Source: Pseudomonadales bacterium (GTDB taxonomy: Bacteria; Pseudomonadota; Gammaproteobacteria; Pseudomonadales; Azotimanducaceae). From it: DNA of 64,000 nt. Below are positions 1 through 64,000 of the stretch, one piece after another (positions within the stretch are counted from its first letter, which is position 1; every line of letters begins with the position of its first letter). The stretch is from the NCBI GenBank assembly GCA_022827905.1, contig JAJEIQ010000044.1, forward strand, positions 1-64,000, read 5' to 3'. The notes under the pieces were generated by a model. That model worked only from the letters and a program-made list of their open reading frames with translations, did not search any database and had not been told where the DNA came from. A program made the position numbers and the translations under genes.

Positions 1-1
1 A

Positions 2-112
2 CACAACGACGACCCGCGGCCGTACCGGTGGAGGGCCAACGGCGAGGACATCCTGGCGAAAATCAGGCGCGCCAGAGCGCGATTGGAGGAAGTCGAGGCA
101 ACACATCATTAA
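2..112 (+). CDS. C-terminal end of an IS630-like transposase, cut by the window edge
   Basis: An open frame enters from the left edge and stops at TAA 110-112, giving about 36 residues. The piece contains HNDDPRPYRW followed by GEDILAKIRRARARLEE. This resembles the tail of IS630/Tc1-type DDE transposases, where an HN-x-x-P-x-P-(F/Y)-x-W block is followed by an ILxKIxRAR helix. The catalytic residues and the upstream inverted repeat would lie outside the window, so intactness cannot be judged. It stands just before a palindromic repeat, which fits a mobile-element border. The family call rests on a short match recalled from family knowledge. Confidence 0.6.
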   Translation, partial: HNDDPRPYRWRANGEDILAKIRRARARLEEVEATHH

Positions 113-170
113 ATCAATCTATTTATGACACAGGACACTAGCTCGTCCCTTGGCGGCCGCGAGGTACGTT

Positions 171-237
171 GGAGCGAGGGCGTCCCGCCCTCGATGGGAC
201 TCAGGCGGCCAATTCGAGGGCGGGACGCCCTCGCTCC
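171..237. repeat. Inverted pair of GC-rich palindromic repeat (family A)
   Basis: A 24-25 base unit, GGAGCGAGGGCGTCCCGCCC followed by TCGA, at 171-194 is followed after 18 bases by its reverse complement at 213-237. The pair can fold into one long hairpin, and each unit is itself nearly palindromic (GAGGGCG/CGCCCTC). It ends 7 bases from the stop codon of the SDR gene, so it may also act as a 3' hairpin for that gene. Other copies of this family occur throughout the window. Confidence 0.85.
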
Positions 238-243
238 GCGGCC

Positions 244-915
244 TTACACCCGTCCTCGAACTGGAATCAGCGCCCCGTGGATGTCGGCCGCCGCATCGGA
301 GGCCAGAAAGCAGATCACTTTGGCAAGGCTCTCCGGGGCCACCCAGGTGCTGTGGTTGGCGTTGGGCATGTCCGCCCGATTGCGCGGCGTATCGATCAAG
401 CTCGGCAGCACGGCGTTGACGTTGACGCCTTGGCGACGCACCTCTTCGGAAGCGGCCTCGGTGAGCCGCATCACCACGGACTTGGCCGCCGTGTAGGCGC
501 CCATGGACGCCAGCCCCTGCAAGGCGCCCAAGGCGCCGACGTTGATGATGCTGCCCCGTCCCTGCGCCACCAACTTTGGCAAGGTGGCGCTGAGCATGTT
601 GCGCAACGTGGTGACGTTGATGTCGAACAGGCCGCCCCAGTGGGCGTCGGTGATCTCAAAGACCTTCGGCCCCATGTCGAAGCCGCCGGCGATGTTGCAG
701 ACGATGTCGAACTCGCCGACGCCCGCAATCGCTTCGGTCACGGCGGCGGCATCGGTGAGATCCAGTTCGAGGCGCGCGCCGGAGCCATCGGCGAACCCCG
801 CCACCACGTCGATCAGCACCGTCCGCGCACCCTGCGCTTCGCACTCCTCGGCCACCGCCGCCCCCAAAACACCTGCGGCGCCGGTCACCACCGCTGTTTT
901 GCCCGCCAAGTTCAC
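244..915 (-). CDS. Short-chain dehydrogenase/reductase (SDR) with altered catalytic triad
   Basis: A Rossmann-fold protein of about 223 residues, probably an NAD(P)-dependent alcohol or keto oxidoreductase in the cytoplasm. The cofactor motif TGAAGVLG is at residues 11-18, the NxAG-type motif reads NIAG, and the YxxxK active site is Y141/K145 in GAYTAAK. The position 13 residues before the Tyr, normally Ser, is Ala (NVGALGA), so the classical Ser-Tyr-Lys triad looks incomplete. I place the start at GTG 915 because GGAG lies about 8 bases upstream; a longer frame from TTG 942 lacks such support. It diverges from the exporter gene at 998. The substrate is unknown. Confidence 0.75.
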   Translation of the reverse strand: MNLAGKTAVVTGAAGVLGAAVAEECEAQGARTVLIDVVAGFADGSGARLELDLTDAAAVTEAIAGVGEFDIVCNIAGGFDMGPKVFEITDAHWGGLFDINVTTLRNMLSATLPKLVAQGRGSIINVGALGALQGLASMGAYTAAKSVVMRLTEAASEEVRRQGVNVNAVLPSLIDTPRNRADMPNANHSTWVAPESLAKVICFLASDAAADIHGALIPVRGRV

Positions 916-997
916 AAGCTTGCTCCATAGCTGCCAAGTCAAAGCATTTTAACCCAGCGCGGCGCGGAGACCGTTGGAGGTGTATGGTGAAAGCCCT

Positions 998-1963
998 ATG
1001 CCAGATTCCTACGGCCACGCCAACGCCGCACAGCGGCGACCCAAGACGCATCTGGCCGCGTGGCTCGGTCTGCTTGCCGCCCTCGGCGGCGGCATCGCGC
1101 TGCAAAATCCAGCCGTTGCCCTGTTGGGCGGGTTGCTCATCCGTCTCGGTTTCGACATCAACCCGGTTCGGCGAGGCCTGCGGCTCGGCACGATCAGCCT
1201 GCAGACCGCGGTGGTGCTGCTCGGCTTCACCCTCGGCTTCGACCGGGTGGTGGCCGTTTCCGCCGACTACGGCTTGACCGTGGCCGCCTATGTGCTGATG
1301 ACGCTGCTATTGGGCTGGGCTCTCGCACGACTGGTCCGGGGCAACCGCATCGAGTCCACGTTGTTGGCCAGCGGCACGGCGATCTGCGGAGCGACCGCGA
1401 TCGCCACGCTGGCGCCGGTGGTCGGCGCCCGGCCGCACCAGTTGGCGGCGACCACCGGCATCGTCTTCCTGCTCAATGCCGTGGCCCTGTTCACATTTCC
1501 CGCCATCGGCACTTGGCTGGAACTGAGCCAGGAGACCTTCGGCGCTTGGGTGGCGCTGGCCATCCACGACACCAGTTCGGTGGTTGCAACCGCCGCCATC
1601 TATGGCGACGAGGCCGCCGCGGTGGCGACGACGGTCAAGCTTGGGCGAGCGCTGTGGCTGATTCCGCTGGCCTTTGCCGCGAGCCTTCTCTTTGCCAAGC
1701 CTGAAGCGAAACTGCGGGTTCCGCCATTCATCCTGCTGTTTGTCGCCGCGGCTGCGGTCGGCGGCGCCATCGACATGGGCGAACAGGCCACGCAAGGCAT
1801 CGGCTTCGTCAGCAAAGCCCTGCTGGTGATTGCGCTGGGCCTGATCGGGTTGGAACTCGACCGGGCCAGTCTGCGCAAGCTGTCGCTGTCCAGCGTCGTT
1901 CTAGGCGTCGGCCTGTGGCTAGCCGTCGTGCCGTTGGCCCTGATGCTGGTGCTGTTTACCTAG
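998..1963 (+). CDS. YeiH-family putative anion (sulfate) exporter, membrane protein
   Basis: A protein of about 321 residues with roughly ten hydrophobic segments, matching the UPF0324/YeiH family (PF03601). Family signatures seen are SGTAICGATAI in the first third and LAIHDTSSVVATAA in the middle. Members are annotated as putative sulfate exporters, but experimental support for the substrate is thin. The ATG at 998 starts a protein with an N-terminus like the family's; in-frame TTG 974 and GTG 980 lie upstream without better ribosome sites. It diverges from the SDR at 915, leaving about 80 bases for both promoters. Confidence 0.85.
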   Translation: MPDSYGHANAAQRRPKTHLAAWLGLLAALGGGIALQNPAVALLGGLLIRLGFDINPVRRGLRLGTISLQTAVVLLGFTLGFDRVVAVSADYGLTVAAYVLMTLLLGWALARLVRGNRIESTLLASGTAICGATAIATLAPVVGARPHQLAATTGIVFLLNAVALFTFPAIGTWLELSQETFGAWVALAIHDTSSVVATAAIYGDEAAAVATTVKLGRALWLIPLAFAASLLFAKPEAKLRVPPFILLFVAAAAVGGAIDMGEQATQGIGFVSKALLVIALGLIGLELDRASLRKLSLSSVVLGVGLWLAVVPLALMLVLFT

Positions 1964-2052
1964 AGCCACTAGCGCGATTTCATTCGCGAGAGCATAAACA
2001 TATCGTCAATCGGTCTTATCCAAATCGATCCCACGCCGTTAAGTTTGCCCAC

Positions 2053-2145
2053 ATGATTTCGCTCGTCACTCGTCTGGACCGCGCCAGCCTGCTGGCCGTG
2101 GCTGTATTCCTCGCCTACCTGCTCGTTCCCGTCTGGGCCAGCTAA
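2053..2145 (+). CDS. Possible 30-residue single-pass membrane peptide
   Basis: A tiny open frame encodes a hydrophobic helix (ASLLAVAVFLAYLLVPVW) after a short charged start, of the kind seen in small membrane proteins. It has no clear ribosome-binding site and no homologue I recognise. It is the only coding candidate in the 311-base gap between the exporter (ends 1963) and the molybdoenzyme (starts 2275). The rest of that gap holds a composite palindromic repeat (2166-2212) and a possible -10 box, CATAAT, near 2239. Chance is a real alternative. Confidence 0.2.
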   Translation: MISLVTRLDRASLLAVAVFLAYLLVPVWAS

Positions 2146-2165
2146 CCACGCAACACTAGATGCGC

Positions 2166-2212
2166 GGAGTTTCGCGCCAGCGAAACTCCAACGAACCCGC
2201 GCAGCGGGTTCG
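2166..2212. repeat. Composite two-hairpin palindromic element (family B)
   Basis: Two adjacent palindromes: GGAGTTTCGC-cca-GCGAAACTCC-like at 2166-2189 and CGAACCCGC-gca-GCGGGTTCG at 2192-2212. The same pair recurs near 24610-24655 and 60614-60657, always with one hairpin built on GGAGTTTCGC and the other on GCGAACC. This is the architecture of REP/BIME-type intergenic elements. No RAYT transposase is seen in the window. Confidence 0.8.
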
Positions 2213-2274
2213 CGTTTGCGCCCCAGCGTGCCCCCCTCCATAATCCGGCGCTTGAATCGAGGCCGGGAGGGTCC

Positions 2275-4365
2275 ATGCGCCGGGTTCACACGTTTTGCCG
2301 GATATGCGAGCCGCATTGCGCCTTGGTGGCGGAAGTGGATGAAGGGCGGATTCGGCTGCTGCCGGATCGCGAGCATCCCGTGCATCGGGGCTTTGCCTGC
2401 CACAAGGGGCTGAAGTTCACGGAAGTTCACGAAGACCCGGATCGGCTGAACCATCCGCGCCGGCGCACTGACGCCGGGACCTTTGAGAACGTCCCTTGGC
2501 CCGAAGCCCTCAAGGACATTGCGGAACGACTGTCGATCTTGTCCGCCACCCATGGCCCCGAGTCCATCGGCGTCTATTTCGGCAATCCCTCGGGATTCAA
2601 CAGCACCGGCCGGGAAACGGCCGGCAAGTTTGCCCGGGCGCTGGGCGTACGCTACGCCTTTGGCTCCGGCACCCAGGACTGCGCCAACAAGTTCGCCGCC
2701 GCCGAAGCGGTGTTCGGCACGGTGAACCTGCATCCCATCCCTGATTTCGACCACACCGCCCATCTGCTGGTCATCGGCGCCAATCCACGCATTTCGCATA
2801 TGAGCTTCGTGCATATGGCGGATGCCATGGGGGCGCTGCGCGGCATCGTGGAACGGGGCGGCACGGTGCGCCACGTCAATCCGCGGCGCACCGAATCGGT
2901 TTCACCCGCTACCGGCGACGTGGTGCGCATCAAGCCGGACACCGACCTCTACCTGCTGGCCGCCATGATCGACGAGACGCGCCGCCAGGGTTGGGTCGAT
3001 TGGGACGTCCTCGAACGGCACGGCCAGCGGGTCGAGGAACTGTTCGCATTCACGGCCCGCTATCCGGCCGAGCGGGCGGCTCCCGTCGTGGGCATTGAGG
3101 CGGATGCCATCCGGGCCCTGGCGCGGGAGTTCGCCACCGCCGAGTCGGCCAGCATTCACGTCTCCACCGGCGTCAACATGGGACGCCAAGGCACCCTCGC
3201 CTACTGGCTGGCGCAGATGTTGAGCCTAGTCACCGGCAATCTCGGACGGCGCGGCGGCAATCTCTACTCGCCCGGCTACTTTCCGGCGGCGACTGTGGGC
3301 TTGCGGCGGACTGAGGATCCGTTCTTCGAGACCGATTTCGGACCCTTGCGCCGGGTTGCTGGCAACCTGCCCGCCAACCTGTTGGCCGAGCACATCGAGT
3401 CGGGCAAGGTCAAGGCGCTGATCGTCATGGCCGGCAATCCGCTGCTGTCGGTGGGCGGCGGAGCCCGCCTGCGCCGCGCCTTCGAAATGCTGGAGCTGTG
3501 CGTCGTCATCGACATCTATCCGAATGCCACCGCCGAGTTGGCCGACTACGCGCTGCCGGCCACCGACTGGCTGGAGCGGGCGGACCTGAACGCCCTGTCG
3601 CTGGGCTTTCAGCCCAAGCCCTTCGTACAGCACACGGAAGCCGTGGTGGAGCCGAAATTCGAGCGACGGCCCGAATGGTGGATTCTGGCCAGCCTCGCCG
3701 AGCGTCTTGGGCTGCCGCTGCCGGTTAAGCCGGACGGCACCGGACTGAATGCCCGCCACGATCGGCAATTGGCCGCTGCCGGCCTTTCCCGGGAGCGACT
3801 GCGGCAAAGCGCATCGGGTACCGAAGTGCTGCCCGAGCCAACACCGGAAGCCCTGTTTGAAATCGGCGTGCAAAATCCCGGCGGGCGCATCGACTGCTGC
3901 CCGCCCCTGTTCGAAAACGCCCTGCGACGGGCCGAGGCGCTGTTCAATGAACTGCTCGCCGAGCCCGCCGACCAACTGAAGCTAATCACTCGGCGCACCA
4001 ACACGATGCTGAACAGTTGGTTCGCCAATCTGCCTTCGTTCAAGCGCGACTACGCGCTGGACAATCCGCTGTACATGAACCCGGAGGATGCTGAGCGCTT
4101 AGGCTTGGAGGCGTCCGCCGAAGTGCGGGTCGAAAGCGCCAGCAGCGCGGTCATCGCCATCCTCCGGCTCGACGATTCGCTGCGTCCCGGCGTGGTGGCC
4201 ATGACCCACGGCTGGGGACACGGGGCGAGCCCCGCCTTGAAAGTGGCGAGCAACCATCCGGGGGTCAACGTCAACGCCCTGTTGCCCAGCGGGGTGGGCA
4301 GCTTCGAGCCCTTGAGCAACCAAGCCCACATGACCGGCATTCCGGTTGAAGTGCGGGCGGCTTGA
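2275..4365 (+). CDS. Molybdopterin oxidoreductase with one 4Fe-4S cluster (DMSO reductase superfamily)
   Basis: A 696-residue cytoplasmic enzyme without a Tat signal. An N-terminal 4Fe-4S site is formed by C8, C11, C15 and C42 (CRICEPHC then GFACHKG). The region around C136 (GTQDCANKF) fits a cysteine ligand to molybdenum as in FdhF/NarB/NapA-type members. The C-terminal dinucleotide-binding domain carries NSWFANLPSF and MTHGWGHG. The product overlaps the next gene, an Nramp-type transporter, so the two are probably co-translated. ATG 2275 has GGGAGG 6 bases upstream. The substrate is unknown: formate dehydrogenase, thiosulfate/polysulfide reductase or acetylene hydratase-like chemistry cannot be told apart here. 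Confidence 0.85.
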   Translation: MRRVHTFCRICEPHCALVAEVDEGRIRLLPDREHPVHRGFACHKGLKFTEVHEDPDRLNHPRRRTDAGTFENVPWPEALKDIAERLSILSATHGPESIGVYFGNPSGFNSTGRETAGKFARALGVRYAFGSGTQDCANKFAAAEAVFGTVNLHPIPDFDHTAHLLVIGANPRISHMSFVHMADAMGALRGIVERGGTVRHVNPRRTESVSPATGDVVRIKPDTDLYLLAAMIDETRRQGWVDWDVLERHGQRVEELFAFTARYPAERAAPVVGIEADAIRALAREFATAESASIHVSTGVNMGRQGTLAYWLAQMLSLVTGNLGRRGGNLYSPGYFPAATVGLRRTEDPFFETDFGPLRRVAGNLPANLLAEHIESGKVKALIVMAGNPLLSVGGGARLRRAFEMLELCVVIDIYPNATAELADYALPATDWLERADLNALSLGFQPKPFVQHTEAVVEPKFERRPEWWILASLAERLGLPLPVKPDGTGLNARHDRQLAAAGLSRERLRQSASGTEVLPEPTPEALFEIGVQNPGGRIDCCPPLFENALRRAEALFNELLAEPADQLKLITRRTNTMLNSWFANLPSFKRDYALDNPLYMNPEDAERLGLEASAEVRVESASSAVIAILRLDDSLRPGVVAMTHGWGHGASPALKVASNHPGVNVNALLPSGVGSFEPLSNQAHMTGIPVEVRAA

Positions 4366-5732
4366 GCGTCTTGTCCGACGCCGCCGACCCCTACACCCAC
4401 CGAGTCGGCGAGGAGCGTAAACCGCCAGTTGGCTTTCGTGAACGCCTGCGCCATCTCGGCCCGGGCATCGTCATCTCCGGCACCATTGTCGGCTCCGGTG
4501 AAATCCTGCTCACCTCAAGCCTCGGCGCCCAAGCCGGCTTCCTGCTGCTCTGGTGGGTGCTGCTGTCCTGCTGGAGCAAGTCCATCGTGCAGGCTGAGTT
4601 GGCACGCTACATCATCATTTCCGGGGATACCTACCTGCGCGCCCTGAACCGCCTGCCCGGACGCATTCCAACCCGGCGCGGCGGCATCGCCTGGCCCATC
4701 CCCTTGGGCTTGCTGGGCTTCATTCCCTCCCTGCTCACCATGGGCGGCATCGTCGGCGGCGCCAGCCAAGGGCTGCAATTGCTGATCGGCTTCGACACGG
4801 TCACCAACACGGCCATCGTCGCCGTGGCCGTCATGGCCGTGCTGGGCACCGGCGCCTACCTGCGCTTTGAGCGCTCGATGATCGCCTTGGTGATGAGCTT
4901 CACGGTCATCACCTTGGTCTGCGCCATCACCATGCAGTTTTCCGACTACGCGGTGAGCCTTGCCGACCTGGCTTCCGGGCTGCGCTTCGACTTTCCCTTG
5001 GAGTTTGCGGTGCTGGCCTTGGCGATGTACGGCTACACCGGCGTCAACTCCAGCGAGTCGGCGGCCTACACCTACTGGTGCATCGAGAAGGGCTGGCCGA
5101 GCCACATCGGCGCGGACCGCAACGACCCCGGCTGGCTGGACCGGGCGCGGGGCTGGATTCGGGTGCTGCACACCGATGTCTGGGCCACCCTGATCCTCCT
5201 CACCCTAGCGACGCTGCCCTTCTACATGCTGGGCGCCGGGGTTCTGCACCGCAGCGGCGCGACGCCCTCCGGCCTCGACACCATCCGCACCCTGTCCGCC
5301 ATGTTCACCGACGTGCTCGGCGGCTGGTCCCTGTGGCTGTTCGGCTGCGGCGCCTTCTTCATCTTCTTCTCGACCGCGCTGTCGGGCATCGCCGCCGGCG
5401 GCCGCTTCGTGCCGGACTACCTGATCGAACTGGGCCTGCTCAACCGCCACCGCGTCAACCGCCGCCACTGGATCCGGGGCTACGTTCTAATCGTCCCCGT
5501 CACCAGCTTCATCCTCTACCTCACCTTCGAGAGCCCGGTGCTGTTGGTGACCATCGGCGCTGTCACCGCGGCCCTCTTCCTGCCCCTGCAAAGCGGCGCC
5601 ACCCTCTGGCTGCAAAGCCGCTTCCTCGACCCCCGGGTACGCCCCGGCGCCTTGGCGAAGGGCACCCTCAAGACGGTGTTCGTTTTCCAGTTGGCCATGG
5701 CCGCAGCGGTGATCTGGTTCGTGATTTTGTGA
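4362..5732 (+). CDS. Nramp-family (LeuT-fold) transporter
   Basis: A 456-residue protein with about eleven membrane segments. It opens with GPGIVISGTIVGSGEILLT, the first Nramp helix. The metal-binding DPGN motif of classical Mn/Fe Nramps is replaced here by a TIVGSGE-type sequence, which places it in the divergent branch whose substrate is not settled. Translation seems to begin at TTG 4362, inside the stop codon of the molybdoenzyme; TTG 4371 is another option. Coupling to a molybdoenzyme could mean it moves a cofactor metal, the enzyme's substrate or its product, but this is inference. A family A repeat follows its stop. Confidence 0.8.
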   Translation: MSVLSDAADPYTHRVGEERKPPVGFRERLRHLGPGIVISGTIVGSGEILLTSSLGAQAGFLLLWWVLLSCWSKSIVQAELARYIIISGDTYLRALNRLPGRIPTRRGGIAWPIPLGLLGFIPSLLTMGGIVGGASQGLQLLIGFDTVTNTAIVAVAVMAVLGTGAYLRFERSMIALVMSFTVITLVCAITMQFSDYAVSLADLASGLRFDFPLEFAVLALAMYGYTGVNSSESAAYTYWCIEKGWPSHIGADRNDPGWLDRARGWIRVLHTDVWATLILLTLATLPFYMLGAGVLHRSGATPSGLDTIRTLSAMFTDVLGGWSLWLFGCGAFFIFFSTALSGIAAGGRFVPDYLIELGLLNRHRVNRRHWIRGYVLIVPVTSFILYLTFESPVLLVTIGAVTAALFLPLQSGATLWLQSRFLDPRVRPGALAKGTLKTVFVFQLAMAAAVIWFVIL

Positions 5733-5751
5733 ACGAAGCCTTTCCCCACGG

Positions 5752-5776
5752 CTCGAGGGCATCCTGCCCTCGCACC
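5752..5776. repeat. Family A palindromic repeat, single variant copy
   Basis: A single copy, CTCGAGGGCATCCTGCCCTC followed by GCACC, between the convergent stop codons of the Nramp-type transporter (5732) and the phosphotransferase (5788). It is palindromic and could form a terminator-like hairpin, though no T-run follows. Confidence 0.7.
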
Positions 5777-5787
5777 GACACAAAACT

Positions 5788-7203
5788 CTAGCGGGCGACC
5801 GCCGTCTTGAACCCGGAGTACTTCGGTTGGTCGATGGCGACTTGATTCACCACGGTTGCACGCAAGTGGGCGGCCAACCCCGGATGGTCCAACGGCATGC
5901 TCCCATCGCGCAGGGCATGGACCAGGCGCCAGCGAAGCGCCTCCATACCGTCATCGGTGCCGAGCAACGCCTGCAGCCGGGCGTGTTCCGCTTGCCGATG
6001 GGGCGCGCCGAGATCAAGGTCGCGCAGCACGATGTCCAGCGAGTTGCCCGCCACCCGGGCCAGAAAGTTGGTGCGCCCGGAGGTTTCGGCCATGACGTCG
6101 CCGCGCAAGTAGTCGCGCACGCTGATGAGCAACTCATCCAAGCGGGGCATTTCCGATGCGGCTGTGGGTTCCTCACCGGCCACTAGTTCGGCCGGTCCAG
6201 GAATCAGCAGGTTGACGCAATCCACCTGGCACTCGGAGGAGCGCCGCCCGATGGCCGGCCGCTCCACGGTCTGGTCCGGACCGCTGCGGTAGTGCTCGGC
6301 CATCCCGAGACAGCCGATGGCCCACCAGAAAGAGCCGAACACCTCCCAGAAGCGCACCCGTTCCGGGTCCACCGGCTGGCCGGATTCAGCTTCGTAGCCC
6401 GCGAAGAGATCGGCGGTGTGGCCAAATCCGCCCACCGGCAGGTCGCTGCGGCCAAAGCGCCAGGAGTTGGTGCAAATCCAGCCGAGGTCGCGCATGGGGT
6501 CGCCGATGTGGGCCACTTCCCAGTCGAGGACGGCGATGATCCCTTGCCCGTCAATCATGAAGTTGCCGTTGCGGAAGTCGTTGTGAACCAGCTTCAGATC
6601 CGGGGTGTCCGGCAGGTGGTCAATCAGCCAGCGACCGGCGTAGTCGATCATCGGCTGCGGCGTGGGGAACTGGCGGTAGCGCTCCCAGGTCTGCTCCACG
6701 AATTCGGCGGGGGTGATCGATTCGAGCGCTTGATCCAAGCCGGTGGCCCGCAGATCGATGGCGTGGATGCGTGCGAGTATGCGTCCGCATTCGAAGGCGA
6801 GCTTGGGCCGCACGGACTCGAACTCCGGCGAGCGCACGATGCGCGCCCCGAGAGCCTCACCGTCCAGCCACTCCATGAGGAAGCCTTCGCCCAGGCCATC
6901 CTCCTCTTCCAGCACGTGGAACACTTCCGGTTCCGGCACGCCTACCGAACGGGCCACCTGCATCAACTGTGCCTCCACCGCCAGCCCGGGATGGACGCCG
7001 GTCGCCTCCGCCTGAGGCGCGAGCCCGCCCGGCGCCCGGCGCATGGCCAGCAAGCGCTCGCCAGCGCCCGCCTTGGCTCGGATTCGGTAGGTTTCCTGGC
7101 TGGCGCCCCCGGACAGGCGCTCGACGGCAATCAGGCCGTCGCAGCCGGGCAGGTGGTTGGCGATGACGGCATCCAGCCGCGCATTGAAGTCGGCATCGAC
7201 CAT
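5788..7203 (-). CDS. APH-type phosphotransferase fused to a DUF6285-like domain
   Basis: A 471-residue protein. Residues 20-320 form an aminoglycoside-phosphotransferase-fold kinase of the ACAD10/11 type: the catalytic loop is HNDFRNGN (H207-D209) and the magnesium-binding motif is LDWEVAHIGDP (D227). Such proteins usually neighbour acyl-CoA dehydrogenases and are thought to phosphorylate hydroxyacyl-type substrates rather than antibiotics. Residues about 352-460 (LISVRDYLRGDV, LARVAGNSLDIVLRDLDLG, HLRATVVNQ) resemble DUF6285, normally a separate small protein encoded beside the kinase. Its start is only about 50 bases from the rlmE stop, and both genes read leftwards. Confidence 0.8.
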   Translation of the reverse strand: MVDADFNARLDAVIANHLPGCDGLIAVERLSGGASQETYRIRAKAGAGERLLAMRRAPGGLAPQAEATGVHPGLAVEAQLMQVARSVGVPEPEVFHVLEEEDGLGEGFLMEWLDGEALGARIVRSPEFESVRPKLAFECGRILARIHAIDLRATGLDQALESITPAEFVEQTWERYRQFPTPQPMIDYAGRWLIDHLPDTPDLKLVHNDFRNGNFMIDGQGIIAVLDWEVAHIGDPMRDLGWICTNSWRFGRSDLPVGGFGHTADLFAGYEAESGQPVDPERVRFWEVFGSFWWAIGCLGMAEHYRSGPDQTVERPAIGRRSSECQVDCVNLLIPGPAELVAGEEPTAASEMPRLDELLISVRDYLRGDVMAETSGRTNFLARVAGNSLDIVLRDLDLGAPHRQAEHARLQALLGTDDGMEALRWRLVHALRDGSMPLDHPGLAAHLRATVVNQVAIDQPKYSGFKTAVAR

Positions 7204-7252
7204 GGGGCGTCGCTTCGGTCAACTCGGTGGCGGGCAAGTGTGCCACAGAACG

Positions 7253-7909
7253 TCAGAGTACACCGGGAAACCCTTGCGCCCGGTAGCCTTGGGCCACGGC
7301 GTACACCTCCCGCGACTCGGAGCGCGATGCTGTCGGCTTGACCATGCCGACCTTGTCAAACGCGGCCTTGGCAGCCTTGATCCAAGCGTCCACGCCATCA
7401 CCTTGCATCAGCTTGACCACCAAGCCGCCACCCGGCGCCAACCAGCGGGCCGCTGCCGCTGCCGCCAATTCCGCTAAGTCCATGGCCCGCGCCTGGTCGG
7501 CCGCCCGCACCCCCGATATGTTGGGGGCCATGTCAGACAACACCAAATCCACCAATGGCGGTCGTCCCGAAGCACCAAGAATCGCCTCTACCCGGCTGGC
7601 CACCGCTTCATCGCCAACCCGCCCGGCGACCACCTCCACCCGAGCGCTCGGCGCCGTCACCGGCAGGGGGTCAACTGCGACAACCCGCCCCTTTGATACC
7701 CGTTCAGCGAGATAGGAAGTCCAGCCGCCGGGCGCGGCCCCCAGTTCCAATACCCAGATATCCGGCACCACCAAACTAAAGCGCTCGTCGAGTTGGGCCA
7801 GCTTGAAATGGGCGCGGGACACTCGGCCCTCACGCCGCGCTTGGCCAGCAAAATAGTCCCGCTTCTGCCGATTGAGCCAGCGCTGGCTGGATTTGCTTCG
7901 CTTGGCCAC
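7253..7909 (-). CDS. rlmE: 23S rRNA (uridine-2'-O-)-methyltransferase RlmE (FtsJ/RrmJ)
   Basis: A heat-shock methyltransferase that 2'-O-methylates U2552 of 23S rRNA on assembled large subunits. The SAM-binding motif is LELGAAPGGWTSYL, and the K-D-K-E tetrad of the family is visible as K in SRAHFKL, D in LSDMAPNISG, K in LVVKLMQG and E in SRSESREVYAV. GTG 7909 gives the usual N-terminus (AKRSKSSQRWLNRQ) and about 218 residues, near the family norm of 209; the longer frame from 7963 is not supported. In related genomes rlmE sits two or three genes from greA; here yhbY is absent from that gap. Confidence 0.93.
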   Translation of the reverse strand: MAKRSKSSQRWLNRQKRDYFAGQARREGRVSRAHFKLAQLDERFSLVVPDIWVLELGAAPGGWTSYLAERVSKGRVVAVDPLPVTAPSARVEVVAGRVGDEAVASRVEAILGASGRPPLVDLVLSDMAPNISGVRAADQARAMDLAELAAAAAARWLAPGGGLVVKLMQGDGVDAWIKAAKAAFDKVGMVKPTASRSESREVYAVAQGYRAQGFPGVL

Positions 7910-8007
7910 GCTTCCCCCACTCAAAGAACCTCTCACCTTCTGAAAAAACAACGGCAAAAACAACTAAGATCGCGCACCAGAGTGCCATCCATGTTTAGGA
8001 GAACCCC

Positions 8008-8343
8008 ATGATCTACGAAATCCGCAACTACCACTACGAGCCGACCCGCATGACCGAGTACAGGGCGTGGGCGACCGACAAGGCCCTGCCCTACATCCGC
8101 GAGCACTTCGACTTGCTGGGCTTCTGGGTGTCAACGGACGAGCCTTCCGAGGTCAACGGCAGGCCCCTGGACGAACTCGGCTCCGCCACGGTCACCTGGA
8201 TTCTCCGCTGGCCGAACCTCGCCACCCGCCACGAGCAATTCCCCAAGCTGTTCGGCACCGACGAATGGAAAGCCATCATGGCCGACAACCCCGGCCTCGA
8301 AAACTACCACCGCATGGAGGCCAAGTTCACCGAGGCGCTGTAA
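8008..8343 (+). CDS. NIPSNAP-family protein
   Basis: A 111-residue protein with the dimeric alpha/beta-barrel NIPSNAP signature: it opens MIYEIRNYHYEPTRMTEY and ends with a WKAIMADNPGLENYHRMEAKF-type stretch. NIPSNAP proteins in bacteria are small, cytoplasmic and of unknown biochemical role, often near lipid or acyl-CoA metabolism genes. AGGAG lies 7 bases before the ATG. It diverges from rlmE with about 100 bases between them. Confidence 0.8.
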   Translation: MIYEIRNYHYEPTRMTEYRAWATDKALPYIREHFDLLGFWVSTDEPSEVNGRPLDELGSATVTWILRWPNLATRHEQFPKLFGTDEWKAIMADNPGLENYHRMEAKFTEAL

Positions 8344-8420
8344 AATCAGGATTGGATGAGAGGCGCTTGGTCTCCACCCTCGCAGCAGCATTGAAAGCGA
8401 CCCGCAAGGAGGTGAAGTGA
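8344..8420 (+). pseudogene. Possible 3' remnant of a toxin gene upstream of the HTH antitoxin
   Basis: Right after the NIPSNAP stop, an open frame reads KSGLDERRLVSTLAAALKAT RKEVK and ends at TGA 8418-8420, which overlaps the GTG start (8417) of the antitoxin-like gene as GTGA. Such stop-start overlap is typical of coupled toxin-antitoxin pairs, and the helical, basic sequence would suit the tail of a RelE/HigB-type toxin. A full toxin (about 100 residues) cannot fit, so the toxin body seems deleted and replaced by the NIPSNAP region. The frame is also open inside NIPSNAP by chance, so this is tentative. Confidence 0.25.
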
Positions 8421-8704
8421 GCACTGTTGCCGACGACCTGATTCAGTCACTCAACGAAGCCATCGCCCACGCGAAGGGGGAAGGTCCCGCCATCCTGCAC
8501 ACTCCCGTGACCCCACGAGACGTTCGCAAGCAAGCGAACCTCACTCAAGCCCAAATGGCTCCGCTCATGGGCATGAGCCTTTCCGGGTACCGGAAATGGG
8601 AGCAAGGGTCACGCCAAGTCAGCGGGCCCGCAGCGACACTGTTGCGAGTAATCCAAGCAGAGCCGGAGGCAGTTAGACGAGCGCTTTTCCCGGCAGCAAG
8701 TTGA
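8417..8704 (+). CDS. XRE-type HTH protein, HigA/NadS-like antitoxin (orphan)
   Basis: A 95-residue DNA-binding protein. The helix-turn-helix is in the middle third (RKQANLTQAQMAPLMGMSL SGYRKWEQG), followed by the typical antitoxin ending QVSGPAATLLRVIQAEPEAV. This layout matches NadS/HigA-like antitoxins that pair with RelE/HigB-fold RNases encoded just upstream. No intact partner is present. AAGGAGG lies just before the GTG start, within the preceding short frame. It could now act as a stand-alone regulator or anti-addiction module. Confidence 0.8.
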   Translation: MSTVADDLIQSLNEAIAHAKGEGPAILHTPVTPRDVRKQANLTQAQMAPLMGMSLSGYRKWEQGSRQVSGPAATLLRVIQAEPEAVRRALFPAAS

Positions 8705-9131
8705 CCGCTTCTCCGATTGCTGGCATGGTTCTCCGTACGAGCGCTTGGAGAGCGGGGTTGGCCTGCCCTGCTCTTGCCGCGCACCGGCGGGCTGGTGGTG
8801 CCCCAGGCGGGAGTCGAACCCGCACGGCATGCAGGCTTATACCTGCAACATTCCGGGGGAGTGCGAGTCCCCTGCGTCTACCAATTCCGCCACTGAGGCC
8901 CCGGGGTCCGCGCCCAACAAGGCGCGGGCCTCGGCATTCTCGGCCCCGACCTTTTTCTTTCAGCCTGCCGCAAGGGCAGTGTGGCATTGGCAAGAGAGCT
9001 ATTTCTGTAGGAAAAGGCTGCAATGGCTGTAGGCCATCGGCCCTTTGGCGCTTGAAATCGGCCACTTTGCCTTGGATTGTGGTGACGCTTCCCGCCGCTA
9101 AGACTGTCGGTGACCGCTACCGCCAGTCACC
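8705..9131. other. Non-coding stretch holding the tRNA gene and a hairpin
   Basis: No convincing protein gene lies between the antitoxin-like gene and greA. It contains the leucine-type tRNA (8796-8899, minus strand). A perfect hairpin CCGCGCC-caacaa-GGCGCGG lies at about 8908-8927, immediately upstream of the tRNA in its own reading direction. Bases 8930-9131 show a short pyrimidine run near 8950 (cctttttcttt) and nothing else I can assign. Confidence 0.5.
8796..8899 (-). tRNA. Class II tRNA of leucine type with over-long variable arm and apparent CGC anticodon
   Basis: Read on the minus strand, 104 bases fold as a tRNA: acceptor GCCTCAG/CTGGGGC, D arm with AATTGGTAGACGC as in tRNA-Leu, anticodon stem GGGGA/TCCCC, T arm GCGGG-TTCGACT-CCCGC, discriminator A and encoded CCA. 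The D arm and A73 point to leucine. Two things are odd. The seven-base anticodon loop CTCGCAC gives CGC, which would read GCG (alanine). The variable region is 32 bases, with its own TGCAGG/CCTGCA hairpin, against the usual 12-15. A tRNA-Leu lies near rlmE/secG in related genomes, which supports the ancestry. It may be a decayed or divergent gene. Confidence 0.72.
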
Positions 9132-9605
9132 TTAGACATGATCCACCCCATCCACCGCGTATCCCATTTCCCCGTTCGGCGTCCTCACCGTCACCTCGTC
9201 CCCGACTGACTTGCCGATTAGGGCGCGGGCTATGGGGGACATCACGGAGATCTTGCCGGCCTTCAGGTCCGCTTCGTCCTCGCCGACGATCTTGTAGGTG
9301 ATGGGGTCGCCGGTGTCGCCGGCGATGAGGCGCACGGTGGTGCCGAAGATCACCTTGCCTTGGGGCGGCACCTTGGTGATGTCGATGATCTGGGCGTCAG
9401 CCAGCTTGCCTTCAATTTCGCGGATTCGGCCCTCGTTGAAGCTCTGCTGCTCGCGGGCGGCGTGGTACTCGGCATTTTCACGCAGGTCGCCGTGCTCGCG
9501 GGCGGCGCCGATGGCGCGGCTGATCTCGTGGCGCTTCTCGGACTTGCGCTGCTGCAGTTCCTCGCGGAGGGCGTCGGCGCCTTCCAAGGTCATGGGTGTG
9601 GGCAT
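9132..9605 (-). CDS. greA: Transcription elongation factor GreA
   Basis: GreA enters the RNA polymerase secondary channel and stimulates transcript cleavage to rescue backtracked complexes. The 157-residue length matches the family (158). The N-terminal coiled coil carries the acidic tip in [17 protein letters not shown], and the C-terminal FKBP-like domain includes [18 protein letters not shown] and [19 protein letters not shown] 9605 gives the standard N-terminus and has GAGGG close upstream; an in-frame TTG at 9614 is less likely. It follows carB in the same direction with a 43-base gap, the common gammaproteobacterial arrangement. Confidence 0.95.
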
Positions 9606-9648
9606 GTCCCTCAAAGCCTCGTGCGTCTATGCGGCCCCCAACGGGGGC

Positions 9649-12907
<3,259 letters not shown>

Positions 12908-12915
<8 letters not shown>

Positions 12916-14032
12916 GGGCGGCGGCCATGAAGCCGATGAACTGATCGAACAGGTAGGCGCAGTCCTGGGGGCCGGGGCTGGCCTCGGGGTGGCCCTGAAA
13001 GCCGAAGGCGGGCCGGTCGGTGCGCCGAATGCCCTGCAGGGTGCCGTCGAACAGGGAGACGTGGGTGGCCTTGAGGCAATTCGGCAAGCTCGCCTGATCC
13101 ACCGCAAAGCCGTGATTCTGGCTGGTGATCACCACCTGCCCGGTGTCGAGGTCCTGCACCGGGTGGTTGGCGCCGTGGTGGCCGTGGGGCATCTTGACGG
13201 TGGCGGCACCGCTGGCCAAGCCGAGCAACTGATGGCCGAGGCAGATGCCGAACAGGGGAACCGACCCGTCGAGCAGTTCGGCGATGGCGTCGATGGCGTA
13301 GCGGCAGGGCTCCGGATCGCCGGGACCGTTGGAAAGGAACACGCCGTCGGGCTTCAATGCCAGTGCATCGTCGGCGGAGGTGGTGGCCGGCACCACCGTG
13401 ACCCGGCAGCCACGGCTGGCCAGCAGCCTCAAGATGTTGCGCTTGACGCCGAAATCGTAGGCGACCACGTGGTAGCGCCCGTCACCGCTTGCGCCATAGC
13501 CTTCGCCCAAGGTCCAGGCGCCTTCGCGCCATTCGTAGGCCTCATCGCAGGTCACCGCTTGGGCGAGGTCCATGCCCTTCAACCCCGGAAAGGCCCGCGC
13601 CTCGGCCACCGCATCCGCCTCGGAACAGTCCCCGGCGGCAATGCAGCCTGCCAGGGCCCCCTGTTCGCGCACCAACCGAGTCAGGCGGCGGGTATCGACG
13701 CCGCCGATGGCGACCACGTTCCGCTCAACGAGAAAGTCCGGCAGCGTCTGGGCTTGGCGCCAACTGCTGGCCTGGCGCGGCAACTGCCGGATCACCAATC
13801 CGGCTGCGCTGACGCCCCCGGATTCAACGTCCTCCGGGTTGACGCCGGTGTTGCCGATCTGCGGATAGGTGAGGGTGATGATCTGCTGAGCGTAGGAAGG
13901 GTCGGTGAGGATTTCCTGATAGCCGGTCATGGCCGTGTTGAACACCACCTCGCCAACGGCAGTGCCTTCGGCGCCAAACGAATGGCCGCGAAACAGGCTA
14001 CCATCCTCCAATGCGAGCACTGCGGGCTTCAA
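12908..14032 (-). CDS. carA: Carbamoyl-phosphate synthase small (glutaminase) subunit
   Basis: A 374-residue class I glutamine amidotransferase that supplies ammonia to CarB. The N-terminal half starts [17 protein letters not shown] and includes [17 protein letters not shown]; the C-terminal half has the nucleophile elbow [13 protein letters not shown] with catalytic Cys, and [12 protein letters not shown] with the His/Glu partners. The start is TTG 14032, supported by AAGGAGG about 10 bases upstream and by alignment to the usual start. In related genomes dapB lies directly upstream; here a 5.5 kb envelope operon intervenes. Confidence 0.96.
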
Positions 14033-14190
14033 CCTGGATCGACCTCCTTGCCACGATAAGGGGGTTGCAAAAAGGCGAGATCGATGCCCATCGACCTCGC
14101 CTTGCGTTGGGGCCGCATTCTAACCGACTTCGGGGTGCTTGCGAACCATCCGCCTGACCTAAAATCACCGCCACGCACCGGGACAAGCCT

Positions 14191-15567
14191 TTGAATCTCA
14201 ACATGCCGCCGAACCAAGCCATAGGGGCCATGGGCAGCCATCGCCTGCTCCACGCCACGCCCAACCGGGTCGTGGACCTAGGCGGATTGGCCGGCCTTCT
14301 GGGATACGCCGCCCTGGCCTGGTACTCCCAAGGCACCACCGCAGCGCCCGAGCTGTGGGCGTTCTTCGCCTTGATCGGCTGGGTTTCGTTGCCGGTGGCG
14401 ATGGTCTTCGCGTTCTTTTGCCGAACGCCCGACCGGCTGCCGATCCCGCGGCTGATGATCTGGGCGGCGTTGTTCCGGCTGTGCGGGCTGTTCGGCGTTC
14501 CTCTGTTCGAAGACGATTGGTTCCGGTACCTCTGGGATGGCTACCGGTTCATGGAGACTGGCACGCCCTATGGTTTCGCCCCGGCCGAGGCCTTTGCCGA
14601 CCCGAGCGTTCCGCCCGCGTTTCAGCGCCTGCTCGACCAGATCAACTATCCGGACCTGCCCACCATTTATGGGCCCACCACCCAATACGCCTTTCTGGCC
14701 AGCCACGTGCTCGGTCCTGGCAGCCTGATTCCGCTGCAGCTCCTGCTGATCGGCGTTGATCTGGTGCTCATCCGGCTGTTGCTGTCGGTCGCCCCGGCAG
14801 GTTTCGTGCTGCTCTACGCCTGGTGTCCGCTGGTAATCAAGGAAATCGCCTTCACCGCCCATCCCGACGGCTTGGGCGTTTGCCTGCTGGTCGCGGCTCT
14901 GCTGCTACACCGGCGGGACTGGATGGTCGGCGCCGCGGCCTGCCTAGCCCTGGCGGTGGGCGCCAAGGTGTTCGCGCTGCTGCTGGCGCCCTTCATTCTG
15001 TTTCGGTCGCCGCCGCGGGCCTGGCTTGCCTTCATCGGCGTCCTCGGGCTGCTCTACGCCCCGTTCCTGGTTCAGGGCAGTTCCGACTGGGCCGCGCTGG
15101 CCATCTTCGCGGAAACCTGGGAGTTCAACGCTGCCCTCTACGGCTTGCTAATCCTCTGGCTGCCGCCCTTGAACGCCAAGCTGGCGCTGGGTGCCGGGCT
15201 GGCGGCCTTCGGCATCGCCTACTGGCTGCGCCATCAGCGGACGGCCGTCGGCGAACTGCCTCGGGGCGACTGGATATTCGGCCTGTTCCTGCTCGCCGTA
15301 CCGGTCATCAACCCTTGGTATGCGTTGTGGCTCTTGCCGTTCGCGGCGCTGTGGCCGAGTTGGTGGGCCTGGACCGCCGCTTGGGCTCTGTTGCTGTCCT
15401 ACATCACCGGCGCCAACTTGGGCGGGGTGGCGGGCCTCGAAGCCTTTGCCCATCCCGCCTGGGTCCGCCCTGCGGAATTCGGCGTGGTTTTTCTCGCCTT
15501 GTGCGCCGACGCGTGGCGGCGTTACAGTGCCCAATCTAACCAAACCAAACGGATTGCGAATGGCTAA
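14191..15567 (+). CDS. GT-C type integral-membrane glycosyltransferase (GT87/mannosyltransferase-like)
   Basis: About 458 residues with ten or more membrane helices. The first periplasmic loop has the acidic GT-C signature FEDDWFRYLWDG, followed by INYPDLPTIYGP, a pairing typical of polyprenyl-phosphate-sugar-dependent mannosyltransferases and GT87-like proteins. It probably transfers a sugar to a lipid or glycan on the outer face of the inner membrane. TTG 14191 is taken as start, with ATG 14203 an alternative. It is the first gene of a six-gene rightward operon (14191-19744) and overlaps the next start by 8 bases. Confidence 0.7.
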   Translation: MNLNMPPNQAIGAMGSHRLLHATPNRVVDLGGLAGLLGYAALAWYSQGTTAAPELWAFFALIGWVSLPVAMVFAFFCRTPDRLPIPRLMIWAALFRLCGLFGVPLFEDDWFRYLWDGYRFMETGTPYGFAPAEAFADPSVPPAFQRLLDQINYPDLPTIYGPTTQYAFLASHVLGPGSLIPLQLLLIGVDLVLIRLLLSVAPAGFVLLYAWCPLVIKEIAFTAHPDGLGVCLLVAALLLHRRDWMVGAAACLALAVGAKVFALLLAPFILFRSPPRAWLAFIGVLGLLYAPFLVQGSSDWAALAIFAETWEFNAALYGLLILWLPPLNAKLALGAGLAAFGIAYWLRHQRTAVGELPRGDWIFGLFLLAVPVINPWYALWLLPFAALWPSWWAWTAAWALLLSYITGANLGGVAGLEAFAHPAWVRPAEFGVVFLALCADAWRRYSAQSNQTKRIANG

Positions 15568-16174
15568 TCCCGTCAACATCACCGTTTTTCGCTGGGCGGG
15601 CGCCTGGGGACCGTTCAAAGTGAACATTCCCTGCGGCGAATGCGCGCTGACCCACGACATCATCCAAGACTGCATCGACACCGACTTGGCGGGCATCGAG
15701 GTGGAACTCGATCTTCGCGACTGGCTGACCGAATGGTGGAAGCCGCTGCCCAAGGGCGGCTGGCACGCGCCCATCGTGCTGGTGAACGGCAAGATCATCT
15801 CCCAGGGCGCCGCGCTCAATCGGGGCGTGCTCACCCAGGCCGTCATCGAAGCTGCGATGGCGGACAACCCCTTAGCCGGCAATCACGTTTTCGGTAAGAC
15901 CGGCTGCCCTCACTGCGTCCGGGCCAAGGAGTACCTTGCCCAAGCAGGTGTCGAGAATCGCTACTACGACGTGGTCAAGGACACTCGCGCGCTCTATGAA
16001 ATGTTGGCCCGCGTCAAACCCATCATCGGCCCCAAGACGCCCGTCACCGTGCCGCAGATCTGGATCGATGGCCGCTACGTGGGCGGCGCGGATGCACTCA
16101 AGGACCTGTTGGGCTTGGCCCAAGTCGAGCCGAATCCGGACCGTGGGCAATGCTCACTGTCCCCCGCCCGATAA
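15560..16174 (+). CDS. Tandem thioredoxin-fold protein with C-terminal glutaredoxin domain
   Basis: A 204-residue cytoplasmic protein. Residues about 108-195 are a glutaredoxin domain with active site CPHC (116-119), the TVPQIWID cis-proline motif and GGADAL. The first 100 residues look like a second thioredoxin-like unit with its own CxxC (CGEC, 25-28) and a HAPIVLVNGKI strand with possible cis-proline. Two redox centres in one chain suggest electron relay or a dedicated reductant for a partner such as the cysteine-bearing secreted protein downstream. It starts inside the glycosyltransferase gene (ATG 15560), so it is translationally coupled. Confidence 0.75.
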   Translation: MANPVNITVFRWAGAWGPFKVNIPCGECALTHDIIQDCIDTDLAGIEVELDLRDWLTEWWKPLPKGGWHAPIVLVNGKIISQGAALNRGVLTQAVIEAAMADNPLAGNHVFGKTGCPHCVRAKEYLAQAGVENRYYDVVKDTRALYEMLARVKPIIGPKTPVTVPQIWIDGRYVGGADALKDLLGLAQVEPNPDRGQCSLSPAR

Positions 16175-16200
16175 GTGTCCTGAAGGAACAAGGAAGGAAC

Positions 16201-16620
16201 ATGGTCAATCTCCGGACTCCATCAACCAATCGTCGGCTGGCCCATGGGCTGCTGGTGGCATCCATCGGGGCGTTCCTCGTCTCGCCCGCAGCGCTTGCAT
16301 CCGGCTCCGTCGGCACCGGGGCGGGGGGCATCAGCCAATACGGGGCGCTGTACAAGCAGGGCAAGTCGGCGTTCTTCCAGAAGCTCGCCTGCAAGCGGTC
16401 AGACTGCGCCATCAAGCGCAGCCAAGTCAATGCGGCGCTGGCCCGAGAGCTGGTTGCCAGCCTAGCCACTCGCGCCGAGGTCAAGTTCGACGTGTCGGAA
16501 ACCGACGCGCTCATCAACCGGCTTTGCCCCGGCGAAGGCGCCACCGGCTGCGACCGCAAGGTGGACGAGCAGGAGGCGGTTCAATACTACTTGAGCCGCC
16601 GCTTCGGAGTGGGCCGATGA
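16201..16620 (+). CDS. Secreted 139-residue protein of unknown function
   Basis: ATG 16201 follows AAGGAAGGAAC. Residues 1-34 form a signal peptide (LAHGLLVASIGAFLVSPAALA-type core ending in ASG). The mature part has four cysteines (LACKRSDCAIKRS and RLCPGEGATGCDRK), suggesting disulfides or metal binding, and is otherwise mainly helical. I recognise no family. Its stop overlaps the start of the outer-membrane barrel gene (ATGA), so the two products probably work together in the periplasm or outer membrane. Confidence 0.65.
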   Translation: MVNLRTPSTNRRLAHGLLVASIGAFLVSPAALASGSVGTGAGGISQYGALYKQGKSAFFQKLACKRSDCAIKRSQVNAALARELVASLATRAEVKFDVSETDALINRLCPGEGATGCDRKVDEQEAVQYYLSRRFGVGR

Positions 16621-17477
16621 GAGCGCTCGCCACCCTACCCCTCATCCTCCTCTTGTCCACACCCGCCTGGGCGGCCGAAGGGTCGCCTTGGCTGCCCATA
16701 CCGAAGTCCGGCTCGCTCAGCCTGTCCTACGTTTCCGAGTCGGCGAAGAAGTTCTACCGCGGCAAGGCCCGCACCAACCTGCCCTTCCAGAAGATCGATC
16801 AGGACACCATTTGGCTCAGCGCCAACTACGGCTTGACCGATTCGCTCGCCCTTGACGTTCAACTCGGCCGTGCCGACGTGTCCGGCAAGGCGCCGTCACC
16901 GCCTGGGCCGCCGGATCGGGATGACCTCACCGACATCAACCTCGGCGTGACTTGGCGCCTAGTGGACGAGGACGTGAACCTCGGCGCGCCCAGCGTTGCC
17001 CTGCGCGTCGGCGCAACCATCGCCGGCGGCTATGACGTGGGGCTGCCCACGGACATCGGGGACGACGCGAGCGGCGTCGAGGCCTCGTTGATCGTCGGCA
17101 AGATCATCGGCGGCCGCTTCGCGCTTTCCGGGGAAATCGGGCACCGCACCCGCGACAACAAGGTTCCGGACGAGACCTTCCTGAACGCTAAAGCCTTCCT
17201 GGTGGTCAATCCGCAACTGATCCTGAACGCCCAGTACCACAACACCATGGCCGGCGGCAGCTTGGACATCGGTGATCCGGGCTTCAATTTCGGCCGTTTC
17301 CCGGAGACCACCGAGGACATCGAACGCGTCGGCTTCGGCGCCACCTTCAACGCCACCCCGCAGCTCGGCTTCGGCCTGAACTGGTTCACCATCGTGGATG
17401 GCCGCAACACCGCCGACTTCGATGCCGTCGCAGCGACGGTTTCCTACACGTTCGACGTCTATCGATCCGGCCAGTAA
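16617..17477 (+). CDS. Outer-membrane beta-barrel protein
   Basis: A 286-residue protein with signal peptide (MRALATLPLILLLSTPAWA) and an alternating amphipathic beta pattern through the mature part (for example DQDTIWLSANYGLTDSLALDVQLG, broken here into strands). It ends in an aromatic-rich last strand, VSYTFDVY. The length and transporter-like layout resemble the phenol-degradation MetA/DUF3034-type barrels, but I cannot fix a family. It starts within the stop of the secreted protein gene. Confidence 0.65.
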   Translation: MRALATLPLILLLSTPAWAAEGSPWLPIPKSGSLSLSYVSESAKKFYRGKARTNLPFQKIDQDTIWLSANYGLTDSLALDVQLGRADVSGKAPSPPGPPDRDDLTDINLGVTWRLVDEDVNLGAPSVALRVGATIAGGYDVGLPTDIGDDASGVEASLIVGKIIGGRFALSGEIGHRTRDNKVPDETFLNAKAFLVVNPQLILNAQYHNTMAGGSLDIGDPGFNFGRFPETTEDIERVGFGATFNATPQLGFGLNWFTIVDGRNTADFDAVAATVSYTFDVYRSGQ

Positions 17478-17503
17478 CACCGCGACGACTTGGAGCCGAT
17501 TCC

Positions 17504-19033
17504 ATGTACCACGGCATGACCGTTGGCGTCGCCATTCCGGCCTTGAACGAAGCGCAGGCGATCGGTTTGGTGGTGGGCGATCTGCTGGCCCAGCGCAACG
17601 CGGACGGCACCCGCATGGTCGATGAGGTCGTGGTTTGCGACAACGGCTCCACCGACGCCACCGCCGCACGGGCGGCGGAGGCCGGCGCCCGGGTCGTTCA
17701 CGAGGGGCAACCCGGCTACGGCCGGGCCTGCCAAGCCGCTATCGGGGCCTTGGCGCCCGCGGACGTCGTGCTGTTCACCGACGCCGACCACGCCTTTCAC
17801 GCAGACCAAGCCGTGCGCCTGCTCGAAGGCATCAACGCCGGAGCCGATTTGGTGATTGGCTCCCGCACCCTGGGCAAACAGGACCAAGGCGCACTGACCC
17901 GCAGCCAGAGGGCCGGCAACTGGGTGGCCACCCGCTTGATCCGTGCACTCTGGGGGCATCGGGCGACCGATCTCGGCCCCTACCGCGCCATTCGCAGCCA
18001 GGCCCTGGCCCGCCTCGACATGCGCGACGCCACTTTCGGCTGGACGGTGGAGATGCAGGTGAAGGCCATCCAGCACGGCATGAAAACGGTCGAGGCGCCG
18101 GTGGACACCCGACAGCGCATCGGCCAATCCAAAATCAGCGGCACGCTGCGCGGCGCCATCGGCGCCGGCCGCGGCATCCTGGGCATGATCGCGAGGCTCC
18201 GCTGGCAACAGCGGCACGGGGCGCGGCAGCGGGTGGCCCTTGCGCTGCTGCTGTGCATGGCCTGCCTGCCCCTTGCGGCCCAGGAACCGGAGTTGATCCC
18301 CATGTGGGACGCCAGCGACGAATCCAACCCGGCCACCATCGACCACGGGGCTTGGCAGGAAGTCCTCGACCGCTATCTGCTGACCGACCACCCCTCGGGC
18401 GTCCACCGCTTCGACTACGGGGCGCTCAAGGCCAATGCCGAAGACCGCCAGAAATTGGGCGCCTATCTCCGCAGCCTGGCCACGCTCGACCCCCGCACCT
18501 TCGCGAAAGCTGAGCAAATGGCCTATTGGATCAACCTCTACAACGCGCTCACCGTGTTCGTCATCGTGCCCCGCTACCCGGTGGAATCGATCAAGGACAT
18601 CAAGAGCGGCCTCATCGACTTCGGCCCGTGGAACCTGGAACTCATCCCCATTGCCGGCGAGAAGCTGACGCTGAACAACATCGAGCACGGCATTCTCCGG
18701 CCCATCTGGCGCGACCCGCGCATTCACTACGCCGTGAATTGCGCAAGCATCGGCTGCCCCAACCTCGTCCCCGAGGCCTTCCGCTCCGATAACTTGGAAC
18801 GACTGCTTGAACAGGGTGCCACGGAGTACATCAACCACCCGAGAGGCGCACAGGTGACGGACGGCGAACTTCTGGTGTCGAGCATCTACGATTGGTTCAA
18901 GGTCGATTTCGGCGGCACCGACGCCGGCGTGTTCGCCCATCTCGCCCAGTACGCAAGGCCCGAACTGGCCGCGGCACTCGCCGACCACGACAGCTTCGAC
19001 GACGACTACGACTGGAGCCTGAACGGGCCTTGA
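17504..19033 (+). CDS. Family 2 glycosyltransferase fused to a DUF547 domain
   Basis: A single 509-residue frame joins two normally separate proteins. Residues 1-215 are a GT-A fold family 2 glycosyltransferase (VAIPALNEAQAIG, DNGSTDATAA, and DxD motif FTDADHAF at 93/95), like dolichyl-phosphate mannose synthases. Residues 243-259 (VALALLLCMACLPLAAQ) form a membrane or signal segment. Residues about 335-455 are a DUF547 domain (YWINLYNALTV, LNNIEHGILRP, YAVNCASIGCPNL, SSIYDWF), which would face the periplasm. The original stop and start between the two genes appear lost. The next gene encodes a TVP38-type membrane protein, a common neighbour of both domains. Confidence 0.8.
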   Translation: MYHGMTVGVAIPALNEAQAIGLVVGDLLAQRNADGTRMVDEVVVCDNGSTDATAARAAEAGARVVHEGQPGYGRACQAAIGALAPADVVLFTDADHAFHADQAVRLLEGINAGADLVIGSRTLGKQDQGALTRSQRAGNWVATRLIRALWGHRATDLGPYRAIRSQALARLDMRDATFGWTVEMQVKAIQHGMKTVEAPVDTRQRIGQSKISGTLRGAIGAGRGILGMIARLRWQQRHGARQRVALALLLCMACLPLAAQEPELIPMWDASDESNPATIDHGAWQEVLDRYLLTDHPSGVHRFDYGALKANAEDRQKLGAYLRSLATLDPRTFAKAEQMAYWINLYNALTVFVIVPRYPVESIKDIKSGLIDFGPWNLELIPIAGEKLTLNNIEHGILRPIWRDPRIHYAVNCASIGCPNLVPEAFRSDNLERLLEQGATEYINHPRGAQVTDGELLVSSIYDWFKVDFGGTDAGVFAHLAQYARPELAAALADHDSFDDDYDWSLNGP

Positions 19034-19060
19034 TCGAGGCGGTCAATCCGAGGATAGGCG

Positions 19061-19744
19061 ATGAAGCGCAATCAAATCATCCTAGTGGCCGCGGTCATCG
19101 TCTTGGTGGCACTGTTCTTCGCCTTCGACCTGCAACGCTACCTGAGCTTGGAGTTTCTTCAGGCCCAACGCAACGCCGCCGTGGAAATTCACCAAGCCAA
19201 CCCCTGGTCGACCAGCCTGGGCTTCCTGGCCATGTACGTCGCCGTCACGGGCCTCTCCCTGCCCGGCGCTGCCATCCTGACCTTAGCGGCCGGTGCCATC
19301 TTCGGCTTGGGCCTAGGCACCGTCATCGTCTCATTCGCCAGCACCATCGGCGCCACCCTCGCCTTCCTGTTGGCCCGCTACCTGCTGCGCGATGCGGTGC
19401 AAAGGCGTTTTGAGAAGCAACTCGGGCCGATCAATGAGGGTGTGCGCAAGGACGGCGCGTTCTATCTGTTCGCCCTGCGCCTGATACCCGCCTTTCCCTT
19501 CTTCGCCATCAACCTGGCAATGGGCTTGACGCCGCTGAAGGTATGGACGTTCTTATGGGTCAGCCAAGTGGGCATGCTGGCCGGCACCCTCGTGTTCGTG
19601 AACGCCGGCCAGCAAATCGGTCAACTCGAATCCCTGGCCGGCATCCTCTCACCGACCTTGATCCTCTCCTTCGCGCTGCTCGGCCTGTTCCCGCTGATCG
19701 CCAAAAAGGCGGTGGACACCATTAGGAAGCGACTGCGGCGTTAG
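19061..19744 (+). CDS. TVP38/TMEM64 (VTT domain) family membrane protein
   Basis: A 227-residue inner-membrane protein with about six hydrophobic segments. The VTT/SNARE-associated domain signatures are LPGAAILTLAAGAIFGLGLGT (shown here as LPGAAILTLAAG and FGLGLGT), LARYLLRDAV and LRLIPAFPFFAINLAMG. Such DedA-related proteins are implicated in lipid scrambling or envelope homeostasis. It is the last gene of the 14.2-19.7 kb operon, and a family A repeat sits between its stop and the convergent dapB stop. Confidence 0.85.
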   Translation: MKRNQIILVAAVIVLVALFFAFDLQRYLSLEFLQAQRNAAVEIHQANPWSTSLGFLAMYVAVTGLSLPGAAILTLAAGAIFGLGLGTVIVSFASTIGATLAFLLARYLLRDAVQRRFEKQLGPINEGVRKDGAFYLFALRLIPAFPFFAINLAMGLTPLKVWTFLWVSQVGMLAGTLVFVNAGQQIGQLESLAGILSPTLILSFALLGLFPLIAKKAVDTIRKRLRR

Positions 19745-19761
19745 CTGTTTGGGGCGGGTGG

Positions 19762-19786
19762 TTCGAGGGCGGGACGCCCTCGCTCC
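19762..19786. repeat. Family A palindromic repeat between convergent genes
   Basis: A canonical copy, TTCGAGGGCGGGACGCCCTC followed by GCTCC, within the 44-base gap between the TVP38 gene and dapB, which converge here. As a GC-rich hairpin it may serve both genes as a 3' end structure. Confidence 0.8.
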
Positions 19787-19788
19787 GG

Positions 19789-20589
19789 TTAGAACGCCAG
19801 GACGTCCTGCATGTCGAAGAGGCCGTGGCCCTTGTCGGCCAGGAACTTGGCCGCCCGCAGGGCGCCTAGGGCGAAGTTCATGCGGCTGGCGGCTCGATGG
19901 GTAATCTCCAGGCGTTCCCCGCCGCCAGCGAACATCACCGTGTGGTCGCCCACGATGTCGCCGCCGCGCAGGGCGCTGAAACCGATGGAGCGCCGGTCAC
20001 GGACCCCGGTTTCGCCTTGGCGGCCATACACGGCGTCCTCCTCCAGGCTGCGGCCGAGGGCGCCGGCAATGACTTCGCCCAAGCGCACCGCGGTGCCGGA
20101 GGGCGCATCGATCTTGTGCCGGTGGTGGGCCTCGACCACCTCGATGTCCACTTCGTCACCCAAGGCCCGCGCCGCCTGCTCCACCAAGCGGAACATCAGG
20201 TTGACGCCAATGCTCATGTTGGGCGCCATGAGAATGGGCACCGCCTCGGCGGCAGCGCGAATGCGGGCGAGGCCCGCCGCATCGAAGCCGGTGGTGCCGA
20301 TGACCAAGCCCCGGCCCGCGTCATGGCAGGCATCGACCGCCGCCAAGGTGGCGCTCGGGACCGTGAAGTTGATAAGCGTCTCGAAATCGTCAATGACGTC
20401 GGCCACTGAATCGGCGATGGGTACGCCCAACGCGCCCACGCCCGCAACCTCACCGGCGTCGGCCCCCACAGAGGGAGCGCCCGGCTGCTCAATGGCCGCC
20501 CCAAGCTGCAGCGCGCCATCCTCGGCAACGGCCTGAATAAGGGTGCGCCCCATGCGCCCCGCTGCGCCCGCGATGGCAACTCGAATCAT
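19789..20589 (-). CDS. dapB: 4-hydroxy-tetrahydrodipicolinate reductase
   Basis: DapB reduces hydroxytetrahydrodipicolinate with NAD(P)H in lysine and meso-diaminopimelate synthesis. The 266-residue length is typical (about 270). The N-terminal Rossmann motif is IAGAAGRMGR, and the signature VEAHHRHKIDAPSGTA holds the catalytic His pair and Lys. GTTGFD and APNMSIGVN are also family motifs. It follows dnaJ with a 26-base gap in the same direction, the conserved dnaK-dnaJ-dapB order. Confidence 0.96.
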   Translation of the reverse strand: MIRVAIAGAAGRMGRTLIQAVAEDGALQLGAAIEQPGAPSVGADAGEVAGVGALGVPIADSVADVIDDFETLINFTVPSATLAAVDACHDAGRGLVIGTTGFDAAGLARIRAAAEAVPILMAPNMSIGVNLMFRLVEQAARALGDEVDIEVVEAHHRHKIDAPSGTAVRLGEVIAGALGRSLEEDAVYGRQGETGVRDRRSIGFSALRGGDIVGDHTVMFAGGGERLEITHRAASRMNFALGALRAAKFLADKGHGLFDMQDVLAF

Positions 20590-20615
20590 GGCTGCATCCT
20601 TAAACCGTTTCTCAA

Positions 20616-21743
20616 TCAGTGCTTTAGGCTGTCGAAGAAATCCTTGACGCCGCGGAACCAGCCGCTTTCCTTCGGCGAGTGATGCTCGGCGCGTTCTTCC
20701 AAGCTGTGCTTGAACTTGCGCAGCAACTCCCTCTGCGACTCATCGAGCTTAACCGGGGTTTCCACCACCACCTTGCACAGCAAGTCGCCGACGCCGCCGC
20801 CGCGCACCGGGGTCACGCCCCGGCCACGCAGGCGGAACATTTTGCCGGTTTGGGTTTCCGGCGGCACTTTGAGCTTCACCCGTCCACTCAAGGTGGGCAC
20901 CTCAAGTTCGCCGCCCAAGGCGGCGTCGGCGAAGGACACCGGCACCTCGCAGTACAGGTGCCGGCCATCGCGCTCGAAGATGGGGTGCTCGCGCACCTCC
21001 ACCTGAACGTAGAGGTCGCCAGCCTCGCCACCGCGCCCCGCTTCGCCTTCACCGGCCAGGCGGATGCGGTCGCCGGTGTCCACCCCAAGCGGAATGCGCA
21101 CCGACAGCGTCTTGCGCTCCTCCACCCGGCCGCGCCCGCCGCAGCGGCGGCACGGGTCGGTGATGACCTGTCCGGCGCCGCGACAGCGGGGGCAGGTTTG
21201 CTGCAGGGAGAAAAAGCCTTGAGCGACGCGGATCTGCCCGGCGCCGGAGCATTCCGGGCAGGTGCTCGGCTGGGTTCCCGGCGCTGAGCCGCTGCCGCCG
21301 CAATCATTGCAGGCGGCGAGCACCGGCACTGAAATCTCCACCGTGTCGCCTTGGACGGCCTGCTCCAAGTCAAGGGTCAGGGCGTAGCGCAGGTCCGCGC
21401 CACGGGAACGGCCGCCGCGTGCGGAGCGGGCACCGCCGAAGATGTCGCCGAAGACATCGCCAAATATGTCGCTGAAGCTGCCGTTGAAGCCCGCGCCGCC
21501 CATGCCGCCAGCGCTGGGATCCACGCCGGCGTGGCCGAACTGATCGTAGGCGCCGCGCTTTTCGCGGTCGGAAAGCACTTCGTAGGCCTCCGAGGCCTCC
21601 TTGAACTTCTCCTCGGCCTCGGCGTCGTCCGGATTGCGGTCCGGGTGCAGCTTCATGGCCAAGCGCCGATAGGCTTTCTTGACGTCGTCGTCGGAGGCGT
21701 CCCGGTTCAGCCCCAGGATTTCGTAGTAGTCGCGCTTCGCCAT
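20616..21743 (-). CDS. dnaJ: Chaperone protein DnaJ
   Basis: An Hsp40 co-chaperone of 375 residues that delivers substrates to DnaK and stimulates its ATPase. Domains in order: J domain with [11 protein letters not shown], Gly/Phe-rich linker (about 70-115), four CxxCxGxG zinc-binding repeats ([32 protein letters not shown]) and the two C-terminal substrate-binding domains. It lies downstream of dnaK, separated by 163 bases that contain an inverted pair of family A repeats, so a transcript reading through would carry a strong hairpin. Confidence 0.97.
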
Positions 21744-21813
21744 CAGTTCGTTCCTGCCCGGGGGCTCTCGGTGCTCGTCTCAGAGCTGCCGCCTCAACGG
21801 CGCTGACGGCCAG

Positions 21814-21888
21814 TTCGAGGGCAGGACGCCCTCGTTCCGACCTTCGTTCGAGGCGATTCCTCCGGAGCGAGGGCGTCCCGCCCTCGAA
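21814..21888. repeat. Inverted pair of family A repeats between dnaK and dnaJ
   Basis: A variant copy (TTCGAGGGCAGGACGCCCTC then GTTCC, 21814-21838) and an opposite-strand canonical copy (GGAGCGAGGGCGTCCCGCCC then TCGAA, 21864-21888) flank 25 bases. The pair can form a long stem-loop in the dnaK-dnaJ mRNA and may lower dnaJ expression relative to dnaK or stabilise the upstream message. Confidence 0.8.
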
Positions 21889-21906
21889 CTGAGGAGCCGG
21901 CTCCGA

Positions 21907-23862
21907 TCAGCTGCCATCGCCCTTCTTGCCGTCGTCCTTGTCGTCCTTGACCTCTTCAAACTCCGCATCCACGGTATCGCCGCCATCGCCGCCCGCTGGC
22001 CCGCCGCCGTCCGCGCCGGCCGCCGAGTCGGCGCTGCCCGCCGCCTGCTCAGCATAAGCCTTCTGCGCGAATTCCGCAGAGGCGTTGGACAGCGCCTCGA
22101 TCTTGGCTTCGATGTCGGCCTTGTCCTCGGTCTGGAGGGCCGCCTCCAAGTCTGAGGCCGCCGACTCCACCGCGGCCTTCTCGGCGTCGCCCGCCTTGTC
22201 GCCGGCGTCCTTGACCGCCTTACGCGCGGCATGCACCAAGCCATCGGCCTGATTGCGCAGATTGACCATCTCGGCGAACTTCTCATCGTCGGCGGCGTGG
22301 GCTTCGGCGTCGCGCACCATCTCCTCGATCTCGTCGTCCGACAGGCCGCTCGACGCCTTGATGACGATGGACTGCTCCTTGCCCGTCGCCTTGTCCTTGG
22401 CGGAGACGTTGAGGATGCCGTTGGCGTCGATGTCAAAGCTCACTTCGATTTGCGGCATGCCGCGGGGCGCGGGCGGAATGTCGGCGAGGTCAAAGCGGCC
22501 GAGCGACTTGTTTTGCGCCGCCTGCTTGCGCTCCCCTTGCAGCACGTGAATGGTCACCGCCGTCTGATTGTCGTCGGCCGTGGAGAACACCTGGGTCTTC
22601 TTGGTGGGAATGGTGGTGTTCTTCTCAATCAACACGCTCATGATCTGGCCCAGCGTCTCGATGCCGAGCGACAGGGGCGTCACGTCAAGCAGCAGCACGT
22701 CCTTGACGTCGCCGGACAGCACCGCCGCTTGGATGGCCGCGCCGATGGCCACCGCCTCGTCGGGGTTGACGTCGCGGCGAGCCTCCTTGTTGAAGAAGCC
22801 CTTCACCTTCTCCTGCACCAGGGGCATGCGCGTTTGGCCACCGACCAGGATCACGTCGTCGATGTCGCCGACGCCTAAGCCTGCGTCCTTGATGGCCGTG
22901 CGGCAGGGGCCGATGGTGCGATCGACGAGCTCCTCGACCAAGGACTCGAGCTTGGCTCGGGAGAGCTTGAGCACCAAGTGCTTGGGGCCGCTCTGATCGG
23001 CGGTGATGTAGGGCAGGTTGATTTCCGTCTGCTGGCTGTTGGACAGCTCGATTTTGGCCTTCTCGGCCGCCTCCTTGAGGCGCTGCAGGGCCAAGGCATC
23101 GTTATGCAGGTCGATCCCGTTCTCCTTTTTGAACTCATCGGCCAAGTAGTCGATGACCGTGAGGTCGAAGTCCTCGCCGCCAAGGAAGGTGTCGCCGTTG
23201 GTGGAGAGCACCTCAAACTGATGCTCGCCGTCGATCTCGGCGATCTCGATGATGGAGATGTCGAAGGTGCCGCCGCCCAAGTCATAGACGGCGATCTTGG
23301 CGTCGCCGCGCTTCTTGTCCAGGCCATAGGCCAAGGCCGCGGCGGTGGGCTCGTTGATGATGCGCTTCACATCCAAGCCGGCGATGCGGCCGGCGTCCTT
23401 GGTGGCTTGGCGCTGGGAGTCGTTGAAGTAGGCGGGCACCGTGATCACCGCGTCGGTGATGGTTTCGCCGAGATACTCCTCGGCGGTCTTCTTCATCTTC
23501 CTGAGCACCTCAGCCGAAATCTGCGGCGGCGCGAGCTTGTCGTCCTTGACGCCGATCCAGGCGTCGCCGTTGGCCGCATTGACGATCTGGTAGGGCACCA
23601 TCTTGATGTCCTTCTGCACCACCTGGTCGGCGAACTTGCGGCCGATGAGGCGCTTGACCGCGAACAAGGTGTTGTTGGGGTTGGTCACCGCCTGCCGCTT
23701 GGCGTTCTGGCCAACGAGGATTTCGCCATCGTCGGCGTAGGCGATGATGGAGGGGGTCGTGCGGTCCCCTTCCGAGTTTTCGATGACTTTCGCATCGCCT
23801 CCGTCGAGCACGGCCACGCATGAGTTGGTGGTGCCGAGGTCAATGCCGATGATCTTGCCCAT
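21907..23862 (-). CDS. dnaK: Chaperone protein DnaK (Hsp70)
   Basis: A 651-residue ATP-dependent chaperone. ATG 23862 gives the standard [18 protein letters not shown]; a longer frame from 23946 only covers the promoter. The ATPase domain carries [15 protein letters not shown] and [11 protein letters not shown], the linker is [19 protein letters not shown] (in pieces [16 protein letters not shown]), and the C-terminus ends with EEVKDDKDD, close to the EEVD-like tail of bacterial DnaK. A sigma-32-like promoter lies upstream. It is encoded between grpE and dnaJ in the usual order. Confidence 0.98.
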
Positions 23863-23905
23863 GTTCCGGTTGCTCCAAGTGTTGCGTTCGCTGAATGTAG
23901 TGTTT

Positions 23906-23931
23906 ATGGGGGCGCAGGCGGATTTATCAAT
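23906..23931 (-). promoter_or_regulatory. Sigma-32-like promoter of dnaK
   Basis: On the minus strand, ATTGAT (23931-23926) and CCCCAT (23911-23906) are separated by 14 bases. The heat-shock consensus is CTTGAA-N13/14-CCCCAT, so the -10 is perfect and the -35 matches TTGA. The predicted start of transcription is about 35-40 bases before the dnaK ATG. Confidence 0.6.
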
Positions 23932-23942
23932 CCGTGGACTTA

Positions 23943-24545
23943 TCAATCCGCAGGCTTGGCGCCGACTGGCGCCTTTGCAACGATGACCTTGGCGGCCCGC
24001 ACCAGGCGCCCGTTGAGCGCATAGCCCTTCTGCATCACCTCCATGACCGAATTCGGCTCCGCGTCGGGGTTTTCCACCATGGCCATGGCTTCGGACCGCG
24101 ACGGGTCGAAGGGCTCGCCCAAGGGGTCAACCTGTTCAATGCCGTGCTTGGCCAAGGTGTCGAGGAAGAGCTTCAGGCACAGGGCAACGCCTTCGGACAC
24201 CGCCGCTGCGTCGGCCGCTTCGGCGGCGCTCTCGACGGACTTCTCCAGGCTGTCCACCACCGGCAGCAGGCTTTCCGCGAAGCGCTCCAAGGCAAACTTG
24301 TGTGCATTCTCCACGTCGCGGGCCGCCCGGCGGCGCATGTTCTCCACGTCAGCTTGCGCCCGCAGGGCCGCATCTTTCAAGCTCGCCACCTCGTCCTCGG
24401 CCGCCTCCAGCGCCGCCTGCAAGTCCGGCGCGCCTTCGTCATCCGTATCAGGCGCCGCTTCACCCGCCACGGGGTCCGGCTCGGATGCCGCTTCCTCGCC
24501 CGGTTCCAACGCTTCCTGCTCCGCCTCAGCTGCCTTGTTCGCCAT
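23943..24545 (-). CDS. grpE: Nucleotide exchange factor GrpE
   Basis: A 200-residue protein that releases ADP from DnaK and acts as a thermosensor. An acidic N-terminal tail (residues 1-45) is followed by the long dimer coiled coil ([29 protein letters not shown]-type helix) and the C-terminal beta domain ending [17 protein letters not shown], the family signature. ATG 24545 is the start; an upstream extension to 24659 is promoter and repeat sequence. In related genomes recN or hrcA lies next upstream; here a 28 kb catabolic block begins instead. Confidence 0.95.
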
Positions 24546-24579
24546 GGTTCCCCACTTAAGCCGTTGCCAAGCCCACACA

Positions 24580-24605
24580 ATGGGGCTTGCAGCGCGAGAT
24601 TCAAG
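24580..24605 (-). promoter_or_regulatory. Sigma-32 heat-shock promoter of grpE
   Basis: On the minus strand, CTTGAA (24605-24600) is followed after 14 bases by CCCCAT (24585-24580), an exact match to the core sigma-32 consensus and spacing. It lies 34 bases before the grpE ATG. This supports RpoH control of grpE and probably of dnaK by read-through. Confidence 0.75.
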
Positions 24606-24609
24606 CCCG

Positions 24610-24655
24610 CGCGAACCTTCGGTTCGCGTATGGAGTTTCGCTAGCGCGAAACTCC
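24610..24655. repeat. Composite two-hairpin element (family B) at the grpE border
   Basis: The palindromes CGCGAACC-ttc-GGTTCGCG (24610-24628) and GGAGTTTCGC-tag-cGCGAAACTCC (24632-24655) form the same pair as at 2166-2212 and 60614-60657. The stop codon of the BisC-like gene (24641-24643) lies inside the second palindrome, so the element overlaps coding sequence. It marks the junction between the chaperone operon and the catabolic block. Confidence 0.8.
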
Positions 24656-26989
24656 GCACTCATTATGTGGGGCAGTTTCGGGTTGTTGGAATATCTTGAT
24701 GTCCGGCAGGGGGCCGTCGAACCGTTCCACTTCCACGAGGCAGCTATGGGCCGTCGGTCCCTGGGCGATTCTCGAGGTGCCGGCATCGCGGGTCAGCACG
24801 TTGGGATTGCCATGCACTTCGAGCGAGCCTTCCGCTGCGGGATCCTGCGGGTCGTACCAGGCGCCGGTGGGCAATTCGACCACGCCCGGACGGATGCCGT
24901 CGAACAGCACGGCGGCGGCAAGGCAGGCGCCGCGGTCATTGAAAACCCGCACCACGGCGCCGTCTTCGATGCCGCGCAGCGCCGCATCGGCCGGATTGAT
25001 GCGCAAGACCTCCCGTCCGTGGCGCTTGGCTTCACGGCTGGTCAAGGCGTGGTCCAGTTGGCTGTGCAACCGGGTCTTGGGCTGGTTGGATATCAGGTGC
25101 AGGGGATAGCGACGCGCCCGGGCGGCCCCGAGCCACTCCTGTTTGTCGACCCACACCGGGTGGCCCGGGCAGTCGTCGTAACCGAAGGTGGCAATCGTTT
25201 CGGAGAACAGCTCGATTCGGCCGCTTGGCGTGTTCAGCGGGTGCGCCGCGGGGTCTTCCCGGAACGCCTCCAGGATGAATTTCCGGTCCGCCACCTGATC
25301 TTCGAAGCAGATCTGCTCACCGGCCCAAAACTGATCAAACGGCGGCAGGGTCACGTCGGCCCGGGCCGCATTCCTCCGCGTCGTTTCGTAGAGCGCCTCG
25401 ACCCAGGCCATTTCGTCCCGGCCCTCGGTGAACTCCGCTGCCTTGCCGAAGCGCTCCGCGAGCGCGGCGAAGATCTCGAAGTCGGTGCGGGACTCCCCCA
25501 GCGGTTCGGCCGCCTTGCGCATCGGCGTAATGAAGCAGTCCGCCCTGCCAACGGCGAAGTCGTTTCGCTCCAATGGGACGGTGCAGGGAAAGACGATATC
25601 GGCATGCCGGGCGGTTGCGGTCCAGAACGGATCGCTGACGATCACCGCCTCCGGGCGGGTCCAGGCACGCCGCAGGCGGTTAAGATCCTGATGGTGGTGG
25701 AACGGGTTGCCCCCCGCCCAGAGGATGACCTTGATGTCGGGATAGATCAGCCGTTCACCGTTGTAGTCGAAGGCGCTGCCCGGTTTCTCCAACATTTCGC
25801 TGATGCGCGACACCGGGATGAATCGATTCAATGGCGGCTTCCCCTGGTCCATGGCGGCGGTGCCGAAGGTGGGTTGCCGACGGCCTGCGAAACCGATGTT
25901 GTGTACGGAGCCGTAGCCATAGGCCACACCGCCGCCAGGCTGGCCGACCTGGCCCAGCATGGCGGCCAGCAGGGTAATCATCCAGTAGCCCTGTTCGCCG
26001 TGCTCGGCCCGTTGCAGCGACCAGCTGATGCCCAGCAGCGTGCGGGCGCCGGCCATGCGCCGGGCAAGCGCCCGGATGTCGGTGGCCGCAATCCCGGAGA
26101 TGCCAGCCGCCCACTCCGCGTCCTTGGGCTGCCCGTCGGTCCGTCCGGTCAGGTAGGGGACGAACCGCTCAAAGCCAACGCAATATCGGTCGAGAAACGC
26201 TTGGTCGTGCAGATCGTCGTCGTACAGTGTATGAGCCAGACCGAGCATGATGGCCACATCCGTGTTCGGCCGGCACGCCCACCAGTCCGCGTCCACGAAG
26301 TCGGCCATGTCCTCCCTGAGCGGCGAGATGTTGACGAATTGCGTGGACCCGATGAGCCGCCTGAGTTGATCCGTGGCGGAATGGGCGCCAAGACCACCGT
26401 CCGTCACCTGCGTGTTCTTGAGGGCGATGCCGCCGAAACACACCACCGTTTCCGTTTCCTTCGCAATGTCGGAAATGGTCGGTGCCTGCACCATCAGATT
26501 CCAGAACGGCATGCCGAGGATGTGCGGAACGATCACCTCAGCGGCACCGGCGGAGTAGGAGGTGCGGGAGTGCACAAACCCGCCGATCAGGTTTAGGAAG
26601 CGCTTGAGCTGGCCTTGGGCGTGGTGAAAGCGGCCGGCGCTGGCCCAGCCGTAGGAGCCGCCGTAGATTGACTCATTCCCGCCGGTTTCGATGCCGTGCC
26701 GCAGCGCCTCAGCGGCCAGATCAAGGGCAGTGTCCCAATCGACCGGCACGAAGGGTTCACGGCCGCGGCCTTGGCCGCCGTCCTGCCAACGGGCTTGCAG
26801 GTAGCCGCGGCGCACCATCGGCGCTGGCACCCGGCAAGCGGGGTCCTGGGCATCAAGCAGCGACTGGCCGATGGGGGTCGGGTTGCGGTCAGCAGCGTAG
26901 TGATGCACCGCCACCACCCGGCCGTCGCGGCTTTCCAGCAGGTAGTTTCCCCAGTGGGTGCTGGTGGGTGTCAGTGCTTTCCGGGCCAT
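24641..26989 (-). CDS. BisC/DMSO-reductase-type molybdopterin oxidoreductase
   Basis: A 782-residue Mo enzyme without Fe-S cysteines or Tat signal, as in cytoplasmic biotin sulfoxide reductase. Family motifs are YGGSYGWASAGRFHHAQGQ and TSYSAGAAEVI; S146 corresponds to the serine that ligates molybdenum in DMSO/TMAO reductases. The C-terminal cofactor domain has HLISNQPKTRLHSQLDH. It probably reduces an S- or N-oxide (methionine or biotin sulfoxide are known substrates) or acts on a related compound. The last codons and stop lie in a palindromic repeat, suggesting the repeat replaced the original 3' end. It ends 36 bases upstream of the grpE promoter. Confidence 0.85.
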   Translation of the reverse strand: MARKALTPTSTHWGNYLLESRDGRVVAVHHYAADRNPTPIGQSLLDAQDPACRVPAPMVRRGYLQARWQDGGQGRGREPFVPVDWDTALDLAAEALRHGIETGGNESIYGGSYGWASAGRFHHAQGQLKRFLNLIGGFVHSRTSYSAGAAEVIVPHILGMPFWNLMVQAPTISDIAKETETVVCFGGIALKNTQVTDGGLGAHSATDQLRRLIGSTQFVNISPLREDMADFVDADWWACRPNTDVAIMLGLAHTLYDDDLHDQAFLDRYCVGFERFVPYLTGRTDGQPKDAEWAAGISGIAATDIRALARRMAGARTLLGISWSLQRAEHGEQGYWMITLLAAMLGQVGQPGGGVAYGYGSVHNIGFAGRRQPTFGTAAMDQGKPPLNRFIPVSRISEMLEKPGSAFDYNGERLIYPDIKVILWAGGNPFHHHQDLNRLRRAWTRPEAVIVSDPFWTATARHADIVFPCTVPLERNDFAVGRADCFITPMRKAAEPLGESRTDFEIFAALAERFGKAAEFTEGRDEMAWVEALYETTRRNAARADVTLPPFDQFWAGEQICFEDQVADRKFILEAFREDPAAHPLNTPSGRIELFSETIATFGYDDCPGHPVWVDKQEWLGAARARRYPLHLISNQPKTRLHSQLDHALTSREAKRHGREVLRINPADAALRGIEDGAVVRVFNDRGACLAAAVLFDGIRPGVVELPTGAWYDPQDPAAEGSLEVHGNPNVLTRDAGTSRIAQGPTAHSCLVEVERFDGPLPDIKIFQQPETAPHNECGVSR

Positions 26990-27000
26990 AGCGGCAGCGG

Positions 27001-28182
27001 CTACTTCAGCAGCTCCTCAGCGATGATGACCTGACGGATTTGGTTGGTGCCGGCACCGATTTCCATCAGCTTGCCGACTCGGTAGAGCCGGTTGATCTCC
27101 AGATCGCGGATGTAGCCGGCACCGCCATGCACCTGCACCCCGTTGTCAACGATGCGCATGAGCGCACGCCCGGCATGCAGCATCACGGCGGAGGTGCGCA
27201 TGTGCGCCTCGCCACGGCCGCCACCGCCAATCTCGAGGTCCGCGACTTCCTTCGCCACTTGACAGCTAAAGGCGCGCAGCGACTGCAGATCGGTGTACAT
27301 GTCGGCGAGCAGCCCCTGCACCAGTTGGAAGCGGCCGATCGGCTGCCCGAACTGCTGGCGGCTGGCAGCGTACTCGAGGGTGATGTCCAGCGCCCGCTGG
27401 GCGACGCCGATCATGTGGAAGCAGAGGATCACGCGCTCCATGTTGAGCCCGCTCATCACCACCCCCACCCCACCGTCAACGCGGCCGACCACGTTGCTGG
27501 CCGGAACCCGGCAGCTGTCGAACACCAGCTCGGCGGTGGGCACCCCGCGCCAGCCCATCTTGTCCAAGTGCTGTGCCACCTGGAAGCCGGGCGTTGCGGT
27601 CTCGAATGCGAACGCGGTGACGCCCTTGGCGCCCCCTCCGGGCGAGGTCTTGGCGTACAGCAGGATCAGGTCCGCCACCGGGCCCAAGGAAATGAACATC
27701 TTGCGGCCGTTGATGACGAAGCCGTCGCCATCGCGCACCGCTCGCGTTGCCATCGAACCCAAGGCATCGGAGCCTGCCCCCGGCTCGGTCAGGCCCAGTG
27801 CGCCAATCAGGCTGCCCGCGCAGAAACCGGGCAGGTAGCGCGCCTTGAGGGCATCGTCGGCATTGCGCACGAGGTTGTGCAGGCAGATGCTCTCGCTGCC
27901 CATCCAAGCGGCGCCGAAGCTCGCGTTCCAGTAAGACAGGGCTTCGGTGATCAGGCACTGTTCGATGAACCCGAGCCCTTGGCCGCCGTAGCGTTCGGGG
28001 ACGGAGGTGCCGAGCAGCCCGATCTCGTGCAAAGCGCGGAATTGCGCTTCCGGAAACCAGTCATCCCGGTCCATCCGGTCGCAAAGCGGATGCAATTGCT
28101 CGCGGCTGTACCGGTACACCGTATCGTAGATCTGCTGGTGCTCCTCGGTGTAGCCGTAGGTGGCGAGGTCGGGGATGGTCAT
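27001..28182 (-). CDS. Acyl-CoA dehydrogenase, isovaleryl-CoA dehydrogenase-like
   Basis: A flavoprotein of about 393 residues that introduces the alpha,beta double bond into an acyl-CoA. FAD/substrate motifs are LTEPGAGSDA and GRKMFISLG. In the C-terminal motif EIGAGTNQIRQ the usual Glu is replaced by Gly-Ala as in isovaleryl-CoA dehydrogenase, and the base is expected to be Glu in GLNMERVIL (residue about 249), as in that branch. ATG 28182 is preferred over TTG 28212. It lies downstream of the MaoC gene on the same strand with an 77-base gap, a likely catabolic pair. Confidence 0.85.
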   Translation of the reverse strand: MTIPDLATYGYTEEHQQIYDTVYRYSREQLHPLCDRMDRDDWFPEAQFRALHEIGLLGTSVPERYGGQGLGFIEQCLITEALSYWNASFGAAWMGSESICLHNLVRNADDALKARYLPGFCAGSLIGALGLTEPGAGSDALGSMATRAVRDGDGFVINGRKMFISLGPVADLILLYAKTSPGGGAKGVTAFAFETATPGFQVAQHLDKMGWRGVPTAELVFDSCRVPASNVVGRVDGGVGVVMSGLNMERVILCFHMIGVAQRALDITLEYAASRQQFGQPIGRFQLVQGLLADMYTDLQSLRAFSCQVAKEVADLEIGGGGRGEAHMRTSAVMLHAGRALMRIVDNGVQVHGGAGYIRDLEINRLYRVGKLMEIGAGTNQIRQVIIAEELLK

Positions 28183-28259
28183 GGATTCATTCTCAATGGG
28201 AGCAGCGGGCAAGTCTTGTCAATTCGGGCACTTGGTGCGCCCCGGCAACACGGAGCAAA

Positions 28260-28718
28260 TCAGTCCCAATAGCGGTTGATGAAGGTGGCGACCGCGGCGG
28301 CTTCGCCGGTGTCGGCAAAGGAAAATCGGATCCCGTAGTGCACCTCGATGCCGCTGTCCCGATCGAGCACCTTGTCGATCGTGGCCCGGCAGCGGATGCG
28401 CGAGCCCACCGTGACCGGCTTGAGAATGCGGATGCCGTCGATGCCTTTGACGATCATGTGCGCCAAGTTGATTTCCATGGCCTGCCAGAACAGCGACGGG
28501 AACAGGGCCGGCAGATACAGACCCGGCGCCACCAAGGCGCCAAAGGGCGATGCCTTGCAGCGCTCCTCGTCCCAGTGAATCCACTCCTCGTTGCCGGTGC
28601 CGCGGCAGAAGTCCTGAATGCCCTCGGCGGTAATCGTGACCGGTTCGGAGTTGACGATCCGCTGGCCTTCGAGACGGTGGAAGTCGTCGCACGAGTCGAT
28701 GACGATTTTACGGCTCAT
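28260..28718 (-). CDS. MaoC-like (hot-dog fold) acyl-CoA dehydratase/hydratase
   Basis: A 152-residue hot-dog protein of the MaoC/NodN type. The hydratase signature appears as FCRGTGNEEWIHWDEER followed by FGALVAPGLYL; in many members the corresponding block is IAHGY, so the His of the Asp/His dyad is replaced by Pro here, while the upstream D/H-like residues remain. It probably hydrates an enoyl-CoA, though activity is uncertain because of that change. It diverges from the paaA-like gene with 178 bases between them. Confidence 0.75.
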   Translation of the reverse strand: MSRKIVIDSCDDFHRLEGQRIVNSEPVTITAEGIQDFCRGTGNEEWIHWDEERCKASPFGALVAPGLYLPALFPSLFWQAMEINLAHMIVKGIDGIRILKPVTVGSRIRCRATIDKVLDRDSGIEVHYGIRFSFADTGEAAAVATFINRYWD

Positions 28719-28811
28719 GGCGATGCCGACATGGCACGGCCCGGGGTCGCGGCCGAGGAAACGCGCTTAAGCCCCTACGCCAATTCGACGTGCGCTTTGC
28801 CTGATCTGACC

Positions 28812-28840
28812 TTGACGGCACCATGGCCAATACCTACCAT
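28812..28840 (+). promoter_or_regulatory. Possible sigma-70 promoter of the paa-like operon
   Basis: TTGACG (28812-28817) and TACCAT (28835-28840) are spaced by exactly 17 bases in the intergenic region between the divergent maoC-like and paaA-like genes, about 57 bases before the ATG. The -10 is a 4/6 match. Confidence 0.35.
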
Positions 28841-28896
28841 CGCCTGAAGTGGTTCGGCGATTATCGCCTAACTTATTGAATAAAGGAACAAATTCA

Positions 28897-29856
28897 ATGA
28901 CCAGCTCGGCCGGGAGCGCGGCGGTTGAAAAACAGGATGCCGCAGAAGCGGCGATGCTCGCCCGCATCGATGCCGGGGAGCTGTTCGAAGATGCGGCGGA
29001 ACTTTCCCCCCGCTACAAGGAAATCCTCCGTCAGACCGTCGAAATCGCCTCGATCAGCGAGATCAGCGTGCTCACTTGGGCCTGCACCGCCTTTCGCACG
29101 GCGCCCGACATCGGCGCCAAGATCGCCGTTTGCGCCACCATCCTCGATGAGGTCGGCCACGCCTACCACCAGGGCATTCTCGCCGAGCAATTCGGCGTGG
29201 ACGTGCATGCCCGCGCCTTCCGTGACGACATCGCCCACATCTGGACCTGGCCGATCATGGAGATCCCCATCCGCAGTTACATCGAGTTCGTGGTGATGCA
29301 GTCGATGCTCGACCGCGCCGGCCTGCACTGGACCAAGGACCTGGAACTGCACTGCAGCTACGCGCCCTACCGCCGCACGCTGCGCAAGGTGAACTTCGAG
29401 GAAGGCTTCCACATGCGCCACGGCAACTTCTGGACGGAGTTCTACTGGAACCACAGCGACGAGACCCGCGCTGCGGTGCAGCGCGCCATCGACTGGATCT
29501 TCCCGTTCGGCGTGATGTGGTTCGGCAAGCCGGACAATCTCAAGACGCGCCCGGAGCAATTGACCTACCGGGTGCGCGGCTGGAGCAACGACTTCATGCG
29601 CGAGAAGTGGCTTCAGTCAACCTGCGCCTTCCTGAACCGCCTTGGCGCCGACTTTCCCGCCGAATTCGACGCCGAAAGCAAGCGATGGGTGCTCACCATG
29701 CCCTATCCCATGCTCTACGACGCTGAAACCTACACCTGGAGCGGTGAGCGGTGCTCCCACGAGGCGTACTGGAAACACTCGCGCAAGGGCGGCCCCATGC
29801 GCCCGGCGGCCTACGAGCGGCTGCGCGGCGAAGTCTGGGGCGACGCGCTGTGGTAG
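28897..29856 (+). CDS. PaaA-like diiron monooxygenase catalytic subunit
   Basis: A 319-residue ferritin-like protein matching the catalytic subunit of ring-1,2-phenylacetyl-CoA epoxidase. Two ExxH motifs that would bind the diiron centre are seen: E85/H88 in LDEVGHAYHQ and E169/H172 in NFEEGFHMRHG. The C-terminus has MPYPMLYDAETYTWSG. AAGGA lies upstream of ATG 28897. It is the first gene of a five-gene operon (28897-31501) together with two half-PaaD genes, paaB and paaC homologues. No reductase (PaaE), ring-opening enzyme (PaaZ/G) or ligase (PaaK) is nearby, so the substrate may be a CoA ester other than phenylacetyl-CoA. Confidence 0.85.
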   Translation: MTSSAGSAAVEKQDAAEAAMLARIDAGELFEDAAELSPRYKEILRQTVEIASISEISVLTWACTAFRTAPDIGAKIAVCATILDEVGHAYHQGILAEQFGVDVHARAFRDDIAHIWTWPIMEIPIRSYIEFVVMQSMLDRAGLHWTKDLELHCSYAPYRRTLRKVNFEEGFHMRHGNFWTEFYWNHSDETRAAVQRAIDWIFPFGVMWFGKPDNLKTRPEQLTYRVRGWSNDFMREKWLQSTCAFLNRLGADFPAEFDAESKRWVLTMPYPMLYDAETYTWSGERCSHEAYWKHSRKGGPMRPAAYERLRGEVWGDALW

Positions 29857-30167
29857 TGGACCGCGCCGCCGTCGAAGCCGCGGTCGGCCGGGTGCTCGAC
29901 CCGCACATCAACGTGCCCCTGACCGAAATGGGGATGCTCGGCGGTGTGCAGGCGGACGCCGAGGGCAATGTCGATGTCTCCTTGGTGTTCCCTTGCCTCG
30001 GCTGCCCGGCGTTCACCATGCTCAAGGAGAACGTCCGCCGACAGGTGCAACGGGTGGCCGGCGTTGGCGAGGTGCGGGTGCGGGTGGATTGGGAAGCCCC
30101 TTGGGACCGGTCCCTGATGTCCGACCGCGCCAAGCAGTACGCCGCTCGCAGCGGTTACCGGATCTAG
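29850..30167 (+). CDS. PaaD N-terminal half: DUF59/MIP18-type Fe-S assembly protein
   Basis: A protein of about 105 residues with the MIP18/DUF59 fold: DPHINVPLTEMGML, the Cys motif FPCLGCPAFT and a C-terminal VRVDWEAPWDR. It matches the first domain of PaaD, which helps mature the phenylacetyl-CoA epoxidase system. The start overlaps the paaA-like stop (GTG 29850, or GTG 29856), indicating coupled translation. The zinc-ribbon half of PaaD is absent here and encoded separately two genes further on. Confidence 0.8.
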   Translation: MVVDRAAVEAAVGRVLDPHINVPLTEMGMLGGVQADAEGNVDVSLVFPCLGCPAFTMLKENVRRQVQRVAGVGEVRVRVDWEAPWDRSLMSDRAKQYAARSGYRI

Positions 30168-30181
30168 GCGGAGGCGCAGCC

Positions 30182-30418
30182 GTGCCGCTCGGCCGCTCCA
30201 CCAGCCTCGACCGGGTTTTCGAGGTGTTCGGCCGCGACCAGGCCGAGCGCCCCCTGTCCCACATCGGCAGCATCGTCGCACCCAACCAGGAACTGGCGGT
30301 GGCCCGGGCGCGCATCCTGTACTCGGAGCGGCCCTGGGTGGAACTCTGCGTGGCACCCGCCGAGTCGTTCATGAACTGCCTGCAGCAAGGGCGCGACGGC
30401 CGGGTGGGGCTCGCCTGA
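30182..30418 (+). CDS. PaaB-like epoxidase subunit
   Basis: A 78-residue protein resembling PaaB: RVFEVFGRDQAERPLSHIGSI (in the parts RVFEVFGR and LSHIGSI) and VARARILYSERPWVELCVAP. PaaB is a small regulatory or structural subunit that bridges PaaA-PaaC heterodimers. GTG 30182 has GGAGG about 8 bases upstream. It is somewhat shorter than the usual 95 residues. Its place between the two PaaD halves differs from the canonical A-B-C-D-E order. Confidence 0.75.
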   Translation: MPLGRSTSLDRVFEVFGRDQAERPLSHIGSIVAPNQELAVARARILYSERPWVELCVAPAESFMNCLQQGRDGRVGLA

Positions 30419-30627
30419 TGAACCGCGAAACCGCAGCCGCCGGCCACGCCCGGCAATTCCGCCCCACCGACGAGTACGATGGCCAAGTGCGCTGCCCCTG
30501 GTGCGAGTCCACCGACACCCGCCTGGTCAGCCCCTATGGCCCAAGCGTCGCGGAGATGATGTTCGAATGCTTGGACTGCAAGCAGGGCTTCGGCTGGCTG
30601 AAATGGCAGCACAAGTTGCCGGATTGA
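30418..30627 (+). CDS. PaaD C-terminal half: zinc-ribbon protein
   Basis: A 69-residue protein with two CxxC pairs (VRCPWCEST and FECLDCKQGF) separated by about 20 residues, the pattern of the zinc-binding tail of canonical PaaD. Its start codon overlaps the PaaB-like stop by one base. Together with the DUF59 gene it reconstitutes both PaaD domains as separate polypeptides. Its likely role is to help load or assemble the oxygenase; this is inference from PaaD. Confidence 0.7.
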   Translation: MNRETAAAGHARQFRPTDEYDGQVRCPWCESTDTRLVSPYGPSVAEMMFECLDCKQGFGWLKWQHKLPD

Positions 30628-30640
30628 CGGACGCCCCCGC

Positions 30641-31501
30641 ATGAGCTACCCCGCCGCCGTCAGTCAAGCGCTGGAAAGCGAGCTGCTGTGCCTAGCCGAC
30701 AGCAATTGGGTGCTGGGCCATTGGTACATCAACTGCATCCTCAATGGCCGGGAATTGACCGACTTCACCTCCATGGCCGGCATCGCCGAGGAAAAGCTCG
30801 GCCATGCCCGGGCCCTGTTCCGGTTCATGGAGGAGCACTACGAACTGCCCGAGTACCAATTGGAATTCGCCCGCCCGGCAGACCAGGTTCACGGCATGGA
30901 GTTGCTCGACGCGCCTCCCGGCAACTGGGCAGACTTCGTTTTGACGCTGTACTTGGCAGACAAGGCGCTGTGGCGGTTCGCCGACACCTTGCGCACGGGC
31001 GGTTTCGCGCCGGTTGCCAACCTAGTCACCAAGTTCGGTGAAGAAGCCTACTTCCACCAACTCTGCATCGACGGCTGGCTGAAGGCGTTGGATGAGGGCG
31101 AACGGGGCGACCTGGCCGCGGCGCTGCGGGGCCGGCTGCCGCCGGTGTTCCGCTGGTTCCACAGTCCGGCTCCCGACCCGTTGCTGGAAGCCGGAATTCG
31201 CACCGAGCCTCTGGCCCATGCCAAGGACCGCTTCGCGGCCGATGTCCAGGACTTGATCGAATCGGTGCCGGAAGGATCCTCGGCATCCAGCACGGCGCTT
31301 GCCCAAGGCGTCGATCCGACGGACTGGGATGCCCAGCGGCGGCGTCCTCAGGGCAGCGTCCTGCCGCCGCGCCTGTGGGAGTCGATGACACCCACCAGCG
31401 AGGCGGCCAAGTTGGCCCGCCGCCCGTTGGCGGTCAGCATAGACGACAACATCGATCTGTTTGGCAAAGTCAAGAAAGACGACACCGAACCGCAATTCTG
31501 A
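30641..31501 (+). CDS. PaaC-like structural subunit of diiron monooxygenase
   Basis: A 286-residue ferritin-like helical protein. Opening LCLADSNWVLGHWYINCILNG and FTSMAGIAEEKLGHARALF (seen in pieces) match PaaC, the non-catalytic partner of PaaA; the ExxH metal motif is not complete here, as expected for PaaC. A 40-residue C-terminal tail (about 245-286) is longer than in the enteric protein. It is the last gene of the operon and converges on a ferredoxin gene with only 22 bases between stops. Confidence 0.8.
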   Translation: MSYPAAVSQALESELLCLADSNWVLGHWYINCILNGRELTDFTSMAGIAEEKLGHARALFRFMEEHYELPEYQLEFARPADQVHGMELLDAPPGNWADFVLTLYLADKALWRFADTLRTGGFAPVANLVTKFGEEAYFHQLCIDGWLKALDEGERGDLAAALRGRLPPVFRWFHSPAPDPLLEAGIRTEPLAHAKDRFAADVQDLIESVPEGSSASSTALAQGVDPTDWDAQRRRPQGSVLPPRLWESMTPTSEAAKLARRPLAVSIDDNIDLFGKVKKDDTEPQF

Positions 31502-31523
31502 GCGTCGGAGCTAGGCCGCGAAC

Positions 31524-31841
31524 TCAGCCGTTGTCCGCAATCCTCAGTTCGATCCCGTCGAGTGCCTCGGTCATGTGGATCTGACAGGCCAAGCGGCTGT
31601 TGCCGCGCCGGTTCTCCACCATGCACAGCATGCTCTCCTCAAGATCCCCGACCGCAGGCAGGCGGGAAAGCCACTCGCCGCTGATGAATGAGTGACAGGT
31701 GCCGCAGGCCGCAGCGCCGCCGCACTCCGCCACCATGCCGGGAATCTGCTGGTTGAAGGCCCCCTCCATGAGCGTGAAGCCAACGCCGACCTCCTCTTCG
31801 TGGCGCTCGCCGAGCGGGTCGATGTAGATGACGGTGGGCAT
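31524..31841 (-). CDS. Adrenodoxin-type 2Fe-2S ferredoxin
   Basis: A 105-residue plant/adrenodoxin-fold ferredoxin. Cluster ligands are in CGGAAACGTC (C-x5-C-x2-C) and LACQI (fourth Cys). The position next to the PaaABC-like operon, which lacks a PaaE reductase, makes it a candidate electron donor to the diiron enzyme; it could equally serve the P450 or another oxygenase in the window. Its promoter would lie in the repeat-filled region after 31842. Confidence 0.85.
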   Translation of the reverse strand: MPTVIYIDPLGERHEEEVGVGFTLMEGAFNQQIPGMVAECGGAAACGTCHSFISGEWLSRLPAVGDLEESMLCMVENRRGNSRLACQIHMTEALDGIELRIADNG

Positions 31842-31920
31842 GGCAAATCGGCGGACAAAACGGCAACAGGGCGCTGAGCTTACCCCAACTGTCCACCCGC
31901 CAACGCTCCAAGGAAGACCT

Positions 31921-32109
31921 GGAGCAAGGGCACGCCCTCCCGGAACGAGGGCACGCGCTCCCGGAACGAGGGCATCTTGCCCTCGGATTGAACCAAGGGA
32001 CCCCGTCCAGGGCGGGACGCCCCTCGCTCCAAGGAAGGCGCCGGAACGAGGGCATCTTGCCCTCGAACCGAACCAAGGGATTCCGTCGAGGGCGGGACGC
32101 CCTCGCTCC
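31921..32109. repeat. Cluster of six family A repeats, partly an 80-base duplication
   Basis: Variant copies lie at about 31921-31939, 31942-31961, 31963-31987, 32006-32030, 32043-32067 and 32085-32109, in alternating orientation. The last four form two direct copies of an approximately 80-base unit (copy, AACCAAGGGA-type spacer, inverted copy). This fills most of the 354-base gap between the ferredoxin and the enoyl-CoA hydratase genes; nothing else but a promoter is seen there. Spacers are not unique and units are palindromic, so it is not a CRISPR array. Confidence 0.85.
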
Positions 32110-32144
32110 GGGAAGCTCCGCTACAGCCGACCGGGGCAAACTCC

Positions 32145-32150
32145 TATAAT
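32145..32150 (+). promoter_or_regulatory. TATAAT box upstream of the enoyl-CoA hydratase gene
   Basis: A consensus -10 hexamer TATAAT lies 46 bases before the ATG at 32196, directly after the repeat cluster. A good -35 is not seen at 17 bases (the repeat edge is there). AGGAG follows near 32186 as ribosome-binding site. Confidence 0.5.
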
Positions 32151-32195
32151 CCCTGCGCAGCTTGCCCCGAGTCAGACCAAAAAACAGGAGCCATC

Positions 32196-32987
32196 ATGGA
32201 ATTCAGCGACTACCAGCGCCTCAAGCTCAGCCGCCGCGGCCGCATCCTCGTCATCGCCATCGACAACGGCCGGATGAACGCCATTGACGGGCGCATGCAC
32301 AAGGAACTGGCGCGGGTGTTTATCGATGCCCAGGACGACGACGGCAGCGACCTCGTCATACTAACCGGCAACGGACGCGCCTTCTGCGCCGGCGGCGACA
32401 TGGAATGGTTCCAGATGACCATCGAGAACCCCAAGGAGTTTCGGGCCATCCTCCCGGAAGCCAAGCGCATCGTGACCTCGCTGCTCGATATGGAGAAACC
32501 ACTGATCTGCCGGCTGAACGGCGCCGCCGCCGGGCTCGGCGCCACCATTGCCCTGATGAGCGATGTCATCATCGCCGCCGACACCGCAGCGATTGGCGAC
32601 CCCCACGTCAAGGTGGGCTTGGTGGCGGGCGATGGCGGCGCGATCATCTGGCCGCAGTTGATCGGCTTCGCCCGGGCCAAGGAACTGCTCATGACCGGCG
32701 ACATGCTGCCGGCCACCGAGGCGGAGCGCCTCGGACTGGTCAACTATGCCGTGCCGGCGGACGAGCTCGATGCCAAGGTGGACGAAATCGCCGGCAAGAT
32801 CCTGGGCAATCCGCGCTGGGCGGTGCGCTGGACCAAGACGGCAGCCAACATCCCATTGCGGGAGCTTGCCGCCAAGCTCACCGACGCCGCCCTCGCCTAC
32901 GAGCTGGTCACCAACACCACGGAGGACCGCCGGGAAACCGTGGCTGCCTTCGTCGAAAAGCGCCAGCCCCAACTGACCGGCGAGTGA
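32196..32987 (+). CDS. Enoyl-CoA hydratase/isomerase family protein
   Basis: A 263-residue crotonase-fold protein. The oxyanion-hole motifs are RAFCAGGDMEWF and LNGAAAGLGATIALMSDVIIA, and the substrate loop has GDPHVKVGLVAGDGG. The glutamates that hydratases use (one near each oxyanion motif) are not both obvious: the second site reads VAGDGG rather than xxPExG, so isomerase or other crotonase chemistry is possible. An AGGAG ribosome site precedes ATG 32196. Next comes an AraC regulator on the same strand. Confidence 0.85.
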   Translation: MEFSDYQRLKLSRRGRILVIAIDNGRMNAIDGRMHKELARVFIDAQDDDGSDLVILTGNGRAFCAGGDMEWFQMTIENPKEFRAILPEAKRIVTSLLDMEKPLICRLNGAAAGLGATIALMSDVIIAADTAAIGDPHVKVGLVAGDGGAIIWPQLIGFARAKELLMTGDMLPATEAERLGLVNYAVPADELDAKVDEIAGKILGNPRWAVRWTKTAANIPLRELAAKLTDAALAYELVTNTTEDRRETVAAFVEKRQPQLTGE

Positions 32988-33027
32988 CCGAGGGCACAAT
33001 CGCCGGTCGCTAAGTCAGGATGACGCC

Positions 33028-34077
33028 GTGGAAGCAACGCCGCCACTGAAGAAGTCCTCTTTCGGGCCAATCGCCGTCGCCATCTACCAGACGCTGGAGT
33101 CCTACGGCGTCGATGCCGACCAGGTGATGCGCAACGCCGGCGTGGACCTCGCCCGCGTGCAGGATCCCACCACCCGCCTGGAGCCCTCGGTGCATCGCCG
33201 CATCGTGGGAGAGGCCGTGGAGCGCACCGGCGACTGCAGCTTCGGGCTGCGCTTCTCCGATTTCGTGCATCCGACCTCCTTTCACGCCCTCGGGCTGGCG
33301 CTGCTCTCAAGCAGCACCCTCAGCGCGTTCTGCAAGCGCTGGGTGCGCTACCACTCGTTCATAACCACCATGGGCGAGGTCACCTTCGACGAAGCGGCCA
33401 GTGAGCCGGTGCTGGTCTTTCCCTCCCAGCAGCCGAACCCGAACTCCAAGGTGGGCCGGGCGATGATCGATGGGCAGATCGCCACGGTGCTCAAGCTCAT
33501 CCGCTTTATGTACCGGCCGGACTACTATCCGAGAAGGGTGGAGCTGATCTGCCCGGAAGTGCCCGGCACCCGGCGCCACTACGAGCACTACCTGGGGCCG
33601 AAGGTGCAATTCAGCGCCGAGCGCAACGGGCTGTACTTCGACCCCGACGACCTGACCGTGCGCCTGCCGGCGGCCAACGCCGAACTGGCGCGCCTGAACG
33701 ACGAGGTCGTGGTCAAGTTCCTGGCGCGGCTGGAGAAGGCGGACGTCGTGGCCCGGGCCCACTCCAAGCTCATTGAACTCCTGCCTTCGGGGCACTGCTC
33801 CAAGGCCGAAGTGGCCCGCGCCCTGCACATGAGCGTGCGCACGCTGCACAACCGATTGACGGCGGCCGGAACCACCTATCAGCAACTGCTCGACCGCACC
33901 CGCCGGGAATTGGCGGAGCAGTACATGCGCCAGCCGAACGTGTCCGTGAGCGAGGTGGCCTACCTGCTCGGATTCTCCGATTGCAGCAACTTTTCCCGAG
34001 CCTTCCACCGTTGGACGGGCCGCTCGCCGAGCGTGTACCGTGAACAGTCGAAGGCCGGCATCTACCCCGCCGCCTGA
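33028..34077 (+). CDS. AraC-family transcriptional regulator
   Basis: A 349-residue regulator with an arabinose-binding-like N-terminal domain (PF12625 type, residues 15-200) and a C-terminal double helix-turn-helix (KAEVARALHMSVRTLHNRL and VSEVAYLLGFSDCSNFSRAFHRWTG, given in parts: AYLLGFSDCSNFSRAF). The start is GTG 33028. Regulators of this subgroup often control catabolic genes for fatty or organic acids. It lies in a rightward run between the enoyl-CoA hydratase and a CoA transferase and probably controls these or the paa-like operon. Confidence 0.88.
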   Translation: MEATPPLKKSSFGPIAVAIYQTLESYGVDADQVMRNAGVDLARVQDPTTRLEPSVHRRIVGEAVERTGDCSFGLRFSDFVHPTSFHALGLALLSSSTLSAFCKRWVRYHSFITTMGEVTFDEAASEPVLVFPSQQPNPNSKVGRAMIDGQIATVLKLIRFMYRPDYYPRRVELICPEVPGTRRHYEHYLGPKVQFSAERNGLYFDPDDLTVRLPAANAELARLNDEVVVKFLARLEKADVVARAHSKLIELLPSGHCSKAEVARALHMSVRTLHNRLTAAGTTYQQLLDRTRRELAEQYMRQPNVSVSEVAYLLGFSDCSNFSRAFHRWTGRSPSVYREQSKAGIYPAA

Positions 34078-34086
34078 TTGCGCCCC

Positions 34087-35253
34087 ATGGCTGCCAAGGG
34101 ACCGCTGAGCGGATACCGGATCATCGAGATCGCCGGCATTGGCCCCGGCCAATTCTGCGGCATGTTGCTGGCGGACATGGGGGCCGAGCTACTGCGCATC
34201 GACCGCGCGGATGGAGGCGACCGCGGGGTCGCCATGCCGGCCAAATACAATCTGATGAACCGCAGCCGGCCGGTCATCGCGATCGATCTCAAGCAACCCG
34301 AGGGGGTGGAACTGGTCCTGCGCCTCTGCGCTGAGGCGGATGCGCTGTTCGAGGGGTTTCGGCCGGGGGTCATGGAGCGGCTTGGCCTAGGCCCCACCGA
34401 GTGCATGGCGCGCAATCCGCGGCTGGTGTACGGCCGCATCACCGGCTGGGGACAGGAAGGCCCGCTGGCCGACACGGCCGGCCACGACACCAACTACATC
34501 GCCTTGGCTGGCGCGCTGGGCACCTTGGGCGAGGCAGGACGCCCGCCACCGGTGCCGCTCAACCTAATCGGCGACTTCGGCGGCGGCGGCCTGTACCTGG
34601 CGCTGGGCCTTCTGGCGGCCCTGCTGGAGGCGCACCGGTCCGGGCAGGGCCAAGTGGTGGACGCGGCCATGGTGGACGGCACCGCTTCGATGATGACCCT
34701 CTTCTACGGCATGCTGGCGGGTGGCCTCTGGCAGGACCGCCGCGGTGTCAACCTGTTCGACGGCAGCGCCCCGTTCGTGCGCGCCTATGAAACGAGCGAC
34801 GGCGAGTACGTGGCCGTCTGCGCCATTGAGAGACGCTTCTTCACCGCCCTGCTTGAGGTCCTGCAGACGAGCGAAATCGACCCGGCCGATCAGTACGACA
34901 GAACGGCTTGGCCTGGGCATCACGCGGCGCTGGAAAGGCTGTTCAAAGGCCGGACCCGGGATGAGTGGAGCGAGGCGTTCGCCGGAACCGATGCCTGTTT
35001 CGCCCCGGTGCTGTCGTTAACCGAAGCGGCGGAGCATCCGCACAGCGTGGCCCGGAACAGCTACCTCACCGTGGACGGCATCCTGCAGCCAGCACCGGCC
35101 CCGCGCTTTTCCCGGACCCCGCCGCAAATCCAGCATCCGCCCACGGAAGCGGACGGCAACGCCGGGGACAGCCTGGCGAGCTGGGGGCTGAATGATGCGG
35201 AAGTCGCGCGGCTGCACCGGCTCGGCATTCTGAACTCGAGGAAAGGCGGCTGA
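34087..35253 (+). CDS. CaiB/BaiF-type CoA transferase or alpha-methylacyl-CoA racemase
   Basis: A protein of about 388 residues of the class III CoA-transferase family. The N-terminus GYRIIEIAGIGPGQFCGMLL and the block GHDTNYIALAGALGTLG resemble alpha-methylacyl-CoA racemase more than formyl-CoA transferase; racemases use the H/D pair in that block. A racemase would fit branched-chain or isoprenoid-tail oxidation together with the acyl-CoA dehydrogenases and phytanoyl-CoA dioxygenase in the window. ATG 34087 follows the AraC stop by 9 bases; TTG 34078 is a possible longer start. Confidence 0.85.
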   Translation: MAAKGPLSGYRIIEIAGIGPGQFCGMLLADMGAELLRIDRADGGDRGVAMPAKYNLMNRSRPVIAIDLKQPEGVELVLRLCAEADALFEGFRPGVMERLGLGPTECMARNPRLVYGRITGWGQEGPLADTAGHDTNYIALAGALGTLGEAGRPPPVPLNLIGDFGGGGLYLALGLLAALLEAHRSGQGQVVDAAMVDGTASMMTLFYGMLAGGLWQDRRGVNLFDGSAPFVRAYETSDGEYVAVCAIERRFFTALLEVLQTSEIDPADQYDRTAWPGHHAALERLFKGRTRDEWSEAFAGTDACFAPVLSLTEAAEHPHSVARNSYLTVDGILQPAPAPRFSRTPPQIQHPPTEADGNAGDSLASWGLNDAEVARLHRLGILNSRKGG

Positions 35254-35266
35254 CCCGGCGTTGACG

Positions 35267-35818
35267 CTAGGTGACGACCGACGCGCTACGTGGATCCCAA
35301 AGCCGACGCTCGGTGTCGCGTTCGTAGCCTTTGCCCCGCGGATAGGAAATCAGTTCCATCTGCATGCCCCAGGGCGTGAGAAAGTAGCACGAGCGTAGCC
35401 CGGCTTCGGGGCCCTCTTCGATTTCAGGCCCACCGCCACCGGGCATCAAGCGCACGTCATGCTCGCGCAAGTGCTGCATCGCCGCGTCGAAGTCGTCCAC
35501 ATACAGGGCGATATGATGCCCTCCCCAGTCGCTGTTCCTGGGCATCTCGCGACGCTGGTCGGGCGCCTCGTACTCGAACAGCTCGATATTGGTGTTGAAG
35601 CCGCAGCGATAGTGGCGCACACGCCGGATGACCGCGCGCGGATGCACGTTCAGCATATCCTGCATCCAGTCTTCGTCCTCCGACCCGAACGGCCCATGCT
35701 CGTAAAACGGCTCGAAGCCGAGCACGTTCTCGAAAAAATCTGCTGCCTCATCCAAGTTGGGAACCGTCAAGCCGATGTGATCGGTGCCCCGCAGTCCGGG
35801 TAGCCCCTTTGCTGCCAT
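35267..35818 (-). CDS. VOC-family (glyoxalase/dioxygenase fold) protein
   Basis: A 183-residue vicinal-oxygen-chelate protein with two beta-alpha-beta-beta-beta units. Metal-ligand candidates are H in GTDHIGLTVPN, H/H in WGGHHIALYVDD and E in MQMELISYP. Extradiol ring-cleavage, glyoxalase or epimerase activities are all possible. It converges on the CoA transferase with 13 bases between stops and diverges from the Rieske oxygenase, with about 150 bases for promoters. Confidence 0.8.
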   Translation of the reverse strand: MAAKGLPGLRGTDHIGLTVPNLDEAADFFENVLGFEPFYEHGPFGSEDEDWMQDMLNVHPRAVIRRVRHYRCGFNTNIELFEYEAPDQRREMPRNSDWGGHHIALYVDDFDAAMQHLREHDVRLMPGGGGPEIEEGPEAGLRSCYFLTPWGMQMELISYPRGKGYERDTERRLWDPRSASVVT

Positions 35819-35972
35819 GGCTGCAATCCCTATTCAGACGCTTAACGATCACACAATCGCCGGGCAATAACCAGTTCAACAACGCTCAGGCCGCCTCACT
35901 GTGCTGATGAAAACACGTACCGATGCGGATAGTATGAATCCGGTGTGAAGCGCAGGCATCGATCAGGGGGCC

Positions 35973-37352
35973 ATGGCGGAATCAATCTCAAACGAGCCCG
36001 GCGCCGCGCGTTGTCCCGGGGTGTCGGTTCAAGACCTGTTGGCACGCGACAGCCGCCGCGTTCCCGACTATCTGACCACCCAGAGTTACGAGTTCCTCGG
36101 CGACGAGGACATTTCATATTCCCGTTACACCGACCGTGCCTTCTTTGATGCGGAAATTGCCAAGTTATGGTCCAGAACCTGGCAGTGGGCCTGTCGCGAG
36201 GAACACATTCCCGAGGCGGGCGACTACTACGTGTACGACGTGGGCCCCTACTCAGTGATCGTGCTGCGCACCGAAAGAGGCGAGATCAAAGCCTTTCGCA
36301 ATGCCTGCATGCATCGCGGCACAAAGCTCAAGCCATCGTTCACCAGCGGCGGCTGCAGCAGCCTGCGCTGCCCTTACCACGGCTGGGAGTATCACCTCGA
36401 CGGCACCTTAAAGTCGTTTCCCTGCGAATGGGACTTTCCCCATGTGAACCCGGACGAGAAGCGGCTGTCCGGCGTGCGGGCAGAACTGTGGGGCGGTTTC
36501 GTGTTCATCAACCTCGACCCCCACGCCATGCCGCTGCTGGAATACCTTGCGCCGCTGCCGGACCACATCGACAGCAGCGTGTTCGAGCAGCGCTACGTTG
36601 CGCAACACATTCAGAAAGAGCTCAACTGCAACTGGAAGATCGCCTCCGAAGCCTTTCTGGAGGCTTATCACGTGATGGAAACCCACAGCCAGTTGATGCG
36701 CACCAACGGCGATGCCAACACCCAGTACGACTGCTACGGCGACCATGTGAGCAGGCTGATCAACGTGGCCGGCACGCCCAGCGTATTCCTGAAAGAGTCA
36801 CTCACCGAACAGGAAATACTGGATCTGTTCCTGATCGGCGACCGCGACGACGTCGGCGCCGAGCTGAAGGTGCCCGAAGGCGGCACCGCCCGGCAAGTGA
36901 TGGCGCAGCACTTTCGCGACAGCGTCGGCGAAGCCGGGCTCGACCTGTCCGGCGTGAGCGACTCGGAGATCGTGGACTCAATCGCCTATTTCGTATTCCC
37001 CAACCAACAGTTTTTCTCCGGCGTGTCGTTCCCCATCGTGTACCGTTTCCGTCCTCTGGGCATGCAGCACGACAAGGCGCTGTTTGACTTGATCCTGCTC
37101 AAAACGCGCCCCATGGACGGCTCCCCCGTGGAAACCGCGGAGCCGCACCCGCTAAAGGCGGAAGCGTCCTACACCGAAGTGCCTGGCATGGACCCTTACG
37201 TCGGACACGTCTTCGACCAAGACACCGGCAACATGCAGGCCGCCCAGGAAGGCGCCATGGCCACGGACAAGGCGGGCGCCACCCTGGGCAACTACCAGGA
37301 AATACGCATACGGCACTTTCATCAGACGCTCACCAAGTATCTGAGCGGTTGA
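35973..37352 (+). CDS. Rieske non-heme iron oxygenase, alpha subunit
   Basis: A 459-residue aromatic-ring-hydroxylating-type oxygenase. The Rieske 2Fe-2S ligands are C112/H114 (CMHRG) and C133/H136 (CPYHGW). The mononuclear iron site is in EAFLEAYHVMETH with H233 and H238. The bridging residue between the two centres, usually Asp, is Glu (E230) here, a change known from carnitine monooxygenase CntA. No beta subunit or dedicated reductase lies adjacent, so it may be a homomultimer fed by the ferredoxin at 31.5 kb. The next gene is an SDR that could act on its product. Confidence 0.9.
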   Translation: MAESISNEPGAARCPGVSVQDLLARDSRRVPDYLTTQSYEFLGDEDISYSRYTDRAFFDAEIAKLWSRTWQWACREEHIPEAGDYYVYDVGPYSVIVLRTERGEIKAFRNACMHRGTKLKPSFTSGGCSSLRCPYHGWEYHLDGTLKSFPCEWDFPHVNPDEKRLSGVRAELWGGFVFINLDPHAMPLLEYLAPLPDHIDSSVFEQRYVAQHIQKELNCNWKIASEAFLEAYHVMETHSQLMRTNGDANTQYDCYGDHVSRLINVAGTPSVFLKESLTEQEILDLFLIGDRDDVGAELKVPEGGTARQVMAQHFRDSVGEAGLDLSGVSDSEIVDSIAYFVFPNQQFFSGVSFPIVYRFRPLGMQHDKALFDLILLKTRPMDGSPVETAEPHPLKAEASYTEVPGMDPYVGHVFDQDTGNMQAAQEGAMATDKAGATLGNYQEIRIRHFHQTLTKYLSG

Positions 37353-37361
37353 GTTTTCTTT

Positions 37362-37382
37362 GGGGAGAGGGTTGGGGAGAGG
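37362..37382. repeat. Short direct repeat GGGGAGAGG before the SDR gene
   Basis: GGGGAGAGG occurs at 37362-37370 and 37374-37382, separated by GTT. The same motif, often as CCCTCTCCCCAACCCTCTCC on the other strand, is a common intergenic repeat in many proteobacteria. Here the second copy also provides the ribosome-binding sequence for ATG 37387. Confidence 0.6.
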
Positions 37383-37386
37383 GGAT

Positions 37387-38082
37387 ATGACGACCATTCT
37401 CATTACGGGTGCCGCCCGCGGCATCGGCTTCCAACTGGCCAAGCAATACGCGCAACAGGGTGACCGGGTGTACGCGACGGTGCGCGACCCAGACCATGCT
37501 GGGCCGCTTCAGGCGTTGGCCGCGGACAGCGGCGGCATGCTCAGTGTCCACGCCATGGACGTGGGCGACCCGGCAGCGGTGACGGCTTGCGCCGAGTCAC
37601 TGGCAGGCGTTGCGATCGACGTGCTCATCAACAACGCAGGCATCTTCGGCGGATTGGACACCCAGACCTTCCAGAACATGGACTACGACAACTGGTCCCA
37701 CGAGTTCAACGTGATGGCCATGGGCCCGTTCCGTGTCATCCAAGCGTTCCTGCCCCACGTGCAGGCTGGGGCCGACAAGAAGATCGTCACTCTATCCAGC
37801 CAGGTCGCCGCGCATGTGTACGACCATGTCATCGGCTACTCGTATGCCAGTTGCAAGGCCGCGGTAAACCGTTTGATGACGGCGCTGGCGACCGAATTGA
37901 AAGACCAAGACATCATCGTCGTGCCCATGCACCCGGGCTGGGTCAAAACCGAGATGGCCGGAGACGTGGCCGATATTGAACCGGAAGAGAGCGCGCGCGG
38001 TTGCCGGGAGGTCATTGCCGCCATGACCCTGGCGGATTCCGGAACTTTCTTGAAATGGACCGGCGATATACACCCCTGGTGA
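37387..38082 (+). CDS. Short-chain dehydrogenase/reductase
   Basis: A 231-residue SDR. The cofactor motif is TGAARGIG, followed by NNAGIFGG; the active site is intact with Ser in VTLSSQVAAH and YSYASCK holding Tyr and Lys. It resembles the sniffer/csgA-type oxidoreductases. It lies 34 bases downstream of the Rieske oxygenase on the same strand, which suggests dehydrogenation of the hydroxylated or diol product. The start at ATG 37387 has a strong GGGGAGAGGGG sequence upstream. Confidence 0.85.
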   Translation: MTTILITGAARGIGFQLAKQYAQQGDRVYATVRDPDHAGPLQALAADSGGMLSVHAMDVGDPAAVTACAESLAGVAIDVLINNAGIFGGLDTQTFQNMDYDNWSHEFNVMAMGPFRVIQAFLPHVQAGADKKIVTLSSQVAAHVYDHVIGYSYASCKAAVNRLMTALATELKDQDIIVVPMHPGWVKTEMAGDVADIEPEESARGCREVIAAMTLADSGTFLKWTGDIHPW

Positions 38083-38121
38083 CCGCGCGGGCATTCAGGA
38101 CGCTGGTTGCGGGGAGCCGTC

Positions 38122-39258
38122 TTAGGATTCGGGAGGCATGAGGCCGCTGACGCGGACCAGGGCTTCCGCGTATTCGCTCAATAGCCGGTACATGACCTCC
38201 CGGCAGGACTCGATTTCGTTGATCTGGCCGATCACTTGGCCAGCCGGATTCATCGCCACCGCCTGGGTGTCGCCGGCACCCGCATAACGCTCGGTGCGGC
38301 GCCGCGCATCGGCGCTCACCAGAAACTGCAGCGGCATCGGCAGGGGTTCGATGGAAGCATCCTTGTCCCAGGCCTCGGTCCAGGCGTTCCTGAGCACGCG
38401 GGCAGTCTTGCCGGTCCAACTCCGCGAGCGCACCGTGTCCTCGCTGGTAGCCTTCAGATAAGAAGCTTTCTGCGCAGGTTCTCCTGCCGCCTCCGCCACC
38501 GTGACCCAGATGGAACCGGTCCAGACGCCGGCCGCGCCGCTCGCCATGGCGGCCAGCATCTGCCGGCCATTGCCGATGCCGCCCGCTGCGAGCACCGGCA
38601 ACGGGGTGACGGCATCGACCACCTGCGGCCACAGGACGATGCTGGAGATCTCTCCCGCGTGGCCACCGCCCTCACCGCCCTGGGCGACCACGAAATCCAG
38701 GCCGGCCTGCGCGTGCGCAACCGCCTGCTTCACGCGGCCGCACAGGGCGCCGATCAACCGGCCGCTGGACTGTACCGCCTCGATCACCTCTGGCGGCGGC
38801 GTGCCCAGCGCATTGACGAGGATGCGGCACTTGGGGTGACGCAACGCCTCCTCCACCAAAGGCAACGCGGTGGCGTAAGTGGCGCCCGGCAGGTCCGGCG
38901 GCGCTTCCTGTTCGCCTTCGGGCCATTCCGGCACCCCGTGCTCGCGCAGCAGGCGATCCGCGAACGCCTGGTGAGCGGCCGGCACCTGAGCCTTAAGTCG
39001 TTGCTCCAAGGCTTGCGGGTCGGACTCTTCCATCCCTTCGTAGCGTTGCGGGATGACCACATCGACGCCGTAACCACGCTCGCCCACGGCGCGGTCGAGC
39101 CAGTCCAGTTCCGTCGCCAGGGTCTCCGCACTCATCCAGCCGGCGCCGAGCACCCCCATGCCGCCGCCGTTGCTGACGGCGGCAACGACATCGCGGCAAT
39201 GGGAGAAGGCGAATAGGGCGTGATCGAGCTGCAGGCGCTCACAGAGTTCGGAATACAC
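38122..39258 (-). CDS. Nitronate monooxygenase / 2-nitropropane dioxygenase family flavoprotein
   Basis: A 378-residue TIM-barrel FMN protein. The N-terminal block MGVLGAGWMS, the FMN-phosphate and active-site block VVAQGGEGGGHAGEI, and PVLAAGGIGNGRQMLAAMASGAAGVWTG (read as AAGGIGNGRQ and GAAGVWTGS) are the family landmarks. Members oxidise nitronates or act as enoyl reductases of unknown role. It is the third gene of a leftward operon after the RidA-like and IOR-like genes, with a 53-base gap. Confidence 0.85.
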   Translation of the reverse strand: MYSELCERLQLDHALFAFSHCRDVVAAVSNGGGMGVLGAGWMSAETLATELDWLDRAVGERGYGVDVVIPQRYEGMEESDPQALEQRLKAQVPAAHQAFADRLLREHGVPEWPEGEQEAPPDLPGATYATALPLVEEALRHPKCRILVNALGTPPPEVIEAVQSSGRLIGALCGRVKQAVAHAQAGLDFVVAQGGEGGGHAGEISSIVLWPQVVDAVTPLPVLAAGGIGNGRQMLAAMASGAAGVWTGSIWVTVAEAAGEPAQKASYLKATSEDTVRSRSWTGKTARVLRNAWTEAWDKDASIEPLPMPLQFLVSADARRRTERYAGAGDTQAVAMNPAGQVIGQINEIESCREVMYRLLSEYAEALVRVSGLMPPES

Positions 39259-39311
39259 GGTTCGTTATCTCCTTGTCGGAATGACCCCGACAAAGCCTAG
39301 GGCGCAAGCTC

Positions 39312-42300
39312 CTAGGCGGCCATCTCGTCCCGGGGCTTGCTTCGCCATGCTTCGAGCAAGTCCACCTCGCAGGCCCTTGCGGCCTTGACCGACGCCAGCT
39401 TGATGTGACCGAAGCCGCGGATCTGGTCCGGAACGGAAGCGATGCTGACGGCGAGGCCGTGATTGTCGTCGTTCAGGCCGTCGAGCAGCTCGGCGACCAC
39501 GGTTTCGTAGTCGGCGACGAGTTGCCGCTCCGTCTTGCGCTCTTCGCTCCAGCCGAACAGATCGAACGGCGTGCCGCGCAGGAACCGCAGGCGCGAAAGC
39601 AGGCGCATGACGGGAAGCATCCAGCCGCCGAACGCCATCTTGCGCGGCAGGCCGGTGACCTTGTCCTTGGGGGCGATCATCGGCGGGGCGAGATTGAAGC
39701 GCAGTTTGAAGCCCCCCTCGAAGCGTTCGTTCAGCTTACGCAGGAAGTCCGGATGCGAGTAGAGGCGGCCCACTTCGTACTCATCCTTGTAAGCCATCAG
39801 CTTGTAGGCGTAGCGGGCGACGGCCTCGGCCAGTCCCTGACGGCCATGGGCGCGGGTCCGCTCGGCTTGGCGGACTTTTTCGACCAGCGAACGGTACCGC
39901 TGCGCATAAGCCGGGTTCTGGTAAGCGGCAAGATCCGCGCTGCGGTGTTCGATCAACGCCTCGAGCGGCAGCTCGATTGACGCGCTCTCAACTGCGCCAC
40001 CCGCCACCGCCTCAACCGCGCCAAGATCGTGGGCGGCGCGGCGGCCCCACTCGAAGGCCTGCTGATTCCACTCGACTTTCACGCCATTCAGCGCGATGGC
40101 CTCAAAGATCGCCGCCTTCGACAGCGGCAACAGCCCCTGCTGCCAGGCGTAGCCCACCAGGAACAGGTTGCTGGCGATGGAATCGCCGAGCAGCCGCGTG
40201 GCGATGCGGGTTGCGTCCAGGAAGGTCAGATGGTCGCGGTCCAACACGCTTGACAGCCGTGTGCGCAAATTGTCGCCGGGATAAACCAGATCCGGGTTGC
40301 GGGTGAAGTCGCCGGTGATCGTCTGCTGCGTGTTCACCACGGCCCGGGTTCGCTCGGGGTCGATGGCCGCCAGCGCCTGATCGCCGCCGGCCACAAGCAA
40401 GTCGCAGCCAAGAATCAGATCCGCCCCGCCCTCGTTGATGCGCGCCGAGTTGATGTCCTGCGTCCGCGCCGCGATGCGCACATGGGTGGTGACCGGGCCG
40501 CCCTTCTGCGCGAACCCGAGTTGATCGACGATGGACGCGCCCTTGCCATCGATGTGCGCGGCCATGCCCAACAGCGCGCCGATGGTGACGACGCCGGTGC
40601 CGCCGACGCCGCCGACCAATATGGCGTAGGTGCCGTTCTCAGGTATGGCGGCCAGCGCTGGCTCCGGGATGGCCTGCAGCGCGGGCGGCACATCGGCCGT
40701 GCCGCGGCCTCGACGCGGCTCGGCGCCTAGAACGGTGACGAAGCTCGGACAGAACCCCTTGTTGCAGGAGTAGTCCTTGTTGCAGGCGGATTGGTCGATG
40801 GTGCGCTTGCGCCCGTATTCGGTCTCGAGCGGCAGCACCGAGACGCAGTTCGACTGGGTGCCGCAATCGCCGCAGTTCTCGCACACCCGGTCGTTGATGA
40901 ACAGGCGTTTGGCGGGGTCCGGGTAGCGGCCGCGCTTGCGCCGACGCCGCTTTTCGGCGGCACAGGTCTGATCGTAGATGAGTATCGTGACGCCCTCTAC
41001 CTCGCGCAGTTCCCGCTGCACGAAATCCAGGTCGTCCCGATGGTGGATGGTGGTGCCGGACGCAAAGCCGTCCTCCTTGCCGTACTTGTCCGGTTCATCG
41101 GTCACCACCGCGATGCGCTCGATGCCTTCGTTGCGCACCTGCCGGGAGATCTGCGGCACGGTGAGCTGCCCGTCCACGGGCTGGCCGCCGGTCATGGCCA
41201 CCGCATCGTTGAACAGGATCTTGTAGGTGATGTTGACGCGCGCCGCCACGGCGGAGCGGATGGCCAGGAGCCCGGAGTGGTAGTAGGTGCCGTCGCCTAG
41301 TTGCTGGAAGACGTGCGGCGTGCGCACGAAGGGCGCTTGGCCGATCCAGGCCACGCCCTCGCCACCCATCTGGCTGTAGGAGTGGACCTCCCGATCCATC
41401 CAGTTGGCCATGAAGTGGCAACCCACGCCCCCGGAGGCGCGGCTGCCTTCCGGCACCCGGGTGGAGGTGTTGTGCGGACAGCCGGAGCAGAAGTACGGCA
41501 GCCGGGCCAGCGACAGGGCTTGGCGTTCTTGCCGTTGCGCGGCTTGGCGGTCCAGGAAGCCGATGCGCGCCCGCATGCGCTCGCTATCGTGCAGCGGACG
41601 CAGCCGCGCGGCGAGCACCCGGGCGATCTTGTCCGGGTGCAGGTCGCCGATGTCATCGACCAGCTTCGCGCCGTGCTCGTCGAGCCGCCCGGCGATGCGC
41701 GGGCGGCGCTCATCGGGCAGCGCGTAGCAGACGCTGCGGATGGCATTCTCGATCTGCTCCCGCTTGTCCTCGATGACCAGGATCTCCTCCAGGCCATCGG
41801 CGAAGTCCCGATACAGGTCCCGATCCACGGGAAACGGCATGGCCACCTTGAGGATGCGGATGCCGACTGCCGACAGAACCGCCTCGTCAAGGCCGAGGTC
41901 GGCCAGCGCCTGCAGGGTGTCGCGCCAAGTCTTGCCCATGGCGGCAATGCCGAAGCGGGCGCGCGGGCTGTCGTGGCTGATGCGGTTAAGCCGGTTGGCG
42001 CGGGCAAACTCGACCGCGGCCGGCAGCTTGTAGCCGCGCAGGCGGTTTTCCTGCAGCGACCAACTGTCGCCGACGCGGGCATTGACGCCGTCGGGCGGGA
42101 ATTCGAACGGCGGGCGCACGATCTGGATGTGGTCGTGGTCGGCCCGAATCGATGCGGCGGTTTCAATGGTCTCGGGCAGCAGTTTGTAGCCGACCCAAGC
42201 GCCGCTGAAGCGCGAAAGCTCGATGCCGTACAGCCCCAGGGTGAACACTTCCTCGATGTCCGCCGGGTACAGAACGGGCATGAGCAGGTCCTCGAACAGC

Positions 42301-42791
42301 AGTTCCGAGTGGTAGGCATCCACCGTGGAACGCATGGCCGGGTCATCGCCCGCCAAAATCAGCACACCGCCGTGCTGCGAGGAGCCGTGGTAGTTGCCCT
42401 GGCGAACGGCGTCGAGGCTTTGGTCGAGGCCCGGCCCCTTGCCGTACCACATGGCGAACACGCCATCGTGGTCGGCGTCGCCGAAGTAGTGGACCTGCTG
42501 CGTGCCCCAGACCGCCGTCGCCGCCATGTGCTCGTTGGTGGCGGGCCAGAATTTCACCTGGTGCTCCGTGGTCAGTGCCTCCGCGCGCCACAATTCCACG
42601 TCCATCGCGGTCATCGGCGAGCCCCGGTATCCGGAGATGAATCCCGCAGTGTTGAGCCCTGCGGCCAAGTCGCGGCGGCGCTGAACGAGCAGCAGCCGCA
42701 CCAGCGCCTGGGAGCCGGTCAGATAGATGCGGCCGGCATCCCGCGTGTACTTGTCGTCGAGGCTGACGGCCTCCGTAGGCAAATCGGACAC
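39312..42791 (-). CDS. Fused indolepyruvate/2-ketoacid ferredoxin oxidoreductase
   Basis: A 1159-residue protein joining the alpha (TPP-binding) and gamma subunits of indolepyruvate ferredoxin oxidoreductase, the size usual for this proteobacterial family. It decarboxylates 2-ketoacids from amino acids to acyl-CoA with ferredoxin as acceptor. Fe-S ligands lie in CENCGDCGTQSNC and CNKDYSCNKGFC; the gamma part begins AILVGGVGGTGVVTIG. GTG 42791 is chosen since the open frame upstream (to 43337) is only the shadow of the RidA gene. It starts 5 bases after that gene's stop. Aerobes use such enzymes for aromatic or branched-chain amino-acid breakdown. Confidence 0.9.
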   Translation of the reverse strand: MSDLPTEAVSLDDKYTRDAGRIYLTGSQALVRLLLVQRRRDLAAGLNTAGFISGYRGSPMTAMDVELWRAEALTTEHQVKFWPATNEHMAATAVWGTQQVHYFGDADHDGVFAMWYGKGPGLDQSLDAVRQGNYHGSSQHGGVLILAGDDPAMRSTVDAYHSELLFEDLLMPVLYPADIEEVFTLGLYGIELSRFSGAWVGYKLLPETIETAASIRADHDHIQIVRPPFEFPPDGVNARVGDSWSLQENRLRGYKLPAAVEFARANRLNRISHDSPRARFGIAAMGKTWRDTLQALADLGLDEAVLSAVGIRILKVAMPFPVDRDLYRDFADGLEEILVIEDKREQIENAIRSVCYALPDERRPRIAGRLDEHGAKLVDDIGDLHPDKIARVLAARLRPLHDSERMRARIGFLDRQAAQRQERQALSLARLPYFCSGCPHNTSTRVPEGSRASGGVGCHFMANWMDREVHSYSQMGGEGVAWIGQAPFVRTPHVFQQLGDGTYYHSGLLAIRSAVAARVNITYKILFNDAVAMTGGQPVDGQLTVPQISRQVRNEGIERIAVVTDEPDKYGKEDGFASGTTIHHRDDLDFVQRELREVEGVTILIYDQTCAAEKRRRRKRGRYPDPAKRLFINDRVCENCGDCGTQSNCVSVLPLETEYGRKRTIDQSACNKDYSCNKGFCPSFVTVLGAEPRRGRGTADVPPALQAIPEPALAAIPENGTYAILVGGVGGTGVVTIGALLGMAAHIDGKGASIVDQLGFAQKGGPVTTHVRIAARTQDINSARINEGGADLILGCDLLVAGGDQALAAIDPERTRAVVNTQQTITGDFTRNPDLVYPGDNLRTRLSSVLDRDHLTFLDATRIATRLLGDSIASNLFLVGYAWQQGLLPLSKAAIFEAIALNGVKVEWNQQAFEWGRRAAHDLGAVEAVAGGAVESASIELPLEALIEHRSADLAAYQNPAYAQRYRSLVEKVRQAERTRAHGRQGLAEAVARYAYKLMAYKDEYEVGRLYSHPDFLRKLNERFEGGFKLRFNLAPPMIAPKDKVTGLPRKMAFGGWMLPVMRLLSRLRFLRGTPFDLFGWSEERKTERQLVADYETVVAELLDGLNDDNHGLAVSIASVPDQIRGFGHIKLASVKAARACEVDLLEAWRSKPRDEMAA

Positions 42792-42796
42792 GCCCG

Positions 42797-43282
42797 CTAC
42801 CTCAACTGCAGTTCCGCTTCCACTTCGACCGGAATGCCGAAGGGAAGGCCAGCCATGCCAACAGCGGAGCGCGTGGCCAGGCCGCACTCGTCGCCGAAGA
42901 TCTCGATGATCTGTTCGGAGAAGCCGTTGACCACCGGCGTTTGCCCGGTGAAGCCGGGGGCCGAGTTCACCATGCCAAACACCTTGACCCAGCAGTCGAT
43001 GCGGTCGAGGTCGCCAATCTCCCGTTGGATGGTGCCGAGCATGGCCAACGCAACCTTGCGGGCGGCTTCGGCCGCCTGTTCGACCGTGACCTCCGCACCC
43101 ACCTGGCCAAGGGGCTGCGCGATCGAGCCGTCCGCTTCCTGGGGGCCGTGCCCGGAGACGAGCACGCGCTTGCCGAGCACCTTGATCATGGCAAGGGGCA
43201 CATTCACCCCCGGCGGAACCTGCAGCGGCGCGGGCAAAACCAGCCCGAGGTCCCTGATGCGTTGCTCCACGCGGCCTGTCAT
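42797..43282 (-). CDS. RidA/YjgF-family protein
   Basis: A 161-residue RidA-like protein (KVLGKRVLVSGHGPQ near residue 35; GLATRSAVGMAGLPFG near the end, containing the family's R-x-A-V-G core). RidA proteins hydrolyse reactive enamine/imine intermediates from amino-acid metabolism; diverged members act in catabolic pathways. It is the first gene of the RidA-IOR-nitronate monooxygenase operon, which fits imine or 2-ketoacid handling upstream of the ferredoxin oxidoreductase. Confidence 0.85.
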   Translation of the reverse strand: MTGRVEQRIRDLGLVLPAPLQVPPGVNVPLAMIKVLGKRVLVSGHGPQEADGSIAQPLGQVGAEVTVEQAAEAARKVALAMLGTIQREIGDLDRIDCWVKVFGMVNSAPGFTGQTPVVNGFSEQIIEIFGDECGLATRSAVGMAGLPFGIPVEVEAELQLR

Positions 43283-43472
43283 GTCGCTTCCCCTGCTGAC
43301 CGTTGAGCGCAGTATCCACCAGATTGCGCCGCCGCACTTGTTAATTCGTGCAGGAAATCGGTCGCTGTTTCGCCGAATTCAACACGAGCCACGACCATGA
43401 CGCCGGAGCAGATGCCCCGTTCGGTCATTGCGAGTATTCTGCCTTCAGCTTCAACCGGGAAGACTGAAGAAG

Positions 43473-44582
43473 ATGCTCGACACCTATTTCTTTCGCGTTC
43501 TGGTTATCCCCACGGCGGTCTTTCTGTCCGCCATCTTTGGCGCTTCCTATGGCTCGGGCCGCGAAGTCATGGAGTTTGTCAGCAGCAACGGCCCCACCGG
43601 CGGGCTGGTTTCACTCGCGACCCTTTGCGTAGCCTACATGGTCTTGCTCGGGCTGAGCTTCGAGCTCGCGCGCCTGTTCAAGTCCTACGACTACGTCAGC
43701 TTTTTCAAGATCCTGCTCGGGCCGGCGTGGTTCCTGTACGAGATCGTGATCGTCATCGGCCTGCTGATCGCCATGTCCATCACCGTCACCGTCGGCGGCA
43801 CCGTGCTCGAGGATCACTTCGACATCGCCGTGTGGATCGGATCGCTGCTCATATTCGTGTTGGTCGTCGGGCTGAACTACTACGGCCGGCAGGTTGTCGA
43901 GCAATCGATGATGCTGTCTATCGCTGCGTTGTTCGCGGTGCTGGCGGTGTTGGTGGCGCAACTGTTCGCCGGGCACCTAGATCAGATTGCGAAGCAGTTC
44001 GAGGCGATCGACCACCAGCCCGGGGGCATCATGACCGGCCTGAAGTACGCGGTTGTAAACGGTGGCTATCTGCCGATCCTGCTGTACTGCGCGATGGGGT
44101 TGCGCACGCGCGCCGAGGCGGTCACGGCGGCGGTGGTCGCCGCGCTAATCTGCGTCACCCCTGCCGCAGTCTTCCACGTTGCCTTCATGCTGCATTTTCC
44201 GGACATAGTGGACGAGCGGCTTCCGACCTACTGGATGTTCGAAAACGTAAGCACGCCGCTGCTGCTGAACATCTACGTGGTGGTCATGTTCGTGCTCGTG
44301 GCGCAAACCGGGGTTGCGCTGATGCAGGGGTTGATTCAGCGCGTCGATGGCTGGCACCTGCGCCATCGGGGCAAGGCCATGTCGCGCCTCGGCCATGCCG
44401 GCGTAGCGACGGTGGTGGTCGCATCAAGCCTGGCGCTGGGCACCATGGGCATCGTCGCACTGATCTTGCGCGGCTATTCGCTCATGTACGCAAGCTTCAT
44501 CGCCGTGTTTGTGATTCCGTTGCTAACCTACGGGGTGTACCTGATTTTCCGAGGCGCTCGAACACGCCGGAACTTGCCTTGA
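43473..44582 (+). CDS. YkvI-like LeuT-fold membrane transporter
   Basis: A 369-residue protein with about ten membrane helices. The first helix reads IFGASYGSGREVMEFVS, close to the YkvI family pattern with the unwound GxGSGxE segment of LeuT-fold transporters. The substrate is unknown; amino-acid-like or organic-cation substrates are plausible for this fold. ATG 43473 gives a normal N-terminus and has GAAG upstream; a longer frame begins at 43428. It diverges from the RidA-IOR operon, so it may import that pathway's substrate. Confidence 0.75.
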   Translation: MLDTYFFRVLVIPTAVFLSAIFGASYGSGREVMEFVSSNGPTGGLVSLATLCVAYMVLLGLSFELARLFKSYDYVSFFKILLGPAWFLYEIVIVIGLLIAMSITVTVGGTVLEDHFDIAVWIGSLLIFVLVVGLNYYGRQVVEQSMMLSIAALFAVLAVLVAQLFAGHLDQIAKQFEAIDHQPGGIMTGLKYAVVNGGYLPILLYCAMGLRTRAEAVTAAVVAALICVTPAAVFHVAFMLHFPDIVDERLPTYWMFENVSTPLLLNIYVVVMFVLVAQTGVALMQGLIQRVDGWHLRHRGKAMSRLGHAGVATVVVASSLALGTMGIVALILRGYSLMYASFIAVFVIPLLTYGVYLIFRGARTRRNLP

Positions 44583-44591
44583 CCGCGGCCA

Positions 44592-45650
44592 TCAGTCGAG
44601 CCCCAAGTGTTCGCTGAACCACGCCGCCTGCTTGGCGAGGGCAATCTTCGATTCCTCGGCTTCGGGCAGAACGAACGTAAAACAGTGCGGCAAGCCATCG
44701 TACAGGTCGAGTTTGGCGACCTGCCCGGCGGCTTCCATTGCCTGGAACATGAGCAGGGAATCGCTCAGCAGCACTTCCTTGCCCCCGGTCTGCAGCAGGG
44801 TCGGCGGCATGCCGTCGGCAAGGTTCTCGTCGAGGTGCGGAGAGATGACCGGATCGCGGTAGTCGGTGATGCCCAGTATGCGAAGAATCCCGCGCACGTA
44901 GGCCTCCCTGGAAACCACCGGGTCCTGACCCTCCAGGGTGATCCAGGTATCGGCCGTCATCGTGAAGTCAATCATGGGCGATTGCGCCACCGCCGCGCCC
45001 GGCACGCCGACGCCGCGTTTGCGCAACGCATTGGGAACGGCAAGCGACAGATGGCCGCCCGCCGAACAGCCGTAGACGCCGACGTCCTGCGGCGCGTAGT
45101 CCAGTTCCGTCACGAGGTGTTCGAAGGCCGCGACGTTTTGGTCGATGATCTCGTAGAGCGTGGCAAAGGGCGCCTTGACGTAGTCCACCGCATAGACGCG
45201 GATGCCGAGCCGATCAGCCATGGGCACGGTATCGACCAGCGTCGATTTCGGGCTAAACGATGACCAAGCGCCTCCGTGCATGTACATCAGCGCCTTGTCC
45301 GCCGTCTTCACGGTCCGGGGCGTGATCTCGACCACGCGCACGCCGTTCATCGACATTTCCCGAAGCTCGGCACCAAGCTGATCGACGAGCGGTCCATCCC
45401 GTTCGATGAATGGCGCCTGCTTGCTGCGGTCCCATGCGCGCCAGCCATCCAGGTCTTGGGGGTCGGGAAGCTCCCAGAACGGCTGGTAAGTGTCATAGAG
45501 CGCCCGCCAACCCGGAGACAGGTGCGGCGGCGCGTATTTGTGGGCATGGAAGACCGGCTTCTGGGGCGGTACGGAATCTGCGTCGGCAAGCGGCGGGCCT
45601 GCAACCGCCAAGCCCAAGGACATCGCCAGAAGAAGTAGCGTTTTCATCAT
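44592..45650 (-). CDS. Exported alpha/beta-hydrolase (esterase/lipase, HSL-like)
   Basis: A protein of about 352 residues with a signal peptide (MMKTLLLLAMSLGLAVAGPP). It has the oxyanion motif YMHGGAW, the nucleophile elbow GCSAGG, and the catalytic His in GLPHCF with a preceding Asp region, the layout of hormone-sensitive-lipase-type esterases. It is expected in the periplasm. ATG 45650 or 45647 is the start; a longer frame to 45758 is unsupported. It converges on the YkvI-like gene with a 9-base gap and diverges from the TonB receptor. Confidence 0.85.
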   Translation of the reverse strand: MMKTLLLLAMSLGLAVAGPPLADADSVPPQKPVFHAHKYAPPHLSPGWRALYDTYQPFWELPDPQDLDGWRAWDRSKQAPFIERDGPLVDQLGAELREMSMNGVRVVEITPRTVKTADKALMYMHGGAWSSFSPKSTLVDTVPMADRLGIRVYAVDYVKAPFATLYEIIDQNVAAFEHLVTELDYAPQDVGVYGCSAGGHLSLAVPNALRKRGVGVPGAAVAQSPMIDFTMTADTWITLEGQDPVVSREAYVRGILRILGITDYRDPVISPHLDENLADGMPPTLLQTGGKEVLLSDSLLMFQAMEAAGQVAKLDLYDGLPHCFTFVLPEAEESKIALAKQAAWFSEHLGLD

Positions 45651-45912
45651 TTCCACTATCGCATCCGAACAGGGTGCGCATTCGCCGACTGGCCGAAGCA
45701 TGATTGTTCCACCACGCTGATCGAATGCGCCGGTCAATTCAAGCACGCTGATGGTCATTCTGCGGCCAAGGCGTCCAGGCGCCGGGGTTTACAAGACCAC
45801 GTTTCTGCCGCATAAGATAAATTCGCCCCGACGCATCCAGCGATAATTCGCTTGGGCGCGAACGCGTTGCCTGCAGGCACGCGCATGCCAAACAACCCTC
45901 GGAGAGCAGAAT

Positions 45913-48153
45913 ATGAAGATTTCCATGGCAGCAATCGGCAGCTTTGTTGGGTGCTTGGTAGCCGGCTTGGCCGTTCCAGCCTGGTCGCAGGCAGCTGACC
46001 CCGAATCCGCCGGCACCGCCTCGATGCTGGTCGAAGAGGTGCTGGTCACGGCTCGCAAACGCAACGACCTGGAAAGCGTCCAGGACGTGCCACTGGCCGT
46101 TTCCGCCTTCTCCGGCGATCAGATCGAAGCCCTGCTCGCCTCGGACCTGACCGACATCACCGCCAACGTACCCAACGCCACCGCCTATTCCAGCGCCACC
46201 TTTCCCGGCTACGTCAATTTCTTCATCCGCGGCATGGGCGTGGCCGGCACCGTGCTTTCCGACGACCCAGCGGTCGGGGTGTTCGTGGACGGCGTTTACC
46301 AGGGCGTGTCCGCCGGCATCGTCTTCGACAGCTTCGACCTGGAGGCCGTGGAAGTTCTCCGGGGCCCCCAAGGCACCCTGTTCGGCCGCAATGTGACCGG
46401 CGGCGCAGCGCTGCTGCGCACCCGCCGGCCGACTGAGGAGTTCAGCGCCCGCGTGCGCCTGATCGGCGGCAACGACGGCAACCTGAATGTGGCCGGATCC
46501 ATCAGCGGCCCCATTGTGGAAGGCAAGCTGCTCGGCAAGGTCGCCGTCTTCCACTCCCAGCTGAACGACTGGATGGACAACCCAGCGGGCAAAGCGGCCG
46601 GCTTCGACGACCTCGGCGAGGCCGACCAGCAGGTGGTCAGGGCCGCATTCACTTGGCTCGCCAACGATGACTTCACCGCCGATCTGCGTCTCGAATTCGG
46701 CCAATCGGAGGAAGACCCGCTGCCCATCTGGGCCGTGGACAACACGCTGCTGCTCGGCGTGCAGCCCATTCCCGGTTTGAGCGAGGCGGGTGCCCGCGAC
46801 AGCGACGACCCCATTGCCAACGGCGTCAACGAAAAGCCCCTGGATGCCGAATGGGCGAGCGGCTCAATCGAACTTAACTGGGATCTGCCGACGGGATCGC
46901 TGAAGTCCATAACCGCCCTGCGCGACTTGGAGCAGGAGGACCTGACCCAAGACTTCGACGGCAGCATCATCGCCATCTTCGACGTCAACAACAGCTTCAT
47001 CGAACAGGAGCAGTTCAGCCAGGAGTTAATTTACAACGTGGGCCTGACTGAACGCCTTGACCTGACCGCCGGGTTCTTCTATTTCGATCAAGAGTTCACC
47101 TACGGCGAGCGCCGCTTCGGGGCTTTGTTCGCGGCGCTCGGCGGCGGCCTGCAAGCCCACAGCGTCACCGACCACCAAGTGGTCGGGGTATTCACCCAAG
47201 TCGACATCGCGCTGTCCGAGCAGTGGATCCTGACCTTGGGCGGGCGGCAGTCCTGGGAGGAGAAGGACACGCAGATCGGCCAGTTCGGCAGTTCGCTTAG
47301 CTGCACCGGCTTCGGTGGTGACGATCCCAAGCAGTGCGCGTTCAACTTTGAAGGCGGCGACGACTGGTCCAACTTCACCTACAAGGCCGGCATCCAGTTC
47401 CTCGTCTCGGACGATGCGCAACTCTACGGGTCCTACACCCGGGGTTTCCGCAGCGGCGGGTTCAACATCCGGCAGAACGTCGGCGTGGTCCCCGGCCCCT
47501 ACGACGAGGAAACCGTCGATGCCTTCGAAGTGGGCGCCAAGGCCGACCTCGCCGACGGGCGAGCGCGCATCAATCTTTCGCTGTTCCTCAATGACTACGA
47601 CGACCTGCAGCGCACCGTGGTGGGCACGGATGGATTTCAAACCGTCTCGAATGCCGCAGAAGCGTCCATCAAGGGCATCGAACTAGAAACGTCCTGGCTG
47701 ATCGCCGACGGACTGCTGCTGCAGGCAAACATGGGCTACTTGGATGCCGAACTGCAGAACTTCGTGAATCCTCGCGGCGGCGCTGGCGGCGCGCCGGTTG
47801 TCATTGACGGCACCCGCATTCCCTACATCCCGAAGTGGCAGCGCGAACTGCACCTCACCTACGATATCCCCGTAGGCGTGGGGAACCTGACCCTGCGCGG
47901 CAGCTACCGCTACGTGGGCGATGTCCACTCCACTGACGACAACCTGGGCTTTCAGGGGTCGAGCTACGAGGAATTCGATGCCAGCCTTGCCTACGCACCG
48001 GCAAGCGGCAATTGGCGGGTGGCAGTTTTCGGCAAGAACCTGACCGACAACATCGAAAGCAGCCTAATCACCAACGCCGTGAACCCCGGCTGGATACTGA
48101 ACCAGGCACGCAACCCGGCCCGTTACGGGGTTGAGTTGCTGATGGAGTTCTGA
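45913..48153 (+). CDS. TonB-dependent outer-membrane receptor
   Basis: A 746-residue receptor. Signal peptide 1-27, TonB-box-like VEEVLVTARKR, plug domain with IRGMG and VLRGPQGTLFGRNVTGG, and a long beta-barrel ending in an aromatic strand (ARYGVELLMEF). Receptors of this type with the sequence VEVLRGPQGTLFGRN are common in marine sphingomonad-like and gammaproteobacterial catabolic clusters and take up non-siderophore compounds. GGAGAGC precedes the ATG. The 262-base upstream gap has a 12-base perfect palindrome TGCCTGCAGGCA at 45868-45879 and no gene. Confidence 0.92.
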   Translation: MKISMAAIGSFVGCLVAGLAVPAWSQAADPESAGTASMLVEEVLVTARKRNDLESVQDVPLAVSAFSGDQIEALLASDLTDITANVPNATAYSSATFPGYVNFFIRGMGVAGTVLSDDPAVGVFVDGVYQGVSAGIVFDSFDLEAVEVLRGPQGTLFGRNVTGGAALLRTRRPTEEFSARVRLIGGNDGNLNVAGSISGPIVEGKLLGKVAVFHSQLNDWMDNPAGKAAGFDDLGEADQQVVRAAFTWLANDDFTADLRLEFGQSEEDPLPIWAVDNTLLLGVQPIPGLSEAGARDSDDPIANGVNEKPLDAEWASGSIELNWDLPTGSLKSITALRDLEQEDLTQDFDGSIIAIFDVNNSFIEQEQFSQELIYNVGLTERLDLTAGFFYFDQEFTYGERRFGALFAALGGGLQAHSVTDHQVVGVFTQVDIALSEQWILTLGGRQSWEEKDTQIGQFGSSLSCTGFGGDDPKQCAFNFEGGDDWSNFTYKAGIQFLVSDDAQLYGSYTRGFRSGGFNIRQNVGVVPGPYDEETVDAFEVGAKADLADGRARINLSLFLNDYDDLQRTVVGTDGFQTVSNAAEASIKGIELETSWLIADGLLLQANMGYLDAELQNFVNPRGGAGGAPVVIDGTRIPYIPKWQRELHLTYDIPVGVGNLTLRGSYRYVGDVHSTDDNLGFQGSSYEEFDASLAYAPASGNWRVAVFGKNLTDNIESSLITNAVNPGWILNQARNPARYGVELLMEF

Positions 48154-48198
48154 TTCAGTCCCTGGATGGGCGAAAATCCACGGGGCGGCAGTCCTGAC

Positions 48199-49389
48199 AT
48201 GAGCAACGCCGCCGTCAGCGGCCCGCTGAACCGGGTGTTCAGCATCGACGACATGCGCGAGCGGGCGCGGCGTCGCCTGCCGGGCTTCATCTTCGATTAT
48301 CTCGACGGCGGCGCCGACGATGAATACACGCGCGCCCAGAACGCCCAATCCTTCGCGGCGCTGTCGCTCATCCAGAGAGTTCTCGTCGACGTCGCCCAAG
48401 TGGATACCGGCACCACCCTGCTCGGCATGCCCACCTCAGCGCCCTTCATTCTGTCGAGCACCGGGGCGAGCCGCTTTTACCACTCCGAAGGCGAGCTTGC
48501 GGCGGCCCGGGCCGCCGCACAAGCGGGCGTGATCTACGGCACCACCTCATCGGCGATGTTCTCGCTGGAGGAGGTCGCCGGGGTCGGCGAGGGACCGCGC
48601 TTCTTTCAAGTCTATGTGTTCAAGGATCGCTCCATCACCGGCGAGTACGTCCAGCGCTGCCGGGAGGCAGGCTACGGCGCGATGTTCCTTACCGTGGACT
48701 GCGCCACCGCGGGCAACCGGGAGCGGGACCTGCGCAATCGGCTGTCGATTCCCCCCAAGGCGACGCCGGGGATCATCTGGCAGTTGTTGAAGCGGCCAGC
48801 TTGGACGCTGGATTATTTGACCAATCCAGGCTGGCGCTTCCCTAACGTCGAAGGCTATGTGGATGACTCCACCCGGGACGACTTCGGCTCCGTGGCGGAG
48901 TGGTTCGCGGAACAGCTCGACAAGAGCTACACCTGGGACGATGCGGCGGCGCTCTGCGAGGCTTGGGGTGGGCAGTTCGTCATCAAGGGCATCACCAGCG
49001 TGGCCGATGCCCGGCTCGCGGCGGAGATCGGTGCCACCGGCATCGTCGTGTCCAACCACGGTGGCCGGCAGCTCGACCACGCCCCCGTCACGTTGGAAGT
49101 GCTGCCGGAAATCGTCGATGCGGTGGGCGACCGCCTTGAAGTGCTGGCCGACAGCGGCTACCGGCGCGGCACGGACATCATCAAGGCGCTGGCGCTGGGC
49201 GCCAAGGGCGTGCTGATCGGCAAGGCTTACCTGTACGGCCTTGGCGCCGGCGGCGAGGCGGGTGTGCGCCGCGTGATCGAGATCCTCACCGGCGAACTCA
49301 AGCGCAACATGACGCTCATGGGGCTCACCGACATCGACGAGATCACCAGCGACAGCGTGCGTTGGCGCGACCCGCGCTTTGTCCGTTGA
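48199..49389 (+). CDS. FMN-dependent alpha-hydroxy-acid oxidase/dehydrogenase
   Basis: A 396-residue TIM-barrel flavoprotein of the lactate/glycolate oxidase family. The family signature SNHGGRQLDH holds the catalytic His and Arg; the FMN-binding block includes LADSGYRRGTDIIKALALGA (in parts LADSGYRRGTD, ALALGAKGV). It oxidises 2-hydroxy acids such as lactate, glycolate or mandelate. It lies 45 bases after the TonB receptor in the same direction, probably one transport-catabolism unit with the following amidohydrolase and acyl-CoA dehydrogenase. Confidence 0.9.
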   Translation: MSNAAVSGPLNRVFSIDDMRERARRRLPGFIFDYLDGGADDEYTRAQNAQSFAALSLIQRVLVDVAQVDTGTTLLGMPTSAPFILSSTGASRFYHSEGELAAARAAAQAGVIYGTTSSAMFSLEEVAGVGEGPRFFQVYVFKDRSITGEYVQRCREAGYGAMFLTVDCATAGNRERDLRNRLSIPPKATPGIIWQLLKRPAWTLDYLTNPGWRFPNVEGYVDDSTRDDFGSVAEWFAEQLDKSYTWDDAAALCEAWGGQFVIKGITSVADARLAAEIGATGIVVSNHGGRQLDHAPVTLEVLPEIVDAVGDRLEVLADSGYRRGTDIIKALALGAKGVLIGKAYLYGLGAGGEAGVRRVIEILTGELKRNMTLMGLTDIDEITSDSVRWRDPRFVR

Positions 49390-49450
49390 CGGCAGCGGCA
49401 CGTTGCCTTTGTTAATGCACAGGGAACCACTGACTCTTGGGAGAATCGCC

Positions 49451-50779
49451 ATGATGCATCGGCTATTGAGACGATTGGGCGCGGCACTAGTCCTGCTGGC
49501 GCTTTCCGGCACCGCCGCCGCAGTGGACTGGGTCATCGACCACGTGGACGTCTTCGACGGACGTTCAGAGCAACTGATCGAGAACGTCAGCGTCGCGATC
49601 GCCGGCAACCGCATCGCCGCCGTTGGCCGGAATCTTGAAGCCGCCGAGGGCGCAAGCCGAATCGACGGCGGTGGCCGCGTGCTGATGCCGGGCCTGATTG
49701 ACGGGCACTCCCACCTGGCGCTCATCGCCGACGTGCGCACGCTGCAGCAGATGACCTGGGATGAGATCGGTGCCCGCATGGCGGTGCGGGCCACGGAGAC
49801 GCTGCAGCGCGGCTTCACGTCGGTGCGCGACCTGGGCGGCCCGGTGATGGGGCTGAAGAAGGCCGTCGATGCCGGCCTCGTTGACGGCCCGCGCATCTAC
49901 CCGTCCGGCGCCATCCTCACCCAGACTTCCGGGCATGGCGACTTCCGCTCGCCGCTCGATTTGCACCCCTTCCTCGAAGGCGGCACATCCAACATGCAGC
50001 GGCTCGGCTACTTCCGCATCGTCGATGGGCCCGCCCAGGTCCTCGCCGCAGTGCGCGAGAACCTCAGGAACGGCGCCACCCAGATCAAGCTCATGGGCAG
50101 CGGCGGCGTCGGCTCCGACTACGACCCCATCGATTCCGTGCAGTTTAGGCCCGAGGAAATCCGCGCAGCCACCGGGGCGGTCGCCGATTGGGACACCTAC
50201 GCGGGCGCGCACCTGCACAACGGCCCCGCCATCGAACGCGCGCTCCAAAACGGTGTGAGGAGCATCGATCACGCCTCGCAGATGACCGAAGCCGCCATGC
50301 GCCTGCTGGTCGAGAACGGCGCCTCAATGAACCCGAATTTCGGCTGGAACAAGCTGGTGCTGCAAGCCGGCTTCCTCACCGAGTTCCAGCGCGAGAAGGC
50401 CCGCATCGTGCTCGACAACATCGATGAGAACCTCCGCCTCATTCGCAAATACGATGTCGAGATCACCTTCAACGTCGATGCCTTCGGGGACTACGGCATC
50501 TGGGAAAGCGTCAACGTCGCCGAGTTCACGGAACGGCAGCGGTACTTCTCCAACCACGAAATCCTGCGTCAGGTCACCTCGGTCACGGCAGGTCTGCTGG
50601 CCATGTCCGGGCGGCGCAACCCCTATCCCGGCCAGCTCGGCGTCATCGAGCCGGGCGCTTACGCCGACCTGCTGGTGGTGGCGGGCAACCCGCTGGAGGA
50701 TGCTGCCCTGTTAGCCGACCCGCACCAGAACATTCTGCTGATCGCGAAGGACGGCCGGATCTACAAGAACGCGCTCTGA
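49451..50779 (+). CDS. Exported metal-dependent amidohydrolase
   Basis: A 442-residue amidohydrolase-superfamily protein with a signal peptide ending GTAAAVDW. Metal-ligand motifs are DGHSHL, the carbamylated Lys in IKLMGSGGVG, AHLHN and SIDHAS, close to imidazolonepropionase/Xaa-Pro dipeptidase-like members. It may hydrolyse a cyclic amide or dipeptide-like compound in the periplasm. The start is ATG 49451, with GGGAG upstream; a longer frame to 49379 reaches into the oxidase stop. Residue HSH and the final Asp region (FNVDAFGDYG) suggest an active site is kept. Confidence 0.85.
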   Translation: MMHRLLRRLGAALVLLALSGTAAAVDWVIDHVDVFDGRSEQLIENVSVAIAGNRIAAVGRNLEAAEGASRIDGGGRVLMPGLIDGHSHLALIADVRTLQQMTWDEIGARMAVRATETLQRGFTSVRDLGGPVMGLKKAVDAGLVDGPRIYPSGAILTQTSGHGDFRSPLDLHPFLEGGTSNMQRLGYFRIVDGPAQVLAAVRENLRNGATQIKLMGSGGVGSDYDPIDSVQFRPEEIRAATGAVADWDTYAGAHLHNGPAIERALQNGVRSIDHASQMTEAAMRLLVENGASMNPNFGWNKLVLQAGFLTEFQREKARIVLDNIDENLRLIRKYDVEITFNVDAFGDYGIWESVNVAEFTERQRYFSNHEILRQVTSVTAGLLAMSGRRNPYPGQLGVIEPGAYADLLVVAGNPLEDAALLADPHQNILLIAKDGRIYKNAL

Positions 50780-50823
50780 TTCGACAGCATCGGCTTGATG
50801 GAGCACTAAAGGACCACCTCACC

Positions 50824-51969
50824 ATGGATTTTTCGCCCACCGAAGAACAGCGCATCGCCATCGACTCGTTCCGCCGCTTTCTCGAAGCGGAGATCGCCCC
50901 GGCAGTCGCGGAGCACGGTGACGCATTCATCCCCAAGGACGACATGCGCGAGCTGCTCGTCAAGTTGCTGCCGTTCGGCATGGGCAACGGACTGATCGAC
51001 CAAGCCCATGGCGGCCTGGGCTTAAGCCCGCTTACCGTGGGCCTGCTCTTCGAGGAACTGGCGCGGGTTTCGCCAGACCTCGCCATCGTCGCGCTCATCC
51101 AGATGGAGGCCGGGCTGCTGCTCAGCGCCGGTTCCGAATCCATCCAGGCCGACTACCTAGCCCCTCTGCTGCGCGGCGAGCGCTTCGCCTGCATCGGCAT
51201 CAGCGAACCCGGGGCCGGCTCGAACATCGCCGAGATCAGCAGCCGGGCGCGGCGCGACGGCGACGGTTATCTGATCACCGGCGAAAAGCAGTGGATTTCC
51301 AGCGGCCACTATTCGGACTTCTGCATCTGCGTGGCACGGGACGAGGACGGCCCTGGGGATGGCTTCGGGCTGTTCATCGTGGACCGGGAAGCAGGTTACG
51401 AAAGCCGCAACATTCCCAAGATGGCCCTCAACCGGCAGTCCACCGCCCAACTGCATTTCGACCGGGCAAAGGTGCCGGCGGACAACCTGCTGGCGCCGCC
51501 GGGCGAGGGGCTGAGGCGGCTGATGACCCTGCTTGCCGGGTCAAGACCGCTGGTGGGGCTGTTGGCCGTGGGCGTCGCCCGGGCGGCGCTCGATCACTCC
51601 ATCGAATACGCGAAATCCAGGCAACAGCACGGCAAGGTCATCGCCCGCCACCAGTTGGTGCAGGCACGCATTGCGCAGATGGCCGTTCAGATCGATGCGG
51701 CACGGCTCATGCTGTATCGGGCGCTGGACCTGACCGGCCGCGGCGAGCACGCCAATCTCGAGAGCAGCATGGCCAAGCACTTCGCAACGGAAGCCGCCTG
51801 CGAGGTCACCCGCCACGCCTTGGCCATCCACGGCGGCAACGGCGTGGCGAGGGAGTTTCCGGTCGAGGAACTGTACCGCGTGGCGCCCATCCTATCCGTC
51901 ACCGAAGGCACCCCGGAGATGCAGCAACTGATCATCGGCCGCAGCCTGCTCGGCGAATCGGCCTTCTAA
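50824..51969 (+). CDS. Acyl-CoA dehydrogenase
   Basis: A 381-residue flavoprotein with the classical layout: GISEPGAGSNIAEI (FAD/substrate block), GEKQWISSG, and the C-terminal catalytic Glu in VTEGTPEMQQL. It is therefore the standard branch, unlike the isovaleryl-type enzyme at 27.0 kb. It ends 44 bases before an SDR read on the opposite strand. It is the last gene of the TonB-oxidase-amidohydrolase run. Confidence 0.9.
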   Translation: MDFSPTEEQRIAIDSFRRFLEAEIAPAVAEHGDAFIPKDDMRELLVKLLPFGMGNGLIDQAHGGLGLSPLTVGLLFEELARVSPDLAIVALIQMEAGLLLSAGSESIQADYLAPLLRGERFACIGISEPGAGSNIAEISSRARRDGDGYLITGEKQWISSGHYSDFCICVARDEDGPGDGFGLFIVDREAGYESRNIPKMALNRQSTAQLHFDRAKVPADNLLAPPGEGLRRLMTLLAGSRPLVGLLAVGVARAALDHSIEYAKSRQQHGKVIARHQLVQARIAQMAVQIDAARLMLYRALDLTGRGEHANLESSMAKHFATEAACEVTRHALAIHGGNGVAREFPVEELYRVAPILSVTEGTPEMQQLIIGRSLLGESAF

Positions 51970-52016
51970 CCCGCTTTCGCTACCGCCGCCTGCAATTCCA
52001 GACCTATGAAGAACGG

Positions 52017-52922
52017 TTAGATCTCCGGGGAGACGCCGGTGAGTTCAACGGACAGTGCCCACAGCCGGTCGGCGTCCGCTTCATTCTGGCTGGCGGAGCT
52101 CGGCTTCACCCGGCGCGCTGAACGGGCCATCTCCATGAAGCCGGCCGGACCAAAATAGTCGTTGCCCTGCGCATCCGGCAACGTGGCTGCCATTAGAGTC
52201 GGCAGCGCACCTTCCGCCGGGCTGTTGATGAACGGCCTGATGAGGGGCAATGCGGTCGTGAGCCACTGCGGCAGGTGGCGGGACAGTTCGGTAGCCGCGG
52301 CGCCCGGATGGCAGGCCACCGCAATGGCTGGGCTGCCCGCCCTAGTCAGGCGCTGCTGCAGCGCCTTGCTGAACAGCAGGTTGGCCAGCTTGCTCATGGC
52401 GTAGCGCGCCCCGGCGCTGTAGTGCCGCTCGGCGTGCGGATCCTCGAACTGCATCCGGCCCGCCTTGTGGCCCGCGCTGCTGACGGTGACCACGCGCGCG
52501 CCTTCGCGTTCACGCAGCATGGGCAGCAAGTGCGCCGTCAGCGCAAAGTGGCCGAGGTGGTTCACCCCAAACTGCAACTCGAAGCCGTCCTCGGTCCTGC
52601 CGTAGGGCGGCACCATGACGCCGGCATTGTTGATCAGGACATCGAGTTGAGGCTCCTTGACGACCTCTGCCGCGGCCCGTTGCACCGAAGTGAGGCTCGC
52701 CAAGTCGATTTGGACGCAAGCCAAGTCCGCGTCGGCATGAACGGCCCGAATGCGCTCCATAGCTTGGCGCCCATTCGACGCACTGCGGCAACCGAGCAGC
52801 ACACGGGCGCCGCGCGATGCCAGCACCCGAGTCGCCTCCCAGCCAATGCCCGTATTCGCTCCGGTAATGAGGACGGTGCGGCCCGCCTGCAGGGGCACAT
52901 CCGCTTCCTTGTACAAACTCAT
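52017..52922 (-). CDS. Short-chain dehydrogenase, retinol dehydrogenase-like
   Basis: A 301-residue SDR. Cofactor motif ITGANTGIG, NNAGVMVPPYGRTEDG, catalytic Ser in VTVSSAGHKAG, and YAMSKLANLLFSKAL with Tyr and Lys. This is the retinol dehydrogenase/WWOX-like group. It begins inside the hrcA stop (4-base overlap), so it now rides on the hrcA transcript. This is an unusual partner for hrcA and the point where the catabolic block meets the heat-shock core. Confidence 0.88.
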   Translation of the reverse strand: MSLYKEADVPLQAGRTVLITGANTGIGWEATRVLASRGARVLLGCRSASNGRQAMERIRAVHADADLACVQIDLASLTSVQRAAAEVVKEPQLDVLINNAGVMVPPYGRTEDGFELQFGVNHLGHFALTAHLLPMLREREGARVVTVSSAGHKAGRMQFEDPHAERHYSAGARYAMSKLANLLFSKALQQRLTRAGSPAIAVACHPGAAATELSRHLPQWLTTALPLIRPFINSPAEGALPTLMAATLPDAQGNDYFGPAGFMEMARSARRVKPSSASQNEADADRLWALSVELTGVSPEI

Positions 52923-53947
52923 GAGGGATTCAACGCGTCGCCAAGCAGATGGGCAGTCACGTCCACCACCGGGATGATCTTCTGGTAGGCCATGCGCGTC
53001 GGGCCAACCACGCCAAGCACCCCGGCGATGCGGCCATTGACCGAGTACGAGGACGACACCAAGGAGAGCTCATCGAGCACTTCGTAGCCCGACTCATCGC
53101 CGATGAACAGTTGGATGCCCTCCGTGTTCAGGCATTGGTCGAGCAGGTGCAGGATGCTGCCCTTGCGGGTGAAGGCCTCGAAGAGGCCGCGCACGGTGTC
53201 CGTGTCGGCACTGATGTCGAGCAGGTTCGACTCCCCGGCCACGACAAAGCCCCTGCCCCCAGTTGGCGGCTTGGCGAAGGCTTGGGCGGCCATGTCGAGC
53301 GCCGACTGCAGCAAGCTGTCCATGCGGTCCTTATCGCGCTGCATGCTGGCCAGCAGCCCAGAGCGGGCGTCGCCCAAGGTCAGGCCGCCGAACTCCTGGT
53401 TGATGAAGTTGGCGGCCCGCACCAAGTCCGCTTCCTGGTACTCGTGATCGGTGTGAATGACCCGGTTTTGCACCTCCCGGTCGTTGAACACCAAGATCGC
53501 CAATACGCGTTCCGCATCGAGCTTGAGGAACTCAACATGGCGCAACGCCGCCTGCTCCTGCCGAGGCAGGGTCACCACGCAGGCCATGGAGGTGATGCGG
53601 GAGAGCGCTTCGGAGGCGGACTCAATCAGTTCGGAGGGCGGCAGGTCCGGGTCCAACTGCGCCTCAATGCCTCGCCGCCCGGCATCGTCCAGGGGTTCGA
53701 CGGCCAGCAGGCTTTCGACGAAGAAGCGCAGGCCTTGGCTGGTGGGCACCTTGCCGGCGGAGGTGTGCGGCGACTTGACCAGGCCCCGGCCTTCCAAGCG
53801 GGCCATGATGTTGCGCACCGTGGCCGGGCTGACCGACACGTTCGGCTGCCCGGCCAGCGCCCTTGAAGCCACCGGCCGGCCATTGCTGATGTAGGTCTCC
53901 ACCAACAGCTTGAATAGCTGCTCGGTGCGCTCGTCAACTTGATCCAA
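52919..53947 (-). CDS. hrcA: Heat-inducible transcriptional repressor HrcA
   Basis: A 342-residue repressor that binds CIRCE operators and is kept active by GroESL. N-terminal winged helix: SPATVRNIMARLEGRGLVKSPHTSAGKVPT (in parts VRNIMARLEGRGLV and SPHTSAGKVPTSQGLRFF), a GAF-like central domain, and a C-terminus with LGVVGPTRMAYQKIIPVVD. TTG 53947 has GGAG 8 bases upstream. No CIRCE repeat is seen near hrcA, dnaK or grpE. A CTTGAA at 53997-53992 with a poor -10 at proper spacing hints at weak sigma-32 control. Confidence 0.95.
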   Translation of the reverse strand: MDQVDERTEQLFKLLVETYISNGRPVASRALAGQPNVSVSPATVRNIMARLEGRGLVKSPHTSAGKVPTSQGLRFFVESLLAVEPLDDAGRRGIEAQLDPDLPPSELIESASEALSRITSMACVVTLPRQEQAALRHVEFLKLDAERVLAILVFNDREVQNRVIHTDHEYQEADLVRAANFINQEFGGLTLGDARSGLLASMQRDKDRMDSLLQSALDMAAQAFAKPPTGGRGFVVAGESNLLDISADTDTVRGLFEAFTRKGSILHLLDQCLNTEGIQLFIGDESGYEVLDELSLVSSSYSVNGRIAGVLGVVGPTRMAYQKIIPVVDVTAHLLGDALNPS

Positions 53948-54030
53948 TGCCTACACTCCTCAATGCGACTAAACCGGCCAACCCGTCAGCCTTCAAGTAA
54001 TATGTTCCTTTTTGCCCCAGCGTCAAGAAC

Positions 54031-55677
54031 TTGCTGAAGCAACTGACCATTCGGGACTTCGCCTTGGTGGCCAAGGTGGACGTCGCCTTCGACCGCGGCC
54101 TGACCGTGGTGACGGGCGAATCCGGCGCTGGCAAGTCCATCCTGATGAACGCCTTGGCCTTGGTGGTGGGCGAACGGGCGCGAACCGATTTGATTCGGCC
54201 AGGGGCCCAGCGGGCGGAGGTGACGGCGGAATTCGACGTCGCCGAACACTCGGCGTCGTTCGACGCCCTCAAGGCTGCCGACCTCGACGACGCCGATGCG
54301 CCCCACCGCTGCCTGCTACGCCGGGTCATCGGGGTCGATGGGCGCTCCAGGGCCTTCGTCAACGGTGTCCCGGTGAATCTGGGCATGGTGCGGGAACTCA
54401 CCGAAGGGCTGATCGACATCCACAGCCAGGATGAGAACCAACGGCTCGCCCGACGCGAGGTGCAACTCGGCCTGCTCGACGCCTACGGCGTCCCCGCCGG
54501 CGACCGTCAGGGCATGGCCAACGCCTACCGCGCCGCCCGCAAAGCCGAAAAAACCCTGGCTGCCCTCGAAGCCGAACTCGCCAACGCCGAGGACCGCCGG
54601 GCACTGCTGCGCTATCAACTCGATGAATTGCAAGCCTTGGATCCCGCTCAAGGCGAATTTGAATCCCTGGAGGCCGAGTTTCGCCGCCTCTCCCAAGCCC
54701 AGGACATCCAGGAGGCGGTGCGCCAAGCCATCGATTGCCTGTCGGACATGGCCGACGCACGCCGCAGCCAAAGGCAACTGAGCGGCATCGACGATGAGCA
54801 CCCCAAGCTGGTCCAAGCACGGGATGCCTTGAGTTCAGCGCTGCAGTTGATCGACGACGCCGCTCACGACTTGAGTGGCTACGTTGATGCCTTCGACACC
54901 GAACCCGCCCACCTATCCCAAGTTACGGAACGGCTCGACCGGTTTCACGACCTGTCCCGCAAGCACCGCGTGGCTCCGGAAAAACTGGCGGAACACGCCA
55001 AGGGCTTGGCCGCGGAACTTAAGGCGCAGGCAACCGAGCGCCAGAACGTCGACGCGCTCAAGGAAGAGGCTAGCCGGTGGAACGATGAGTTCAACCGCCT
55101 CGCCGGGCGCGTCAGTTCTGCCCGCCGCGAAGCCGCCCAAGCCTTTGCCGCCGAAGTGAGCGCTCACATGCAAGCCTTGGGCATGGCGGGCGGCACATTC
55201 GAAGTGGCCTTTGAGGCGGCCAATTCGGAGCGCGGCTTGGAAACCGCGGAATTCCAGGTGACCACCAACCCCAAGTATCCCGCCGGCAGTTTGGCCCGCA
55301 TTGCCTCCGGGGGCGAACGGGCGCGCCTCAGCCTAGCGGTATCCGTCGTTGCCGCGCAGAAGATGCGCCTCCCCTGCCTCGTGCTCGACGAAGCCGATGT
55401 GGGCGTCGGCGGCACCACCGCCGACATCGTCGGCCGCCTGCTGCGCGATCTCGGCAACCGCACCCAAGTGATTTGCGTCACCCACGCGCCCCAGGTCGCT
55501 GCCCTCGGCAACAGCCATCTCGTGGTGGAGAAGGACGCCGCCCAGACCGTGCACCTGCGCTGCGTCACCGCCGACAACCGCACCGAGGAGGTGGCCCGCA
55601 TGCTGGCCGGGGCCGACCTCACCGACAAAACTCGCGCCTACGCCCGCACCCTGCTTGAGGAGGCGGGGTCGAGCTAG
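54031..55677 (+). CDS. recN: DNA repair protein RecN
   Basis: An SMC-like ATPase for double-strand-break repair. The Walker A motif is GESGAGKSILMNAL at residues 30-43, the middle is a long coiled coil (about 150-360), and the signature ASGGERARLSL with Walker B CLVLDEADVGVGG is C-terminal. The 548-residue length is typical (553). TTG 54031 gives the usual MLKQLTIRDFALV. It diverges from hrcA, separated by 83 bases. In related genomes recN precedes fur and bamE; here bamE follows directly. Confidence 0.96.
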   Translation: MLKQLTIRDFALVAKVDVAFDRGLTVVTGESGAGKSILMNALALVVGERARTDLIRPGAQRAEVTAEFDVAEHSASFDALKAADLDDADAPHRCLLRRVIGVDGRSRAFVNGVPVNLGMVRELTEGLIDIHSQDENQRLARREVQLGLLDAYGVPAGDRQGMANAYRAARKAEKTLAALEAELANAEDRRALLRYQLDELQALDPAQGEFESLEAEFRRLSQAQDIQEAVRQAIDCLSDMADARRSQRQLSGIDDEHPKLVQARDALSSALQLIDDAAHDLSGYVDAFDTEPAHLSQVTERLDRFHDLSRKHRVAPEKLAEHAKGLAAELKAQATERQNVDALKEEASRWNDEFNRLAGRVSSARREAAQAFAAEVSAHMQALGMAGGTFEVAFEAANSERGLETAEFQVTTNPKYPAGSLARIASGGERARLSLAVSVVAAQKMRLPCLVLDEADVGVGGTTADIVGRLLRDLGNRTQVICVTHAPQVAALGNSHLVVEKDAAQTVHLRCVTADNRTEEVARMLAGADLTDKTRAYARTLLEEAGSS

Positions 55678-55750
55678 CTCGCTTCGCACTTTGTCCCGGC
55701 CGGGATTTGCCGCTACCATTCGCCGCCTGCAAACGCTACCGGATGCCCCG

Positions 55751-56137
55751 ATGAGTCGACGCCTGTTCGCGCTGTTGCTAGCCAGTGCCGTGCTGGCAGC
55801 GGGTTGCGCGATGCCGAAGATGCCGAAGTTGCCCAAGTTTAAGGTGCCGCGGGTGCACAAGATCACCGTGCAGCAGGGCAACGTCATCACCCAGGAGATG
55901 GTCGATCAACTCAAGCCCGGCATGACCCGGGAACAGGTGGCCTTCATCATGGGGGAGCCGGTGGTGCGCAACATATTCAACCAAGACCGCTGGGACTACA
56001 TCTACACCATCAAGGTGCCGGGGCGCTTCGAGACCGAGCAACGCTTCACCGTCTTCTTCCAGAACGATGCCCTCTCATCGCTGGCGGGTGACTTAGCGCC
56101 CAGCGACGCCACTGGCGAAGCCAGCAGCGAGGGTTAG
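55751..56137 (+). CDS. bamE: Outer-membrane assembly lipoprotein BamE (SmpA/OmlA)
   Basis: A 128-residue lipoprotein of the BAM complex. Lipobox LAAGC places the lipidated Cys at residue 19. The BamE fold shows QQGNVITQEMVDQLKPGMTREQV (GNVITQEMVDQLKPGMTR) and MGEPVV-x6-QDRWDYIYTIK, the family core. ATG 55751 is chosen over upstream starts because of the signal peptide. It is convergent with the rnfH/ratB gene, overlapping by 4 bases at the stops, the conserved gammaproteobacterial arrangement. Confidence 0.95.
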   Translation: MSRRLFALLLASAVLAAGCAMPKMPKLPKFKVPRVHKITVQQGNVITQEMVDQLKPGMTREQVAFIMGEPVVRNIFNQDRWDYIYTIKVPGRFETEQRFTVFFQNDALSSLAGDLAPSDATGEASSEG

Positions 56138-56415
56138 ACGGACGCCCGGCCGGCCAACGCCCGGCGGCGGCGGGCCTCCTTGGGATCTAGCAGCAAAGGC
56201 CGGTACAGCTCGATGCGGTCGCCGGGTCGCAGCAGCCGGTCACGATCAACCCGCTTGCCGTAAATGCCCACCGGCATGCGGCTTAGGTTCAAGCCCTCGA
56301 AGGCGGCGTGGCCAGCCGCCAGCCGCAAGGCGACCTCCACAGTGGCCCCATCCTCAACATCAAGGGCGACTAGCACTTGCCGCTCGGCGGCTGCGTAGGC
56401 TACTTCGACCCGCAT
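56134..56415 (-). CDS. rnfH: RnfH-family ubiquitin-like protein (RatB, UPF0125)
   Basis: A 93-residue beta-grasp protein: RVEVAYAAAERQVLV start, LSRMPVGIYGKRVDRDRLL, and GDRIELYRPLLLDPKEARRRRA, the strong UPF0125 signature. Its function is unsettled; it co-occurs with ratA and with rnf clusters. It starts at ATG 56415, 16 bases inside the ratA gene, indicating coupled translation. Confidence 0.92.
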   Translation of the reverse strand: MRVEVAYAAAERQVLVALDVEDGATVEVALRLAAGHAAFEGLNLSRMPVGIYGKRVDRDRLLRPGDRIELYRPLLLDPKEARRRRALAGRASV

Positions 56416-56858
56416 GAGGCGCCCAATTGCTCGTGGGCACGGTGGCAAAAGGCGTCCATCACCGCATTGGCCATGGTGCCGATGCTTCTAGCCACAGCCC
56501 GCGACAGCAGCCGGCGCGCGCCTTTGAAGGCGAAGTTCAAGTCGAGTTCCACCCGGCAACCACCACCGCCGCCGAAGTCGGAAAACCGCCATTCGCCCTT
56601 GAAGTCGCTGAACGGGCCATCCACCAAGTCGAGCCGGATCGCGCGGCCCGGCTGGAGCCTATTGTGGGTGGTGAAGCTCTCCTTGAATCCCTTGGCCTCG
56701 ACGGTTAGCCGCGCCTCCATGGCCGTGGGTTCAGCCGCCAAAACCACGGCGCGAACGCACCAAGGCAGGAACTCCGGATAGCGGGACACATCATTGACGA
56801 TGCCGTAAACGTCGTCTGCGGCGTAGGGGAGCACAGCCGAGCGCTTAAGCTTCGTCAT
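56400..56858 (-). CDS. ratA: RatA-family START/coenzyme-Q-binding protein
   Basis: A 152-residue polyketide-cyclase/START-fold protein (SAVLPYAADDVYGIVNDVSRYPEFLPWC; in parts VYGIVNDVSRYPEFLPWC). In E. coli RatA blocks 70S ribosome assembly; its COQ10 homologues bind ubiquinone, and this role may be the ancestral one. It overlaps the sodium symporter stop by 4 bases upstream and rnfH downstream. In related genomes smpB lies next upstream and divergent; the symporter has been inserted between them. Confidence 0.92.
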   Translation of the reverse strand: MTKLKRSAVLPYAADDVYGIVNDVSRYPEFLPWCVRAVVLAAEPTAMEARLTVEAKGFKESFTTHNRLQPGRAIRLDLVDGPFSDFKGEWRFSDFGGGGGCRVELDLNFAFKGARRLLSRAVARSIGTMANAVMDAFCHRAHEQLGASCGSK

Positions 56859-58273
56859 CCGGCAAACCAAGCCTTGACGCTTTCAAGGCCGATGATGGTC
56901 ACGAGGAACACCACCAGGACGCCCAAGGGCGCGGTCAGGCCAGCCAGCACCAGCCAGAGCTTGCGCGCAACCGGGCCGGTCAGCCCCAATTGGTTGCCGA
57001 GCACCGATTTCGGCAGGGCAAAGGCGGCGAACAGGGCGATGAACAGGCCGCCGAGCGGCAACATGATGTTTTGGGTGACGTAGTCCACAAAACTGAAAAT
57101 CGTCATGTCCCCCACGATGTGGAACTCCGCCCATTCGTTGAAGGAGAGCACCGTGCCGATGCCGAGCAGCCAGCAGCCGGCCCCCCAGGTGATGGCGACC
57201 CTCGACCGCTTGGCGTTGTACTCCTCCACCAAGTAAGCCAAGGCCGGCTCGGTGAGTGAAATGGCCGACGTGATGGCGGCGAGGCTCACCAAAATAAAGA
57301 AAACGGCGCCGAACAGGGCTCCCAAGGGCAATTGGCCAAAGGCCAAGGGAACGGTCACGAACAACAGCCCCGGGCCTTGCCCCGGCTCCAAACCGTTGGC
57401 GAAGACGATGGGGAAGATGGCGAGGCCCGCCACCAACGCAACGACCGTGTCGAGGACGGCGATGGTGACCACAGTGTTGGTGATGGATACGGAACTCGGC
57501 ACATAGGCCCCATAGGCCATGATGGCGCCCATCCCCACGCTCAGGGTGAAGAAGGCATGGCCCAGGGCCTCGAACAGGGCGCGGTCGGTGAGCGCATCCC
57601 AGTCGAAGCGGAACATGAAGGCCCAGCCCTGGCCGAAGCCGCCGGAAGTGACGCCGTAGCCCAGCAGCACCGCCAACAGCACGAAGAGCAATGGCATGAT
57701 CCAACGAATGGCCGTCTCCAAGCCCTTGACCACCCCGCGGCTGACTACCGCCACCACAACGACCATGAACAGGGTGTGCCAAAACAGCATTTCCCAAGGC
57801 CTGGATAGAAAGGCATCGAAGGTGCCCGTCGCCTGGCCGGCGGTGGCGTCGGTGAAGCCGCCGCCCGCCAATCCGAGAATGTACTTGAACGCCCAACCGC
57901 CGATGACGGCGTAGAAGGACAGGATTAGGAAGCCGGCCAGCAAGCCGGCCCAACCAATGAGCACCCAGCCCCGGTGCTGATGGTGCTGCTGGATCAACCC
58001 GCGCATGGTGTTGACTGGGCTCTGCCGCCCTTCCCGGCCAATCATCACCTCCGCCATCATGATGGGGATGCCGACCAGCGCGATGCACACCAAGTAGATC
58101 AGAACGAAGGCACCGCCGCCGTTTTCGCCGGTGATGTAGGGGAACCGCCAGATGTTTCCCAGACCCACCGCCGAGCCCGCCGCTGCGAGCACAAACATCC
58201 AGCGGCTGGACCACATTCCATGCCTTGACTGCCCGGATTGCGCGACTTCGGCCACAACGGTGCCCTCCCCCAC
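56855..58273 (-). CDS. Sodium-dependent transporter (NSS/SNF family)
   Basis: A 472-residue LeuT-fold sodium symporter with eleven to twelve helices. TM1 has FVLAAAGSAVGLGNIWRFPY, the NSS sodium/substrate signature, and TM6 reads FFTLSVGMGAIMAYGAYVP. Substrates in this family are amino acids or related amines. It overlaps the ratA start by 4 bases, so it now heads the leftward ratA-rnfH unit. Its 5' side abuts a family A repeat cluster, consistent with arrival by insertion. Confidence 0.9.
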   Translation of the reverse strand: MGEGTVVAEVAQSGQSRHGMWSSRWMFVLAAAGSAVGLGNIWRFPYITGENGGGAFVLIYLVCIALVGIPIMMAEVMIGREGRQSPVNTMRGLIQQHHQHRGWVLIGWAGLLAGFLILSFYAVIGGWAFKYILGLAGGGFTDATAGQATGTFDAFLSRPWEMLFWHTLFMVVVVAVVSRGVVKGLETAIRWIMPLLFVLLAVLLGYGVTSGGFGQGWAFMFRFDWDALTDRALFEALGHAFFTLSVGMGAIMAYGAYVPSSVSITNTVVTIAVLDTVVALVAGLAIFPIVFANGLEPGQGPGLLFVTVPLAFGQLPLGALFGAVFFILVSLAAITSAISLTEPALAYLVEEYNAKRSRVAITWGAGCWLLGIGTVLSFNEWAEFHIVGDMTIFSFVDYVTQNIMLPLGGLFIALFAAFALPKSVLGNQLGLTGPVARKLWLVLAGLTAPLGVLVVFLVTIIGLESVKAWFAG

Positions 58274-58327
58274 TGGTTTCGTGCATTTTCGCTAAGCGAC
58301 GAACGACAAACAAGCGAACGAAGGCCG

Positions 58328-58417
58328 GAGCAAGGGCATCGAACGAAGGCCGGAGCGAGGGCATCTTGCCCTCGATAGGCGCCCACCACTCGTTCGAGGG
58401 CGGGACGCCCTCGCTCC
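58328..58417. repeat. Family A repeats between the sodium symporter and smpB
   Basis: A broken copy (GGAGCAAGGGCATCGAACG, from 58328), a copy GGAGCGAGGGCATCTTGCCC then TCGA (58352-58375) and an inverted canonical copy (58393-58417). The phrase GAACGAAGGCCGGAGC is also repeated directly (58317 and 58341), so this array grew by local duplication. The last unit ends 13 bases before the TATAAT box of smpB. Confidence 0.8.
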
Positions 58418-58429
58418 GCAGCGGCACCC

Positions 58430-58435
58430 TATAAT
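58430..58435 (+). promoter_or_regulatory. TATAAT -10 box directly before smpB
   Basis: A perfect TATAAT ends 6 bases before the smpB ATG (58442). With normal spacing transcription would start at or next to the A of the ATG, giving a leaderless or near-leaderless mRNA. No Shine-Dalgarno sequence is visible. The region where a -35 would lie is occupied by a family A repeat. Confidence 0.5.
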
Positions 58436-58441
58436 CAGACC

Positions 58442-58942
58442 ATGTCCGCCAAGAACGCCACAAAGCCAAGCGCCACAAAGCGCTCCGCGACCATCGCCCG
58501 CAACCGGCGGGCGAGCCACGACTACGCGCTGACCGAGCGCTTCGAAGCGGGCTTGGTGCTCGAGGGCTGGGAGGTCAAGGCCATCCGTGCCGGCAAGGCG
58601 CAGTTGGTGGACAGCTACGTGCTGCTGCGCGATGGCGAGGCCTGGCTGCTCGGCGCCAACATCGCGCCCCTGCCGAGCGCCTCAAGCCACGTCGTGGCGG
58701 ACCCCCAGCGAACCCGCAAGCTGCTGCTGCACAGCCAGGAACTCGCCCGCATCTTCACCGCGACTCAAGCCAAGGGCTTCACCTGCGTCGCCACCGCCAT
58801 GTACTGGAAGCACAACCGGGTGAAGTGCGAGATCGCCCTCGGCAAAGGCAAGAAGCAGCACGACAAGCGCGCCGCCGTGCGGGATCGGGATTGGCAGCGG
58901 CAGAAGGCGCAACTGCACAAGCAGGGGTTGCGCGAAGACTGA
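58442..58942 (+). CDS. smpB: SsrA-binding protein SmpB
   Basis: SmpB binds tmRNA and brings it to stalled ribosomes in trans-translation. The 166-residue protein has a basic N-terminus, then [39 protein letters not shown] (in parts [14 protein letters not shown]) and [16 protein letters not shown] with the basic C-terminal tail that mimics an anticodon/codon region. The tmRNA gene (ssrA), often next to smpB, is not seen downstream, where a P450 converges with 9 bases between stops. Confidence 0.96.
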
Positions 58943-58951
58943 ATCGCTCCC

Positions 58952-60274
58952 CTACTCCCGCACCTGCACCGGCAGGCTAGTGATGCCGCGGATGAAGTTG
59001 GAGTTGAGATACTCCGGCTCGCCGACCACTTCGACTTCCCGGAACCGCTTCAGGATCTCCTCCCAGATGATCTTGAGCTGCATCTCCGCCAGCCGGTTGC
59101 CCAGGCACCGGTGAATGCCGAAGCCGAAGGATAGGTGCTGGCGCGCGTTGGGGCGGTCGATCCAGAAGCGGTTCGGTTCGCCGATGCGTTCCTCATCGCG
59201 GTTGCCGGACAGGTACCAGATGCAGACCTTGTCCCACTTGTTAATCCGCTGGCCGCGAATCTCAACGTCCTCCAAGGCCGTACGGCACATGTGCGCCACC
59301 GGCGACTGCCAGCGAATGATCTCCGGCACCATGTTGGGGATCAGGCCGGGGTTGGCCTTGAGCTTGGCGAATTCGCCGGGGAACTCGTTGAGCGCCAGCA
59401 CGCCGCCGGAGATGGAGTTGCGGGTAGTGTCGTTGCCGCCCACGATCAACAGGAGGACGTTGCCGAGGAATTCGCTGGGGGTCATGTTGCGGGTGGCCCC
59501 ACCCCGGGCCAGGAAGGAGATCAGGTCCTCGCCCTGCTCCGCAGCCGCAGCCCGCTCCTGCCACAGGGCGTTGAAGTACTCAAAGCACTTCCAGAGCTCC
59601 TGAAAGCCGTCCTCGAAAGTCTCGAAGTAGTCCGGGTCACTGATGCGCTCCACGGTGTCGGACCAGTGGATGAGCTTGTGCCGGTCCTCCTGGGGCACGT
59701 CGAACAAGGTCGCGAGCATCTGCCCGGTCAACTCCACCGACACCCGGCGCACCCAATTGAACGTTTCGCCTCGGGGCAGTTCGTCCAGAATGGTGCCCGC
59801 ACGGGTGCGGATCAGGTCCCCTAGCCGACCGAGCTTGGACGGCGCAAACATCGGTGCGACGGCCATGCGTTGGGCTTCGTGCACCGGCGGGTCGGCCATG
59901 ATGAACATGGGCAGGTGAAACATCGGGTCCGGCGGGGCTTCCAGCTTGCGCCCGCCCAGACGGATGCCGCCGTTCATGATGTCCGATGAGAATTGATCGT
60001 GGTGGGTGTCCACGTACTTCACGTCATCGTAGCGGGTCAGCGACCAGTAGGGACCAAACTGGCTGTCCTTGCATTTATGCACCGGCGCTTCGGCGCGCAG
60101 CCGCTCGAACCAGGGCAGCACGGTGTTGGCCTTGAACAGCGCCGGGTGGGCAGGGTCCAAGTAATCCAACGGAACCTCGTAGGGATCTTGATGGGGATCA
60201 AGCGGCCAAGCGTCACGCCACTCCTTGGTGCTGCGGCGCATTGCCTCGTTGACTTGCTCTGCACTCTCGGCCAT
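58952..60274 (-). CDS. Cytochrome P450
   Basis: A 440-residue soluble bacterial P450. The heme ligand is C390 in FGFGIHRCLGNRLAE; the I-helix oxygen-binding motif is GGNDTTRN (279-286) and the ExxR is E318-R321. The sequence resembles the CYP125/CYP142/CYP124-like group that hydroxylates branched or sterol-type alkyl chains, but the substrate is not fixed. ATG 60274 is preferred over a 61-residue longer frame. It needs a ferredoxin; the 2Fe-2S protein at 31.5 kb is the only one in the window. It diverges from the AbrB-type gene. Confidence 0.93.
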   Translation of the reverse strand: MAESAEQVNEAMRRSTKEWRDAWPLDPHQDPYEVPLDYLDPAHPALFKANTVLPWFERLRAEAPVHKCKDSQFGPYWSLTRYDDVKYVDTHHDQFSSDIMNGGIRLGGRKLEAPPDPMFHLPMFIMADPPVHEAQRMAVAPMFAPSKLGRLGDLIRTRAGTILDELPRGETFNWVRRVSVELTGQMLATLFDVPQEDRHKLIHWSDTVERISDPDYFETFEDGFQELWKCFEYFNALWQERAAAAEQGEDLISFLARGGATRNMTPSEFLGNVLLLIVGGNDTTRNSISGGVLALNEFPGEFAKLKANPGLIPNMVPEIIRWQSPVAHMCRTALEDVEIRGQRINKWDKVCIWYLSGNRDEERIGEPNRFWIDRPNARQHLSFGFGIHRCLGNRLAEMQLKIIWEEILKRFREVEVVGEPEYLNSNFIRGITSLPVQVRE

Positions 60275-60338
60275 AGGAACTGCCCTGCGATCAATCGGGA
60301 GGATGCGCGTTTTATCACAGTGGATGTTAGGATTCGAT

Positions 60339-60554
60339 ATGCACGTTTCCCAACGAGGCCAGATCACCATTCCCAAGGCTTTGAGGGACCGGTACGGCAT
60401 GCACCACAACGTTGAGGTGCAACTCGAACCAGCGCCAGAGGGGATCCTAATCCGCAAGCGGTCTGCCGCTAGCCATCCGGTTGACCGCGTTTACGGCATT
60501 CTTGATCGCGGGGGCAGCACCGACATCCACTTGGAACGGATGCGCGGCAGTTGA
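60339..60554 (+). CDS. AbrB/MazE/SpoVT-type antitoxin-like protein (orphan)
   Basis: A 71-residue swapped-hairpin DNA-binding protein: VSQRGQITIPKALRDRYGM is the AbrB signature. The C-terminal part, VDRVYGILDRGGSTDIHLER, corresponds to the toxin-binding tail of VapB-like antitoxins. No PIN-domain or other toxin follows; the place where it would start is occupied by family A and B repeats. AGGA lies 7 bases upstream of ATG 60339. It is either a truncated antitoxin or a small regulator of the divergent P450 gene. Confidence 0.8.
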   Translation: MHVSQRGQITIPKALRDRYGMHHNVEVQLEPAPEGILIRKRSAASHPVDRVYGILDRGGSTDIHLERMRGS

Positions 60555-60567
60555 AACGAGCGTCAGA

Positions 60568-60686
60568 ACGAGGGCGGGACACCCTTGCCGAAGGAATCCC
60601 GCCTGACTCGACGGGAGTTTCGCGACAGCGAAACTCCAATGCGAACCGAAGGTTCGCACCGGCTCGAGGGCATCTTGCCCTCGCTG
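60568..60686. repeat. Mixed cluster of family A and family B palindromic elements
   Basis: A degenerate family A half (AACGAGGGCGGGACACCCTT, from about 60568), the full family B pair (GGAGTTTCGC-gaca-GCGAAACTCC-like at 60614-60637 and GCGAACC-gaa-GGTTCGC at 60641-60657), then a family A copy (CTCGAGGGCATCTTGCCCTC, 60663-60682). Both families are side by side only here. They fill the gap between the orphan antitoxin and the phytanoyl-CoA dioxygenase gene. Confidence 0.8.
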
Positions 60687-60709
60687 CGAACTACCGAACT
60701 CCATCGAAC

Positions 60710-61663
60710 TCACCCTTCCGCCACTGACCGGCTCACCCGCCGCAGCGGATGCAAGGCGCCCTCTTCGCCGATGACGTACTCCGGGAACTCAACGTCGTAG
60801 TTGCCGAGGCTCGCGGCCTCGGCGCTGGTGCGGGTGCCGCTGACCATGCCCAAGGTGCCGTAGGTGCGCAGGCCCATCCGCGCCTTGAGCTTCGGGCTCG
60901 CCTCATCGAGCACTTCCTGCAGGCAGGTGACACCCCAGTTCTCCTGCTGGCGCATCCAAGGCAGGCAATAGAAGGTGGAGACATGGCGGCGGGGATGGCC
61001 TTCCGGGTTGGCCGCGGCGCCGTGCCAAACCCGCCCGTCCCACGCGAAGATGCTACCGGCTGGCGCCTCAATCTGCGCGGCAAGCTCTCGCGGCGGCGCC
61101 TTCACCATGTGCTCCGGCGCCCAGCGATGGCTGCCCGGCACCACCCAGGTACTGCCCCGTTCGGGCGTGAAATCGTCCAGCAACCAGAACAGATTGCAAA
61201 TGGCGGGGAAATCCGCGGTGGCCGGCACCTGCCCTTGGTCCCGATGCAAGGGCTGCACGTCGGAACTCGCACCATGAAACAGGCCACCCGTCAGGCTGGA
61301 GACCAGAAAGTGCTTGCCGAGTAGATAGCCCGCCAGAGCATCGGTCTCCGGGCGCTCCACCAAGTCCAGGAACACCCTGCCTTTGTTAACTAGGTTCGAG
61401 AGCTGCTGCCTCGGCCCCTCCGTCCCAGGCGGCGCGAGGGTCCCCAACGAACGCTCCGCCGCAGCCTGCCGCCCCAATCGCTCTCGGAGCGCATCCACCT
61501 CCGCGTCGCCCAGCACCCCGGTCAAAAAGCACAGCCCGTATTCGGTGAGATCCGCCCGAGCCTGCTCAATGTCCGCCGCCGGCGCGGGCAACCGCAACGG
61601 AGTTGGCCCCTCAAGCGGTGGCGCGGCGACGTACTTGGTTTGCCGATGGGCTGCGGGTTGCAT
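60710..61663 (-). CDS. Phytanoyl-CoA dioxygenase (PhyH) family protein
   Basis: A 317-residue Fe(II)/2-oxoglutarate dioxygenase. The HxD iron motif is in PLHRDQGQ, the distal His in GRVWHGAAANP, and the Arg that binds 2-oxoglutarate follows in HPRRHVSTFYCLP. Members hydroxylate acyl-CoAs, osmolytes such as ectoine, or natural products. With the acyl-CoA racemase-like gene, P450 and acyl-CoA dehydrogenases it fits oxidation of methyl-branched or isoprenoid compounds (inference). The ATG at 61663 gives the full length. Confidence 0.88.
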   Translation of the reverse strand: MQPAAHRQTKYVAAPPLEGPTPLRLPAPAADIEQARADLTEYGLCFLTGVLGDAEVDALRERLGRQAAAERSLGTLAPPGTEGPRQQLSNLVNKGRVFLDLVERPETDALAGYLLGKHFLVSSLTGGLFHGASSDVQPLHRDQGQVPATADFPAICNLFWLLDDFTPERGSTWVVPGSHRWAPEHMVKAPPRELAAQIEAPAGSIFAWDGRVWHGAAANPEGHPRRHVSTFYCLPWMRQQENWGVTCLQEVLDEASPKLKARMGLRTYGTLGMVSGTRTSAEAASLGNYDVEFPEYVIGEEGALHPLRRVSRSVAEG

Positions 61664-61740
61664 GGGCGTGACCTCGGTTTTTTGGTTGGCGTGGGCACTA
61701 TGTTAATCCGGTTCTGGCAAACATGGGTTGTAAGCATGGA

Positions 61741-61860
61741 AGGCCCATAAAAGGCAGCATCTCAATAATTGTCTATAAATATCCTAATATTGGTTCAAAA
61801 AGACTATTTATGTCATTTAATTATTAATTTATTGGTGCATAAAATTGTTCCCACTGAAGA
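61741..61860. other. AT-rich leader before the double-HTH gene
   Basis: About 120 bases of strongly AT-rich DNA stand out from the GC-rich surroundings, typical of a promoter/operator region of acquired DNA. It contains a small inverted repeat AATAT-ccta-ATATT (61778-61791) and TATAAA-like and TTTAATTATTAATTT-like stretches that could serve as promoter or operator. No open frame is present. Confidence 0.5.
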
Positions 61861-61878
61861 CAACGACAAGGAACCGTC

Positions 61879-63093
61879 ATGGTTGAACTTGATCCTGATC
61901 GTCTGAAGGCACTACGCCACAGTGCAGGTCTCTCCCGAGCGCAGCTTGCTGCTGAGGCCAAAGTGTCCCCGCGGCAGATCGCTCGGATTGAGAACGCGGA
62001 AAGCACCACCGCCGTCCGCGATAACACTCTTGCGCGGCTTGCGAAGGGTTTGAAGATCGAAGTCGGCGTGCTGTCGGGCAAAGAGCCTCTCCCCGAGGGG
62101 TTCTCGGACAGTGTCCCGGCCGAAGCATCCATCGACCCTAGCTGCCTCCGTACCCTGCGCAAAGGCCGCAAGCTGTCCCGCGAAAAGCTGGCGAGTCAAT
62201 CCGGCATTTCAGCGCGGCACATTGCCCGAATCGAGGGGCAGGAAGAACCCTACAATCTCCACCCCCAAACGCTCGCTCGATTGGCCCGGGCGTTAGCGGT
62301 AAAAACCGCGGCGCTGACAGGTGAAGAGCCGCCCCCACCAAGTCCACAGCCCTCGGGCAGCGTTAGACGCAGCATTCAAACGGGGCCCGCGACGCGGCTT
62401 GACTACGATCTCGTGAACCGCCGCTATGGAGTGACTGCACAGCAGATCATTGATTTGGCTCCCCTTCTGTTCACAATGCTGGCGGAAGGCAGCTTGGCGT
62501 GGCGCCGGGAAAAGCTCGAACAGATGGACCAAGCGCTGAGTGACCTCCGCAAGCTGGCCGACGAGCACTCTCAACTGTACTTCACTCGTCTCCAAGTGGA
62601 TATCGACACAGGTGCAGGCATCGAGGAGAGGTCCATTGCTCAAGCCGATATCCTGGGCGACCTTGCGCGAGGGGAGGACAACGAATACAACTGGCTTGAT
62701 GCGGTTCTTGATGTAAACCCATTTGCAGACTACATGTGCAAGCTTGCCAATGATATCGATCAACCTGACATCATTAGATTCAAAGAATCCGAGGCCCCCG
62801 AGGATCCCGAGGATTTCTTACCCCCTCTTGTTTTCCGTCACGAAATCTATGGTGTGAAGCCCTTTCGCCTCTGCCCCAAAGAGATGGACGAAATCACGGG
62901 GAGTTCCAAATTCGCTCAATGGGCGCTCGTCTGTGGCGACGTGCGCATCTCCGACATTCCTCATGAACTGATGTCGGAAGACGCGAAAGAGGAGCGGGTG
63001 AAATGGCTTGAAGGCCGTTTGAGCAGCCAAGCAAGAGAAGCCAACGAGAAATGGGAAAAGTGGGGGGCGGCCGCTTCCGATGACGAACTCTAA
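61879..63093 (+). CDS. Double XRE helix-turn-helix protein with unknown C-terminal domain
   Basis: A 404-residue protein with two tandem Cro/CI-type HTH domains: residues 5-66 (LSRAQLAAEAKVSPRQIARIE) given as RAQLAAEAKVSPRQIARIE, and 87-150 (LSREKLASQSGISARHIARI). A Ser/Pro-rich linker follows (155-170), then about 230 residues rich in acidic and helical segments that I do not recognise (RRYGVTAQQIIDLAPLLF, NPFADYMCKLANDID). The AT-rich leader and the neighbours suggest acquired DNA. It may regulate its own cluster or sense a ligand through the C-terminal part. Confidence 0.7.
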   Translation: MVELDPDRLKALRHSAGLSRAQLAAEAKVSPRQIARIENAESTTAVRDNTLARLAKGLKIEVGVLSGKEPLPEGFSDSVPAEASIDPSCLRTLRKGRKLSREKLASQSGISARHIARIEGQEEPYNLHPQTLARLARALAVKTAALTGEEPPPPSPQPSGSVRRSIQTGPATRLDYDLVNRRYGVTAQQIIDLAPLLFTMLAEGSLAWRREKLEQMDQALSDLRKLADEHSQLYFTRLQVDIDTGAGIEERSIAQADILGDLARGEDNEYNWLDAVLDVNPFADYMCKLANDIDQPDIIRFKESEAPEDPEDFLPPLVFRHEIYGVKPFRLCPKEMDEITGSSKFAQWALVCGDVRISDIPHELMSEDAKEERVKWLEGRLSSQAREANEKWEKWGAAASDDEL

Positions 63094-63121
63094 TCGCAAA
63101 CGAAATGAAAAGGAGCAGACG

Positions 63122-63346
63122 ATGAAAGTCACTGACCACGCCGTGCTGCGGTACATGCAGCGCCAGCTAGGGTTTGACGTCGAGGCAATCCGAGACGACT
63201 TGGCCCGCCACTTCGACAACCCGAAAAGCAAGCAGTTGCTTGAGTTCGCAGGCGGAACCCGATGCAAGATCAAACTGCGCGATGGACTCACCTACTGCTT
63301 CCAAGGGGACGTGATGACCACCTGCTACCCCAAGCGGAGCCAGTAG
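63122..63346 (+). CDS. Small conserved-looking protein, 74 residues
   Basis: ATG 63122 has AAGGAG 6 bases upstream, so it is likely translated. The sequence MKVTDHAVLRYMQRQLGFDV resembles small phage- or toxin-associated proteins that start K-x-T-x-HAxxR(Y/M)xxR (DUF4258-like look). The rest, HFDNPKSKQLLEFAGGTRCKIKLRDG, is basic and ends CYPKRSQ. I cannot assign a function. It follows the double-HTH gene by 28 bases on the same strand and may be its partner. Confidence 0.6.
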   Translation: MKVTDHAVLRYMQRQLGFDVEAIRDDLARHFDNPKSKQLLEFAGGTRCKIKLRDGLTYCFQGDVMTTCYPKRSQ

Positions 63347-63424
63347 TGCTCGGCGGAACGTCTCGCCCCGACGGGTTATCATGCACTTCGTTGACCATGT
63401 CCCATTGCGGACGGAGAGCACCGC

Positions 63425-64000
63425 ATGGCAGCCAAGCGCAAGCTGCCCACCGGCATCCAGACCTTTCGCACCCTTCGGGAGGACGGATGCTACTACGTTG
63501 ACAAGACCGGCTACGCCCTGCGGCTGGTGCAGGATGGTGCGCACTATTTCCTCTCCCGTCCGCGCCGTTTCGGCAAGAGCCTGTTCCTCGACACCCTCAA
63601 GGAGCTGTTCGAGGGCAGTGAGGAGCTTTTTCGAGGGCTGAAGGTTCACCCGCACTGGGATTGGTCCGTGCGCCATCCGGTGCTGCGATTCAGCTTCGCC
63701 GGCGCCAGCTTCAAGGCTGCCGACGCACTTGAGAAGAGCCTTGACGAGCACTTGCGGAAGTTCGAACAAGGCATTGATGCAGTCTCCGACGCCTCCACCC
63801 TGAGCGGGCGCTTTCGATGGCTGCTGAGGGAACTGCACGAGCGCACCGGCCAGCGGGTCGTCGTTCTCGTGGACGAGTACGACAAGCCGATACTGGACGC
63901 GATCAACACGCCGGAGTTGGCGGAGGACAATCGAGAGCAGCTGCGCGGATTCTACGGGACGGTCAAGGACGCCGACGCCCACGTCAAATTCTCCTTCTTC
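63425..64000 (+). CDS. AAA-ATPase-like protein (PF09820 type), truncated by the window end
   Basis: The frame from ATG 63425 (GGAG upstream) runs open to the last base, 192 residues. It opens GIQTFRTLREDGCYYVDKTG, then P-loop-like RPRRFGKSLFLDTL and Walker-B-like VVVLVDEYDKPIL. This is the AAA-ATPase_like family, normally about 500-600 residues with a C-terminal PD-(D/E)XK nuclease domain (DUF1703) that would lie outside the window. Such genes occur in many copies in host-associated and Bacteroidetes genomes, and their role is unknown. Confidence 0.85.
   Translation, partial: MAAKRKLPTGIQTFRTLREDGCYYVDKTGYALRLVQDGAHYFLSRPRRFGKSLFLDTLKELFEGSEELFRGLKVHPHWDWSVRHPVLRFSFAGASFKAADALEKSLDEHLRKFEQGIDAVSDASTLSGRFRWLLRELHERTGQRVVVLVDEYDKPILDAINTPELAEDNREQLRGFYGTVKDADAHVKFSFF

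Follow-up and report, generated by a model that had tools for sequence, protein, structure and literature searches.

A PaaABC-like diiron enzyme with an adjoining ferredoxin, probably distinct from phenylacetyl-CoA epoxidase, in a Pseudomonadales bacterium

Among the described systems closest to the locus reported here is the phenylacetyl-CoA 1,2-epoxidase of E. coli, PaaABCE. Two residues of its PaaA subunit, E49 and K68, have been proposed as an electron relay (in passages of PMC4498308 and PMC7497051), and they are mutated in structure 4II4, going by the title of that structure. PaaA and PaaC have also been proposed, in a portion of PMC13186573, as genomic markers of phenylacetate degradation. 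The expression 'PaaA-like', in an excerpt of PMC2948915, designates an unrelated E1-like enzyme. A literature search, with few subscription journals and no bioRxiv preprints in its coverage, returned no description of the PaaA-like subgroup analysed below, in keeping with the preliminary description of the locus, which had singled it out as a candidate for an undescribed system.

The window, that is, the whole 64,000-nucleotide stretch of DNA analysed, carries the following genes (counts out of 15 refer to the loci of the window clade, defined below):

24641..26989, minus strand: bisC-family molybdopterin oxidoreductase, recurrent (TIGR00509 973.3 bits, cut-off 1017.55; cluster in at least 7 of 15)
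27001..28182, minus strand: acyl-CoA dehydrogenase (PF00441, PF02771, PF02770; cluster in at least 11 of 15)
28260..28718, minus strand: MaoC-type hot-dog protein, divergent from paaA (PF01575 42.5 bits; cluster in 15 of 15, and in 0 of 72 other loci)
28897..29856, plus strand: paaA-like, putative catalytic diiron subunit, 319 residues (stop 29854-29856; PF05138, PaaA_PaaC, 108.1 bits)
29850..30167, plus strand: D1, DUF59 half of PaaD (alternative GTG starts 29850 and 29856, overlap with the 3' end of paaA; PF01883, FeS_assembly_P, 49.7 bits)
30182..30418, plus strand: paaB-like, putative bridging subunit, 78 residues (GTG start 30182, stop 30416-30418; PF06243, PaaB, 34.9 bits, cut-off 27)
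30418..30627, plus strand: D2, zinc-ribbon half of PaaD (ATG 30418, 1-nt overlap with paaB; PF23451, Zn_ribbon_PaaD, 53.9 bits, cut-off 27)
30641..31501, plus strand: paaC-like, putative structural subunit, 286 residues (PF05138 62.3 bits; C-terminal extension in a 14-row PaaC alignment)
31524..31841, minus strand: putidaredoxin-type 2Fe-2S ferredoxin, convergent (Fer2 29.8 bits; adjoins paaC in 12 window-clade loci)
32196..32987, plus strand: enoyl-CoA hydratase/isomerase-family protein, less constant (PF00378 165.9 bits; cluster in at least 3 of 15)
33028..34077, plus strand: AraC-family regulator, less constant (cluster in at least 6 of 15)
34078..35253, plus strand: CaiB-type (class III) CoA-transferase, candidate CoA-thioester maker (cluster in at least 5 of 15)

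The gene set and order claimed earlier, namely paaA, D1, paaB, D2, paaC and a convergent ferredoxin, are thus present as six open frames, and the divergent MaoC-type and acyl-CoA dehydrogenase neighbours are equally in place. In a Pfam search, all five operon genes and the ferredoxin scored above the curated cut-offs; the 28.5 bits of PF05138 were exceeded by both the paaA-like and the paaC-like gene of the same operon.

Relatives of the window PaaA were found on 184 stretches in genome_contigs, the best 80 of which were kept for examination; the family survey drawn with them comprises 87 loci, and all counts out of 87 hold within this sample. The relatives' genes were called with a custom script that misses small genes (the D1 cluster, for example, holds 50 loci, while the D1 profile finds more), so that cluster counts are lower bounds; neighbour clusters with at least 4 loci were considered, and their names are based on one or a few tested members or on plasmid annotation. 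In the profile survey, the A-D1-B-D2-C order was present in 13 loci including the window, with PaaA identities to the window PaaA of 52-92% and the ferredoxin in 12 of the 13, and this recurrence rules out a chance or artefactual origin of the locus. The non-canonical PaaA-like family, delimited here by an A-D1-B start, a split PaaD and the absence of E49/K68, is widespread in bacteria and salt-loving archaea, and apparently uncharacterised. The division of PaaD between two genes, initially regarded as a special trait, proved ordinary: it is shared by 75 of the 87 loci (11 are incomplete and one, L088, is ambiguous) and by a canonical haloarchaeal cluster (L130), and we reject it as a mark of novelty. 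The window's 15-row clade is marked instead by the B-D2-C order and the putidaredoxin-type ferredoxin.

The window PaaA has the PaaA fold and all six diiron ligands, from which a single row of the 87 in the family deviates, at one ligand. Its score against the PaaA equivalog model TIGR02156 is 79.8 bits, for a cut-off of 280, and the other operon products also fall below the canonical cut-offs of the TIGR02156-02159 set: PaaB with 27.1 of 85.45 bits, the PaaC-like protein with 38.2 of 133.35, and D1 and D2 with 41.5 and 31.9 against the 108.15 of PaaD. In the PaaA tree, a branch with support 100/98 (100 again without the outgroup) splits off the 28 canonical rows and leaves the window PaaA outside, in a clade of its own comprising 15 rows (100/100), as the preliminary description had proposed to check. 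The 87 non-canonical rows lie on one side of a branch supported at just 90/45, and an alternative tree joining the window clade to the canonical rows was not rejected (AU p 0.453); a single clade for all of them is unproven. All 27 canonical rows compared (a set that leaves out L130 and L030, under the 250-bit limit, and L031, with no match) retain the lysine-bridge residues E49 and K68, which are absent from 87 of 87 family rows, the window having Ala and Thr there. The idea that the bridge was lost as a mere result of PaaE loss is unsupported, because L130 keeps both residues and no PaaE was found in the 10.8 kb read around it. Phe108 is replaced by Met in 15 of 15 window-clade rows; since it is present in 60 of the 87 family rows, aryl binding may persist in a large part of the family. 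The sub-cut-off PaaA score, the position outside the canonical clade and the altered pocket and lysine-bridge positions uphold the earlier view that the locus encodes a diiron enzyme of PaaABC type other than phenylacetyl-CoA epoxidase.

We consider it probable, at roughly two chances in three, that the locus encodes a ferredoxin-fed multicomponent diiron acyl-CoA oxygenase with a substrate other than phenylacetyl-CoA. The genome also has canonical paaABCDE, on another contig (C2), so that the absence of PaaE claimed at the outset does not extend beyond the locus; this PaaE could serve both oxygenases, and the window enzyme might be a fast-evolving second phenylacetyl-CoA epoxidase borrowing it. 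The PaaABC fold and subunits agree with such an origin, as does the weakly PaaG-like hydratase/isomerase-family protein adjoining the ferredoxin (143.4 bits, cut-off 345.15), but we hold it to be very improbable: the window PaaA is only 27% identical to the genome's own canonical PaaA and far below the equivalog cut-off, Phe108 and the lysine bridge are lost, and a profile search of the genome's contigs gave neither PaaK nor PaaZ above cut-off. A paaE elsewhere, one of the signs by which the preliminary description would have recognized an ordinary phenylacetate pathway, is accompanied by a PaaA outside the phenylacetyl clade and by sub-cut-off PaaK and PaaZ. Haloarchaeal members of the family evoke another aromatic-ring epoxidase, acting on benzoyl-CoA or a substituted aryl-CoA and doing the job of BoxAB, for their neighbours include an AMP ligase (the one tested, of L112, scored 357.6 against the benzoate-CoA ligase model, cut-off 375.25), UbiD-type proteins and CoA-transferase subunits, and Phe108 is kept. 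This role seems improbable for the window clade, which lacks Phe108, in which an aldehyde dehydrogenase cluster was detected in just 1 of 15 loci, and in which a thiolase-like protein (at least 5 of 15 loci) and a ChsH2-type zinc-ribbon/OB protein (2 of 3 loci tested; the third small protein, of L046, is a weak MaoC match with 22.4 of 27 bits, not ChsH2) point to side-chain rather than ring chemistry. No neighbouring gene names the substrate; a steroid-like, a benzoyl-like or another compound is suggested by no more than a few neighbours, and these occur in part of the loci.

The usual partners of putidaredoxin-type ferredoxins are P450s. The nearest solved chains of the window ferredoxin are ferredoxin VI (1e9m, E 5.2e-22) and putidaredoxin (1gpx, E 6.3e-20), and with 46 P450 match rows and four further ferredoxins of putidaredoxin type in the genome, it might serve other enzymes. 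We regard it as unlikely that the non-phenylacetyl diiron oxygenase is reduced by another protein, its neighbour feeding P450s or the Rieske-type oxygenase encoded 4 kb away (35973-37352). The profiles used revealed no adjacent ferredoxin in 55 family loci (11 sister and 44 remaining ones, many short), and within the window clade L056 has none in the 5.5 kb past paaC, so an adjoining ferredoxin is not necessarily a feature of the whole family. However, a ferredoxin adjoins paaC, on either strand, in 12 of the 13 window-clade loci extending past paaC, which makes the lone ferredoxin a plausible donor to the diiron enzyme; the Rieske-type gene belongs to no cluster of at least 4 loci; and haloarchaeal loci have a lone ferredoxin of a different type upstream of the operon in 17 of 17 cases. 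No PaaE-type reductase was found in the surveyed non-canonical loci, the window locus included. In an 11-locus control of this search, full PaaE was recovered in four (L005, L129, L131, L132) and a fragment in L020; none was seen in L037, which is non-canonical, or in L010, L014, L016, L018 and L024, which are 3.7-kb pieces judged too short.

For the favoured ferredoxin-fed oxygenase, comparison of sequences suggests the following scheme. The neighbouring CoA-transferase, or an AMP-forming ligase in some relatives, would supply the CoA ester, and one oxygen atom from O2 would be added to the acyl part of this non-phenylacetyl thioester. The PaaA-like subunit would hold the diiron site and the substrate, with the PaaC-like protein as its iron-free partner and the PaaB-like protein bridging the assembly; D1 and D2 would share, as two proteins, the iron-loading job of PaaD. 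NAD(P)H would be the source of the electrons, which a putidaredoxin-reductase-type flavoprotein, encoded outside the locus, would hand to the neighbouring ferredoxin, in replacement of the fused PaaE, and the product would go to the MaoC-type protein, the acyl-CoA dehydrogenase and further CoA-ester enzymes. The MaoC-type neighbour has Asn in place of the hydratase Asp, and keeps the His, in 15 of 15 window-clade loci; its best NCBIfam match is the PaaZ model, with 31.7 of 562.8 bits. More speculatively, and in our view doubtful though possible, the window clade may have switched both its electron path, exchanging PaaE for a putidaredoxin-type ferredoxin and losing the bridge, and its chemistry, oxygenating a non-aromatic or side-chain position and handing the product to the Asp-to-Asn MaoC-type partner and a retro-aldolase-like module. 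This would be one of several switches in an ancient PaaA-like family common to bacteria and archaea.

Neither PaaE nor the lysine bridge accompanies many PaaA/PaaC-like pairs, and in this genome PaaK is missing too; it could be a mistake to interpret such pairs as remnants or incomplete versions of a phenylacetate pathway. Natural variants at E49 and K68 are a further asset of the family: they open the electron route to the PaaA diiron site to direct tests, in which the two types of lone ferredoxin are candidate donors.

Compared with E. coli PaaABCE (3PVR, 3PW1, 4IIT), the window system shares the PaaA fold, the three-subunit set, the six iron ligands and PaaD-type maturation parts; it differs by its 22% identity to E. 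coli PaaA in the structural alignment, the lack of a nearby PaaE, a two-gene PaaD with D1 between A and B, and the replacement of E49/K68 and Phe108. The benzoyl-CoA epoxidase BoxAB is unlike it, BoxB being a chain of 481 residues with no PaaB or PaaC partners, whereas the window has a 319-residue PaaA-like protein together with B and C; BoxA is described, in a passage of PMC4498308, as a reductase unlike PaaE. The PaaA-like protein SSO1313 of Sulfolobus (4MUD) also differs from the window PaaA, with a chain of 235 residues. The canonical Paa system of haloarchaea (NF041867-NF041869; L130, on a Natribaculum luteum plasmid) resembles the window in its separate DUF59 and zinc-ribbon proteins and in that no PaaE-type reductase was found in the stretch read. 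The window B, D1 and D2 score below the cut-offs of these models (17.3 of 150, 53.2 of 180 and 42.6 of 100 bits, respectively), and L130, unlike the window, has the order A-B-C-D1-D2, a PaaA inside the canonical clade, and both E49 and K68.

We confirmed from the reading frames, the sequence and Pfam that the genes and their order are real as the preliminary description had given them: an operon reading A, D1, B, D2, C, in which D1 and D2 are the DUF59 and zinc-ribbon halves of PaaD, followed by a convergent ferredoxin gene.

28897-29856, + strand, paaA-like gene
29850 or 29856 to 30167, + strand, D1 (DUF59)
30182-30418, + strand, paaB-like gene
30418-30627, + strand, D2 (zinc ribbon)
30641-31501, + strand, paaC-like gene
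31524-31841, - strand, ferredoxin gene

Each of these six genes reaches its Pfam cut-off, but the five operon genes score far below the NCBIfam equivalog cut-offs for PaaA-PaaD, bacterial or haloarchaeal. The PaaB-like protein (30182-30415) matches TIGR04031 better (34.3 bits, below that model's cut-off of 57.2) than it does the NCBIfam PaaB models; TIGR04031 bears the name 'Htur_1727 family rSAM-partnered candidate RiPP', and this family may itself be PaaB-like. A REP-like palindromic element, GGAACGAGGGCATCTTGCCCTCG, occurs at 31961-32102 and also at 5750, 21816, 58352 and 60661; the window holds 6 copies at up to 3 mismatches (0 expected) and the genome 8 exact copies, two of them in the gap following the ferredoxin gene.

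To survey relatives, we searched genome_contigs with an alignment of seven sequences, the window included, and found 184 encoding stretches; the best 80 of these 184, six plasmid loci and the window gave 87 loci, whose gene order was read by profile searches. The order A-D1-B-C-D2 is found in 45 loci, A-D1-B-B-C-D2 in 14 and the window's A-D1-B-D2-C in 13, where the ferredoxin is convergent in 9, co-directed in 3 and missing from L056. The other 15 comprise A-D1-B (4), A-D1-B-C (4), A only (2), A-D1, A-D1-B-D2 and A-D1-B-B (one each), as well as L112, which has an additional PF05138 piece, and L093, where the frame is broken. In 75 of the 87 loci both D1 and D2 are seen, as separate genes, so that a split PaaD is the normal state in the surveyed family and not, as had been proposed, a special trait of the window locus; 11 loci reach the contig end ahead of any readable D2, and in L088 the sequence continues past paaC with a weak D2 match (18 bits). 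Among the surveyed loci, only the window clade (15 PaaAs, the window's and those of L043-L056) showed D2 between B and C: 13 of the 15 rows do so, as does L050, which is truncated after D2; L043 is truncated earlier. Hosts of the family include Gammaproteobacteria and other Proteobacteria (Bradyrhizobium and Agrobacterium plasmids among them), Chloroflexota, Actinomycetota (e.g. Rubrobacter), Gemmatimonadota, Acidobacteriota, Thermus plasmids and haloarchaea. The 14 loci with two consecutive PaaB-like genes are L039, L068, L069, L070, L074, L076, L077, L079, L082, L084, L090, L092, L121 and L122. One open frame of a Chloroflexota contig (L096:9611-11242) holds both PaaA and D1 matches and may encode a fusion.

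In a PaaA tree of 87 family, 28 canonical and 2 PaaC rows, the canonical PaaAs form one side of a branch supported at 100/98, and the 15 rows of the window clade group at 100/100, so forming a clade of their own, which the preliminary description had asked to check; given these supports, the window PaaA stands outside the canonical clade. The branch of the whole 87-row family has a support of only 90/45, with a program warning of long branches, and in a tree without the PaaC rows, joining the window clade to the canonical rows was not rejected (AU p 0.453). The grouping of all 87 as a single non-canonical family draws on traits in common, namely a D1 gene lying between A and B, the split PaaD and the loss of E49 and K68. 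In E. coli PaaA numbering, verified on the K-12 sequence, the iron ligands E42, E72, H75, D126 and H158 are conserved in 87/87 family rows and E155 in 86/87 (Gln in L038). The excerpts available of PMC4498308 and PMC7497051, our source for residue roles, propose E49/K68 as a lysine bridge relaying electrons from PaaE. Both residues are present in 27/27 canonical and 0/87 family rows; in place of K68 the window clade has Thr or Ser, the 12 rows of its sister group Ala, 17 haloarchaeal rows Val and the other 43 rows Ile. Phe108 is Met in 15/15 window-clade rows, Leu in 10/12 sister rows and Phe in the other 60, and at Lys103, 14/15 window-clade rows have Trp or Phe, where the others all have Lys or Arg. 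Bridge loss as a mark of PaaE absence was not supported: L130, a canonical haloarchaeal PaaA with a split PaaD, retains E49 and K68, and PaaE was not found in the stretch read; the loss thus marks the non-canonical family. The window PaaC has equivalents of H75, D126 and H158, lacks those of E42, E72 and E155 in the alignment, and is read as the iron-free subunit. Its C-terminal extension (31372-31498) is seen, in a 14-row alignment, in the 8 window-clade rows other than L056, where it is shorter; the 5 outside rows have none.

Queries with E. coli PaaE and the genome's own PaaE recovered full PaaE in 4 canonical loci, as a control, and no full-length PaaE-type reductase in the 87; the only matches, 17, come from the 17 haloarchaeal loci and span the ferredoxin part alone (E. 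coli PaaE residues ∼248-351). Compared with solved chains, the window ferredoxin resembles putidaredoxin and ferredoxin VI, whereas that of L104, the sole haloarchaeal one compared, is plant-type; a lone ferredoxin would therefore seem to have been placed beside the operon separately in two lineages. In 55 of the 87 loci, namely 11 of the sister group and the 44 remaining ones, the profiles used detected no ferredoxin. The window's own genome (81 contigs, 96.8% complete) has a single putidaredoxin-reductase-type gene, but as it also has 46 P450 match rows and 4 more ferredoxins of the same type as the window's, the window ferredoxin is possibly shared with other enzymes. The genome carries two PF05138 pairs, the window's and one on another contig within a canonical paaABCDE cluster with fused PaaD and PaaE, whose PaaA is 27% identical to the window's over the aligned part. 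In this genome with its canonical cluster, the PaaK and PaaZ models gave no match above their cut-offs. An orthologue of the window PaaA occurs in four genomes out of 97 from relatives, the own one counted (the other three at 92%); the four are all of one genus, and each has a canonical PaaA as well. Across 398 genomes of the phylum, again counting the own one, a single additional match reached E 1e-20 or better, at 37% identity.

The divergent genes upstream of the operon encode a MaoC-type protein, acyl-CoA dehydrogenase and a bisC-family molybdoenzyme; those downstream encode an enoyl-CoA hydratase-family protein, a CaiB-type CoA-transferase and, between these two, an AraC regulator.

Neighbouring genes among the 15 window-clade loci (all neighbour-cluster counts are lower bounds)
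MaoC-type protein (window 28260-28718), all 15
acyl-CoA dehydrogenase, at least 11
bisC-family enzyme, at least 7
AraC, at least 6
CaiB, AMP ligase, thiolase-like protein and FAS1-DH-type MaoC, at least 5 each
enoyl-CoA hydratase, at least 3
aldehyde dehydrogenase, at least 1

Aligned to E. coli PaaZ, the MaoC-type protein and its 14 relatives all have Asn for the hydratase Asp, which we take to be catalytic, and retain the His. By Pfam, the thiolase-like protein and the FAS1-DH protein were confirmed in L049. For the ChsH2-type protein this held in L052 as well as L053, though not in L046. The 17 haloarchaeal loci have AMP ligase and enoyl-CoA hydratase (17 each), CoA-transferase subunits (at least 10) and UbiD-type proteins (at least 11; Pfam-checked in L085 and L112), the last as two clusters, each in at least 11 loci (L040, L085, L112 and others). 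Enoyl-CoA hydratase (at least 19) and aldehyde dehydrogenase (at least 18) accompany the 44 remaining loci, Thermus and Rubrobacter included. Since the neighbour sets differ, the branches probably feed different pathways, and the window branch looks least like ring opening.

The literature searched held no paper describing this variant. In the sections available, PMC13186573 takes PaaA/PaaC to be markers for the degradation of phenylacetate and assigns each of the 32 archaeal cases to a partial configuration, and PMC2653477 lists 25 each of paaA, B, C and D genes, all within operons. The earlier interpretation holds in part: PaaE is present elsewhere in the genome, its lack being only local, and the split PaaD does not set the locus apart, but the window's system is a variant of the PaaABC kind whose electron path and substrate are both likely to differ.
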